DNA of 64,000 bases. Source: Adineta ricciae (lineage: Eukaryota; Rotifera; Eurotatoria; Adinetida; Adinetidae). This document shows, one piece after another, positions 1 to 64,000 of this stretch (the stretch's first letter is position 1; each line of letters opens with the position of its first letter). The notes under the pieces are model-generated. The model was given only the letters and a program-made list of their open reading frames with translations. It made no database searches and was not told where the DNA came from. The stretch is from assembly GCA_905250025.1 (NCBI GenBank), contig CAJNOJ010000024.1, forward strand, positions 186,001 through 250,000. The letters are read 5' to 3'. A program made the translations under genes and the position numbers.

Positions 1-1357
1 TGCCAATAAACCGTACGAATCTTTTGTAAAATATGATCAAACATCTACAGAAAACATTATAAATACCTACTTCAAATCTATATTCAATAAATTCCTACTT
101 CTTTTCGTGCTTTCACCGCGGCCAATGTCAATGGTGTTAAACCTTGCCGATTCTTAATATCCAATGATCCGCCTAATTCATATAATAGATCGACCATACT
201 CTATAGAAACAATCTTATGATCAGATCGAAGAAATGAGTCAAAACGAACGATTCGATTGTAGATGACACACATATGTAAAGCGGTATTTCCATTCGAATC
301 TTGACAATTTGTATCTGCACCTTTGGCGACTAGTAATCGTACTGATTCTTCCTGTTGCAAGACAGCGGCAAATGAGAGTGGATATTCACCAAAGTAACAA
401 TAACCGTCGTAATTTGTAGCAACACTGACATCCGGACATTCTTTCGTGAAATTATCCATTCTAGACAATAACTGTTCGTTGTATGAACAATGAGAAAATC
501 GTGTCACCATCTTACCGACTAGATTTTTGATCTTCTGGACAGAAAAACTTTCCACAGCATCGCTGCGTGAAATCAACACCGGCATCAAGAAGAAATTTGA
601 CTGTTGCTGGTTCTTCGTTAACGATTGCGATATGAAGAACATTTTCACCTAAAATGCCAAAAGAAAGATTCAATTGGAAGGCAGAGAAGATGTCTTTTAC
701 CATAATACTCATCACCCATGTACAAATCATCAATGAGTCTTGGATAATGTCGTAATAATCGTTTAGCTAATGCTGAATGAACAGGGCCCGATGAAAGATA
801 ACATATATGAAGAATATGCTCTCCCACTCCACCACGTAAATCTAAATCCCAGCAGACTCGTTTAGTTTCTTCGCCTAGATATGATTGAAAAATGAAGGGT
901 CATTTATCTTGTCAAACTTTCAGTATTACCATTGATTTGTTCTTCTTCAGCAGTTTTAGCTACTGGAAGAATACTCTTCAATTTATTGAACGTGTTATTT
1001 CGTCGACGAACAATTTCGCTGATCGTTACCTAAAGATTAAAAGTCATCAATGAGACAACTAATGTTCTTCTATACCAATTTGCCTTCGCCATTGTTATAC
1101 AGATATTTCGGTATATGTTCACGGATGAGTGTGTCAATATGTGTGTAATCTTTCGTTCGATTAGCGACTCGCATAACATCAATGAGTTCTCCACCTCCCT
1201 AAATAAAAGAAAACAGATCGTCATTGGTGAAACGAGTACGCTCGGTTCGAGTTCAATTTACTTTAAAATCAACGAAACGATACAGTTCCGGACCTTGACC
1301 ATCGGAATTGATCTGAGCTTTTACCCCCGAAGCTACTTCTGATGTTGTATTACCCAT
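1..1357 (-). CDS. TRPV-type cation channel, N-terminal ankyrin part (3' end outside window)
   Basis: TRPV channels (Nanchung/Inactive/OSM-9 group in invertebrates) are sensory Ca2+-permeable plasma-membrane channels. Eight exons can be joined: 1262-1357 (starts [10 protein letters not shown]), 1076-1198, 930-1028, 701-874, 516-648, about 250-461, 99-199 and 1-44. They encode successive ankyrin repeats with family signatures [49 protein letters not shown] and [17 protein letters not shown]. The last exon, [14 protein letters not shown], matches the segment just before the pre-S1 region. The six-helix membrane part lies beyond the left edge. Introns are about 50-60 nt. Seen: ankyrin exons. Family knowledge: assignment to the Nan/OCR side of TRPV. 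The donor of the exon ending near 250 is not exact. Confidence 0.85.
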
Positions 1358-1516
1358 ATTATTCTCGAGAAGAATAGAGCGATGTCGGTTGCGATTGAGC
1401 CGGAATACTCAATTGAATGTTTACCAAAGTTGACGGGAAAAAATGAGAAAAGAAAAGAAATGACAAGGAAAGTATAGCTTATTTGCCCCGTAATTGGAAT
1501 AAGTGACGGTAGACGT

Positions 1517-1744
1517 GTGAAAGTTGAATATGAAAGCGAAGAAGAGAAAAAAGCTTTTTACTTGTCACCTAAAAGAGTTAAAAGAGAACAAACCGATGAT
1601 CGATTAGAACTTAATCATGAACCTTTGACGGAAGATTTGACTTCTCTTTGCCATTTCAATAGATTCTTCTCTAATTGTCAATTGAAGTTTCAAGAGCATG
1701 ATTATGAATGGAAGTTTTTCTTTCCGTTTTTACTTATTAATTAA
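1517..1744 (+). CDS. Possible small or partial protein, unrecognised
   Basis: An open frame of about 75 codons begins without an ATG (the first codon is GTG) and ends at TAA. It is charged, with a basic KRVKREQ patch and a C-terminal half containing NRFFSNCQLKFQEHDYEW. It sits between the start of the TRPV gene and the 3' end of the Ser-rich gene on the other strand. I do not recognise the family. It could be a terminal exon of a small gene whose first exon I cannot place, or chance coding potential. Confidence 0.25.
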   Translation: MKVEYESEEEKKAFYLSPKRVKREQTDDRLELNHEPLTEDLTSLCHFNRFFSNCQLKFQEHDYEWKFFFPFLLIN

Positions 1745-1819
1745 AAAATAAAATACTGACGACACATATTTTACAACAAAAAAAAAACGAAGAGAAAAGA
1801 AAAAGGATTGGAATGTAGA

Positions 1820-4352
1820 TCATGAACTGTTAGCTTGACTGGAGTACTTATACTAAAATAAAAGAAAAGAATGATCAGTCATCATAGACAGAACAAAGCA
1901 ATGACAAACCATTTGCTCTTGTAACAATTTTATTGTTTGTTTATCTTGTTCTCTTTCTTTACGTAATGTCAGTAATTCCTAGTAAACATAATTTGAAATC
2001 TTTCGAGAAAAGTCTTCTTCTGTCATTTCCTACTTTCACTAGATCTTCATACGAGGAGTTTTCATCGACAGAATTTGTTCGAATGTGATTCTCACAAGCC
2101 ATACCGCTCAATGACTGATGCCTTGAACTGATCATTGAATCATGAAATGAACCAATCATAGAATCCTAGAATTATCCAACGGAACATAAAAACTATTACT
2201 CTTAGATAAACAAATGATCATATACGGTCATATTTGCGCCATCGGAATGTTTTAATAATCGATCAAGTTGATGGAGGATTGTTTTGACAACCATCACGTC
2301 TTTCATTACTTGACGGTAAGATTCAATATCCATAGTTATTTGTTCAGCATCTTCACGCGGTGGCAATGTCGTTGAAGGTGGTTTTAATGAAATCGATCGT
2401 GTTAATCTGAACGAAAAATGATTAAGGTGTGAATAGGAACAGGAATTTGTTGATCTTACCGATGAGGATCTTGCTCAAAAACACTATCCATTCGATGACT
2501 TAGGCGATTTAATTCATCAAGTGATTCGCGGACATTATTCGCAGGTCGATTATCTTTGAAGGAAGGTTGCATTGCTGATGCATAAACTTTAGTTGTTGAA
2601 GAGGAATTTTTATTGATGTCTAAAGATAACGATGTTGACGAAATGGAATCTGTTCGATTACTGAAAGAAAAACGATGACAAGACGTGACTCTATATGTAA
2701 CAGGGAATGATTCACGTACGTTTTGCTAATTGAATCTAAAGTAAGTGTATCATCATAATCACAAATTAAATCATCTGATTTTAGACTACAATTGTCATCG
2801 TCTAATAATCCTTCTTGATTGAGAACATTCGAAAGGGCAGATGAGGAGGATAAAGTACTGGGTGTTCGATGTCGATAGCGACTAGCTTGAGAGCGTTGTG
2901 CAGATGTCGGACGATTTGTAGGTGATTCTGTGCTGGCGTAGGCCGAATCGCCATGATGAACGGAATCCGTGGTTAGATCATCATTCTAATACGAAAAAAC
3001 AGATGGGGATAAAACTCAAGTGGTTGAATTTTACTTGACTTTCGACTGGGAAACTTGCTGTATGTTCATCAGCTGATGATTGCTCGTTTTTCTCTTCTTC
3101 GATCACTGTTGGTTCAATTGGCGATGCTTTCAGAGCGTTTGATATAGGAGTACGTCGTGTAAAGAAATTCATACGTTTTGGAGCTTTGTATCGATCGCGA
3201 ATAACATTGACATCAGCTTTTATTGCTTGTGCAGATGGGATCAGGGAAGAAATATTCGAAGGACGGGAAGATGTATTTATACGTTGACGATCAGCTGTCG
3301 CCGTCGTTGACGGCGAATCTTTTTGGACACGATTTGAAGACGATGGTACCACTTTCGATTTCGATGTAATTGTTGTATGGAACCGATTTGGTGTTGTTTG
3401 AGTTTTAGTTACATGTTGTGTTGGTGTCGACTTTGTACCATTCGTTGATGATGGACTGATGGAACGACTACGAGCTTCGAGCAAAGCTGCCTGTGCTGGC
3501 TGTAAGCCAGGCGCTATCGGTCGTGGTATAGAACCGAGCCGTGGCTGAGTTCCTGACTGAGATGGTGATGGAAGCGATGAACGATTCGAGGCCGACATAG
3601 GTCGCGGAGTGCCTATGATAAAGCGATAATTAGAAGAAAATAGTAGTAACAAATAGGCAAAGAAGCTATTGATTCGTAAACATTCACATTTCTTCTTGTT
3701 TTTTTTTCCTTGACTGCCATTATCGTATAAGAATAGAAGGAAAAAAACTAGTATAGAAAAGGAAGAAAGGAAAAAAGCTCGTGGTCTTTATGACAAGAAG
3801 CAGGATTCTTTTTTTTTTCCTCGTCTTGCATCGGATGAGTCATCAACTAGAACGCCAACTAGCTCCACAGTCAAACACACAGTCAAGAAAAGAAATAGCG
3901 GTTGTAATTCTCTCCGTCCTAGATTTACCTATTGTGAGACCATTTTTAGGTCTTAAAGGCACTGCCGTTGTTGTCGTTGCTTGATAGACAGGCAGTCGAG
4001 TTTTTGGAACAGGAATACGAGGTTGAGGATGTGATTTCGAAGATGATGATGATGACATCCAGCTGTTTCTATTTGAATTATTATTATTATTATAATTCGA
4101 CGAATACAATTGAATTAAACTATTTGTATCAGTCTTGTAGAGGGTTGTTTCTATGAATGTTGATGATTGGAGATCAAGATTTGTAAACAAAGACTGCGGA
4201 CGTTGAGATTGTGGTTTGGAAAGTATCGTTACGGGCGAAAATGTTACTTGTTGTTTATTATCAAGTCGATGCGAATTCTTAGCTGGAGCTGCTTTGTGCA
4301 GTTGCGGATGATGCTTCTTGCGATATCTTGCGGCAGATGTACAAGCACCCAT
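1820..4352 (-). CDS. Serine-rich coiled-coil protein, CCSER-like (tentative)
   Basis: Eight exons join cleanly: 3929-4352, 3035-3612, 2720-2985, 2460-2660, 2226-2406, 2034-2165, 1910-1978 and 1820-1852. They total 1884 nt, which gives 627 residues. The N-terminus MGACTS fits an N-myristoylation signal with an adjacent cysteine. The middle is low-complexity Ser/Pro/Thr (for example GTPRPMSASNRSSLPSPSQS), followed by an acidic segment DDDNCSLKSDDLICDYDDTL. The C-terminus is helical (VMKDVMVVKTILHQLDRLL, then ELLTLRKEREQDKQTIKLLQ), likely a coiled coil. Architecture and tail suggest the CCSER (FAM190) family, whose members are poorly characterised and microtubule-linked. The family call is an inference; other Ser-rich cytoskeletal adaptors remain possible. 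Confidence 0.6.
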
Positions 4353-5923
4353 CGTCGAGCTGTATAGAATAAATACAAGAAAAACAAAAAGGAAAACTAG
4401 AGAGAAAGATCAAAGGAAAAGCAAGACAACATTAGCACCCGTTCGCATAATTACTAAAGAATGTGTTCTTCCTTAATCAATATCAGCCATACATCTTACT
4501 TGAATTTCGGTTTTTTTTTCTTCGTTCTACTATAACTCAACCTTCCTATGTTAATCATGCATGTTCAAATCTCTCGAATGTTCAATGAAAAAAATACATA
4601 CACATATTATATATAAAAATCTATATTTGTATACGAAGCAAACGACGATCGCGTGACACGAAAGAACACGACGAGTAGTTACCTCAATTCCCTCATCACT
4701 TAGCTTCACATAATTGAAAATCGTTTGTGTCAACAAGAAAAAAAGAATTACAGATAGGAAGCGATATGTGACAAATATCGCATATCATACACAAATAATC
4801 TATCGCACATTTAGACTTTTTTTTTCAAGTAACACTTCGAAATTAACAATAGCAGCAAGAGAGAGAGAGAAAAAGAAAGCTGATACCTTGAATTTAACTA
4901 TATCGAACATGTTGTTGTTGTTTATCGTAATAGAAAAATGATCTAATCGAAGGTAAATATTCAAATACAATTCGTAGTCGAGCATGTATCATACGTACAT
5001 CGATCTGATTCAATGATAAAAATGAAGACAAAGTTAGAGCGTGCAGTAGCGGAGATGTAAGCAAGTTGTCGTCGTAGAAATGATAAACACGAAAAAAAGC
5101 CGAAATGATACTATTATACGAACGTTTTATCTCTTGTCTTAGCTTTTCAGAAGGAAACGCAAAAGCGAGAGAGAAAAATATATATATATATCGAATGACA
5201 AAACAAAAAATATCATCGTACTGTGAGTCAGAGAAATACACGAAGACGAACGAAAAACACGACTGTCTAATTACACTGCGAGATTATTACGATCGATATA
5301 ATGTATCGCTAGTTACTAATAATTGACTGTTGACGTCGATCACTCAGTTACGATATGTATCCTTAAGAGCAAAATATTGTTTTATGTTCGATGATTAACA
5401 GATTTTTTCTTTTCTGAGAAAGAAATATGGCTCCTTCGAGATGAATAGCAAGCACCAGCTGGTCTTTACGAGGAGAGATGTCTGTCTAACCTTGTGTTTC
5501 TATGTAAATGAACCATGAAATGAGTTTGAAAATGTACAGTTGAAAAGAAAAGATTAGATCAGAATTATCTGATACACCTACCTGAATCGTGTTTTTTTCA
5601 AAATTTCAAATATATTGGTAACTAGAAGTTCATTGGATTAAAGATGAACAAGTGATTTGTATATTTCAATCAAACGGAAAATGTTCAGCGAAACGATGTC
5701 AAGATCAAAGAACGATTTCGATCAAATAATGAGAATGTGTCAAGATTTCTGTCTGTGTTTGTTTGCAAGTCGAACTGATCATCGAAGACAAAACAACAAC
5801 ACAAATAAGTAATGAGTTATTAATTGTAATAATAATATGAACTATCGAGGTGATATTATGACGTGAGGGCAGACGAAGTGAGGGAGTGTTCGAGTGTTTG
5901 AATATGAATCTATAGATGTATGC

Positions 5924-5964
<41 letters not shown>

Positions 5965-7068
5965 AGGGGAGAGTAGCAATCGGTCCAACAAAGTGCGAGA
6001 TATAGTGATGAAAAGGAGAAGAAAAGAAAATGGTTGAGTATTTTGATGGTGTATACGTGAAAGTAATTAAACATGAAAACGGCAAAAAGTAAGTGTAAAA
6101 TGATGGACAAAGGTCGTATATAGAGACGTGCGTGTATATCAAATGAGACAAACAAGAGTTTATCTGATGTCGAGATGTATAGATGAAGCCTCTCAACGCT
6201 TTTATTTGTCGATAATCAGTGCGAAAAAAAATGCTCTCTACCAAACAGAGAGAAGATGCATTGATCCAGAAAGAATTCGATTTCAAGGTTTAAGGTATCG
6301 ATTGATTAGTTTTCCTTCGATGATATTTAAGCTGATCGAAGTAAATTATTTATTTGTTTTACAATGTGCGGTATTTATCAATTAGAAATGATTTCTTGAC
6401 AAGTTCTTATCTATCGAAATCAGTTGGAGATCAGATTTGTAGTTAATGATTTGACAAATCTATTAGGAGATGTTCAAACGCAGAAATCTAGGTGTGAAAT
6501 TCAAGGAGATATTACGTCTGCTTAATCGCTCTCCGCACGTGAAATCATAATATATTCAATAAATTTTCCGTCTGACATACATTTTCACCGTAATGACGAT
6601 CGTTGGGATGACTGTTTATCGTAGGACAAATAATCAAAATAGTTGATTAGATAATAACAGGGTACAAACGATTCACGTATTGTATTTAGTGTCAAATCGA
6701 GTCTATTGAATCGAAATGTTCATAAAAATTGTCTCCGAAAACCTCGACGTATTCGAAGTTCAATAAGTAGAGAATGAACACCAACGAATTATATGTATCA
6801 AATACTTGATTAATCTGACGCAACGATATGCGAAATGTAGACACTGGTTAGATACGGTATATTTGTATAATTTCGTAGACATACACCGTGCGATACCTTC
6901 CTTTAATCGTAATATGCGCATCCTATCGAAGTTTCATTCTCTGTGACTTAGCCAAAAATAGCCGTACGATTCTATAAATAAAATTTGTTTTATTTGACAA
7001 AAATTGTTCTATTATATCAAAAGACAATGGATGGAATGAGAAGAACTGATCGAATTCAAAGAACATGT
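4353..7068. other. 2.7-kb stretch without a recognised gene
   Basis: Open frames here on either strand are low in complexity, lack family motifs and read as Lys/Arg/Tyr- or Ser/Phe-rich strings. The region has poly-A/T runs, short GA tracts and a TA/GA microsatellite near 5924-5963. It lies upstream of the Ser-rich gene and may hold its promoter, 5' UTR exons or long introns. I see no RNA gene or transposon protein in it. Confidence 0.5.
5924..5963. repeat. Compound microsatellite (TA)n(GA)n
   Basis: About ten TA units pass directly into about ten GA units without interruption. Confidence 0.95.
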
Positions 7069-7896
7069 TTATTTGGTTTTCTCTTCGTGTTTGTGCTGTC
7101 GTTCTTTTGCTTTCAGTTCAAACGTGACATTCACTGTAACATGAACAGTAATTGTTTTTGCGTCAAGTAGATTTTGAAATGATGCCGCTTGTCCTGGTGC
7201 TGACAATGAGCCTTCTCGTTCTTGATAACTTTCTTCAACAATATGCACAGCTTTAGCTACGTGAAGACCAACTGTTCGAGCAATATCTTCGGCCGTGTGT
7301 TTGGCATTGCGAACAGCTTGAACACTTGCTTGACGTCTACGAACGAGAGCGAAAAATGAATCTTTCGTTTGACTATACACGAAACTTTACTTTAAATTCT
7401 CTAAACGAAGTGTCGAATGAAAAAAGACGGGATCGAGCACTCGAACAACAGGCGCATCCAGTTTTTCGACTAATTGATTATGACATTGTTGATACCGTTG
7501 AATATCAAGAAATATTGCTGTTACTTCAGCAGTAACTTCGTACATTGTGTCGCGACGTACTATTGATTGAACTACGGTTTTGTCCTGCTCTTTGACGCCA
7601 TAGTTTCGAAACGTTTGTTCGACGTATCGCAATCGACGTATAACGCTTGTTTTAGCTTCGTTCACACTAGATTTCGTACTTGTTATCATAACGATTAATT
7701 TGATTCGATCAGGCGGAAGAGAGAATTCTCCCATACCTGAAACTGTTACTTGTCGACGAGAGTCCGAATCCGAGAAGATTAATGCACCACGCATTTGTTC
7801 ATCTGTATAAACACGATTTTTTGGCACGAGACCGAGTGATTTCATCTGTCGATTTGACGTGATATAAGCGAGATTTTCTTCTCGACGCATACTCAT
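7069..7896 (-). CDS. IRAK1BP1/SIMPL-like protein (DUF541)
   Basis: Vertebrate IRAK1BP1 (SIMPL) binds the IL-1 receptor kinase and modulates NF-kB signalling; the fold is the SIMPL/DUF541 domain shared with bacteria. Seen here: VSGMGEFSLPPDRIKLIVMI, VRRDTMYEVTAEVTAIFLDI, LVEKLDAPVVRVLDPVFFHS and VRNAKHTAEDIARTVG, in family order. An intron at 7337-7390 (54 nt, GT-AG) removes an in-frame TAA and joins ENLK to RQASVQAVRNA, matching the family's ENL-RRQ-V---A-NA pattern. Start taken at the MSMRR methionine (7896); an upstream ATG in the same frame at 8037 would add a Cys-rich stretch not typical of the family. The bacterial-like signal peptide is absent. Confidence 0.85.
7337..7390 (-). other. 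54-nt intron of the IRAK1BP1-like gene
   Basis: Reads GTAAAG...CGTAG on the minus strand and contains an in-frame TAA. Splicing restores the conserved ENLKRQ junction. Confidence 0.75.
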
Positions 7897-8219
7897 GTAT
7901 GATAATATCGAAAAATCGACTTTCAAGAGATGTACAGAATCAGTTGCTAACGTCAAGAATTCTTTCCGATAGAGGCAATAGCGACAGCAACCGACGATAT
8001 GTATGTGCGCGTGTTGATAGGAGCAGAAATTTGACAAACGGTGTAAAAGAAAGAAAGAAAGAACAAAATGAAGGAACAGAACGACTTCTATGTCTTTTTT
8101 TCCTTTTCTTTCGTTGGTTAAAAGAAGAGATGTTACTGAATCAATATCACGAATAGCACATGTATATAAATATGTCTAGAATAACCTTCTAGGGAAAGAC
8201 AACGTTTTTTTATATTGTA

Positions 8220-8603
8220 ATGGTGAGGTATCCGACAATGAGACGCGTCACTCAAATCTCGGTCTCTTTTCTGTTTGTTCTAACTGTTTTAACCATCTTT
8301 TTTACTTTTGATTTTCTAATCACTACGGCTGTAGCGAATAAAAGTATTACTGATAAACACCGTCGTGAGCATTTGCAACATTTGACGACGTCGAATGAGA
8401 TCTTATTAACAAAATTGAAGAACATCAACGACAGTAATCAAGAACGTCGAATGCGTCATTCGAAATTGAAATCACAACGCGTCAAACTTGCTCGGTTCCA
8501 TAAGAGTAAAACGGGTGTGAAGCATAATCAAGTGCGAAAACAAAGCAAAGATCAACGAAAACATCCTCTACCAACGAAAACGAATAAACATTCACTTCAT
8601 TAA
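8220..8603 (+). CDS. Small basic secreted or single-TM protein, unknown
   Basis: A single-exon frame of 127 codons starts at ATG 8220; a second in-frame ATG is at codon 7. Residues about 10-36 (TQISVSFLFVLTVLTIFFTF...) form a strong signal peptide or membrane anchor. The rest is hydrophilic and very rich in Lys/Arg/His (for example RKQSKDQRKHPLPTKTNKHS), with no cysteines. An AATAAA at 8683 follows the stop. It lies divergently from the IRAK1BP1-like gene. I do not recognise the family; a secreted cationic peptide precursor is one possibility, but nothing in the sequence proves it. Confidence 0.55.
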   Translation: MVRYPTMRRVTQISVSFLFVLTVLTIFFTFDFLITTAVANKSITDKHRREHLQHLTTSNEILLTKLKNINDSNQERRMRHSKLKSQRVKLARFHKSKTGVKHNQVRKQSKDQRKHPLPTKTNKHSLH

Positions 8604-8977
8604 TATTGCAATAGTCGACTTCATTTTTTTCAAATAGTAAATTGAACAAAAATCATCGTTTGTTTTTTCTTCCTCTTTTGCCAATAAAATTTTATCATTT
8701 GAATTCTTCATGCTTGTTTACACGAACAAAACTTACAGCTTGTTGTCATTAATATATGTATATATAACAAAAACAAAATAGACTAAAAACATCGTGACCG
8801 ATTACAAAAAAGAAAAAACACGAAAATGGATGACACATGAACGAGAACGACACATGAATATTTTCAAGAAATTTCAATTCAAAGCAGCTCACCACTAATA
8901 TCTATCGCTGTCGATTTGAAATCATCCTATCAACGAGATTTTCATTCTTGTTTAACATAGGAACAGAATTATTTATT
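8604..8977. other. Convergent intergenic region
   Basis: Holds the 3' ends of the secreted-protein gene (+) and SLC33A1 (-). AT-rich with poly-A runs; nothing else seen. Confidence 0.6.
8683..8688 (+). terminator. Polyadenylation signal AATAAA
   Basis: Lies about 80 nt after the stop of the small basic secreted protein. Confidence 0.6.
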
Positions 8978-10971
8978 TTATTCGTCCGTTGCTAAAGTTT
9001 TGTACTTTTGATTGTCCCCGCGCACTTGCCACGCACTAATGGGTAGATTTTGCAACCGTATGATAGTTCGATATTTCCATATAAGCCAAATAATGCCAAT
9101 GGTTGTAGAAATGATGACTTCGATATAATACGCGTCGACATACGGTCGACACGCGCCACCCAACATTCCACAATTTTTCTCTTCAGCTGGTGTACTGCAT
9201 TTACCATCGCCTAGCGAACACGTTTTCCAAGTTAGGAAATCGGCTGAATATAGAACTCCAGTGGAAACCCAACTACTACCTAGAAGTATTTTTTTAAAAT
9301 CATAGATTGACATGGAAACCGATCCAAACACTCTTACCGAGGTTTGACAATGTGTTTAATAGTGTCATGTAAGTTCCACCGATCTTCGGATCACTAACTT
9401 TAGCGAAAAATGCCATTTGGGACACAAACATGTTGTACATGAACACTTGTTGAATACCATAGAGAAAAACGCCTAATGCATAATAATACCAAGGAAATGA
9501 CCTGTCATAATTCTGAAATGACGGCGTAAGAGCAACGTATATAGCGAGGACAACACCAATCAGCAATCTATTCGAATGGAAAATAGATATTAGTTATGAG
9601 TTCAGATAGATCGTACCGGAATGGATGAGATTTGACGAATAAATTCAATGGTTCTGCTCCTGTTGTATACCGTGAAATGAGAAATGGTAAAAATATTTCT
9701 AATGGAATTAGTGGAATTGCTAATAGAGCTAATGTATCTTTTCGGACACCACGTTCAATTAATTCTAAACCGGTCATTGAATCGACTGCTGCAAAGCCAA
9801 TCTGAAAATAATTCACAAGAAAGATGAGTCGAGAAGTTTATCGCAGATATCTACCTTGATTGTGAGTAAAACTATTGCCATACTTCGAACTGCAGGTAAC
9901 CGCAGAACACGAAGAAGAATTTTATATGTATCAATCAAACCGAAGTGTGGCTCATTGGAATCATTAGTCTCATCAGTTTCATGTTTAAACAGAGCAATAA
10001 ATGTTGTGGATATGGCGAAGACAACGCCCCAAAATGTCAGAAAACCTACAATATAAAAGAATCAACAAATGCTTCATGTATTTTTCGTTGTTCTATACCA
10101 GGTAGTGTTATTAATCCAGTAGATTGTAATTCCATTTGTAATGGTTGGCGCACATATCGATTTGCAAAGTCTTTCGATTCAAGTGCAAGAAACACAACAT
10201 TCCCTAGGAAATAACCAGCAGTCTGACCAACCGAATTGCATGTACTTGCCCAGCCAACATTTTCTCTGGATGAAAAGCATAGAAATGTTTATTTCTGCAA
10301 GGAATTCATCGTTATTCTTACCTTGAAAGCATCGAAAGAGCCCAACCATCGACACATATATCTTGAGTTGCTGCCAAAAATGATAAACCGAAGAAGATTG
10401 ATGTTAAAAAGAGAATATCTAGATCGAATTAAAAATGTTGTCAGTTTCACATAAATTCGAACGAAAATAACAACATACGTGGATGTTGATTGGTTGTCGC
10501 GGACGCTGGTTCGAGTAGAATATCGTTGATATAATAAGATAGGATAATCATGACAATTCCAATGGAATATTGAATCGGTATTAACCAAGATTTTCTGCGA
10601 CCAAATCGCTTTAGATAAAGTGCATCCACAATAGGTGCCCAAAGAAGTTTCAGACTAAATGGCCAAAATGCAAACGAAAATGTTGCTTGCTGAGACCAAC
10701 TAGCACCATAACTTTGTATAATAAGTGGAATTGATGCTGCCATGCCCAATGGAATACCTTGTAGTAAATAAAGAAATAACAATACGACTATATTCCATTG
10801 ATCTTTCTTCCAATTGCTTCGTTTTACGACAGTAGAATGGGTATTCAACATTTCATCGCCTGATTCCGATGATTCGGATGATGAAGATACAGGCTTTTCA
10901 CTCGTATCGTTCTCTTCGATCAATGAGTTACTGTCGCTTTCTTCTTTTCCCGGACGATATCGAACGGCCAT
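8978..10971 (-). CDS. SLC33A1: Acetyl-CoA transporter, SLC33A1/AT-1 family
   Basis: SLC33A1 is a major-facilitator-type ER/Golgi membrane protein that carries acetyl-CoA into the lumen for ganglioside and protein acetylation. The acidic Ser-rich cytosolic N-terminus is followed by WNIVVLLFLYLLQGIPLGMA, then SFAFWPFSLKLLWAPIVDAL and FGRRKSWLIP, all hallmark AT-1 motifs. Further exons encode FFGLSFLAATQDICVDGWAL, a central helix pair, VFLYGIQQVFMYNMFVSQMA and DPKIGGTYMTLLNTLSNLG. The C-terminal lumenal loop has paired cysteines (TWKTCSLGDGKC, NCGMLGGAC). At least seven exons with short introns; the first is 10479-10971. Start is the ATG at 10971; the frame extends upstream only with non-ATG codons. 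Confidence 0.93.
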
Positions 10972-11204
10972 TGACAAATGATTGTATACCACAACAAAAA
11001 ACTTGCTCTATTCCATATATAACAAACACGTCTTCGTTCGATGACTCATCGACGAAAGTGATTGGCCGAGAGAAAAGAATGTTTATTTATTTGATAATAA
11101 AGAAAAAAAAACTTCTTGATAGAAATTGAATTCAGTCGAGATGAAAGAAACGCTTTCATCGGACAGATGTATTTTGATTGGATAACGTTGAACCAGTTAT
11201 TTTC
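10972..11204. promoter_or_regulatory. Divergent promoter region SLC33A1/ZCRB1
   Basis: Only 233 nt separate the two divergent start codons, so both promoters and 5' UTRs must lie here or overlap. No core element is obvious by eye. Confidence 0.45.
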
Positions 11205-12383
11205 ATGAGCTCCCGGATATTGAAACTCGCTCCGAGTCAATCGACGGTTTATCTTTCAAATATTCCGTTTCATTTAACAAATAATGATATTCATAAATTA
11301 TTCGATGAACATGGAAAAGTGGTTAAGTACGTGTGAAGGCAATTCATTTGAATGGAGACACTACGTTTAACTTTAGGGTCACAATTGTCAAAGATCGTGA
11401 GACTCGTCAGAATAAAGGTGTAGCTTTTATTCTATTCCTTTCATCTGACGATGCTCTCCGTGCGATAGACGCTTTCAATGGTAAAGAGGTTTGATTGTTA
11501 AGAGATAATAATGAAAAAGAATTCTTTAATAATGTTTATCCTGTAGTTATATGGACGAACATTAAAATGCAGTTTAGCTATCGATAATGGCCGTACAAGA
11601 GAATTTCTCCGCAAACGTCAATATCCAGACAAAAGTAAATGTTTCGAATGTGGCGTAAGTGTAGTCATACTCGGATGATATTTGTCATAATCTCCTGTTT
11701 AGGAGGAAGGTCATTTGAGTTATGTTTGTCCCAAGAATGCATTGGGTGACCGACAACCACCAGCGAAGAAACGAAAGAAAATTAAAGGCAAAATTCAAAC
11801 CGAATCGTATGTCAATATCGGAAATGATATTTTCTCGCTATAATGACTTGATTTCCTACAGAGATTCCAATGCTAGTGACAACGATGATACATTAGCAGC
11901 AAGCATGACTTCTCAGGTAATGTATAATCTAACGACGAGTTCGATCCGTCGTCCTTGAGATCAGATGAAATTTGAGTCAAGTTACTATTGCACTGTCCGA
12001 TCAGTAGGGCTAGATGTCCAATTAATTGTCAAGAATAACCAGAAGGGATTGTTTACTTATCGTAACTTCAGTCAATAATTGATTAAGTCTGATGAGAGAG
12101 TGCTCGCCGCGAGAGTGGGAAAACTCTGAAGTGATAGTATAAGATCATAGTCAATATTGCACTTAGTATACTATTTATCTTGGCAAATAATCGAGCGGAA
12201 GCATTCGAAATTGTTCCAATGAGGAAAGAAGAGATGAATGTGATAGATTTTAATCGAATTCTTTCTTTTCCGTCATAGGATAATCATATTAAATCGACGA
12301 CGATGGATGTTACAACACCTGCACGAAAACGTTATTGTCAATCCACGTATTTCAGCGATGAAGAAGAAGAAATAATTGAATAA
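11205..12383 (+). CDS. ZCRB1: ZCRB1-like RRM + CCHC zinc-knuckle protein (U11/U12 snRNP 31K)
   Basis: ZCRB1 is a subunit of the U11/U12 di-snRNP of the minor spliceosome. The N-terminus [20 protein letters not shown] starts an RRM that continues with [20 protein letters not shown] and ends in [25 protein letters not shown] knuckle follows ([20 protein letters not shown]), then a basic linker. The C-terminus ends [13 protein letters not shown], the conserved ZCRB1 tail. Introns are short except one of about 362 nt (11917-12278) after ASMTSQ. An AATAAA overlaps the stop codon (12379-12384). The domain order and tail make the assignment strong. Confidence 0.93.
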
Positions 12384-12384
12384 A
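12379..12384 (+). terminator. AATAAA overlapping the ZCRB1 stop codon
   Basis: The hexamer spans the last codon and the TAA. Whether it is used is unknown. Confidence 0.4.
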
Positions 12385-13037
12385 AGCTTTTTTTTTACAG
12401 ATGCACATAATAGACTTGAATGTTTAGGAAGACAGAACAGATGTCTTTCTCCATCAATTTGTCAGCATAGAGAGAATAAATCATAGTGAGTACAACTCGA
12501 ACTATAATAAATCACAAAATACATCAACTGTTAGTAATCTAACATTTGATTTCCGAAGCAAAATCTTTGATGTGATATTCTTTTAAACTCGATTCTATTA
12601 ATAATCTTTCTTTGGTATGATAACGATCGATTGATTTCGATTTACTAACAAGTACATAATATACATACAATTGATGTTTATTTAAGAAGAACTAATGATG
12701 ATGTGACATTGCATTACGTTAGACAAATACGAGGAAGCAGTTCTTTTTTCTCTCATTTATCATAACGGACTACTTTTATTTTGTTCTATTGTCCGAAGGA
12801 ATATAAACACATATCGAAGTAATACTGAAGAAGATGCATGATGGTATATCAATGTTGTTAAACGATGTCGAGAGACATATTTCATGTTTCTGGTAGATGA
12901 GATTATTATGGAGAAAGAGAAATTGGTTCGACTGACAGGAAATAAAGAATTTCTCTTCGCTTTTTACTAATCAATGATATGCAAGGAGACACAGAAGATC
13001 GATTTATCTGAAGAAATCCATCGTTCTTTTTCGAAGA
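12384..13037. other. Intergenic, upstream of glutamate receptor
   Basis: AT-rich, with no recognisable coding exon or repeat; presumably contains the receptor promoter. Confidence 0.5.
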
Positions 13038-16000
13038 ATGAACAGTTCAGTTTTACTCATTTTTATTCTACTTTTTATTCATTCTTCTCACACGTTCGAT
13101 TTACCACCTGAAATTCATATCGGTAGGTGTCTTGTTTTTGAAGAAACGTGTCTTTGATCGTCGTTTTAGGAGCTATTTTTGATACTAATGATAAACTATC
13201 TCGTCAAGCATTCGAATACGCTGTTGCAAAAATCAATGCGAAATCTCAAATTTTCAAAAAATCCAAAATTGTTGTCAATCAGATCGACACTGTCGACGCA
13301 CACAACAGTTTTCTCGCTTATAAGTTGGGTAAGGCAACTTCAGAAAAAAAAGAAACTATGGTCAGATTGCCTTTCAATGATCCTTTTAGCATGTGCACAA
13401 ATCGAAACCGGTATTGCTGCTTTGTTCACCGGCCATCTCACTCCGGCACTAGAGTTTGTTAGTTCGTTAACACGACAACTGCACATACCTTTGTTCTTAT
13501 CATCACCGGATCCACAGACAAAAGTTGAATACTACATTATCAATGTATACCCGCATTATACAGCCACGAGTCAAGCATTTAGTGATGTAATTAAATTTCA
13601 ACAGTGGAACGAGCTTGCGATTATTACTGAACGTTCTGATAGTAAACACAACGATCCGAAGAGGAGACAAACTGTTCATTTGTTTGTAATTTAGATTTGC
13701 TCTATTTACAGGATTTATTGAAATTATCTACAGAGCATGACCAAATGACTGTTACGGTTAGACAATTACGAGGTAGACCGGGAAATAACAGTTGGCATCC
13801 ACTGTTGAAACAATTACAAGAAATGGGCATTTCGAAATTTTTAGTCGATGTTAAAACCGATCATCTGGATGATTTCTTTCAACAGGTACATCAATCCAAG
13901 TTTAACTTTTCCTAAAAGCAAACTGATCTTTTTAGGCGAAAGTAGTTGGATTAGTCGGGCCTTACTATGATTTTGTGTTGACCTCTTTGGTAAGGAAATG
14001 AAAGTTCAGTTTGAATGGAACGATAGTGTTTTTTGCTTACAGGATATATCCGTCGTTAAATGGAATCGAATTTTGTATACATTGGTAAATATTACTGGTT
14101 TACAGTTTTTCGGACGGGAAGATCCAGCTGTTGACGAATTTTTCGCTACTAATGTACTAGACGTCAATCCTCCATTGAAAATAAACGAACGTTCATTACG
14201 AGTGAGATTTAACGAGCGAGAAAAAGATTCTGTTTGACGGTTTTTAGTTATTCTAGGTGTCAGCAGCATTGATTTATGATGCTGTCTACTTTTTTGCTCG
14301 AGCATTGAGTAAATTCGTTGAGCAACGTCCATTTACTGTTACACCATTAACGTGTGAAGCACAAAAGTTTTGGTCGCACGGAGCAGCATTCGCTCTTTTT
14401 TTGAAAACGGTACGAGTATAACAATTGTCTATGACGACATCAGAGAGTTTTTCGTTTAGTTTGAAGCCAATGGGATTACAGGAAAGATCAAGTTTGATGA
14501 GAATGGTCTACGTACGGATATTTCATTGGAAGTGGTAGATTTAGTTGCCAACGGTGTCAACAGAGTATGTATTGCGATCTTCTTGTTACTTTTGTTGCTA
14601 TGATCTATTCTTAGAATGGTAACTGGTCAGCGAATACCCCAAATCGGCTAGATGTTCGTCGTAACTTCACGAAAGATTACGAAACAAGAAAACAGGAGAT
14701 ACAATTTCAAACATTAAAAGTGACAACCGTAATTGTATGTGAAATCTTGTTTCAATATGAACGAAGAGTCATGAATAGTCATTTTTCTAGGAACCACCAT
14801 ATGTGATGTGGAGTAAGAAAGACATATTTGGGAGAAACGGATGGGAGTATTCTAACGGTTCCTTTTAGAAAATGATACGGTTTCGAATGAAACATCGTTT
14901 CAAGGATTTTGTATCGATATTTTACTCACACTAGCTGAAAGACTCAATTTTACATTTGAAATCGAGATTGTGAAAGATAAAACATTCGGAAAGAAGAATG
15001 AAAAGGGTGAATGGAATGGTATTATCGGAGAATTAGTCAATCGAGTACGAAGTCATCCAAACTTGATTAAAAATATGTCATCATTTCATTATCCTAGAGA
15101 GCCGATTTAGGTCTCGCTGGATTAACCATCACGTACCAACGAGAACAGGTAAAGAGAAAAGCTTCGATTGCAAATCCATTGCAGAACTGTCAGCTCGACT
15201 TTTTCTAGGCAATTGATTTTACTAAACCATTCCTAACACTTGGAATCAATATATTATACAAAAAAGCAAAACGTGATAAACCGAAATTATTTGGCTTTTT
15301 CTCACCGTTGAGTTTAAATGTTTGGCTCTACATGATCGCTGCGTATTTCCGTCGGTTGATTAGTTAAAAATCTTCTTTCAATCACGTTCAGTTATCTCTT
15401 TTAGTCGTTGGTTTTGTATTGTATTTGGCTGCACGATTATCACCATATGAATGGCGAAGTCCACATCCATGTAAAACAAGTCATGATGTATTAGAGAATC
15501 AATTTACCTTATTCAATGCGCTCTGGTTTGTGATGTGCAATATCATGCACCAAGGTGAGCGAATTACTTTCTTAACTGTTGATTTTTATCAATCACTTGT
15601 CTAGGCACGGAAATCAATCCTGCGGCACCATCAACACGAATGATCAGTTGCCTTTGGGCATTTTGTACATTAATTCTCGTATCATCGTACACCGCTAATC
15701 TTGGTAAGTTCGTCGAAGATCTGATCCTTTCCTAAGCCTGCCGTCAAACTTCTTAGCGGCCTTTTTGACTGTTCAACGTATGCAAACGCCAATTGAAAAT
15801 GCTGAAGATTTAGCTTCCCAAACGAAAATTGCCTATGGTGTCCAACGTGGTGGATCAACAGAAAACTTCTTTCGAGTAAAATATTGACACTAGTGATATG
15901 AATTTATCTCGTTATGTTCTAGGAGTCGAAATTAGCTACATATGAACGAATGTGGAATTATATTTCTGCTCATCAGGCATCTGTTATGGTAGCATCGAGT

Positions 16001-16650
16001 ACGGAAGGTATCAACAAGGTGCTTCAAGGCAACTATGCTTTTCTCATGGAGTATGTACAATCCATAGAATTGATGCAATCTTGATAGTTTAATTACTCAC
16101 AGATCAACGACAAGTGAATACAATATTATGAGAAACTGTGAATTAACATCAATTGGTGGGTTACTTGATTCCAAAGGTTATGGTTTTGGCGTACCACAAA
16201 GTGAGATTCTTTTTCAAACTATTCACTTCTCGAAATCAATTTTCAACGTGGGTAGATTCGCCTTACCGCGACATACTAAGCGATACGATATTAAAACTAC
16301 AGGACGAAGGCGTTATTCAAAAGTACTACAATAAATGGTGGAAAGAAGCGGCTAATTTAAAATGCGAACGAGAAGACAAACGAAAAGAACTAGCATCTGA
16401 ATTAGGTTTTGCCAACATTGGCGGTGTTTTTCTCATTCTCGCTAGTGGACTAGTTCTGTCAATATTTGTTGCTGCTCTGGAATTTACGATTAAAATACGC
16501 AAACGAAAAGGACGACAAGCTTCGGTGCGGAAGGAAATGGCACGCTATTTTCGTTTTGCTCTTACCAATGCTCGGTCGCCAAAACGACGCATTAGTGAAT
16601 TTACTGAAGATGTTTCTTCACGTCTGGACCGTACAACAAAACATTACTGA
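13038..16650 (+). CDS. Ionotropic glutamate receptor, kainate-type
   Basis: Ligand-gated cation channel of the plasma membrane. A signal peptide ([20 protein letters not shown]) precedes an amino-terminal domain with [21 protein letters not shown]1 contains [20 protein letters not shown], with the ligand-binding Arg. M1, pore helix [19 protein letters not shown]3 with SSYTANLAAF, and S2 with YAFLMESTTSEYN and [18 protein letters not shown] follow. M4 is [20 protein letters not shown] and a basic tail ends at TGA. There are at least 14 introns of about 50-60 nt; one near 16200-16255 joins GVPQ to [10 protein letters not shown]. Length is about 900 residues, usual for the family. The Q/R site is His (codon CAC at 15548-15550) rather than Gln or Arg. 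AATAAA follows at 16689. Confidence 0.93.
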
Positions 16651-16688
16651 TGAAATCAAGAAGAAAAGACTTTATTACATTGTTTTAT

Positions 16689-16694
16689 AATAAA
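16689..16694 (+). terminator. Polyadenylation signal of the glutamate receptor gene
   Basis: AATAAA lies 39 nt after the receptor stop codon. Confidence 0.65.
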
Positions 16695-16948
16695 TTTAAC
16701 AGAATAAGAAGAGAGAAAAAAACAAACAAAATGATTTTCTTCGATTATATCAGATCAAATTTGACTGATTATATTGCGATACAGAGATGATTGGTAAATT
16801 GTATTGGTTTTCCTACACTAGCAGATAATATAGATTATCAGTCGATTACATAAATGTACAAAAAAAACACAAGAAATCGAATGGGTCATATCATTGTGAT
16901 TCTCGATTGGTCATGAAGAAAAAGCAAGTCGAATTTCGTATGGACAGC

Positions 16949-19900
16949 TTATGTTTCAGTTTCATTAACTGAGCCGGGTTCAGTCGTTGTTGGTGGAAGT
17001 GAAGGTTGTGAGTCATCACCGATCTCATCGTCATCTAATGCCGCTCCTTTTTCTTTTGGTGCTTTGCCTTTACGTTCCTTCGATCGACGATTTTGAAACC
17101 ACACCTACGAAATTTTCAATGTTTGTATTCCGTTAAAAATAAACGGTTGATTATAAAATACTAACCTGGATCACTCGTAGATTCAGACCAGTTTCAGCCA
17201 CCAATTGTTCACGTTGAGATTTATTTGGTTTTGAGCAAGATTCGTACGCTTTACACAAGATCTAAATCAAAAGGAAAGAGTGAAATTGAAATAGAAAGAA
17301 AGGATGTCTTTGGCAAAAAATTTACATCTAGTTGTTGTGGCTTGATCGTTGTACGAGCACCTTTCTTTTCAGGCGCTGCCAAGGAAGATGCTGATGGGAT
17401 TGGATTTAATGATTGATCTCCCTCACATGCCGAATCATCGGATTCATTTCCTGACTTGCCATTCGTTGTTTGAGAATGTAACTGTGGCTCATCGGGATCG
17501 TCACTTTCAGTACCACTCATATGTCGTCTCGTTGGTGTTGAAGTTGAATCAGGTGTGTTTGCGACAGGAGGTGTTGCCTCCGAAGCTGTAGGATGTCCTC
17601 CTAGTTCACCTTCCATTGGCAAGGAAAGATCTGTAGGTGGTACGAGAGATTTCTTCTTATTTGAACGAGGCGTTGATGCTTTTTTCTTTTCACCATTCGT
17701 GTTAGCTTTACTTCGTGATTTGCCTGATTTAGTTTCAGATGCGTTTGTAGAAGAAGTTTTGTCATCGCTATTTGTTGAATTAAAATATGGGCAATGAGAA
17801 TTAAGAAAAAAACAGAAGAGAAATAAAAATGGCTTACTTGTTAAATGGCGATCCTCCTGGAGGCGTAGCGGTTGGCGGCATGAAAGGAAACGGTTGACCT
17901 GGCGTTGGAGCACCAAAAGCAGGATGAAATCCATAAGGTGGAGGAAATCCACCAGCATAAGCGGCAGCAAACGCAGGATTGAAAGCGCCCGGAAACGCAT
18001 TGTAAGCAGCAAAGTGCGGAGCCATATTATACAAAGCTGCTAGTTGAGCTTGTTGAGGAGTTGGTGTCTTACCATTTGTTGTCGCTCCGTTAGCGCCAGC
18101 CGGTGGTGGCATAAAAGAACTATTGAGCAAACCCATTTGAGCCAGAAGATTATGTGGATGATTGTTTGCATTTCCATTCATAACCTGTCCTTCTTCACTA
18201 TCATTTGTATTTCCATTTTCAGTTGCATCTGGTTTCAATTTCTTCTTTCTCTTCTTTTTGTTTTCTGCAGGCGGCGGTGGTGGTGATGGATTATCATCAT
18301 CAATGTCGTTCTCTCCATCAGTATCATTCTTCTTCGTTTTTGATTTACTTCGTGCATTCGACTTTCGGGCCTTCTTTTTGGGTGACGACGATGATGCTGA
18401 TGAGTCATCAAGTAAGTTTTGTGAAACTACTTCTTCGTTATCATTGACGTCCGATTTCTGCTTTGATGTGTTTGAATTCGACTGGCTCATATCGAGCGGC
18501 ATTGCAGTTGATTGGGGTGCGGGTGTACCGAATGGTGGGCGATAGAAAGTGGCCATGCCAGCTGCTGCTTGGGGAGAAAATGGTACACCTGGCCCGGGTG
18601 TAATGAATGGAAAGGGAAATGGATTTGGTGGTGCATTCGTCGGGCGTATATCACCAAGAGTTGAGGGTGGTATTGTTCCGAATTCTAGCAGAGAAGAAAG
18701 AGCCGATGGTTTCGTAGTGGAAGTTGATGGTCGTGATCCTTTCGATGGAGATGGCGGACGCGCTGGTGTGCCTGGCTCAGCATTCGTCGACACATCCATT
18801 TGTGAGGGGCTGGATGAACGGTCAAGTGAATCAGTGTCCGATCCATTTGTCGTACGATTTGCATCAGATGTAGATGCTGGTGGTTGAGAAGTGTGCGCTG
18901 CTGCTGTTGATGATGATGATGAAGATGATGTTGGTATTGGTGGCGGTGGCATTGGTAATCTTGGTTGTAATGGAAAGCCAGGCGGTAAGAATTGTGCAGG
19001 ATTGGGAAATGCTGGATTGAAATTGGGTGGCATGAAACTAGGAGCTGCATCAGGCTTCATAATTGATGAAATTGACATTGGATTTGCTGCAAGTCCACTC
19101 AACAGTGATAGAGGTTCTGACATTTTCGTTTGCGATAAGAGTGACGGATTCAATGCAGTCTGTGCTGGTAGTGGAGGTATGGCTGCCATTTGTGAAACAA
19201 CTGGTGGCATGGTTTCTGTTGCGAGTTTTTTCTCGTTCGAATTTGTTGAAGGTTTAGCTTTCACCGCCGGTGAATGATTGGTTTCGTGTTCATTATCTAG
19301 CATATTATCCTTAAAACGAAAATTAGAAAAGAAACCGTACACAAAGGTAATTCTGATATCTCATACTTCTTCGGTGAAATCAGTATCGTTGTCATCTTCA
19401 TCTTCGGTTTCTTCTTCGTCACTACCGCTTGAGAAACTTCGTTTACGATAGCGTGTTGATTTTGTTGTGCGACGATTACTTGATCGTCGTTGCGAAGCTG
19501 ACGGTGTTCCAGCAGACGCTTTTGACCGTGTTGCTGGTGAACGACCTTTTCTTTCATTACCTGTGGTCTGCTTTTGACGAGACACTGGGGTTGTTTTAGC
19601 TTTTGCTGGCGAACGTTTACTACCATTACTACTTGTACTCTGTCGAACTTTCGATTGTCGACCAGTACTTTTCGCAGGTGGTGTGGCTGGACTCGAATAT
19701 GGGGACGATTCTTTGACAGGTGATGTGACTGGCTTAGTAACTTGAGGAGGAGGCTCATCAACTTCCATTGATTGTTGTTCATCGACGTGATTATCCGTAT
19801 GAGATGTACCATTTGTTATCGGTTTTTCTTCCTTATTCTCAGGCGTGGGTGATGCTTTTCCGTTAACCCCATTGACAACTCCGTTCTCTTTTGTTTTATC

Positions 19901-20590
19901 TAGAACAATTCAAACAGATCGTTGAAAAAGATAAACATATTGGGAGCAACGCACTTTCTTCTTCATTTGATGAAGACGTTGTTTCGTCAGTGATCTTGCT
20001 TGGATTGAGACATGCTTGGCACATACAATTCGAATCATCTAACGTTGCACCTTCAGGTTTGAGCAAGACAGTGATATCATCATCCGTTAATTCTCGTTTG
20101 CATTTCGAGCAGACAAAACAGGCGGCATGATATATCCGACCAGCACGTACTCGACGGATAAATTCATGAGATTGTACAAGATTTTGGCATGCAAAACAAC
20201 GATGAATATATTTTCTAAAAGCAGAATTCAAACAAGTAAAATCTCCTCATTTCGACATTCTTGTTTTACTTAATGAAATCATCTTTGCAATACAGTTTCC
20301 CTTCACGCGAATAACATTGTTCATTCAAGACACAACGACAAATAAAACATCGGACACATTCAGGATGCCAAAGATGATCGAGAACATTCGAAATAAATTG
20401 ATTGTACATAGGTTGATTACATCCAAAACATTGACTTGGTGGAGCACTAAATGCACAATCAGGTTGAAGATCGGAACCGATCGTCCTATTCGAATTACCT
20501 GCGACTCGATTGACGAACAGGTCTATTTGTATGGTTATTTTGAGTAACAGGTGAATCTGCCAACGGCGGCCGTCGACGCTGTTGCTGCAT
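16949..20590 (-). CDS. LIM-homeodomain transcription factor, Lim1/LHX1-5-like, with giant linker
   Basis: Eight exons sum to 3228 nt, giving 1075 residues: 20499-20590, 20270-20446, 19955-20214, 19367-19899, 17838-19309, 17326-17767, 17166-17261 and 16949-17104. LIM1 (about 37-89) has CFGC...WHPECVRCFIC...CYSREGKLYCKDDF; LIM2 (about 95-155) has CFAC...YHAACFVCSKC. The homeodomain (about 978-1037) reads GARTTIKPQQLD, then REQLVAETGLNLRVIQ, then VWFQNRRSKER; the RRSKER end matches LHX1/5. The intron inside helix 3 (VIQ/VW) is a common homeobox position. Between LIM2 and homeodomain lie about 815 residues of Pro/Ser/Ala/Asn-rich sequence with basic and acidic patches, against roughly 60 in vertebrate LHX1. 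Nuclear regulator, typically neuronal. Confidence 0.92.
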
Positions 20591-20961
20591 GATTTAACTA
20601 TAACGACAGAATTCAAATGATTTCAATTGTTTTTGTTATATTTACTTTTACACTTGCGGTCTCCTATGGAGAACAACAAAAAAGAGAAATGACAAGATTG
20701 TTCAGTTCCATTGTGCGTGTTTAAACTGTGTGAATGAACGGTGATTGATTGAGAGCAGACCAATGATATGTTCAATAGATAAGAACGAAAAAAAATAAAT
20801 AATATCAGATTCAAAGATATTATTTTTGTCTGATTTTCGTTTTTCTTTTCTTTTTTTTGTCTGTTGCTCAAAAATTATCAGTTGACCACTTCGGGCAAAA
20901 CAAACAGTCTTAATAATAATTATTAACAGTTGAACTATATAGTAACATTTTAACGAACGTT
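20591..20961. promoter_or_regulatory. Divergent upstream region LIM-HD/septin
   Basis: 371 nt between divergent start codons, with poly-T/A runs. No defined motif seen. Confidence 0.4.
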
Positions 20962-22872
20962 ATGAATATGACGCCAACTGCTGGCAATCGACCGCAGCCA
21001 AAAGATAACGATGTGAGTTTTTTTTATAGTAACGTAGAAATTTTTCCCTTCATCTCAACAAAGATAATCGACTATTTTCTCGATGAACGATTAGTCTCCA
21101 GTGAATTTTACTTTGAAATTAAACGAGAGCGTTCAAGGTCTAACGCTCTGTAACCAGCGGAATATAGTTTTATTCTAAAATTGAGTAAAGCTCTGTCGAG
21201 AAAAGTTTAAACTCATCGTATATTTCATTATTTTTACAAGAAATTCAAAAAGTTCAGGTGTACGATGGACGCGGCGATGATCTAGGTCATCGAACAGATG
21301 GAGCTGGTCATCAATATGAGATACGAACATTATTCTCGTTTCTTACATTTATGAATGAAAAACATCTCATCAATAATTTTCCATTCAGAATGATGGTGAA
21401 ATGAAAGTTGATGAGAAGTAAGTTCTCCTAGTTATCATAAAACTAACTTGTTTTGACTTAGATACATCTTCTTCGTTACTATAGGATATTACTAACAGAT
21501 TAAATTTGAGAGTATCTGAGAAATAGTCTGTATTTTCTCTGGTATTATTAGGATAATCAAACAAGTTTCGTTGGTTTTGATAATTTACCGAAACAAGTCC
21601 ACCGAAAAATCGCCAAACGTGGTTTTGAATTTACTCTTATGGTTGTCGGTAAATACATAAACTATCCTTAATCATATTTGCATCCCTATTATTCTGTTGG
21701 TGCAGGCGAAAATGGACTTGGAAAGTCAACCTTGATCAACAGCTTATTTCTAACTGATCTTTACCCTGAACAACATATTCCTAGCGCTCAAGGTAGCTGT
21801 TCTTTCGTCTCACGTGCTCTTCATTTCACTTTTCTTCTAATAGAAAAACTTCGTCAATCAACGAAAATTGAAGCATCAACTGTTGAAATCGAAGAACGTG
21901 GCGTTAAAGTCCGTTTAACTGTTGTCGATACACCTGGCTATGGTGATAATCTGAATGGTACTGAGAACTATAAAGCCATTTCGAATTACATCGACCATCA
22001 ATTTGAACGTTATCTCAAAGATGAAACTGGCCTCAATCGTCGAAATATATCCGACAATCGTATTCATTGTCTTCTTTATTTCATTTCGTCGTTTGCACGA
22101 GGGTTTGTCTTACAAGAACCGTATGCGATTCAGATTTATTGAATGTTTAGATTAAAACCTTTGGATATCGCTTGTATGAAAGAATTGCATCATAAGGTCA
22201 ATATTGTTCCTGTTATTGCTAAAGCTGATGCTTTAACTACCATGGAACTAATTCAAATGAAACAAAATGTAAGACACACGGCTGGTAGATTGCGTTTGGA
22301 TTGTTGTGTTTTCAGATTCTTCAACAAATTCACCATCATCACATTGAAATTTACCAAATTCCTGAATGTGATCCAGACGATGATGAAGAAACCAAGGAAA
22401 AAAATGAACAATTGCGAAAATCCATTCCATTTGCCATCATTGCTTCTGCACAAACTTATGACGTTCAAGGGAAAATATTACACGGTCGAATGTATCCATG
22501 GGGTTTCGTCGACATTGAAAACAGTGACTATTGCGATTTTCTCAAACTTCGAACAATGTTGATGTAAGTTCAATGTGTCATGTATCAGCGCGTATTAATT
22601 TTTTATTCGATTCTATTATTAGAACGCATATGCAAGACTTACAAGAGATTACCGATGAAATTCATTACGAAAACTATCGATCCGATAAACTTCAATTGAA
22701 GAAATTCCTTGCCAATGATGAAAAACAAAAGAAACTCATTCAAGAAAAAGACAAAGAAGTAAGGTATTCTTTCCTTCCCCACCTCATCCCTTTCGTTTCT
22801 TTGTTCTAGCTTCGACGAATGCAAGAGATGTTGGCTAAAATGCAAGGCTCTTTACTTGAACAGAAAAAATAA
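20962..22872 (+). CDS. Septin GTPase
   Basis: Septins assemble GTP-binding filaments at the cell cortex and division site. After two or three small 5' exons, the core begins [20 protein letters not shown] and [10 protein letters not shown]1 is [16 protein letters not shown]3 [10 protein letters not shown] and G4 [10 protein letters not shown]. The septin unique element contains [20 protein letters not shown] and [19 protein letters not shown]. The C-terminus is helical ([38 protein letters not shown]), a short coiled coil as in the SEPT2/7 classes. The first exon ([17 protein letters not shown]) and the exons near 21260-21420 are placed less certainly. AATAAA lies 40 nt after the stop. Confidence 0.92.
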
Positions 22873-23621
22873 ACGCTCGTTTTTGTATTTACAATATTTT
22901 GTATATTCAGGAAAATAAACAATGATAGATTTGAACAAACTAAACGGCACCTAGCATAATGATTCAGAAAGGAAAGGAAAGGAAAAACGATGACTCATAC
23001 TGAAGGGCGAATGTCTACTATGCAATTTTTGCGTTCGCTATGCCTTTAAAAGAGACACTTGTGTTGGTAGAGAAGTTAACTCTGATTCCGGAACAATCAC
23101 AAGAAAATCTTTCGCCTTTTACTAAAGATTTCTGTGTTTCGGAATAATTCAATGAGTCTTATAGACGAATTTTTTCACTGCTCGCTTCGTGCGGGCGTCC
23201 AATAAACTAAATGAAAAATCAACAAGCGACACGGACAGAATGTCTACCCTATCACTCGCGCAGATAAGAATACATTTTCTCTCTACGCGATAGAAACACC
23301 TCCTATTCATACCAAACGTAGCTATGTTGAAGGTCGAATGGTTTCGTTCTGAAAATATTGGCATTCGAAAGACAATGACGAAAAGTACATTACATATATT
23401 TATCTTTTAGGACAAAGAAAAACGTATTGAAGAGAAAGAAAGCGGTACACTACACAAATCCATTCAAGAAAAGGAAAGAAATGTCACTGTGTGGTTTGGT
23501 TTTGTCAAAAAATAAGAAGACTAAAGAAAACAAAGTAAAAATCAACATTTATTGCCGAAAATTAAGCATCATCTCTACAAAAAAAGAAAATCTAATACAT
23601 TGTACACGAAAAGAAATGTTC
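22873..23621. other. Convergent intergenic region septin/CRK
   Basis: No family motif in any frame; purine-rich strings toward 23430-23600. Presumed 3' UTRs. Confidence 0.5.
22914..22919 (+). terminator. Polyadenylation signal of the septin gene
   Basis: AATAAA shortly after the septin stop. Confidence 0.65.
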
Positions 23622-24516
23622 CTACCGAACGTATTCAACATAATTAGCCGGAATCATCCCTTTATCGCCCGTGTTGTTTCGCGCCAACCACCATAGAGGT
23701 TCAGTCTTTTTGATAATCATCAGGATCTGTCCTTTTTTAAAGGGTAAATCTTCATCATCCTAGAATACTCGATTTAAATAAACTTTCGAAAAACGATTCG
23801 ATCATACTTTGCCATCAAATCGATATTTTGTTCGTACACGAGGTTTGGGACACTAAAATACACAGAGAAGAGACCTTAGATGAATACGTATCAAGCATAA
23901 TCTAAATAAACACTTACAATTCGAATGAGTGGTGATACATCAAGTAAGCGTTGCTTGTAAAAATTCAAAAGATCCTTCATACTTGAAAATGTTTTATCAC
24001 CAATTTTATAAATCAATTTCGAATTTTCTTGACATAAATTGATTATATAATGACTAACTTTGGAGCCTTCCCTAATGGATTAACATTCGTGTGTGCTTTG
24101 TGTTGATCAAATTAATTATGTGACTTACTTTACACAGAGGACCAGATCACCTTTGATAGTACTGCTTGGACGCACAAGAAATGTACCATCTGGTTGATTC
24201 TGTAATGTACTGATTGCTTCTTCTCGACTGAGTTCCTCGAAAAGCCAACTAAAACGTCGTTATATAAAATAGTCCGTTGAACAATCTGAATTTGTTTCTT
24301 ACCTATCCTCATCGGCGGCATTGAAATCAGCACTTACTGGACTTTCCGTTGCTGGTTTTTGCCCTATAACATCATTCATCCCATGCAAATGATCTAAAAA
24401 AAAGGTACATGTGTGTGCGTGTGTATTTAGTCATCGAAATATTTTTATGACACATTTGTCAACATCCCATTCATCCTTAATCAAATAGACAATCGTTAAC
24501 TACCTGCTATAGTCAT
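23622..24516 (-). CDS. CRK-like adaptor (SH2-SH3 only)
   Basis: CRK adaptors link phosphotyrosine proteins to Rac/Rap exchange factors. Six exons (24504-24516, 24303-24393, 24129-24248, 23918-24071, 23808-23852, 23622-23759) total 561 nt, giving 186 residues. SH2: [38 protein letters not shown] (FLVR Arg present) and [22 protein letters not shown]3: [20 protein letters not shown], then [20 protein letters not shown]. The linker between the domains is very short and there is no second SH3, so the product resembles CRK-I rather than CRK-II/CRKL. The first coding exon is only 13 nt. [10 protein letters not shown] and the SH2 order favour CRK over GRB2/GADS. Confidence 0.88.
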
Positions 24517-25836
24517 GATGGAAAGGTGTTGAGCTCGGCTATTGTTTGATATATATGTATTATCGGAAAGCAATAACGATGAAAATTGATAGTTAAAACT
24601 GAATATGATGCGATCTTTCAGGTCACACTACAATTCTTTTTTTTTTCTTCTTCTTCGTCGTCGTCGTCTTCTCTTTCTCTGAGTAATGATTCAATGTCTT
24701 GGCTTGCTTCTCTACTATAACGGACATAGAGCAAGTAAATATCGTACAGTAAAACGAAAAGAGAGAGAGAGAAAAAAGAATGAAAGAGCAGTTCTTATCG
24801 TTCTGGCATGTGCATACGTTTACTTCGAATCGAATCGAAGCGTCACTATTTGTAATATTGCAATTGAAAAAATTGTGTCATACATACGGACACACATAAC
24901 TGCTTCTATTGTTCAACAAAATCGATCATGTTACATTAGTGTATGTGCGGTCAACTCTTTTTCTCCTTCTTCTTCTTCTCCTTATTCTTTATCGTCTTCT
25001 TCTTCTTTGTTCCCATCGAATCAATCTTTTTTGGCCAGACATAGAGTAAACGAGAAAGAGAAAGAAAAAAAAAGAAGGAGAGTCTATATACTACACGATA
25101 CGTATGTGAATATGTGAGTGGACGATGGGAGTAATCATGACGTTTTTCTTGTTTATTAGTCGCTTGGTGTGAATGTATGTATATGGAGATGACTTGCTTC
25201 ATTGCTCAATGGACTTCGAATATATATATGTATATGTATTTATATGCACAAAGCGAGGAAAAGAAAGATCATGATGTAATAATAAATAGTATGTGCATAT
25301 AACCAGATGTTGCTTATAGACATATGCTAGACGACAACAGTAGGGGGTCCTTATTTCAGACTGTATCGTTTTCCTCTCTACTCTTTTTAGACCCGATCTT
25401 GAACGGAAATGAAGATAGACATCGATATCTGTGTTTGTTTAGATTGACAATAACAGATATTATTAGTCAATTAATGAATGTCATTTTTCTCTAATGACAA
25501 TAGATAAGTTAGTAAAACTTGTCAATTAATCACGAAGACAAACGGATAGGGCTCATTGAAATCAAGGTTAAACAATCTATGTGAGAGAATGTTGACATCC
25601 TATATTATCTCTATGTAACCTTGACAGGATAAAAAAGGTATTACTTTTTCCATTTCTCTTTTTCTCTCTCTCTCTCGCGTATCAATAAAACAATTCTTTT
25701 CTAAACTAAATAGATCTACGATAGATTTCCTCTTGATTATTGGTTTTTATAACAAGAAAAAAAATCACAGTACACCAATCAAGATAGGTAAAAAAGAACG
25801 CATACAAACAGGAGATGTTTGCCGCTCTTTTTCTTC
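24517..25836. other. Intergenic, low complexity
   Basis: Upstream of the CRK-like gene. Pyrimidine runs at about 24632-24675 (TTC/GTC units), TCT/CTT-rich near 24960-25010 and GAAAA-rich near 25050. No coding exon recognised. Confidence 0.5.
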
Positions 25837-27014
25837 TCATAAAATTCGACTATAAATATTCCAGAGACAAACAACTAATGAACTTTCATTATTATTCATA
25901 GCTAAACATGCGTAGAGCAACGCATGGAATTGTTGACGAACAGATTCATTATTGAGTATTTGTTCTAACGTTGTACTGTCGTGTATTGTAATTAATTTTT
26001 GTAGGATGTTGATGAGAATCGAAGCATAGATTGCATCGAGATTTGCGTGATGGAACAAAGCAAATAATTCAATGAGTATTTGCTCAAAAACCAATAAGAA
26101 ATACGATGATTGACAACCTAAAAATGAGAAGAAAAGATTAAAAGAGAAAGAATTGTTATGAAGGACATTGTACATTTATGATAATTACAGCGCGTAGTGC
26201 TCAAGCTGAACTCTCGATTGAAGTGTCAATGAATGTTTTAATATTCAAATTTTACTCTCTTTATCCGAGGGGTAAGATGTGACGAGGCTCGGTGCGTGTC
26301 ATCTGGACAAATTTTCGAAGTTATAATGGACATTCTATGTCAACGTTTGCAGACAGCGGAAATGAAGACTCTGATCGTGCATATAAAAAAAAGAAGAAAA
26401 GTTCAATCTTACTATGGTCCATATCTTGTACAAACTATCTGTAATATTCATCGATAAATACCGATTTGTTCGATGAGTAGCTGCCCACTGGTTGTGATTT
26501 TTGACTGTTTTATATACAGCATAATCAATCGAATGAAGTCTTGTATATGCTGAATACAATGCTTTTGAATGTTGGGTATGACACTGTAACTAGCAATCAT
26601 AGTGATCAATTGTTTGAACATGATTTCATATGTTTCATCTTGAATCCGTAGTAAGTTCTGTTTCATTAATTCAAAAAGTCGATCGATAGTTTCCATGATT
26701 ACAGTTTGCAATTCGATATTCATATCGACAGAGTGAGTAAAGACATTCTGAAGAAATCTTCCGTGATGATCAAGTAGATCCAACACGTGCGTTGGAATTC
26801 TGATTGCTCGCGTCGATTTTCGCAGTAAACATACATCGACTAGAAGTTGTTCGAATTGTATCGCGTCGTTGTTTCGTTTCCGTCGTAAGTTATTCTGTAA
26901 TTGTATAGTAAAATCTCTTGGACTTAAATGCGACGGTGTCAATCGAATAATAGCCAGCGTTAGTGCAAGCTTTCTATACAGATTTTCATTGTATAAGAAC
27001 GTTTGTACGTTCAT
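25837..27014 (-). CDS. Alpha-helical protein of unknown function
   Basis: Two exons (26462-27014, 25837-26117) join as EQIG-CQSSYF across a 344-nt intron, giving 834 nt and 277 residues. The sequence is rich in Leu/Ile helices (LYRKLALTLAIIRLTPSHLS, FLQNVFTHSVDMNIELQTVI, FEQILIELFALFHHANLDAI, LWNIYSRIL at the end). It suggests a HEAT/ARM-like helical repeat, without a recognisable signature. An acceptor-like sequence lies just before the first ATG, so the gene may have further 5' exons, but only about 90 nt separate it from the stop of TTC4. I do not recognise the family. Confidence 0.6.
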
Positions 27015-27106
27015 CGTATTCTACAAGAATCATCAATAGTCATGAGAGAGGGAAAACAACGAATAATGCTCGGTTCAACGACTTTTATTGAAAACAAAAC
27101 TGTTCA

Positions 27107-28706
27107 TTACAGAGTAGCAAACATTTTCAAATAGTGTTTAGCGAAGGCCGAATTAGGAATCATTACTATTAAACTCGGCATACCGAGTTGAACGACAAAT
27201 CTACATGACAGAGATAACGGTAATAGAATATTTCAAAAATTTCATTCAAACATCTCTACCCTGGCAATTGAAGGGTTTGAAGAAGTGTTTTGTCCAATGG
27301 AACGATCTTCAATTCGTGTTTATCTCGATCTTCATAATAGATCTAGAAGAAAAAGAGTTTTTCTACTGGTACTAACAATTATTGATTGAAGCGTACACTC
27401 ATTTGATCTAATGTATATTTGCCTTCTTCGTCCCAGGGTGCACGCGATTGAAACATCTCCGTTAATTGATCGATAAGTCTAAACAACAAGTCAACGAGGA
27501 AAGAGTACAGTAGAAAATAGAATATCCGGTATATTTTACTTCGTATCCTGATGAAATTCTTTGATGTAATCAGTCTGTCCATATTCTGGATAGAGAAATA
27601 CAACTGGGAATGTCAACGTTTGATCCTGTTCGTTCAGTTGTATACAACTTCCGGCCGGATTCGAACTAATGTCAAATATGTCGATAGATGGATCTTCTTG
27701 TATTCGAATATTTTGTTTCTAAGAAGGGAATATGTATAGACGAGAGAGAGAGAGTAATCGTGACGATACTTTGACAACATTTAGAACTTTTTGTTGTTTA
27801 TTTCTTTGTTTTCGTTCGAGACCTTGTTGTTTTCTTTCGTCACGTTCTTTTTCTTTCTAAAGACGACGGGAAACCAATTGACCCCAAACAAAGTGTTCCA
27901 TCATACCTGCAATCTGGCCGCTCGATCACGCATTTCGATGAGTTTCTCATTACTATTAGAAAACATTTAGGAGAAAAAAATTGTGTTAAGGAAAAAAGCA
28001 TCAAATGTTTCGTTAAGTGTTCTTTGAAAACAAGAAACATCAAAAAAGGATACTGATAGACCGGCTGTGCACCAAGTTTGAGCTTCTTGATATTTGCTTA
28101 ATTTCATGCACGATTCAGCTGCTTTTATGTAAGCTTTTAAATGATTCGGTTTACACTTTCTCGATAGAACACAATCGCGTAGAGCTGAGCGATGATTTCC
28201 CAAGTAAAAATTCGCTGTTGCTCGATTGCAAAACAAAACTGCATTGGTAGTCGGATCCGAACAACGTTGTTTTATCCCTTCGGTATACGCAAGAATTGCA
28301 TTACGATACTTTTTCAATTCGTAGTATTTATTGCCTTCGTCTTTAAATTTGATTGCTTTATCTAGAATTTATTTTTTTGAAAAGTCGCATCTAAGAATTG
28401 GAATTGGATACCCATACCTAATGGTGTATCATCGTCATCGTCCCATTTCAAAGCTTGCAAAGCAGCTGCTGCGGGATGGAGTTCAGCACCGTCGGCTGGC
28501 ATTTCTTTCATGAAAAATGGATGTCCTTCGAGATCCTACCAGACGCAAGCGTACAGAAATGAAAGCTATTATGGTCTTTGGAGTGTTCTTACTTTCCAGA
28601 AAGCATCATCAAGTTCAGCTGATGGTAAATTATCTTTGTTATCGACAAGATTATCGATAAATTCATCAAGTTGTCGATCAAGTTCCTCCGGTGTTGGTTG
28701 AGCCAT
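27107..28706 (-). CDS. TTC4: TTC4-like TPR co-chaperone
   Basis: TTC4 (yeast Cns1) is an HSP90/HSP70 TPR co-chaperone. N-terminus MAQPTPEELDRQLDEFIDNL leads to DLEGHPFFMKEMP and WDDDDTPLG, both family marks. TPR units are KFKDEGNKYYELKKYRNAIL, NAVLFCNRATANFYLGNHRS and LKAYIKAAESCMKLSKYQEA. A charged coiled coil follows (KEKERDERKQQGLERKQRNK). The C-terminal wheel domain has LTFPVVFLYPEYGQTDYIKE, APWDEEGKYTLDQMSVRF and VVQLGMPSLIVMIPNS, ending FAKHYLKMFATL. About nine exons with short introns. It lies directly upstream of the unknown helical gene in the same orientation. Confidence 0.93.
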
Positions 28707-29106
28707 CTGCAAGAAAACTCTATATGATGATGTATTTATATTTTTTTTGACTCTCGAGCAAATCAATCTTCAGATGATTTTTATTTCGTTTTTTTACGTT
28801 TGTGTGAACATCGTAACAAGAAGATACACACAAAGGAAAGAAATTGAGAGACAAGACGAAAAATGAAGACAAACGAAATATGTACAAGAACACACACACG
28901 TCTGTTCTTCATAGCGGAATGCTTGAAATTCATCTAATCTTTGGTGGATTGATAATAAGTAAGAGTTCAATGTTCTTTCTCTCTAGGAAAATTTATCGTT
29001 TTTTGCTATAGTAAAAGAAGAAAGAAACCAATGAAAAAAGAAAATGAGCACACGATCTGCGTTTTTTGTACAAAATGCTAGAGAATGTTTGATTCTGAGT
29101 TAATGT
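28707..29106. other. Intergenic TTC4/hnRNP H
   Basis: Both flanking genes are on the minus strand; 3' UTR of the hnRNP gene plus TTC4 promoter. AT-rich with A/T runs. Confidence 0.5.
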
Positions 29107-30967
29107 TCAAGTGCGAGCCATTTTTGATCGATTGAGATCATCGTATAACGGTAACAATTCGATATATCGTGTGCCCATGAATTTTTTGTGATATCTACGA
29201 GAAAGATCATTTCGAAGGATTGAGTAAGAAAGAAAAAGTACATACGTCAATGCTTCGGTAGCTTCTTCACGTGAACCAAATTCAGCGTACCAAATAGGCG
29301 GTTTGCCACGAGGAGTATTTTCTTGTTCGAGACGTATTGGCACAACTGGACTAAAGAACTAGAAGGAATCACTTGCATGTATGAATCGTACAGATCGATT
29401 GTCAGTCTTACTTCAAACACTTCTTTCTCACCGGCTTCAAATGGCACACCGCGTATTTTCATTGTGAATGAAACTGACATGGCACCTGAAGAAAAAAAAT
29501 CACTTTTCTATCAAAATCTGACCTTTCTTCAAAGTTCTTACGCTTCATCCCACCACCACCCATTTGATTGTTCATCGGGTAATTCTGGGCACTCTGATTA
29601 CCACCATAAGAATTGTAGTTATTTGTTGGTGGACCATTGTATTGATTCATATGATTGTTATATCCATTTCCTTCGGGATTGCCTTCAAAGCTGCCTTGTC
29701 GATGTGCTCCATAATTTTGATTAGGTCCATTATTGCCACCACGCTGTCGGACCGTGGACTGTGTGTCGTTCATGATGGAGGCACGAGCTTCGGCATATGT
29801 GGATTTGAATAATTCGATATAACTGTTATAAGGATAAGTAAAGCGTAAGAATAAGTTAAACGAGAGCGAAATGAAAATAAATATGTATATGCAACTTTGG
29901 GTGTCACAGGCAATGTCGAAGAGAGAGAGAGAAAAAAACGACCATTTTCGTTTCATTAAATTGATCAAATAGAAAAAATTCAGTACAAAATAAAAATGAA
30001 ATGCAAAAGCTAAGATAGTAATTCTATCCGATCAATTTAGATGAACGTTCCCCGCCCTCCCCCCAAAACAGAGATCCGCCTTTGTTTTGATGAAAAAAGG
30101 AAACTTGCGATTTTTTTTTCTCTTCTTCTTCGTCTCGCTCAATTTACCGTACCGATGCCCCATATTCATGCGGTTGAATTCCATAGCTCGCAGGGCATTG
30201 TCCATGTTCGCGAAAGCGACAAAAGCCTCGCCTGCCGGTTTGCTCGAGGAGATGTGTACACCATTCTGAGCTATGTCGAGTCCTATAAGGTGAGGTAATC
30301 CCAAAAATAGACAACAACAACACAAAATAATATATATCCTTCTCTCGTTCAATGCTACCGAGGAGCTGTCCAACTGAATTCGATCTCGATCATGTCTTTG
30401 TTCGTCATTTAATCAATGCATACGTACCTCGGAAAAAACCAATCACATCTTCTTTGCTAGAATTGTACGGCAAACCACGTAGACGAACGACTGGATCACG
30501 CCAATTCTCATTATTCACATTTGGAGAGTCTTCGCTATTGTTCGGTTCACTACTGTTAGTTTTGAGCGCTTGATTCATCTCGTCGATCGAAGATTCAAAC
30601 ACTTCGATATAACCTGAAATACGCGCAATGCATCGAAGTTCTTTCTATTGAATCATCTTGTATATGAAGATACATACGACTACCGATCGTTTTCTGATGG
30701 CACATATTGGCATTATCGACGTCTTCTTGTGACTCTAATACTACAAAACATTCACCAGTCGGTCGTGATTGATTGTTCATCGGAAAGTATGTCTGGCGAA
30801 TCTTACAACCTAAAACGGATCGAATCAAAATTAGAAAACAAGATCAAATCGATCAGGAGACCTTGAAGGAAACTTTGTATATCGCCTTTCAATGTATTCC
30901 ATGGCAAGCCACGCAGACGTACAACAAAACCAGGATTGTTATTATTATTACTATATGAACCGTTCAT
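29107..30967 (-). CDS. hnRNP H/F-type RNA-binding protein (three quasi-RRMs)
   Basis: hnRNP H/F proteins bind G-tracts and regulate splicing in the nucleus. qRRM1: PGFVVRLRGLPWNTLKGDIQ, CKIRQTYFPMNNQSRPTGEC, FVVLESQEDVDNA. qRRM2: DPVVRLRGLPYNSSKEDVIG, GVHISSSKPAGEAFVAFANM, ending RYIELFKSTYAEARASI. A Gly/Asn/Tyr-rich spacer follows (YNGPPTNNYNSYGGN, NQMGGGGMKR). qRRM3: FTMKIRGVPFEAGEKEVFEF, WYAEFGSREEATEAL, MGTRYIELLP. VRLRGLP and RYIELF are diagnostic. ESRP/Fusilli is an alternative with the same domain type but is longer, with an N-terminal domain not seen here. Start ATG at 30967; about eight exons. Confidence 0.9.
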
Positions 30968-31271
30968 CGTTGGACAGGAAAAAGTAACAAAGAGAGATTT
31001 AGCGATGATCCAATATTAATAATAAACTGAACAACGAATGATCATTGTGAACTAATAACCAATTAAATAATATACCCAATACAGTATATAGTATTCTTTC
31101 GATAAACAGAAAAAGAAAACATTCCTATGCATTAGCGCACTAATGCAGAGAAATTTGACCAATACAAAGTCAGCATCAGTCACATTGTTAATTGTGACGG
31201 GTAAACTACGGATCGGATAGGAAAAAAAACAACATCAAATCAATATATGATTGCTGATTGATCGAACGAAA
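30968..31271. promoter_or_regulatory. Divergent upstream region hnRNP H/PBX
   Basis: About 300 nt between divergent start codons of two regulatory genes. Holds a short repeated GCATTAGCGCACTAATGC inverted motif near 31129-31146; otherwise AT-rich. Confidence 0.45.
31129..31146. repeat. 18-nt perfect palindrome in hnRNP H/PBX spacer
   Basis: GCATTAGCGCACTAATGC-like sequence: the arms GCATTAG and CTAATGC are exact reverse complements around a CGCA centre. It could be a dimeric factor site; function unknown. Confidence 0.6.
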
Positions 31272-32568
31272 ATGGATGGTCAAGATTCATCTTATAATCC
31301 AAATCTTCCACCATCACATTATAGTCCAATGATACCACCGTTGACGACAGATGTCAAATATAATCTCTACGATACGAATACAAGTGAAAATAAGCCGTTT
31401 AATGATGTTAATGGAATGCTGCAACAAATCATGTCTATTGTTGATCAAAGTCTTGATGAAGCTCAATCAAGGTTTGTTTTGAAGTTTCCAATTGGAGAAA
31501 AAGTCAAGAATCTTTTATTTAGAAAACATGCCTTCAATCAAAGTCGACTCAAACCCGCTTTTTTTCAAGTATTATGTGAAATAAAAGAAAAAACAGGTAT
31601 GACATATTAAACGTCAAATGTCTGATCGCAAGGATCTCCTTTTCTTTCTAGCAATTAATATTCGTAACTTTCCTGAAGACGAACCACCCGATGCGCAATT
31701 GATGCGTTTAGATAATATGCTATTAGCCGAAGGTATCGCCGGGCCTGAACGATTAGGCGGTTCATCGACTTCATCATCTGCTGCGAGTGCGAATGCAGCT
31801 GCTAGTATTAATGACGAATCAGCACTTGAACATGGAGATTATCGTGCAAAACTATCACAAATTCGACAACTATATCATAGTGAACTTGAAAAATACGTAT
31901 GTATCGTATTCGATGAAGTAAATGTTAGTTTACCAGTGTTTGTCTCCTTTTCGTCAATAGGAACAAGCATGTAATGATTTTACTAGTCATGTTATCAATT
32001 TATTACACGAACAGAGTCGTGCACGTCCTATATCACCTCGAGAAATTGACCGAATGGTAGCTATCATTCGAAAAAAGTTTTCATCTATTCAATTACAACT
32101 GAAACAAAGCACATGCGAAGCTGTCATGATTCTCCGTTCACGTTTTCTTGACGCCAGGTAATACATCTTACTCTACTACGATATTCTATTAAATACTTGA
32201 ACCCATCTAGACGAAAACGTCGTAACTTCAGTAAAACAGCTACTGAAGTTTTGAATGAATACTTCTATTCGCATTTATCAAATCCATATCCAAGCGAAGA
32301 AGCCAAAGAAGAATTAGCACGTAAATGCGGCATCAGCGTGTCACAGGTACAGCAATCTAATTGAATCCGAAGGCATCTTTTCGATATTGTTGATTCCTAA
32401 TTCTAGGTCAGCAATTGGTTTGGTAATAAACGTATTCGTTATAAGAAAAACATTGGTAAAGCACAAGAAGAAGCCAATCTATACGCATCAAAACTAGCTA
32501 ATCAAGCAGCACAGGGCGTCGGTAGTATGCGACGGGACAGTGACAGTTCACACCATGGTGAAAGATAA
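31272..32568 (+). CDS. PBX/Extradenticle TALE homeodomain protein
   Basis: PBX proteins are nuclear cofactors of Hox and MEIS factors. [63 protein letters not shown]; an Ala/Ser run follows. [61 protein letters not shown]. The TALE homeodomain has the three-residue loop extension ([20 protein letters not shown]) and recognition helix [20 protein letters not shown]. Start ATG at 31272. The Ser/His-rich tail is short, as in Exd. About five short introns. Essentially unambiguous. Confidence 0.96.
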
Positions 32569-32997
32569 TCCTTCACAAAGCCTTAATTTGATCTCTCAAT
32601 CATAATTCAACTAAATCAACTCGCAAACTTCAGTCTCGAATTTTGAAATAATGAATTCTAATATACATAGTCAATATATACATATACGATATGTACTTGC
32701 TTTCTTCACTCTTCTATTCTGTGTGTGCAATTTAAAATGCGTGTCTTTCTTTAGAATCTCGTCATTTGTTGTATTATAATCTTATTCAAATGCTTAAAAT
32801 ACATGTTGTTTGTTTTCGCTACTCTTTTACGCTTGATCTCATTGAGTTATCTTTTTACTGTAGTGACTTTTCTCTCTCGTTCTTTGTAGTAGATTCATAT
32901 ATTTGTACAGTTTAGTGGTCTGTTTTCTTTTTCTCTCGTTGTATGACATTTTTTTCAGTGTGAAAATCAATAAAGATATAAATATGATCTCTCGTAT
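32569..32997. other. PBX 3' region
   Basis: Likely PBX 3' UTR; AATAAA at 32969-32974. T-rich, no coding signal. Confidence 0.5.
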
Positions 32998-34002
32998 TCA
33001 TAGTTCACCTTTCAGTCGATCGAAGTTCTTTTTATACAATCGAAAATGTGCATGCGTTGTTGGTAATGACTGTTGGGCAATATCGAAAGCGAGTCTATAG
33101 CACGCTCGTGCTCGTGAATAATCACCCATTTTTTCGTAGAGTGCACCGATGTTATTGTGAGAAATAGCTAAATTCGGGTGATTTGCCCGGAGCGTTTGTT
33201 GGATTTCCAAAACTCGTTTGTAATAACTGAGAGCTTTTGTATAATTACCCATATGACGATATGATATGCCAATATTATTGTATAACATACTCAAATCAGG
33301 ATGATCTCTCGGTAAAGATTGTTGTTTGATTTCAAGCGATTTTTCATAGTACGAAATTGCTTTGATATAATCGCCTATTTTTAGGTAGACAGCAGCGATA
33401 TTGTTATATGACATTGAGAGATCGAGATGATCGGAAGGAAGCGACTGTAGTTGTATTTCAAGTGCTTTCTCATAGTAGAACAACGCTTTGAAATGATGAC
33501 CGATATTACGATAGACAATGCCGATATTGTTATAGGAACTGCATAGTTCGAGACGATTCAAGGGGAGAATTTGTAGTTTGATAAAGAGAGATTTTTCAAA
33601 ATACTGTAATGCGTCTTCGAATCTACCTAGTTTTCCATAGATCATTCCGAGATTATTGTACGACGCAGCCAGGTTGAGAAAATCAGGATGAGGATTTTCT
33701 CGATCAATTTCTAATGCTTTTTGGTAAAATTGAATGGCTTCTTCGAATTTATCTTCTCGATCTCGAGTTGATGCAAGCTGATGGTAAAGATCTGCGATGT
33801 CCCTTGGATCGTTCGCACGAGTAAGTAAAACTTGATAGACTGCTCCTTGATCGTACTTATTTTTCCCACATACCAAATGATTCAAAACTGGCGTTTGTTT
33901 CGCACCTTCTTCGATGTGCTCGGCAGTGACAAGTGGATCGTTGCGGGCATTGTTGGCGTCAAGTGTGACGTTCACTTGGAAGAGTTGTGGATCGTCGTAC
34001 AT
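32998..34002 (-). CDS. Kinesin-light-chain-type TPR protein, likely 5'-truncated
   Basis: One uninterrupted exon of 334 codons. From about residue 75 it has six 42-residue TPRs of the KLC/NPHP3 type, each with a pattern like SYNNIGIVYRNIGHHFKALF then YYEKALEIQLQSLP. The first 40 residues (MYDDPQLFQVNVTLD) resemble the segment that follows the catalytic domain in bdelloid ADP-ribosyltransferase-TPR proteins. That similarity continues upstream of the ATG for ten more codons (NFLHVRDIES) until a TAG at 34033-34035. No catalytic domain can be found upstream, where an mscL gene lies. The likely reading is a decayed ART-TPR gene or one reusing an internal ATG. A stand-alone TPR adaptor remains possible. 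Confidence 0.7.
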   Translation of the reverse strand: MYDDPQLFQVNVTLDANNARNDPLVTAEHIEEGAKQTPVLNHLVCGKNKYDQGAVYQVLLTRANDPRDIADLYHQLASTRDREDKFEEAIQFYQKALEIDRENPHPDFLNLAASYNNLGMIYGKLGRFEDALQYFEKSLFIKLQILPLNRLELCSSYNNIGIVYRNIGHHFKALFYYEKALEIQLQSLPSDHLDLSMSYNNIAAVYLKIGDYIKAISYYEKSLEIKQQSLPRDHPDLSMLYNNIGISYRHMGNYTKALSYYKRVLEIQQTLRANHPNLAISHNNIGALYEKMGDYSRARACYRLAFDIAQQSLPTTHAHFRLYKKNFDRLKGEL

Positions 34003-34035
34003 GGATTCTATATCTCGAACGTGAAGAAAATTCTA
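34003..34035 (-). pseudogene. In-frame upstream remnant of the TPR gene
   Basis: Ten sense codons (NFLHVRDIES) precede the ATG in frame and look like the ART-TPR junction; a TAG closes the frame. Supports loss of a longer N-terminus. Confidence 0.4.
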
Positions 34036-34258
34036 CTCTAACAGATCGTAAGTTTAATCCTAAAATTCTACTTAGCACTTTCTTGAGATGATCATGAGTA
34101 AAAAGTTGAAAATTCACTTAATAAAACAAACAAATTCGTCATTCTTTTTCTTTCGACAAAGTCGTGTGAAACAAAATTCAATTTACAAAATGTGAGCCGA
34201 TACTTTTATTTCTATTCTACGACAAAAAAACCGCCACTCATTGTATGAAATTCATAGT

Positions 34259-34770
34259 CTAGCGAGTAGTAGTGATAGCTTGTTTGGCTAATAAATCTCG
34301 AATTTCGCATAGAACCTTCACTTGATCATCCATTTCAAGTTGCACCAATTCTTCACCTTCTTTGCCGGCTTTCTTTCGTGTAGCAAGTTTATGCACTTTA
34401 TTAATAGCTTTAATGACAAAGAATAATGCGAGTGCCACAATGAGTAACGAGATTATTGTTTGAATGAATTTTCCATAGCGAATGACTACCGGCGGTTGAT
34501 TTTTGTAGACGAAATTCTTCATCTTGATGGTTAAATTGACAAAGTCAACACCACCTAAGACTAAACCTAATGGAGGGGTGATAACATCATCGACAAGTGA
34601 TTGAACGACATTGACGAACGCAGTTCCAATGATGATGCCAATCGCTAAATCGATAACACTTCCACGAAGCGCAAATCTATCAATATGATTTCAAGAAGTG
34701 AGATGAACTTATGTGCAATGGTTACATACGCTTTAAATTCCTTGCAAAAATTTTGACAGCACCCACCCAT
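34259..34770 (-). CDS. mscL: MscL large-conductance mechanosensitive channel, copy 1
   Basis: MscL is a bacterial homopentameric emergency-release channel opened by membrane tension. Two exons, 34730-34770 and 34259-34676, flank a 53-nt GT-AG intron and give 152 residues. Exon 1 is MGGCCQNFCKEFKA. TM1/pore: FALRGSVIDLAIGIIIGTAF, then VVQSLVDDVITPPLGLVLGG. Loop: VDFVNLTIKMKNFVYKNQPP. TM2: RYGKFIQTIISLLIVALALF. The C-terminal helix VKVLCEIRDLLAKQ aligns with the bacterial LLTEIRDLL helix. Length is near the bacterial 130-150. The cysteine-rich N-terminus is not bacterial. The intron shows it is a host gene, not contamination. Membrane location (plasma, mitochondrial or other) is not evident. 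Confidence 0.95.
34677..34729 (-). other. 53-nt intron in mscL copy 1
   Basis: GTATGTAACC...TTGATAG, phase 2, interrupts the Ala codon before FALRG. Same position and phase as in copy 2. Confidence 0.85.
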
Positions 34771-36308
34771 ATGGAAGGAATCTAAAGATAGTGTGTTCAA
34801 GTTTCAGATTTCGTTGAACAACTATGCAATAATTGATAAGGAAAGAAAAATGTACGAAAGAACATTTCAAAGGTCAATGTCAGTCATTCACCAGTATGAT
34901 CAAACTCAACTGAATTATATAATGAAACTCTCTGTACGCTGTTCTTGCTGGTATAATTAAAAAAGCATCATGGGTGCTGGATTAATCACGTCTTACACAA
35001 AGTCTATCTTTTTGTATCGAAGTTTAACAGATGACGAGGATGAAAGCGACTTGTATCATTGTGACCAATATTCTGTGCATATTATTTTTCTTTCTCGTTC
35101 TTTCTATTTGCATTTTTGTTCGCCATACACGCACGTAATGCATTTTAGTTACGCATTCTTTTTTCGAGTAGCCATATAAATTTAAACCGATGGAATACAA
35201 TTCTGATGTAATATCAGCGTGCAAACAGACATTGAGTGGTGTATTCAAAAATCATAATAGAACAAATCAAACTGTATGCATGTTGATCGTTATTCATTCG
35301 AGTGCCTAGGGCGTTGTCGTGCACAGAAATCTTTAGCGTTCTGCCAGTTATCAGAATTTCAACAATATCTGCGAATCATTATGCTTTTCGAGATTTTTTT
35401 ATCCGCTAAGTACTTCTGTGTATCACTGCTCACTTTATATTTCAAGTACATCCTGTTATTTACTCTTTGGAACGAAATACAAACTATACCATCTGATGGA
35501 TGAATATCCAGGTCTCAAAAAGTGAAATGGCTCGTATTTTCACTCACACGAATACGTTATTAGTACGGTCGATTGAAACTTCAATAATGATTGCATATGA
35601 GCCGTACCGTACCATTCATTGTGTTTGGTTGGTTCTTTCGTCACCGAAGTTTGTTTATCTCATACATAGATTGAATTTGTAAAAAGGTTTGACTAAGTAC
35701 AGCTCGTACGGCTACGAATTAAAAACAACGTTCATTAACATAAAACTACAACCTTACCATACCTTGATTTTCAAGTGCTATTATTATTGAGAGTCCCATT
35801 GAAGGAAACCTTAAATGTGACAGCCATGCAAGGTAATGTGCTGTCGCTGACAAAAAAGAGAATTTCAATCGTCGTACAATGAATCACTATCTACTCATGT
35901 TTTTATATTCTTTGTTTCTGTCCAGCTCCTATCACACATTCATCGAGAGGCCATCAATCTTTTTCAGATATCATAAGTCTATTTCTATATTGCTGTTTCG
36001 TTGGACATTACGGGGAAAGTTAGTCTTTATAGACGTTTGGAAGAGCACATATCTCCTCGGCAACACCGAATAAATACAAAATGATCTCATCGACGTCTCA
36101 GTGTTAACAACTAGGCATTGAGCGAGGGGTTAACGCTTTATTAGTGACACAAAAGGATATGAGATCTTGATTTCTAATTCTAAATGACGATTTATAGACA
36201 ATATAACTAGAAGAACAATGATGAGTCGATGTTTCCACAAGAATATACAAGTAGAAATGGAATACGTTTATATAGAACTACAATATAAAAAGTAAACATT
36301 ACGCATGT
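34771..36308. other. Spacer between the two mscL copies
   Basis: 1.5 kb without a recognised gene. Frames are short and hydrophobic without family marks. It includes the promoter of copy 1 and 3' sequence of copy 2. No transposon protein, target-site duplication or long terminal repeat was seen by eye. Confidence 0.5.
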
Positions 36309-36835
36309 CTATTGTAATTCATTAGTTGAGTAAGTTGTTGTAGTTTGTCGAGCTAAAAGATCTCGAATTTCACATAACACTTTCACTTCGTCACTGATTT
36401 GGTCGAGAGGTTTGTTTTCCGCCTTTTCTTTTTTGCGAATTGCTAATCGATGTAGTTGATTGATACCCTTGATAAGAAAAAATAGGACGAATGCCATAAT
36501 CAACAGCGAGATTATTGTTTGAATGAACTTTCCATAGCGAATGACTACCGGTGGTTGATTTTTGTAGACAAAATTCTTCATCTGAATTGTCAAATTGACA
36601 AAATCAACACCACCGAGGACGAGACCCAATGGAGGTGTAATAATATCATGAACAAGCGATTGAACAACATTAGTAAATGCAGTTCCAATGATAATACCGA
36701 TCGCTAAGTCTAACACATTTCCACGAAGTGCAAATCTAAATGAACTCGAAAGTGTGAAATTCAGAAATCATTCTCAATTACGTACGCTTTGAATTCTTTG
36801 CAAAAATTGAAACAACCTTGACGAACGTCACCCAT
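36309..36835 (-). CDS. mscL: MscL large-conductance mechanosensitive channel, copy 2
   Basis: Two exons, 36786-36835 and 36309-36735, flank a 50-nt intron and give 158 residues. Exon 1 is MGDVRQGCFNFCKEFKA, differing from copy 1 in the first residues. The channel core FALRGNVLDLAIGIIIGTAF, NVVQSLVHDIITPPLGLVLG and VDFVNLTIQMKNFVYKNQPP is nearly identical to copy 1. TM2 differs modestly (IISLLIMAFVLFFLIKGINQ), and the C-terminal linker and last residues (TTTTYSTNELQ) diverge more. The intron lies at the same codon and phase as in copy 1, so the intron predates the duplication. Both copies have the same orientation. Confidence 0.95.
36736..36785 (-). other. 50-nt intron in mscL copy 2
   Basis: GTACGTAATT...TTCATTTAG, phase 2, in the Ala codon before FALRG. 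Confidence 0.85.
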
Positions 36836-37878
36836 GCGACTTTGGTAAATATACTCTCCGTTAGAAATAAATCTTACCGTTTCTATGTGGATGTAAAAGA
36901 GAGAACTATCTATTGAAATAGAATGCAAAATGAGCGAGCGAGCGAGCGAAAGGATGAAAAAAAACTAGAGAAGTAGTCCACTAAGTACATCGGGAACGCA
37001 GCTCTTAGAATAGTCTATGTGCGCATGCGGGTGTGATGTGCATAAGGATAATTTTATGGTAGCTAAGAAGAGATGTAGAAAATGTTTATAGAAACTAGAC
37101 AAACTGCCCCTGGTATAAAGTATGTAATCGGCAACCTTGACTCTTTTGTTTTTCCTTCTGTTATTCAATCAAATTAGTCATCTGTTAACAATCGAACGCT
37201 GTTCTATTTCCATCGAAAGTCTATTCGAGAAAAAAACAGTCAGACTCAATCTAATGTTTGTGGTGTCTATCTGAACGATGCACATCGTAATACTAGCATT
37301 CATCAACTCAGATTTCACCACAAGAGGAAGAAAAAGAAACATTTCTCCCATTCCTGTATGGAGATGCATTCAAGCCTTTTCCCTCGATGCAGTACAGATA
37401 ATTGCATATTGTGATATATATATATATATATAGAAGTTATTTACTTTAATATCGTGTACTACTGTGCATGGCAGTGTGGAGAATTAGAATAACTAACGTA
37501 GTGTATAATTGTCCAATTTGTCCCTGGTGAGAAAGTTCATAAATAAGTACTCAATCAATCTCAGGGATTGTCTAGTCAAATATTAATTAGGACGATATAT
37601 CAATTTATGTAGTCGTTATTAGATAAATAGCTCTTTTTAATATTCTCTACGAGTATTACTAGGACAGATGAATGAGCGACACGAAATACAGAGTGTGTGA
37701 AACGAACCATAGAAAATGTGTTTTATTGATGAGAGAAATTTAAATCAAGATTTTATTGAACACGACAAGTAAAGAAATGTGCATAGAAATATATGTCACC
37801 GGAATACGTATTTAGTCTTAGTTTATTAGTATCTGACAAATAGAAATCGAGCACAAAACAGACACAAACATTGATGAG
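36836..37878. other. Intergenic mscL copy 2/CDK8
   Basis: No recognised coding sequence. Contains a GAGC repeat near 36930-36950 and a (TA)n tract near 37413-37432. Confidence 0.5.
37413..37432. repeat. (TA)n microsatellite
   Basis: Ten TA units. Confidence 0.9.
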
Positions 37879-39897
37879 TTATCGTCGAAGGTGTTGATGA
37901 AGAGTGAGCATTTGGGATGACACTAATGGTTTCTATGAAATCGATTAAATATAGATATTTGTCAAGTGAATGAAAGTGAACGTACCTGGGCGTAGAAAGA
38001 CGGTGCTTCTTGGGTTTTAAGCCGTTTTGCAACAGGTTCGTGATTTTCTTGCATCGCCTAAATATTTAATGGTACAGTTTTGATCTTAGATGGTTATTTG
38101 TGCTTACAAGAAGATGCACATGTGCATGCTGTTCTTGAACTACGATCATTTTACGAGCAGATGCGTGACAATTTTCTTGTGTGATTTGAATTGATGGTTC
38201 TTCGACAGGAGGTGGGTGGGGAGGTTGAATAGCTGGTTGCTGTTGTTGTTGTTGCTGCTGCTGCTGTTGCTGTTGTTGTTCCTCATCTTCTATAATGAAC
38301 TCTCGTTTTCCGTATGGAATTTCCATTCCATAGAACGCACTAAAATGGTGTAACTAAGATAGAAAACAGATTCATGTATGAATATTCATCCTACTCTTGA
38401 TGTGGTAATGGTTGTTGTTTGAAGAAAGGATCACAGAGTGCTTGTTCTGCTGTTATACGTTTGTTAGGATCAAATGTTAAAAGACGTTTCATGAGTTCTA
38501 ACGAGAAACTTGGATGTCCATTAGGAAAGACTTTCTTCATCCATTGTTCGATACTACAATGACCATAACTAAAAAGTACCAAACGAATGCAACAATCAGA
38601 CATGGGAGAATTTCTTTGAACAAAGATATTTACTGAATTGCTCGAAAGCCTTCTTTGCTCAATCTAGGATATTCAGGCATTTGTTTCAAACCAGGCCAAT
38701 CGCTATCTGAAATGTCAATAAATGATTATAGATAAACTCTTTTTCCTTAAAGTTTCATCGAATACCTGTTGGATAACCAACCACTTGAAAGATTTTTTCC
38801 AGTGCATCACGATTGAATGGCGATGAAGCTTTAATATCGTCCTGTTTACAATGAAATAGAGGTTCGAGTGTCAGTAGTTCATATAAAATGCATCCAATGG
38901 CCCAAAGATCTATTCGTAAAACATGACTTAGTTGTTGCATTCAGCTAAATTCCATTGAAAATCCTAACCTATTGCTTTCGTATGATGATGACTACCGAGA
39001 AGAAGCTCCGGTGATCGATACCACAGTGTCACAACGACTGGATCAATTTTACTCAGAGGCACAAGTGGTGAAGTGAATAATCGCGCAAATCCCATATCAC
39101 CAATCTTGACTCGTCCACGTTCCGCACCATCACCCATCAATAAAATATTAGCTGGTTTCTACGAGGAAAAGAAAGCAAGGAAGATTTGGAGAAAACATAG
39201 ATTAATTCTTTTCTAAATACGTACTAAATCTCGATGTAAGACCCAATTGGAATGTAAATAATGTATACCCGCAAGAATTTGATAAAGAATAGATTTAATC
39301 ATACCCGGTGCGCAATTAACTGTCTTTTTTGATGCTTTGGCTGCTCGATGATATTTAATTATATGCTAAATCAAAATTCAAAAGTCATTTCCTGTCTCAA
39401 ACAACATGTGTTAGAAATGAATCATACCCAAAGATCATGTTCAGCAAAATCGAACAGTAATGAAACACGACGATCGACATGGGATAAAAAAACACGTTGC
39501 AAACTGATAAGATTAATGTGATTAAGTTCTCGAAGTAACTAAAAACAAACAGAAACTCATCCGAAGAGGAAAGATTCACTCGAACGTTACAGCAATTTCT
39601 CGTATGGCACTATTCGACATTGATTGTCCAGTTGCTAGAAGAAAAGTCTACATGAAAACGTTTGATGAGAGTAAATATTACCATCGATCTGTTTCAATGC
39701 ATAATCCGATGTGTCAGTTCTATTCAATGAAAAGAGATGATATATCGAAAAAGAATGTCACAGTCGTACCCGTCCTTTCGTTTTGCTTTAAAGACTTTCC
39801 CATAAGTTCCACGACCAATCATTCGACCCTGAAAGTCGAATAACTCTTCAACTGAACGTCGAACTTGATCTTGTTGTGCTCGAAATTCAAAATCCAT
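37879..39897 (-). CDS. CDK8: Cyclin-dependent kinase 8/19 (Mediator kinase)
   Basis: CDK8/19 with cyclin C phosphorylates transcription factors and Pol II as part of the Mediator kinase module. N-terminus [20 protein letters not shown] then [20 protein letters not shown] (Gly loop); DYALKQIDG (VAIK Lys); [10 protein letters not shown] (the SMSACRE-like helix). [20 protein letters not shown] and the characteristic DMG in place of DFG ([11 protein letters not shown]) follow, then [25 protein letters not shown]-lobe: [20 protein letters not shown] and [20 protein letters not shown]. Tail: [16 protein letters not shown], a poly-Gln run of about 14, and [17 protein letters not shown], ending HQHLRR. 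About eleven exons. Confidence 0.94.
38239..38281. repeat. CAG/CAA repeat encoding poly-Gln in CDK8
   Basis: Mixed CTG/TTG units on the plus strand encode about 14 glutamines on the minus strand. Gln-rich C-termini are typical of CDK8. Confidence 0.9.
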
Positions 39898-41021
39898 CTT
39901 CGTTCTAGCATTGATTCCTCATTGATATTGAATTTCTATGTCTAAAAAGCAACAGATTAGTCTTTCGTACTCGAATTCCGGCGATTGATGCAAGTTTCTA
40001 TATTCTACACCAAAATGAAATCAATTGACGACTAACAGACACATAACAATTGAAAATCAGTCATCCAATAAAAACGACTCGTCAGTTAATTTTCATTGGA
40101 GAATGTTTCTAACAATAAAAATGAGACGTAACATGATTAAAATAATCTGTGAAAACAAAATTTGACAAATACTCGACACTTCTCGTCAGGATTTCAAACA
40201 CAACGTACATCCTAATATGCGCAAAACATTACTTGTTTGAGGAAAAGAAGGAGAAATGTGATACGTTGCTTTCGAGTAACTCTTACATTTGAATAAAAGA
40301 ATGTTTCAATTAGAAGAAAAGTATAACAGATTTTGTCTTTGAAATTTGGATGAATAATTAGTATAGGATCATAATTATATGAAAAGTTATAGATTTGCTG
40401 CGCAGCTAACTATTAATTGTAGGTAATGACGTAGTCGAAGATTAAAGTGATGACGAATTTTTCATATTTATCGATACTTTGTAAATCCGATTAGCTTCTC
40501 TTCAACTGCTACACATATCGACAAAGAATTTGCATTTCGGTATGACCGTAGTGAAAACAATGTATTTATTTTTACGGAGAGATTTGATGACAATTCGTAT
40601 TTTGTACTTTTACAATACTATCGTTTAATCATTCTATTTGTTTACCCGAGCAAATTGCTGATGAGATTATCAGGAACAAGATTATTTCATAGGCAATAAT
40701 AGCTGATGTGCTTCATTAATCGAGTACATTCGATACATCCGCAATAGCTTTGACTTTCTTATAGTATTTAATGACCGTAATGTTTCTATTCTTAGGGTAA
40801 CAATAGTTACGTATTGCATCACATTTCACTGCTGTTGTAAAATGTAAATTTGATGACGTTTAGTACGTACTACCTAAGAGTTCCTTGTCGATCTGATCAA
40901 TACGCAGTCTCATATGAGATTACCTTTTGAGAAGGAAAAAGAACTTTAATCTATGTTTCACTTGAAGCAACATACATTTAAACACACAGAAAAACAAACA
41001 AAAGACAATTGGTTTCGAATA
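39898..41021. other. Intergenic CDK8/SAMD1-like
   Basis: 1.1 kb, AT-rich; no exon, repeat or RNA gene recognised. Contains the CDK8 promoter and 3' UTR of the next gene. Confidence 0.5.
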
Positions 41022-42190
41022 TTAAGACGATAATGACACAGTATTCCGTTGAATTTGTTCAATCACATTCCACAATTTCAAAGCTTTGCCAATTTTCAAT
41101 GTCGACTTATGAAATACTTCTTCACGTTTCAGTTCATAGAGTTTATCACCATTGACATGATACTTATTCAAAAGAATCGATGCATAGTCATAGCCTTGTT
41201 GATGAAAAAATTTAATTAAATCATCCGTTGTCCAACGATGGACGTCGGGAATACCACCACGTAATCCAAGTAACTGTTCAATTGTAATTGGAGGTAGGTT
41301 ATTGTTCGTCAATAGAGGTGGACGAAAAACCGACTCAGGCACTAACTCAGGTGTTTTGCTTAGCCGAGATTTTTTCGTTTTATTCGGATATGTTTGACTA
41401 CGCGTACGTTTCTTTTGGCTCGAATCAAGATTATTCTCTTTTGTCATTTGTGGCAACGATTCTAAAGATAGAACAACAACCATATAGCTCTTGATGATCA
41501 ATTATTAATAATGTCAACAAATGTACCTGTAATGAAAACGGCAAATTCTGGTGATGGAGTTTCACGCTTATGATGATTATAAATATCGTCGGAATTCAAC
41601 ATGGATTGTTCCGCAAGAGCTGTGGCGGCGGCTGCCATTGCTTCTTGTGGGTTCATTGGTGTTGCTGTTGGTGTTTTCTGATTGTAACAGATATTCATGT
41701 TTTCAATTAACTTCGCATATTTTTCATTTTTCATTCGGATTGTAAAGCCGCCTTTGTGGAATACTTTAGTGATGATGCCATACTTCAAGAGATCGTCAAG
41801 TATAGAGAGAATTTCTTTTCGCTGATCAGACGGATTTGTTCCTGTGTAACGTTTAGCAACATATTTTAATATACGTTCGAAATCGGGTCGACATTTACGC
41901 CGCTTGATCTCGTCGATCGCTTGAAAAACTGGACGAAAACGAACATCAGTTAGAATGTTAAGTAGATCACATGTTGGTATTGTCGAAATCGTATCATTTT
42001 GTGCTGTTGTTGTTGTTGTTGTTGTTGTTGTTATTAGTATCGAAGAGGAAGAAGAAGACGACAGCGAAGAACATGACGACGAATCGTTGACGTCGGAAAG
42101 TGATGGGGGAGGAGTTGGGAGATTTCTTTTTCGACTAAATGAAGGAGATAATGATGTTGCATTGATTGTTGTCATCGGTGAGAGGATCAT
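41022..42190 (-). CDS. SAMD1-like winged-helix + SAM chromatin protein
   Basis: SAMD1 binds unmethylated CpG-rich DNA through a winged helix and recruits the KDM1A repressor; its SAM domain oligomerises. Two exons (41527-42190, 41022-41461) total 1104 nt, giving 367 residues. N-terminal Ser/Thr runs, including nine Thr from ACA repeats, precede the winged helix: FRPVFQAIDEIKRRKCRPDF, ERILKYVAKRY and KYGIITKVFHKGGFTIRMKN, close to the SAMD1 pattern of I..(L/I)(R/K)-R(K)ARPD-ERI. A basic Ser/Lys-rich linker leads to a C-terminal SAM domain: DVHRWTTDDLIKFFHQQGYD, LNKYHVNGDKLYELKREEVF, LKIGKALKLWNVIEQIQ. Start could be 42190 or the ATG five codons later. KAT6/MORF also carry such a winged helix but lack SAM. 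Confidence 0.8.
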
Positions 42191-45100
42191 CTGGAAGAAA
42201 AGTTTTTCAATTCCAATTTGGTATAAAAAGAAAGACAGAGAGAAGAGAAGAGAGACGCACACGCGTACGCCTGTTGTTGTTTTTTTTCTTGTGTCGCCGG
42301 CGTCTTGCTAAAGGAGAGACACAATCATTATGGTTCTTTTCTCTCTCCCTCTCTTTCCTTGTATGTAATGCAATGATGGATGATCACATTGCGTTGTGTG
42401 TATGTGTCTACAGAAAGAGAAGGAGCGGGAGAACACATTCTCTTTTTTTTAGGATAGAACGCTTCGCGCGCGAAGCATTTACTTACTTGAGAAAGAGAGA
42501 ACGAGCGAAAGAGAATAATTATGCGACGACGAATGTTCAATCGAGGTCAAAAACAGAGAAAGAGAGAAAAGTCTCTTCTTGTATCTTTTTTTTTCGATGA
42601 GTATACGTACATATCTCGTGTAAAACGAAAAAAGAAACGAGAGAAACGAAAAGGAGAAAAAACCTTCTGATATCGTTTAGAAAGAAGAGAAAAGGAAGAA
42701 AAACAACAACAACAATAATAATAACAACAACAAAGAAATGTGCGATTTCTCATTTTGAAAATAAACAAAGGAAAGAACATAAGACTAAACTAGCGCCATC
42801 CATACAAAATCTTAAAACTATATTTTTCTCTTTTGTGCATATAGTACAAAGCAAAAAGCAAACGGACGAACGAAAGAAAGAAAGATAAGCACAAAGTGTC
42901 TAACTGAATCTATCTTCGTTTGTTTTATTCTTCTTCTTCTCCATATTCCAAACGACTCAATTTGACAAAGTGAAAACGTTCAATATCATCAGCAACAATA
43001 CATTTCTAAGAGAAAATCCTCAGCTAAAACGTAGATGATGAGAGGAAGATGCGATGTATGATGGCGGTGGTAGTAGTTACTAGTAGTCTAGTAGAGGGTA
43101 GAGGGAGGGAGGGAGAGAGAGAAGCAGCAAAGACGCGCGAACGAGCGAACAAGTAAGCAAGCATCGCTTGCTCTCTCGTTTTCTTGCAAGAGAAAATAAA
43201 AGAGAGGACGCATACACACACATATTGAAGCAAACGAGCGAGCAAAAGAAACGGGGGAGAACAAGAGAGATGCGACGAAAAAGCAAAAGGTTTTTTTCGG
43301 TTGTTAATAAATAGAAATCATAAGAAAGCACACCAGACTACACGTGTATATTCTTCCTTTTGTTCGTCACTATCTCATTACGGATATACGAATTAGTCAG
43401 CGAAATTTCAATCATATGAAAAGTTAGTTTCTCATCTGGAGAGAACAGGAAAACCTAAACTATGTTGATTTACATTTACAATCATGTATACCTGCAATGA
43501 AAGGTCTCCGTACCTTTCGTGTCATTATACAACGTCATTTCGCTTTGCTAGTTTGTCAACAACAAGAAAAAATATGATAACAACAACGATGCAAACCTTG
43601 TTGACACTTGAATATCATCTCAATATTGTAGAACCCTACTTGATACGAGAATGATCAATACTGAAAGGATAACCAAATAACTGACCTAGTCGTCAACAAC
43701 TCAAGAATGAATACCAATTTCTTTCGCGTCTTTTCTTTTAAATACAAAAAACTTCAGAGCACTGAATGATTATACGATATGTGACGTGCTTTTACTTACA
43801 CTGAATATGGTAAAAAAAAGCGAGAAAGGGAGAGAGACAAAGTCGAATGGAAAATGTAAGAGAACAGGAAAGCAATTCATGTATTGTGTACGGCGAACAT
43901 GGGTAGTTTTCTCCTATCTTAATGTATACATGTACTATACAGTTGACATACTTTTGAAAGTCTTCCTTGAGTTCATCGGCTTTTTAGAATCCGTTGGTCT
44001 TTCGATGTTCTTTCGATCAAATGAAATACAGTCTACCAACTATACTTTCAAATGATATCTCGATGTTAAATACGATCAAGATATCCCTTTTCTTTTGTTT
44101 AGATCTCTGTGTCTCTCTTGTACGATGTTCCGAATTGTAAGGGGGGGAGAGAGAGAGGGAGAGGAAAAGAGGACAGATGAAAAAAAGGAGAAGGGCGAAC
44201 ACATGAGGCAGTGCGAGTTAGATAATGCACCTTTTCTCTTGGCTCACATTTTGCATCTATCATATCACGAAGAAAGAATCTCCTATTAACAAACGACTTC
44301 TGTGTGTAGTTTGATTTCTTTGAAAATTTTCTTCGTATAAAATCAGTCGAGAAAGAAATCTGTGCTTTTTGAAAGTGTCGACGATAATGGCTACTACTTT
44401 TTGTTATCAATGTCTTCATGTTGTTGCTATCCGAGCGCTACCAAAAAGCAGTGAGCGCACGGAGCAGGCAAGGACAAGAACAGCGGTTGGAAAGAGAATG
44501 AAGCAAGTAAGAAAAGAAGAGAACAAGCGAAAACATCGAACCAACCAGCGAGGTTTATGTGCGTCGACGCGCTAGGCAGTTCGACCACCATCATATACTG
44601 AAAGGATGTAGAGAGATCGTGCGTGCTTGCGTAGACAACCCATGTGCTTAACACTGCACGTTGTTGTTTTTTAAAATGCGCATGTTGCACAATGGATCTT
44701 GAAAAGAATCACTGAAAAATTATTCGAAGAAAAATTCCAAACAAATAAAAACTATGAACGTTATCATGCAGTGATTATTCATCGAGTTCCGACAATATAC
44801 TAACAGTTGTCTTACATTGCAAATTCGAAGCGAAGTCGCTCCAAACATTGTTCGGTACATAAGTACCTGAATATACCAGAAGAGCATGTTCAAGACATGG
44901 CAGGATAAATTTACATTTCTGTTAAAGTCTGTTCTAAGACTGAAGAAATTATTTCTTTTCTGACGACGTTAGTGATTGCGCAAAGGTCACCAAGCTAGTC
45001 GATAGTTCTTTTTTTTCTCATATACATGCATAAGGGTAAAATAAATGTCGATGTTTCTACTAATAATCATTCGATATAACGAATAGATGATCTGAATTTT

Positions 45101-45436
45101 CTGTTTAAACATAGTTTCAAAAGAGTTCGATCTTTTTCCCAAAAGCATATGTGAATTGTATAAATGTTTATATACTGTTACTTGATCGTTGTTTGCAAAT
45201 CAAATATCAAAAAAAGGCAGCATATATATAAACAGTGAAAGAGAAGAAAAGATGATTTAAAAAAAATAGAAATCTGATAAAATCAATAATTATTCAATGT
45301 TAAATCTGTGTTCATTCAATATTTGATGCACAATGAATACGATGTTGCATTACACATAGAAGGGACAAACATTGATAGATTAATCTTGTTCACTTTGTTC
45401 ATCTGAAGGTGAATCGAGTTAAGAAGGAAAGTGATG
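42191..45436. other. 3.2-kb low-complexity non-coding region
   Basis: Plus strand is strongly purine-rich in long blocks (42230-42270, 42480-42720, 43080-43290, 44140-44190, 44460-44540), built of GA, GAAA and GAGAGA units. Frames are Arg/Lys/Glu or Ser/Phe/Leu strings with no motif. It may contain 5' UTR exons or enhancers of the SAMD1-like gene and 3' UTR of the next gene. Confidence 0.5.
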
Positions 45437-46498
45437 TTAGTATTCAAATGCTTGTTGCTGTGTTGGGTCATTTCGTAATAGAGAATACGGCTGTGATGAG
45501 TTTGTTTCACGTTGCCACGAAATCCGTGATCTCGAATCGATGTGATCAGTTGGACTTTTCGGACGATCACGAATAGTAGTATGAAACTCTCGTGGAACTT
45601 CCCATTCAACGTCGTTCAATTCACTGACGCTGGCAAATCTCATTCGATATGCTGGTGGTGATGGAAGGGCAGGAGAGAGATTAGATTGAGATGGAAATCG
45701 TCTCTCGATCATATTTGTCGAGCGATCGGTATTTGTTCCAGCAGAGACATAGGGAGAATCTTCATATTTTGAAGATGTTCGACTACGTGAAGGTGAAGGA
45801 TTTGTTGGTGTCTTAAGGATTGATTTTGGTACTGTATTAGAGTATTGTATACCATGACATTCAGTAGATGTATCGACTCTCGGTGTCGGAGGAAGAATAA
45901 GTGTAGGACGACGAAGTGGTTGAAAGCGAAAGTTTTCAAAATCACTCTTTTCATCGGAAAAGTCCTCTTGCAAGGAGTGAAAGTCAAGGATAGCTGGCGG
46001 ACGAGCGTGTGCATAACGCATATCATCGGCGATTGGACGAGTACGAATTTCGTAGTCAGCTGGTGGTAGTTGAGCAGTTCTGATTATATTTGATTGAAGT
46101 TCAATCCAATTTTGTGATTGTGCTCGTCGAATACGTTCTTGTTCGTCATCAGGAGAAAACGCTGGATTCTGAAAGCCATCGTTGTAAGTAATCGCTGGTT
46201 TACTTCCACGTATAGTGCCAACAAGTGCCAATTCATCAGCATGTGGCGGACGAAGAATAGTTGATTGAAATTTTGATTGAATACCAGTTTGAACATCGTG
46301 TAAGTATTCACATTCTTCCCGCTAGAAGCAAAATAGAACGAAATCATTGTGATGAGCGATTGCACTTACTTTGACATAGAATTTCCTCGGTCGAATACGA
46401 TTAAAACAACATCGACACAGACAAATGATAATTAAAATCTCGAAGAGTAATATGGAACATATTGCCCATAAAGCTAGATTTATTTCTAATTGATTCAT
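45437..46498 (-). CDS. Single-pass membrane protein with long cytoplasmic tail, unknown
   Basis: Exon 1 encodes MNQLEINLALWAICSILLFE and ILIIICLCRCCFNRIRPRKF: a very short N-terminus, one membrane helix, a Cys cluster (possible palmitoylation) and basic stop-transfer residues. Exon 2 adds about 295 residues of hydrophilic Ser/Pro/Arg-rich sequence, for example TILRPPHADELALVGTIRGS, NDGFQNPAFSPDDEQERIRR, RFQPLRRPTLILPPTPRVD and KSILKTPTNPSPSRSRTSSK. It ends QQQAFEY. NDGFQNPAF contains an NPxF-like endocytic signal. Topology is probably type III. I do not recognise the family. Confidence 0.7.
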
Positions 46499-48933
46499 CG
46501 TCTATCGACGAGATGGATAATAAGTAATCCCTAAAATAAATAACAAATCGATGTATACATCTGAGGTGAAGAGATGCATGTTTGAGAAGAACCGACAGAT
46601 CATTACTGATGTAATTTATTTCTCGGCTCTAATCGAAATAGACGTGTAAATGTGAATCGAACACGTTTTAGCAAAGATTCTTTCGGAGGATATGTTTTCA
46701 TACGATTGAGAAAATGAATGGGTATGTTCAAGGAGAAATTCGATGAAAAGAAGAAGCAGAAAGAATAATATGAGATGAAGATCTGTTTTCGATTTGTACT
46801 TGAAGGGAAGAAAAGAGAAACATCTTGTTCTAATTGTTTTTCTTGCTGATATCTCATTCGTGCCTAATCCATGATTACGATCACTTCAACTACTTTTACT
46901 CAGAGCGTTCGTTCTTCAGATATTCACTCGTGTATATTGTTATTTTTTCATGATATTAAGTATGATGAGAACTGTGCTTGTTTCGGTACTCACTGAGCAT
47001 ACGTATTTTTCTATGTCTTCGTCAGTGATAAAATCGAAGACAAACGAAGAAATCTTTCAAGTTGTGTTAAATGAAAAAGAAACGAGCATTCTTCCTTTTT
47101 TTTTACGCAACTTTCTTTTCTTTTATTCTTACGTACTGATCTAAGCAGAAGTGACGTGAGTATACAGAAAGTAAACCTCATGACAGATTGCCAAGGAGAA
47201 AAAACCACATACTTCCTGTCTGTTGACGTATTCATTATTATATAAAACAAATCTCTCGTGTTCAATTTCTTTCTTTTTTTTTGTACTTAAAAAAACGCTA
47301 CTCACATGAACTGATTGTATTACCCGATTGTACATTGCGAATGATAAGAAATCAAACGAAAGAAGATAAATATATATGCCATAGACCATTCGACTAGCTT
47401 GCGTTTTTTAACACTATTACGCTGTTAGCATATATCATTTACTCAGAACCAATGACAAAATTTAACACGTATCTAACGAGAATGAATGAACCCAGCCTAT
47501 AAATATCAATAAAAGTAAAGCACATCAGTAGTTGACTAAAAGAAGCCGAATGAGAGGAAGAGAGAGAGAGAGAGAAAGAGAAAAAGAACTACAAGACTGT
47601 AATGGAGTGCGACTTCTTCGTTGTTCTCCTTCAATACTCATGCATATACAAAGGTTCAGATTTTACTGTGATGAACGAGTCAGTCAGTCATTCGACTGAA
47701 GAAAAGAACAGTAATAGGGAGAGAGCGAATCATTCGTTCAATGATCAATACTGAATGCAGTGCAAGACGTTGAAAGAAAATTTTCTGACAATCAAGAAAA
47801 AAAACGAAGTTAAGGCGATCATGAGGAACACAATTTCTCAATCGTTTTAATTTCTTCACAATACACTTATCAAAACGAGTTTCTCTCTCTCTATTCGTGC
47901 ATATAAACGCTCTTCAATTGTGTGCACACTGTATTGGCATCGATTTTAGGCAAGTTGAATAGCGAGCTAAGTCGGTATAATATATGGATTGATGGCCGTC
48001 TGAATGTATCTAGTTCCGTTTTTTTTGCGTTTTCGTCTTTGAATTAAGTAGGTGTCATATTAATCAAACGAAACGAACGAAGAGAGAAATTTTCGTCAAC
48101 ACCTTATTTTCAAGGCTATCTATTAGTTGTGATTGATTTCGTCTTCAATGTGTGTGTTCTGAACCAATACTAATTTGAATGATCTTTTGTTCGAATGAAT
48201 ATCAATGCCGGCCTACTTATTGTATAGATGCACTTTCATCATCCTCGTCTTTTACCAGAACTGACCGTTTGTCCGCCCACTAGTTGTGCTTTGAAGAATA
48301 AGAGACACTCACAGACTGTAAAACATTCTCTTTCTCCACCTCTTTACCGCTTTCAAGAGAAAGAATTAACGTCTTCTTAATCGATCTCGCACTATGTTGT
48401 CGTCTGTACTCCATGTACGCGTCTGATTTGTATAATTAGAGAGAGAGAGACGTAAAATAGGATAAGAATAAATGTACATGGGGTCAAACACTTGCATGTT
48501 CACTCGATCTAATAGACTTAACAGATATAAGGTATTGACATTTTACGCGGCTTGATGATAACCTATCTGTCTTGTTTATATACATTTGTGTGTATTTCGT
48601 TCGAAAAGCACTGCTCAATATCCCTTTCGATAATGAAATGTCTATAGGTTTGATGATAATGATCATCTTATTCAGTTTGTTCTACATTCTATTATTGCAC
48701 CTGATTTTGATGTAAAAATAACATGGGACAGTGACATTCTCAGGTGAATAACAGTAGCGCCGTCTATCGATTAGTTTATTCAAATATGAAGCGTCACCCG
48801 GTCGGTATGTATAACATCGCGACGCTGACAAAAAAGAGGAGGCCAAAGGGATATTAACAAAACTATTTTGTCGAGTGTAAATATCTTTTCTTTGAATTTG
48901 TTTGTAAAACGGTGTCTTTGAAGTGCTTCGAAC
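46499..48933. other. 2.4-kb region upstream of peroxiredoxin, no firm gene
   Basis: A minus-strand frame at 46603-46857 ends SLLKRVRFTFTRLFRLEPRN-type sequence behind an acceptor-like site, so it might be the terminal exon of a gene I cannot trace. The remainder is AT-rich with a (GA)n tract near 47556-47582. No RNA gene recognised. Confidence 0.4.
47550..47584. repeat. (GA)n purine tract
   Basis: GAGAGGAAGAGAGAGAGAGA continues into GAAAGAGAAAAAG. Confidence 0.85.
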
Positions 48934-50022
48934 ATGTCACTTATTGTTGTTGTAGTGTTTTTCTTATGTCTCAGTAGTCCATTCATTTCGTGTAAAAAAC
49001 AAGATCCTGTCTGTGTTGAACCATTGGATGGTGTAGCTGCATATCCATGTGAAAGTCGTCCAAGCCGAGAGCCACTTAGTTTACAATATAGTAAAGTGCA
49101 AAGTGAGTTCTGAATTTATTCCTGAAATGTCATGAACGGTTAATTGATTCCATGTTTATTTAGTTAGTAAACCAGCTCCATTGTTTGATGGCTTAGCTGT
49201 GATTAACGGTGAATTTAAGGAAGTTAGTTTGAGTGATTTCAAAGGCAAATATCTCGTTCTTCTTTTTTACCCATTGGATTTGTAAGATTTCGAGTTATGT
49301 TTACAAATAAGATTCGATATTGGTTGTGATACTTTTAGTACATTCGTATGTCCTACTGAGATCATTTCTTTCTCCGATCGTATTCAAGAATTCAAGAATA
49401 TTAACACTGAAGGTGCGTATTGGCTATCTTTGCCGTGAAATAGGATTTAAACAATGAAATGTTTAGTGGTGGCAATTTCGGTCGATTCACAATTCACACA
49501 TTTAGGTATGAAAAGAATTCATACGAAACGAGCGATCGTAGTTTGTTTCTTTAGCCTGGATCAACACTCCTCGTGAACAAGGCGGTCTAGGAAAGATTCA
49601 AATCCCACTCCTATCTGATTTGACTCATCAAATCTCCAAAGATTACGGTGTTTACCTTCAAGATGTTGGTCATGCCTTGAGGTACGAACGATACTTTGAG
49701 CATTCGATTCAAAACTTTCTTGACTTTCTTTTCGTAGAGGATTATTCATCATCGATAGTCATGGTATCCTTCGTCAAATAACCATGAATGATCTTCCTGT
49801 CGGCCGATCAACGGATGAAACGCTCCGACTTCTTCAAGCATTTCAATACACTGATAAGCACGGCGAAGGTAAAAAAGAGATGTTTACTAAGACTTCTGAC
49901 TGATGATGTCTTTTTTCCCAGTGTGTCCTGCTGGTTGGCGTCCAGGTGCTGACACAATTATACCAAATCCAGAAGAAAAACTGAAATATTTCAGTAAAAA
50001 CTATGAATCAAAGAAGAATTAA
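48934..50022 (+). CDS. PRDX4: Peroxiredoxin-4 type 2-Cys peroxiredoxin (secretory/ER)
   Basis: Reduces H2O2 with cysteine disulfide chemistry; PRDX4 works in the ER lumen. Signal peptide [20 protein letters not shown] is followed by an extended N-terminus with cysteines, as in PRDX4. Core: [35 protein letters not shown]. Peroxidatic Cys in [38 protein letters not shown] motif in [15 protein letters not shown]. Resolving Cys in [20 protein letters not shown], then KLKYFSKNY with the YF motif. GGLG plus YF predicts sensitivity to over-oxidation. Seven exons with short introns. AATAAA at 50152. Confidence 0.95.
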
Positions 50023-50393
50023 AATGAACTAATTCGCGGATTGATTCCTGAGATTAATCTTCGTTAACAAACAATCCTATCGTGTGATTTTTACATACCG
50101 TTGATTCTCTTCTCTGACTTTTTTTAGCGTTTTAGTTGTTATAGAGATAGCAATAAAAACAACTATGTTGTCTTTAAACCGTTCGGTTTAATGGAATCTT
50201 TTTCTTTGAGTAATGAGGGTAAAAACAACAATAACATGTTGTTTTCCTTTCGTCTTCGTTCGTTGTACAAGTCAGATTAATCGGCATGCGATGAAATAAG
50301 TAGAAACGAAGAAAAAGAAAGGTTTGATTCATTCAATTCAATTTGTATTGAAATAATTGAATTAAAAAAGAAGAGAAAAGGCGCGAGAAATGT
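50023..50393. other. Convergent intergenic region
   Basis: 3' UTRs of the peroxiredoxin gene and of the gene on the opposite strand. Nothing else seen. Confidence 0.5.
50152..50157 (+). terminator. Polyadenylation signal of the peroxiredoxin gene
   Basis: AATAAA about 130 nt after the stop. Confidence 0.6.
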
Positions 50394-51007
50394 TCAAGCC
50401 ATCATCTGTCGTAGAACTGGATCAGCATTGACATTAGTTCCATGTTCGGTAACAAACGGCGCAATTTTATTGAAACGTTGAGAGACCATTGTCTGATCTT
50501 GATTGGCAATTCGATCTAAAAGTAATCGATAGCCGGGCGCTTTGGCGACACGAATGGTTCGTTTTGGCTCAGCACGAGGCGAGCTAGCAGAGCCAACTAA
50601 AGAGAACGTGGATGTCTCATCAGAAGGGAAAATAATTTGACCTTACATCGTTCTTCAAATATACGTGAAACATAACGGGAAGCTGGTTGTTTCATTCGAA
50701 GAAATTGATAACGACGCATTTCGAGTGTGTTGTAATTCAGAACACGTTGATCGAGTTCGTTAGGTGGATGTTGTGGACGACCGCCTTCGAATGGATACAT
50801 TGGATCTTTATTAACGCGATACGAATCAAGTGATGGAGTTGAAAGGACTAAGTCACCTGAAAATAAATACATCAGTGTCGTATTTGCTGACAAAGAAAAT
50901 GTTCATTTACCAGCTGTATTATAATGGAAACCGGTATATGGTTTGACATTATTCGAATCGATACTTCTCGAGTAAAGTAAACTTTTTAGTGTATCCAAAT
51001 CGGACAT
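50394..51007 (-). CDS. Conserved-looking small protein, function unknown
   Basis: Three exons (50911-51007, 50647-50856, 50394-50596) total 510 nt, giving 169 residues. The sequence starts MSDLDTLKSLLYSRSIDSNN and contains YPFEGGRPQHPPNELDQRVL and LEMRRYQFLRMKQPASRYVS. It ends QDQTMVSQRFNKIAPFV...LRQMMA. There is no signal peptide or membrane helix. Short Pro/Arg/Tyr blocks of this kind resemble axonemal or microtubule-inner proteins, but that is only an impression. Consistent splice phases argue that it is a real gene. Confidence 0.65.
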
Positions 51008-51769
51008 CGTTCACTGAATTGTTTCTTTCTCGGATAATGTCTCAATATTTTTCTAAATGCACAAACGTGTATGATTTTGTTGTTGAATCAGATCTGGCCA
51101 CTTGCGATTGAGTTCTTTGTCGACACGATTTATTTTCTATTCTTTAGTTTGGGAGTGAAATACGAGCAATGGAAGAGAAGGTGAGAAAAAGAAGTAAAAG
51201 AGAACACCGCTAGAAGGTGATTGTTGCAAAATATTGATCAACAGCATTCTCGCCCGTTGCTCAGCACCGAAACATCCAATCTGTTCGAGACAAATTGATG
51301 TTGACATGTGTGCTCATTTGACATTCATAAAGAAAACTTGTGTTCCAACAATATATTTCTTGGGGTTTCACTTATTGTTCGAAGACATAGGAAAATAAAC
51401 TGTTGTAAACTCCTTGAACAAATATTCCACCCGTTACTCATGATTCTTTGCCGATCTAATGCGACACGTTAAATATTCTTTGTTTATTTGAGAGTGAATC
51501 CCTGAACTTTTTCGTCTAGTGAATGTATTCAAATGTCATAGTAGCGCAAACAACTATTGAGATTTCTGTCATTCTCTCCGTCTGTATATCTATTCGAATA
51601 CTGTCGTACGACAAACTTTAAATGTAGATCTCCTACATAAGTCAGATGTGAAGGAGAAGAAATCAGATGAAGAGAAGACGAAGACAGAGGATTAAGCAAG
51701 ATAAATTCTAAGGTAACGACAAACAAAAAGAAAGAAAATCGATCATTCATCCTTCTACTTATTCCGAAG
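51008..51769. other. Divergent upstream region
   Basis: 762 nt between the small-protein gene (-) and the LHFPL gene (+). AT-rich; no feature recognised. Confidence 0.5.
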
Positions 51770-52486
51770 ATGATGAAAAATATAACGCGAACTCGGGCTG
51801 TTTCTTATAAATGGATATCAAGAGTCATTGGCATTGTCTGGGCATTTCTTACCGCTTGCTTTGCGATTTTGAATATCTATGTTTTCGTCCAGCCGCAATG
51901 GATCGGCGATACACTAGAAAGTCCTCGTGCTGGACACTTCGGTCTTTATTCGCACTGTATAAGTACAACAAGTGATTACGAATTTGACTGCCGAGGCACG
52001 TGGACCAATTTCGGAACAATTCTTAATTCACCGTTTGCTGTCGCAACCTTCTTTATTGGCTTTTCAGCGTTATTGATTCTTATCTGTCTTGCAGCGTTCA
52101 TCCTATTCTTATTCATACGGGCTCGAATTGTCTATTTCATTTGTGCGTCAATACAAATTGTTTGTGCTATTTGTTTTCTTATTGCTTTGATTATTTACCC
52201 ATCCGGTTTTGATAACGACACAGTTCGATCGGTTTGTGGACCTAACGCGAACGATTTCTATATCGATACTTGTCAAGTTCGTTGGGCATACATCGTAGCG
52301 ATCATTGGCTTCTTCAATATATTGATTCTTGCAATTCTCGCATTTTCCCTTGCCGTTACGCAACCGATAAGTACAGTGAGACACGACAACCTAGATACGA
52401 AACCTGTTCTGTCGAAATATGGCGAAGTCAATGGAGCATTTGATGATCGAACCTTTTCTGACCAACGACATGAATTGGCCATCTGA
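51770..52486 (+). CDS. LHFPL tetraspan protein (LHFPL3/4/5-like)
   Basis: LHFPL proteins are four-pass membrane partners of channels and receptors (LHFPL5 with hair-cell PCDH15/TMC, LHFPL4 with GABA-A receptors). Single exon, 238 residues. TM1: GIVWAFLTACFAILNIYVFV then QPQWIGDTLESPRAGHFGLY. The extracellular loop has paired cysteines (HCISTTSDYEFDCRGTW). TM2 FFIGFSALLILICLAAFILF; TM3 with CASIQIVCAICFLIALIIYP; second loop VRSVCG...DTCQVRWAYIVA; TM4 IIGFFNILILAILAFSLAVT. The cytoplasmic tail is short. Absence of introns is unusual in this window. Confidence 0.92.
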   Translation: MMKNITRTRAVSYKWISRVIGIVWAFLTACFAILNIYVFVQPQWIGDTLESPRAGHFGLYSHCISTTSDYEFDCRGTWTNFGTILNSPFAVATFFIGFSALLILICLAAFILFLFIRARIVYFICASIQIVCAICFLIALIIYPSGFDNDTVRSVCGPNANDFYIDTCQVRWAYIVAIIGFFNILILAILAFSLAVTQPISTVRHDNLDTKPVLSKYGEVNGAFDDRTFSDQRHELAI

Positions 52487-52797
52487 CGTACAGAAGAAAA
52501 ATGAAACTGTTATTTTTACTTTTCAGATATTTACAATTGTATGTTTTTATCACCGAAAAGATTGCTCATAGATACACTCCTCTTCATCTACTTTCACTAT
52601 GTATGAGCTGTCGCACACACGAAATGAATTGAGCGGCACTGTTCTTGAGAGAAATGAACCAATCTGTTCCGCCAATATCGACAAAATTGAGTAACAAAAC
52701 GCTTTATTCTTCTCATCAATTAGTCAGAGAAGGTGAATACCTTTATATAGTTGCGACATCACGAGAATAGCTAAGAGTCTTATCCTCATTTCTCATT
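52487..52797. other. Short intergenic region
   Basis: 3' UTR of LHFPL and upstream sequence of the next gene; no motif recognised. Confidence 0.5.
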
Positions 52798-53207
52798 ATG
52801 CATCTATTCGATAAATTGCGTGCAAGTGTCCGACGGAAACCGACGAATGTATGTTATGAAGCACGATCTTTTCTTAATAATTTCGTTTTCTTTCGTAGAA
52901 AGTAGAGTTGACAGTATCAGAACAGATTGAAACTTTGTTGAAAGAAACAACCAGCAGCGATCGTCGCCTTCAGCTACTTCGTTTAGTATACGAATATCGA
53001 TCGCGACAGTTCGATATATTGAATGTTCGATCGAACGATCCAAAACGCGAAGAATTCGAACAATCGATGTTGAAAAGTCTTCGTGCTATAACCGCGAATC
53101 TTCCATCAAAATCACAATGGATTTTTCAACGTTCATCACAATTGTACAGATCAATGCCATCAGCGACCTCTATACAAATAATCAAGAGAAAGACAAAATC
53201 TACCTAA
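52798..53207 (+). CDS. Small charged protein, unknown
   Basis: Two exons (52798-52848, 52899-53207) total 360 nt, giving 119 residues, split by a 50-nt GT-AG intron. It starts MHLFDKLRASVRRKPTN and continues KVELTVSEQIETLLKETTSS, DRRLQLLRLVYEYRSRQFDI and KREEFEQSMLKSLRAITANL. It is helical and highly charged, with a basic C-terminus (IIKRKTKST). No signal peptide. Family not recognised. Confidence 0.6.
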
Positions 53208-53436
53208 TAGACAATTCTCTTGTATTGATCAGTAATTTTACTTTCAAAAACTCGTTATAATAAATAGTTTTTCCTTTCGTACTACATTGATGCACACTGA
53301 TTGGTTCATTCAAATCCATGACGTGCTTTTGCCAAACAGGGAAATGAAAAACTGTTTGAGCAAATAAACCCAACGTTAAACACATACTACCTGAATCGGC
53401 TTGGTCTGATTCACGTAACACAACTATTTCGATCAT
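53200..53436 (-). CDS. Possible 78-residue protein, doubtful
   Basis: ATG-initiated frame overlapping the 3' end of the previous gene on the other strand: MIEIVVLRESDQADSGSMCL, then FHFPVWQKHVMDLNEPISVH. Composition is protein-like but no family is recognised; it could be chance or part of a spliced gene. Confidence 0.2.
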   Translation of the reverse strand: MIEIVVLRESDQADSGSMCLTLGLFAQTVFHFPVWQKHVMDLNEPISVHQCSTKGKTIYYNEFLKVKLLINTRELSIR

Positions 53437-53648
53437 TAGTGAACTACTTATGTCATCTCAACCATCAAATGCATATTGATAAAATTTAAATTGCTAGAGT
53501 TTTGATCGAATTGAAAACGATCTTTTTCAATTATGTAGTCATTTGCTATAGATAAGGACTGAAGCAACAAAAAATTGACGAGTGTCTTTTTAACACAGAA
53601 CAATTCTCATTTAACGATGATCACATCTTTCTAGATTAAAATTTCAAA

Positions 53649-53834
53649 ATGGTCTCACGCCAACGTCAAGCACGTCGAGCTGATTCCAAACATACCACTG
53701 ATGTTCAGAACAAATCGAATAGTAATTCAAATATATTGATCATAGGCATTGCATTCGCTGCATTAGTTTTATACGTCTTATACCAATCGATTAATGTGTA
53801 TAGCAAAGATCGCATGTATAACGATTTCGACTAA
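53649..53834 (+). CDS. SERP/RAMP4-like small tail-anchored protein
   Basis: RAMP4/SERP proteins are 60-70-residue ER tail-anchored proteins at the translocon. Single exon, 61 residues: MVSRQRQARRADSKHTTDVQ, then an Asn/Ser linker and one membrane helix NILIIGIAFAALVLYVLYQS, followed by INVYSKDRMYNDFD. The basic QRxR-KH start and single C-terminal helix fit RAMP4, although the tail after the helix is longer than usual. The ATG context and compact size favour a real gene. Confidence 0.5.
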   Translation: MVSRQRQARRADSKHTTDVQNKSNSNSNILIIGIAFAALVLYVLYQSINVYSKDRMYNDFD

Positions 53835-54588
53835 TAGTGAATGCCATATTGTAAAGCAATGCTTGCGCTAATAGCTTGTGTGTTATGCTGTTCAATGTAA
53901 AATCCATAAATGCTTTTCTTTTTTTCTCATTGCTGTTGTGATGGTTCCGCTTAATCAAACGGTTCTTTATTCGTGTGGTGTAGTCGAACAAATTCTAGCA
54001 TATAGCTTTGAACATTTGCAATAATTTTATGTTAACAAATAAATTGCGTGTACGCTATTTTAAACTAATGATGTCTAACAATCTCATTTGCATGATGAAT
54101 CAATTCTTAACCGTCCGTTTATTTCAGATAGATTAGGGTAAAATACCGCTCGTTTTCCCTTGTTATGTTCAGCGGTATATCAATAGCGCATGGAGAAGGT
54201 GTAACGTTTAGTTTTCACGTGAAATTTTTCATCGCATGATGCCAACCTTGAATTGAAGTTGTGTGCGTCTTTTTATCCGTCGTCAAAACAGTACAGAACG
54301 AAGGAAGAAAATAAGAAATGTCAACTCATTCTTTTCAACCGTTTGCTTCTTGATTTATAAGTGATAGTGTGTCGCTCATGCATTCAATCACGTCACTGTT
54401 TTGAAGACAAAGCATATGAATGAATTTATCAAGCAATGATATATCTTCTTTTGTATTTTTAGATAGAAAATTAGAGATTTTATTTTATACTTGTAAATCA
54501 CAACAAAGTACGTCCTCGACAATCGAACAAACAAAATTTCATTCTGTCATTTCAGCAATGTGAAGAAGATAGGAATCAATCTCATCAA
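53835..54588. other. Intergenic upstream of SETDB1-like gene
   Basis: AT-rich; no coding exon recognised. Confidence 0.5.
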
Positions 54589-57500
54589 ATGGCGACTAAT
54601 CTAGAAAATATTCCAAGTTTGTTATCAAATATTCAAACAACTCTTTCTAATCATTCACTCGTTTGTTCGAATTAGCTTTTCTCCATGGTAATATGTCTTC
54701 ATCTGTTTTTGACAGTCCATGTCCTAGCGTGGCATCTGTAAGTGTTAACATGTACGTTTTCAACAATGATGGTCATTGTTAATGTTCTCAGGATAAACAA
54801 GATGTGATAATTGTTCTCGACGACGATGACAGTGACATTGAAATTGATGAAATATCAAGTACGAATGTGAATGAAAAACAACGACAATCACAGTATGCTG
54901 TGAAGATGAAAATGAACAAGCTTAATCTGCACGAGCAAATTATCGTCGTGAAAGCAAATTTACCTGTGCGAGTCTGTCAAACGGCGATACCTTATCCAGA
55001 CCTTGAAGATATACATATTCTTACAGTAAATCTAACGTAATCTCTCTCCATTTATAACCCAAATCAATTCGTTTGTTTCAGATTTATAGTCCTCACTCAG
55101 CAATACCTGAACATGTGACCAAGAGACAAGTGTATATGAACGAACCATGTTTGTTATCAGATATTCCTAGTCGATCACGTGTCTTTCATCGTGCAACCTC
55201 GTTACTTGGTTTTGTCTTAGAAGCTGCATGTGCGACAACGAATAACTATCGTTGTCTTGTTTTATATGATGATTTTACTGCTTGTTATCATTCTTCATCG
55301 GATCTACATTTATGCTTATGTCAAGATTTTCGTCGACATTTATTAAATATTGATTTTAAAGAGTTGCGTAATCATTATCAGAAAGTATTCAATGATTCGC
55401 AGAACGCCACAGAAACGTCCCACGTAATGAATAGTGTTATTCGCGTACGTAAATTCGGTGGTCAATATCATAATGTTCGAGTTATCGATATCGATCAATT
55501 ATTGATTAAAATCTGTTTTTTCGAACGGAAATCGAAGAAAGAAATGTGGATTCATTGCAATTCGTCAATTATTGAGCAATCTCAGCCAAATACTCAATCA
55601 TTGATTGAACTAATTCCTGTTGATCCTCCAACACCAACTGATGACAGTCTGGATTCCGATTTACCACGATTACGCAAACGAAAAACTGACGAGAATAATA
55701 AGAACAGAAAAGGTAAAGTGAATACAAAGGAAAAATTCGATTTTCTTAAATTATCTGATCATATTCGATTGTGTCTTACACTAGGTAGTATATAATGACG
55801 GTAGAATTTCGATCTTGTTACTAATGAGAATACGATTTTATAGAGAAAAAAACCATTCGCTATGTGAATGGGTGAGACACAAAGCTTTACTCTAATATCT
55901 CACTGGCATGTTTGACGTACAATAATCCTGAAGCACAGAATGCTTTTACAGACTTTAAATAGATCTTGATATAATTCGATAAAATCGTTCTAGGTGGAAA
56001 AAAACTTCGCGATCGATCGAATACTCGACAATTACTCTTATCTATCAACGACGATGTGTCATTGGAAGCGCACCAAAACATTCTAACAACCTATTACACA
56101 AATATATTGCTTCCAAAATTTCGTGCACTCAATGCATTACCTTCAGCAGTACATAAATGCGGCCAGCAGTGTGTTCAATCAGCAGAAGAGAACTTCTGTC
56201 CAAGCCGAATTCGATATAATCCATTTCTACTTCCGTTCGAATGTCAATGGTCAGTCGTTGACAGTAAACCTCGTGGCTATCGAACACCATGTCGTCGAAC
56301 ACTTTATTCTCTCGATGATATTGAACAATATCTCTATCGAACGCAGTCGAAACTATCCATTAAATACTTCGTCGATGGCGTTCTGACTCGTTTCAAACCA
56401 CCAATCGATAATCAGGACAGAAACTGCATTCTATCAGATGATCTATCCAACGGCCAGGAAAATGTTCAAGTCTCTGTATATAATGATATTGATAATGAGA
56501 AACCAGATAATTTTGTATATATTACGAAAATTCAACCGATCGACAGTCGAATTGCTGCAGCGCTCAATGACACAAATATGACTTCGTGCTGTGATTGTAC
56601 TGATAAGTAAGTTTTGTTGTATAACACGTCGGTAGAAGATTGATTGGTTTGTTTGCAGTTGTAGTGATCGAATGAAATGTGCTTGTTTTCGAAAGACATT
56701 GACTCAAGCTCAAGTCAATCGCGATCCATTAGTCATGGAGAAGGAGAAATACCGCTACACACAATCTCATATGTTGAAAACAACAGGCTATCAACGAAAA
56801 CGTTTACTAAATTCTATATCAAGTGGTATTTATGAATGTAATTCGAAGTGTTCATGTCATCGTGAACATTGCTCGAATCGTCTTGTCCAACAAGGCGTAT
56901 TTGTACATTTACAGCTATTTAAAGACAAATTGAAAGGTTGGGGCTTACGTACGTTGCATGATTTACCTCGTGGAACGTTCGTATGCCAATATATTGGAGA
57001 ATTATTAACATCAGATCAAGGACATGAACGTGCACAAACAATGGATGATAAGTATCAAACAAGTTTAGACATAGTGAAACAAGTTCGATATGAAATTAGC
57101 AATGAAGATGACATGGATGATGATGATGATGACGAGGAAGAGCCGTATGTGATTGATGGAAGTCTATACAGCAATTTGGGAAAGTATTTCAATCATTCAT
57201 GTGATCCGAATATGTTTATTCAGAATGTTTTCATCGAATCACACGATCTACATTTCCCAAACCTTGCTCTATTTACTCATACACACATCAAAGCTGGCCA
57301 AGGTAATTTTCAAAATCGATTTTTTTCCCCTAACAAAAAAAATCTCATTAAAAATTTTCAATGGAATCGTGATTCGATGACCTCAGTCAAGTGTTTGATG
57401 ATGAAAGAATAATTCTCCTGTTCTGCAACGAACTGACGACGAGTCGAGTACTTGTTCAGCTATTTCGTAACACTATCACTTATATTAGGCAATCAAGCTA

Positions 57501-57732
57501 ATCTGTACACACATAAAAACATTGACATTATACAAATATTTTGTCTAAATAACCCAATCTTTTTGCTTATGTCATCGAATGAGAGAGAACAAGTTCATAA
57601 TGATCTATACTGAACTGTTTTGTTTTGTTTTGTTTTCTAGAATTGACTTGGCATTACAATTGTGAATTGCTACCCGACCGCGAAGTGAAGTGCTTCTGTG
57701 GCTCGAAAAATTGTCGTGGTCGTCTGTTCTAA
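54589..57732 (+). CDS. SETDB1: SETDB1-type H3K9 methyltransferase (Tudor-MBD-preSET-SET)
   Basis: Nuclear enzyme that trimethylates H3K9 for heterochromatin and transposon silencing. Acidic N-terminus (VLDDDDSDIEIDEIS) is followed by Tudor-like segments (RCLVLYDDFTACYHSSSDLH; RKFGGQYHNVRVIDIDQLLI). MBD: NPFLLPFECQWSVVDSKPRG then LYSLDDIEQYLYRT. Pre-SET has CCDCTDN, CSDRMKCACF and YECNSKCSCHREHCSNRLVQ. SET: LKGWGLRTLHDLPRGTFVCQ, YVIDGSLYSNLGKYFNHSCD and PNMFIQNVFIESHDLHFPNL, then ELTWHYN. Post-SET: VKCFCGSKNCRGRLF. The insertion that splits SET in vertebrates (about 350 residues) is here a short Asp/Glu stretch. Introns of about 208 nt (55785-55992) and 340 nt (57302-57641) are long for the window. 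The first exon and start (ATG 54589) are uncertain. Confidence 0.93.
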
Positions 57733-58846
57733 TATGAACATCTCTGGGTCAGATTTCAAATGTTACTAATATCTCTGTAGTTTTTTTCTTAGTGTATTAT
57801 CTGTTCTGTTGCTCTTGCTCTGAATTTGTCTATGTATTTTTGATAAAAACTCTTTCGCATGATTTCTTTTGTTTTAATTACGAGAATATTTCTCAGACCT
57901 ATCCGTTGATTACATCTTTGAGAAGAAAATGATGATTCTTGTTGATGTCCGTGGCCTTCATGTAGAATATATATATCCAGTTAATGAACACGGAGTAAAT
58001 TGAGCGCAGAGGAAAGAACGACGAAAGTAATCGATGTTACTTCTCTAATGGCAGCTTTATTATTTCTTCTCCTTCTTCTTCACTGAACGATGATGTAATT
58101 TGTACTAGATTGATTCTTCACATCGAACAATTTCATCGATGTCCTACTGCTTCATCAAATTTCACTTGTATGTAAATTGTACTTGTTCTCAAGAAGATTA
58201 TTTGCGAACGAAGGAAAGAAAATGTATACATGAATATATTTTTTTCACACTAGAACAGAAGATAAGAAGGTAGTGATGACAAGATATTAAGCGTAGTGGA
58301 AGAAATAGAAACTCGTCCTGTTGGTCAGATCGCTTTGAGATAGATAAGCTGTTTTTCTGTTAATTAGCGTCGAGCATCTGGAGCTTTCCTATTTTGCTGA
58401 TTATATGATCACTGCGCGTCCTCTTTCTTATCTTGTGGATAGAAGAAAAGGTCAAGCAGATTTCGAATCTTCTTCTCTCGCATTTCACCACACACGCGTC
58501 TTCATTCCAAATATTGATTTGGATTGAACAAGACATTTTGTTTGGTCGAATCATCCGTTATCTAATCACATTCACCGTCCATTGATTTTGTTTAAGATAA
58601 AAGACAACTAACAGCAATCGAACGGATCATTCCTACATAGTCAATCGTTCAAATCTGGCGACTCCTTTCTTTCTTCAACAATCTCGACAAAATTCAATAA
58701 GAGCGAACCATAAAACTTCAATTCATTCATTGATAACCATCTTACCTAATGCGTCGCTATCGTCGTCACAATCAACTGATGAATCATCGACGTCGACAAT
58801 ACATCATCCGGCCAGTTCAGCAAATACATTACAACTGTTCCGTCGA
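57733..58846. other. Intergenic SETDB1/PTPN
   Basis: SETDB1 3' UTR and PTPN upstream sequence; AT-rich. An open frame without ATG runs into the PTPN start from about 58670, so a 5' exon could end here. Confidence 0.5.
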
Positions 58847-61800
58847 ATGTTATCAATAAGACGATCGTCCAGTACAAAACCATCGATCTACCATTCGTAC
58901 AATTTACGTGCGTTTGACGTCGCGCGCGATCATTATGAAATTACTGTACATTTTCTTGATGATACCGAACGAACTTTTCATGTTGAAGTGAGTACTATAA
59001 GTAATTGCCTTTCTTTTCTACTTGATGATTTTCTAGCGGCGAGGTAAAGGAAGTGATGTATTGAATGAAATTTTCGATTATCTGGATTTGACTACTGAAA
59101 GAAAGTACTTCGGCTTACTTATTGAAGATTTAACACAAGATTTTGCCTATCAATGGCTAGACGCGACAAAACCGTTGAAAAAACAATTCGCACCAAATAT
59201 GACCAGTCATCATCTGTATTTCAAAGTTCGATTTTTCCTAATCGATCCCACGACGCAGATCGATGATGAATTTACGAAATATTTGTTTGTATTACAAATC
59301 AAAAAAGAACTTCTTAGCGGAAAAATTTGGTGTCCTCGAGTAGTGGCAATCAGATTAGCAAGTTATATTGTGCAAAGTAAGATAAACATAGAAGAAATAT
59401 ATCTTCACGAACTATTTCGCGTCAGGTGAACTAGGTGATTACGATGTTAATGCACATCACCATGGTTATTTGAAAGATTTTCGTTTTGTGCCATTTCAAA
59501 ACAAAGATTTCGAAGATGAAGTTGAACTTTATCATAAACAACATCAGTAACATGCGAATAATCTAATTTACACCTCAATGAGTAACATTTATTTTTTTTT
59601 TTTATGTAGAGGTCAATTGCCAGCGGATGCTGAAAGTAATTATCTTCGTATTGCAAGTTCGTTGGATATGTACGGTGTTGAGTTGCATAAATCATCTGTG
59701 AAAGTAATGAATTGAATATTGGATGAGTTCCCTGTATCGATGAATACGATTAGGTATCCCATACAAATGAAACTAATTATAATTCTATCGTGGAGTTATA
59801 TGTGGGTGTTTCGGCTGTGGGAATATCTGTCTTTCAGAATTCGACGAAAATCAACACATTTTTATGGTAAGAGATCGTCAGACAAATGATGGCGAAGAGA
59901 CTAAAGTTGTTTTTCTTCACTTTTGATATAACAGGGATCAAATAACCAAAATATCATTTAAGCGTCGAACATTCTACGTTCAGCTTGTGAAAAATATGGT
60001 AAGTATTTATCAACATGAAATTAAGTTTACATGACGTCAAGTCACTCATTCTAAACAACATTCTTACAGGAGTTATCCGATGATAATTCAATCGTATTCA
60101 CATTACGTAATTATCGTTGTTGTAAATATCTTTGGAAATCATGCGTCGATCATCATACATTCTTCCGTTTAACAACAACGGCGGTGGCTGCTGTTGCATC
60201 CTCATCACCGAAAAGATTATTTTCATTTTCGAATAAACTTCGTCACAAGAACGAGAGTTCCAATCTACCATCAAATTCTTCACTCATGGAAACAATCGAG
60301 AAAAAACCAAAAGTATTCGAAAGGTAGGCTCATAAAAAACTCCAATGAGTGATCTAATTCTTATCAATCTAGAGTATCAAGTCAACGAAATAAAGGCGCA
60401 ATCAATGAGAATCTTCCTTCGATAGAAAGTTCCGATGAACCCACGCCAAAACTTGCTAATCTTGTGGATAATACATCGTCAATACCTCCGCCGAAACCTC
60501 CTCGGTTAATCTCAAAACAATCGCTAACGACTACTGTAATTCTGGAAGCAAATGAGTATAAGCCGAAAAATGCGATACAATCTCGTGAAAGGTAAGCAGG
60601 AAACCATCGTCGTACGCGGACGAGTGTGTGAGGGAGAGAAAGTGAATGATGAAATTGTGGCACGTCCGTTATGAGAAAGAAAAATAGTTCGCAGCCGGTT
60701 AAAATTTTCCTTCGACGGTTAACAATGTGATAATGTCAATAGAATAAATTAACAGAATACATGCAACCTTAATTTCCCTTGAGAACGAAAAGGATATTTG
60801 TAAAACAAGAACATTATTAATAAATTCGATGGTTATTTAGTCTTCAAAATCCTCCTACAACGAACTGTTCGATGTCGTGTATGACGACTGATGCTACACA
60901 AATCAAGCTAACACCAGATGCTGATGGTCGATATGGTTTTAATGTTAAAGTATTTGGTTTCTTGCCTTAATTTGCAACATATGCGAAGATTATTTTTCAG
61001 AAAGGAGAAAATGAACAAACACCAACTGTTATTTCAAAAGTGGCACACAATACACCAGCAAGTCGAGCATCGATTCATGAAGGTGATATCATATTGGCTA
61101 TTAATAATATTGACATTCGAAATCATTCACATGATCAAGTAAATTCGATGGTTGACCGATGAACTGTTTTTTTTGTGTTAATTGTCAAATTGTTATCTAG
61201 ATCACCGAGATGGTTCGACATTCACGTGAACGGCCCTCGGCGGAATTAGAATTGTTAATGAAGCCCAGAGAGGAACAGAATTCATTAGAAAAATCAGTAC
61301 AAATCTTACGTAGTGACTTGAAATCAGAACAATTAGTTGAACAGTATGAGGTAAGTTTGGATGAGATTGGAAATGGACGTTCGAATATTCAAAAATACCT
61401 TCACTCTAGGCACTCCAACGCCGAAAGGATGGTTTTACATTCGAAATAAGCACCAATCAAATAAACTTTTACTGTAATCGTTACAAAGATGTGCTACCTT
61501 ACGATCAAACACGTGTTATTCTCAAAACAAGTCTTGAAAACGACTATATCAATGCTAGTTACATCAATGTAAGAATATCTAATCTGTTATAGTCAGAAAG
61601 ATGTTTGTTCGAACCGTAGATGCCAATTATTTCGACTGATACTGTCAATCGTTATATTGCCACTCAAGGACCATTGCCCACGACCTGTGAAGCCTTTTGG
61701 CGAATGGTTTGGGAGCAACAATGTACGTTAATCATCATGCTGACGACATTGTTTGAAAAGTAAGTCGACGTTCGTTTCGTTTTACGTTTTTTTCGATCGT

Positions 61801-62433
61801 TTCCTTCTTGACTTTCGAAGTGGACGAGTCAAATGTCATCAATACTGGCCGAATGTTTTGGAGACGATTGATTATGGACTATTTCGAATCCGTTGTAATC
61901 GTGAACGAAATGAAAATAATCTTATGTATCGTGAACTGATCTGTTTGAACAAGGAAAGTCATGAAGAACGAATAATCTATCAAATTCAGAACGAAATTTG
62001 GCCTGATCATGGTGTTCCTACCGATTATGCATCTTTCGTTGATTTTGTCCTAGAAATACGTGAATTGCGAAAAGCAAATAAACATCTACCGATTCTCGTG
62101 CATTGCAGGTAGAAAAAACTTTCTTTCTGACAGAAACATCTGCTACGAATTTTGCGTTTCTTTAGTGCGGGAATCGGTCGAACAGGTGTTCTCATCTTAG
62201 TGGAAACGGCTCTATGTCTTATGGAGAACAATCAACCTGTTTTTCCATTAAACATTGTTCGACAAACGCGCGAACAACGTTTAGGAATGATACAAACAGC
62301 TGTAAGATAATTTCATTTCTTTTACATTCCAAGACACTCGTCGACTTACTCTTTTTAGAGTCAATACCAATTCGCGTGCGAAGCTATTCTTTACGCTTAT
62401 GATCACGGCTTGATTGAAATCAACAACAATTAA
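58847..62433 (+). CDS. FERM-PDZ protein tyrosine phosphatase, PTPN3/PTPN4 type
   Basis: Cortical phosphatase linking membrane proteins to the cytoskeleton. Start taken at MLSIRRSSS, just before the FERM domain. [54 protein letters not shown]-type lobe, then [30 protein letters not shown] and [22 protein letters not shown] region [21 protein letters not shown] Pro-rich linker has [72 protein letters not shown]-like entry, [46 protein letters not shown], and the P-loop [19 protein letters not shown] (an intron splits HC from SAG). Ends [13 protein letters not shown]. About 16 short introns. Confidence 0.94.
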
Positions 62434-62741
62434 TCACCCGACTGTTTTCCACACATACATTTTCGTCAGATAGACTTCATTCGTCAACCATTCAATATGT
62501 GTTCACCTACGCTCAAAGAAATGTTCATAAATCAATGATTGAATAGTGTCTTCTTGTTTTTTTTACGCTCTTTTTTTTTGTAATTCAATTATGTATGTTC
62601 GCTTTTTTAATTGATAAGATAGAATAATGATTTTGTTTCATAACGTCAATCAGGAGAACATTACGAAAACCCATGTTGAAATGATTATTTTAGATGTGAG
62701 CATGCGTTAAATCTTGCTCACTTGTCCTACTTTACGCCTAT
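62434..62741. other. Short intergenic region
   Basis: PTPN 3' UTR and DnaJ upstream sequence; T-rich; no feature recognised. Confidence 0.5.
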
Positions 62742-63632
62742 ATGTATATCAATTATCTCACACGATCTCTCACCGGTTCGCTAAAGTCAACCGGTGGATC
62801 ATTTTCTTGCCATTGTGTCATTCAACGACGATATTACTCAGAGAAGAAACCATCGATCAATCATTATGATGCATTAGGAGTAAATTCGAATGCGTCAATA
62901 AAAGAAATCAAGACAGCGTTCTATAAATTATCGAAAAAACATCATCCCGACGTCAATCCAGATGATGCGAATGCTGCACACAAATTTAGTATAATTTCGA
63001 ATGCTTATGATGTCTTGGGTGATGCTGCTAAACGACGCGAATATGATGCAGAATTAACGTCTCGAGATTCGTCTTCCTACTCATCGGTGATGTACGATAG
63101 ATCAAGTGCATATGCTCAGCGAGCTCGTGCACATCGTCCATCGGCATGGAAGCCACCTCCGTCATCGAAAAGTTCATCTGGAGGTTTCCAAGGCACGGAC
63201 AACGCATTTGGAAACAGTCGAAGTTCAAGTTATGGAACGTTTGATAAGAATTTTTATGATTCAGCATTTGGTCGATATCGCGGCCCATTGCCGAAAGGCC
63301 GATCGAATGTCTATGATTTCGATGAATTCTATCGGTCACACTACTCGGAATTCACAAATTGGAACGCGATACGAAAGGAAGCTCAGGAAAAGATGCGACA
63401 TGAACAGGAAGAACAGAAGGCAAAACGTCAAGAAAGAGCGAGTCGTAGTTGGACTTCGAAGATTTCCACAATAGCTCTTTGGATTAGCGGTGGGCTTGTT
63501 ATTTTATTTATAATTAGTGTTTTACACGAAATGCAATTTCAAAAACCGACAGAAGAACTTCGTTCGAACTTCTATATTATTTCAAAGCCAAAACGAAGAA
63601 AGCCGCTTGAAGAACCTTCAGCTAAGTCTTAG
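62742..63632 (+). CDS. DNAJC30: DNAJC30-like mitochondrial J-domain protein
   Basis: DNAJC30 is an inner-membrane mitochondrial J-protein linked to complex I repair and ATP synthase. Single exon, 296 residues. The basic, Ser-rich N-terminus MYINYLTRSLTGSLKSTGGS ending RRYYSEK fits a targeting peptide. J-domain (about 40-105): NHYDALGVNSNASIKEIKTA, SKKHHPDVNPDDANAAHKFS (HPD present), YDVLGDAAKRREYDAEL. A Ser/Gly/Arg-rich middle is followed by SNVYDFDEFYRSHYSEFTNW, matching the family's FDAFYQAHYGE block. A membrane helix (ISTIALWISGGLVILFIISV) lies near 250-270. The C-terminal tail is basic. Longer than human DNAJC30 (226). Confidence 0.85.
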   Translation: MYINYLTRSLTGSLKSTGGSFSCHCVIQRRYYSEKKPSINHYDALGVNSNASIKEIKTAFYKLSKKHHPDVNPDDANAAHKFSIISNAYDVLGDAAKRREYDAELTSRDSSSYSSVMYDRSSAYAQRARAHRPSAWKPPPSSKSSSGGFQGTDNAFGNSRSSSYGTFDKNFYDSAFGRYRGPLPKGRSNVYDFDEFYRSHYSEFTNWNAIRKEAQEKMRHEQEEQKAKRQERASRSWTSKISTIALWISGGLVILFIISVLHEMQFQKPTEELRSNFYIISKPKRRKPLEEPSAKS

Positions 63633-63834
63633 GTTGTTTTTTCTTTTCTGTATTGAATTACTTAAAGTTGTAACTTATTTTTGTATTTACTATAAAATAC
63701 ACCAGCTACATTAGCTTCGCAGGTTCTTTCTTTCAATTTACGGCAGAATCTAATAAGATTATCGTCTTTTTCGATAGGATGTACGCTATATAGGTCATCA
63801 CTATTCTTTCACAATTGCTGATTCTAGATCAACG

Positions 63835-64000
63835 ATGGTAAAATCCAATAAAATCCAGAGTATATCCTATACTTTGGAAGAATTGCGTCCTATTCGAACA
63901 TCTGTTGATCAATGTCGTGTTCATCTGAGCGACTTCATCGAAAAATATAAATCAGTCGATTTATTAGAACTTGAAATGCGTCTACTAAGTCGTTGTGTAT
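63835..64000 (+). CDS. Start of an unidentified gene (runs off right edge)
   Basis: ATG at 63835 opens a frame to the window end: MVKSNKIQSISYTLEELRPI, TSVDQCRVHLSDFIEKYKSV, DLLELEMRLLSRCV. Helical, no signal peptide. Too short to identify. Confidence 0.45.
   Translation, partial: MVKSNKIQSISYTLEELRPIRTSVDQCRVHLSDFIEKYKSVDLLELEMRLLSRCV

Follow-up and report, generated by a model that had tools for sequence, protein, structure and literature searches.

Members of the MscL family form homopentamers that are gated by membrane tension and open a pore of about 3 nS, in bacteria near lytic tension. The locus analysed here, two putative mscL genes within a window of 64,000 nucleotides (C24:186001-250000), raises the question whether a channel of this bacterial type has become resident in an animal genome, whether it is kept there as a working pore and which use it might have.

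The MscL genes of the window and their relatives in the genome

In line with the original prediction of two neighbouring, complete MscL genes on the same strand, splicing of the window DNA gives a minus-strand pair in which both genes are complete and bear one short GT-AG intron each. The Pfam check proposed with that prediction places both genes above the MscL cut-off (PF01741, 27.4 bits), matching the full length of the profile with 131.6 bits (2.6e-38) for gene A and 141.6 bits (2e-41) for gene B. As these scores far exceed the cut-off, a chance match is excluded. The predicted lengths of 152 and 158 residues are correct for the spliced proteins but not for the unspliced frames. Gene B runs from 36835 to 36310 and precedes gene A (34770 to 34260) in the direction of transcription at a spacing of 1.5 kb, and the pair is arranged with its closest neighbours as follows:

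31603..31971, plus strand: PBX-like homeobox gene with PBC domain, one exon, 2.3 kb away from gene A
32998..34032, minus strand: TPR-repeat gene adjoining gene A (Pfam)
34260-34770, minus strand: MscL gene A, coding sequence, 152 aa when spliced
34730..34770, minus strand: gene A exon 1, MGGCCQNFCKEFKA, encoding the cysteine cap and the beginning of S1 (splicing, alignment)
34677..34729, minus strand: gene A intron, 53 nt, GTATGT...AG, phase 2 (splicing), at the site used in 8/9 family members
34260..34676, minus strand: gene A exon 2, remaining S1, TM1 pore helix, loop, TM2, C-terminal helix and stop (splicing, Pfam)
36310-36835, minus strand: MscL gene B, coding sequence, 158 aa when spliced
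36786..36835, minus strand: gene B exon 1, MGDVRQGCFNFCKEFKA (splicing)
36736..36785, minus strand: gene B intron, 50 nt, GTACGT...AG, phase 2 (splicing)
36310..36735, minus strand: gene B exon 2 (splicing, Pfam)
38391..39918, minus strand: CDK8-like protein kinase, exons on the opposite flank (motifs; close matches only on C24 and C35)

A profile search of the whole assembly (130.5 Mb, 1,033 contigs) yielded nine MscL matches, 9/9 above the Pfam cut-off: A and B on C24, their allelic-like counterparts on C35, two tandem genes on C23 and one copy each on C76, C491 and C265. The seven matches beyond the window pair had escaped the original prediction, as had the common intron site and the cysteine-bearing N-terminus, and its term "system" is an overstatement for what the nine matches make a gene family. 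The C35 pair sits in a 10-kb stretch sharing 92.9% identity with the window. At the protein level, C35_A is 97% identical to gene A, the B genes 77-78%, the copies on C23, C76 and C491 55-66% and C265 31%. The intron is found at the same site and in the same phase in all copies except the intronless C265; in A and B it interrupts the codon preceding the FALRG motif, just upstream of the pore helix. The first methionine of exon 2 lies beyond TM1 in A, B, C35_A, C35_B, C23_2, C76 and C491, hence splicing is needed for a full channel in most copies, and coincides with the start of TM1 in C23_1.

The C265 copy (L014:4635-5084; Pfam 81.1 bits) shares 29-34% identity with the other eight and has a branch length of 3.46 in the tree described below. 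It keeps 15/28 of the columns conserved in bacteria, shows A20S, G22A and A27D, has polar changes in the pore helix and ends without EIRDLL. Given this loss of several conserved features, it may be no ordinary channel; it could also be a highly diverged modifier subunit or a relic. In the C491 gene (L013:4568-5287), the 63-nt intron is in frame and free of stops, so intron retention is possible there and would add 21 residues to the protein; a long run of N, possibly an assembly gap, adjoins this gene (L013, about 6040-7690). The gene next to the C76 copy (L012:5540-6607) resembles by eye a 2OG-Fe(II) oxygenase, a class reportedly often acquired horizontally in A. vaga (PMC10809525). An exon-by-exon search of the genome for MscS-type channels (PF00924) gave 0 matches, while the control was matched in 14/14 genomes.

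Residence in a rotifer genome, selection and origin

The assignment of the DNA to an animal is upheld and can be narrowed to a rotifer by spliced-leader genes and by a match to the glutamate receptor AvGluR1. With the Rotifera spliced-leader sequence (Table 1 of PMC3795323), 45 matches were obtained when up to two mismatches were allowed, compared to 0 for the reversed control; in 41 there is a single mismatch, the first G being replaced by T; the first 21 bases have 0 exact matches in the genome. One copy examined ends with ...CCAAGAG and is followed by GTAAAT, a splice donor. Matches were noted on C6, C8, C43, C77 and C99, and the stretch L147:1300-1700 was examined. The spliced-leader genes often form divergent, head-to-head pairs 149-152 bases apart that are repeated along C6 and C8, with spacings of 369 on C79 and 465 on C146; this layout suggests a common promoter or a spreading unit. 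The glutamate-receptor family is large (67 PF10613 matches, some being exons of one gene). For a 333-aa receptor piece in one open frame, the one such piece searched, AvGluR1 from the bdelloid Adineta vaga is the sole entry of the PDB reaching 1e-30 (E 3.8e-61), whereas a second piece of the intron type matched ordinary AMPA receptors. AvGluR1-like receptors with long open frames, often of 740-1000 aa, are found beside intron-bearing AMPA-like ones (L153-L155).

The bacterial type of the protein might be explained by a bacterium in the assembly contributing the MscL genes. Such contamination is ruled out, its probability being negligible, by the spliceosomal introns of eight copies, by the PBX-like, LHFPL-like, SET and CDK8-like genes on the flanks and by the haplotype-like second copy on C35, which extends over the whole 10 kb. 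Moreover, GC and GC3 of A and B lie within the range of five neighbouring coding stretches, as also expected after long residence. Among the flanking genes, the homeobox gene matches Pfam PBC with 3.7e-8 on 31251-31974 when stops are read as X and has homologs on C35 and C76; besides LHFPL-like and SET genes, a DnaJ gene belongs to the animal-gene flanks of the pair. The kinase, presumably CDK8-like as judged from its motifs, contains a run of 14 glutamine codons near its C-terminus (window 38237-38278). Elsewhere in the window (7387-8175), a SIMPL (DUF541) domain gene was detected (Pfam 3.2e-10), which may be ordinary; this domain is known from bacteria as well as from an animal protein.

Selection on the window genes was assessed from dN/dS (Nei-Gojobori) with one C24/C35 pair per gene. 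For gene A, 4 nonsynonymous and 13 synonymous differences (nd and sd) give a dN/dS of 0.083 (Fisher p 2.5e-6 with rounded site counts); for gene B, 3 and 18 differences give 0.043 (Fisher p 5.1e-10, likewise with rounded site counts). The test covers only A and B of the window, older pairs being near or past synonymous saturation and not interpreted. These values, together with the introns and the nine copies, bear out the earlier claim that a bacterial-type protein is retained and not decaying. Absence of the genes elsewhere, or a lack of spliced transcripts together with relaxed dN/dS, had been named in advance as grounds for abandoning it; dN/dS is unrelaxed and a haplotype-like second copy exists, both as seen within one assembly. 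Hence, because of introns, animal flanks, copy number and low dN/dS, a bacterial-type mscL gene is almost certainly resident, duplicated and under purifying selection.

The age of this residence is illuminated by C76, which has a PBX-like gene (91%), an LHFPL-like gene (69%) and one receptor exon in common with the window and thus looks like a homoeologous segment of it. The MscL gene of C76 is 117 kb away from the PBX-like gene, and a clean empty MscL site was not found on this contig: the 8 kb beside the PBX-like gene show no TPR, MscL or kinase match. As C76 carries both window homologs and a distant MscL gene, MscL was probably on the chromosome before the ancient duplication and moved later; an independent insertion on C76 is a possible alternative to old residence.

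The phylogeny proposed with the original prediction was run with bacterial MscL from three sources: a scan of genome_contigs, which gave 164 stretches and 105 relatives, 80 of these being kept, and in which family-derived patterns favour look-alikes; 296 genomes from the phylum of G003 (matches in 218); and 299 genomes from the phylum of G002 (matches in 133), the 25 best loci being kept from each of the latter two. The resulting 130 loci correspond to 126 distinct bacterial proteins, of which one of 79 aa was omitted, so that the tree comprises 125 bacterial and nine rotifer sequences over 137 columns, with many forks lacking resolution. The eight intron-bearing rotifer genes form one clade (98/84), rising to 100/100 when C265 and five long-branch bacterial rows are dropped. 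A tree constrained to unite all nine in one clade is not rejected (p-AU 0.648) and exceeds the free one by 16.2 lnL; a separate acquisition of C265 is not needed, as the constrained tree fits no worse, with the placement of this long branch being unsure.

While the rotifer clade of eight is thus supported, its sister group is unstable, being a long Patescibacteria row (96/93) in the full tree and a weak, mixed group of two Bacillaceae and two Chlorobi-like rows (41/84) after removal of long-branch rows. Because of this shift, naming a donor was given up. A viral carrier was rejected as well, the scan of viral contigs returning 29 candidate stretches and 0 relatives. Fungi encode MscL relatives, which resemble the rotifer genes in being eukaryote-encoded. 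An immediate donor of this kind, a eukaryote rather than a bacterium, appears rather unlikely; it would suit the best bacterial identity, which reaches only about 55% along the full length and 56% in some shorter stretches, as well as the changing sister group, and nothing speaks directly against it in a tree that covered bacterial relatives only. In other respects, the MscL genes are similar to known horizontally acquired genes of bdelloids, which are likewise of non-metazoan type, located on host chromosomes, intron-bearing and retained: the window pair is on a host chromosome among host genes and has introns and host base composition, C265 being without intron. They differ from these in belonging to a channel family and, in the case of the window pair, in lying beside a PBX-like gene.

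Channel features and the N-terminal cysteine cap

Near full-length matches to bacterial MscL were found in the PDB (9tiu, 28oa, 3hzq and 2oar), the best two being presumably E. coli MscL; residues 8-146 of the 152 of gene A align to a PDB MscL chain at 1.5e-30 (phmmer). With the numbering of E. coli MscL carried over through the PDB alignment, G14, D18, L19, G26 and F29 are kept in all nine rotifer proteins and G22 in eight, and two hydrophobic stretches appear as hydropathy peaks in 9/9. Genes A and B share with the bacterial proteins TM1 with its hydrophobic lock, TM2 and the C-terminal EIRDLL helix, and retain 25 and 26, respectively, of the 28 columns conserved in bacteria. Unlike bacterial MscL, the rotifer family of nine genes has the spliceosomal intron, a longer, cysteine-bearing N-terminus and the replacements V23 to Ile (9/9) and A27 to Thr (8/9), along with a changed K31 (8/9). 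In bacterial MscL, the S1 helix at the membrane face couples tension to TM1, G14 serves as hinge and L19 and V23 as hydrophobic lock (PMC4917966). Since the pore residues are kept and position 23 is Ile, the lock should stay closed at rest and give way under tension.

The S1 motif of bacterial MscL, F-[KR]-x-F-[AIL]-x-[KR]-G (PMC4917966), is present in 116/126 bacterial relatives and in 6/9 rotifer copies, including A and B. It is broken in C23_2 and C491 besides C265, which, together with the strong divergence and intronless state of C265, could indicate that the transfers are real yet no longer channels, either decaying or in a non-pore role. For A and B, however, such a loss of function is at odds with purifying selection and with the conserved columns and pore residues, making it improbable. 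A tension-gated pore is the probable nature of rotifer MscL as judged from its sequence, and that it is resident, selected and tension-gated altogether is reasonably likely.

In the nine rotifer proteins, the conserved Phe of S1 is preceded by 14-19 residues, compared to 6-10 in 119/126 bacterial relatives. By called starts, a cysteine occurs before S1 in 9/9 rotifer versus 1/126 bacterial proteins, the latter being an over-long frame. As the choice of starts favours short bacterial N-termini, a recount was made over 19 open codons upstream with any start and with untranslated bases included. Even so, only 21/126 bacterial sequences show any cysteine, 2/126 two or more and 0/126 the pair CC, whereas two or more cysteines are found in 8/9 and CC in 5/9 rotifer N-termini. 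With C24/C35 alleles merged, the ratio for two or more cysteines is 6/7 versus 2/126 (p 2.8e-8, a value too small owing to relatedness). Membrane-near cysteines are often, albeit not always, acylated. A cluster just before S1 would make a natural S-acylation site in the eukaryotic cytosol, and its position allows such a modification to be put forward as a tentative reading; a redox or metal role of the cysteine cap is also possible. N-myristoylation of the MG start was rejected, as Q at position 6 in A and D at position 3 in B do not agree with the PROSITE pattern. The genes represent a known family, MscL, in a new host lineage and with a new N-terminal variant.

Possible use of the pores and its meaning

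In the history proposed here, a rotifer ancestor would have gained a bacterial-type mscL gene, which received a spliceosomal intron shortly before the pore helix, acquired a short cysteine-bearing N-terminus and was then duplicated into the nine-member family, with at least A and B of the window kept by purifying selection. The proteins are predicted to assemble, as bacterial MscL does, into a wide tension-gated pore, in which S1 at the cytosolic membrane face would couple tension to TM1 via the G14 hinge, with Leu19 and Ile23 (Val in E. coli) as the lock. A near-lytic threshold may rarely be reached by an animal cell without retuning, which counts against this reading. The cysteines, possibly S-acylated or otherwise bonded, could pin S1 to lipid and thereby shift the threshold. 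Solute release from the swelling cell, for example, on rehydration or in dilute water, would be the likeliest use.

This osmotic-release role is a best guess from the role of the family and may be regarded as plausible, if somewhat short of an even chance. The same standing is given to working channels with another use, such as routine water balance in excretory cells or dilute water, a place in an internal membrane or the sensing of touch. The presence of several diverged copies suggests multiple uses, and nothing in the sequence data links the MscL copies to desiccation. Nothing specific speaks against these other uses; as a class, however, horizontally acquired genes are over-represented among those responding to rehydration in A. 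vaga, accounting for 14.3% of them compared to 8.3% of all genes (PMC10809525). The passages on this response do not name MscL, and "channel" has 0 occurrences in the main text of that paper. The fullest version of the osmotic reading, lipid-anchored and retuned tension pores from nine copies that mix or differ in threshold and vent solutes on rewetting, is rather speculative and would be an unlikely guess in all its parts.

Within the open-licence PMC papers searched, the genes are indeed undescribed, as suggested before, a statement reaching no wider than those papers. None of them joins "bdelloid" with "mechanosensitive", nor Adineta with mechanosensitive and desiccation; for rotifer and MscL, the main texts of PMC2667189 and PMC2726227 are without "mscl"; and for eukaryotic MscL or MscL transfer, no paper on animal MscL is recognizable by title among the matches listed. 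PMC5796728 deals with microbial osmoregulation, not with animals. A table of horizontally acquired genes in some supplement may well list these MscL genes already.

MscL is the largest gated pore known (PMC3652633). An open pore of this size would normally endanger an animal cell, and an animal keeping an MscL family must have both a use for it and a means of control. The family thus makes testable how the cells of anhydrobiotic animals withstand osmotic shock when rewetted and how the retuning of a bacterial force-from-lipid channel proceeds in a eukaryotic membrane, with the N-terminal cysteine cap as a concrete handle and the diverged copies as a natural series for gating studies.
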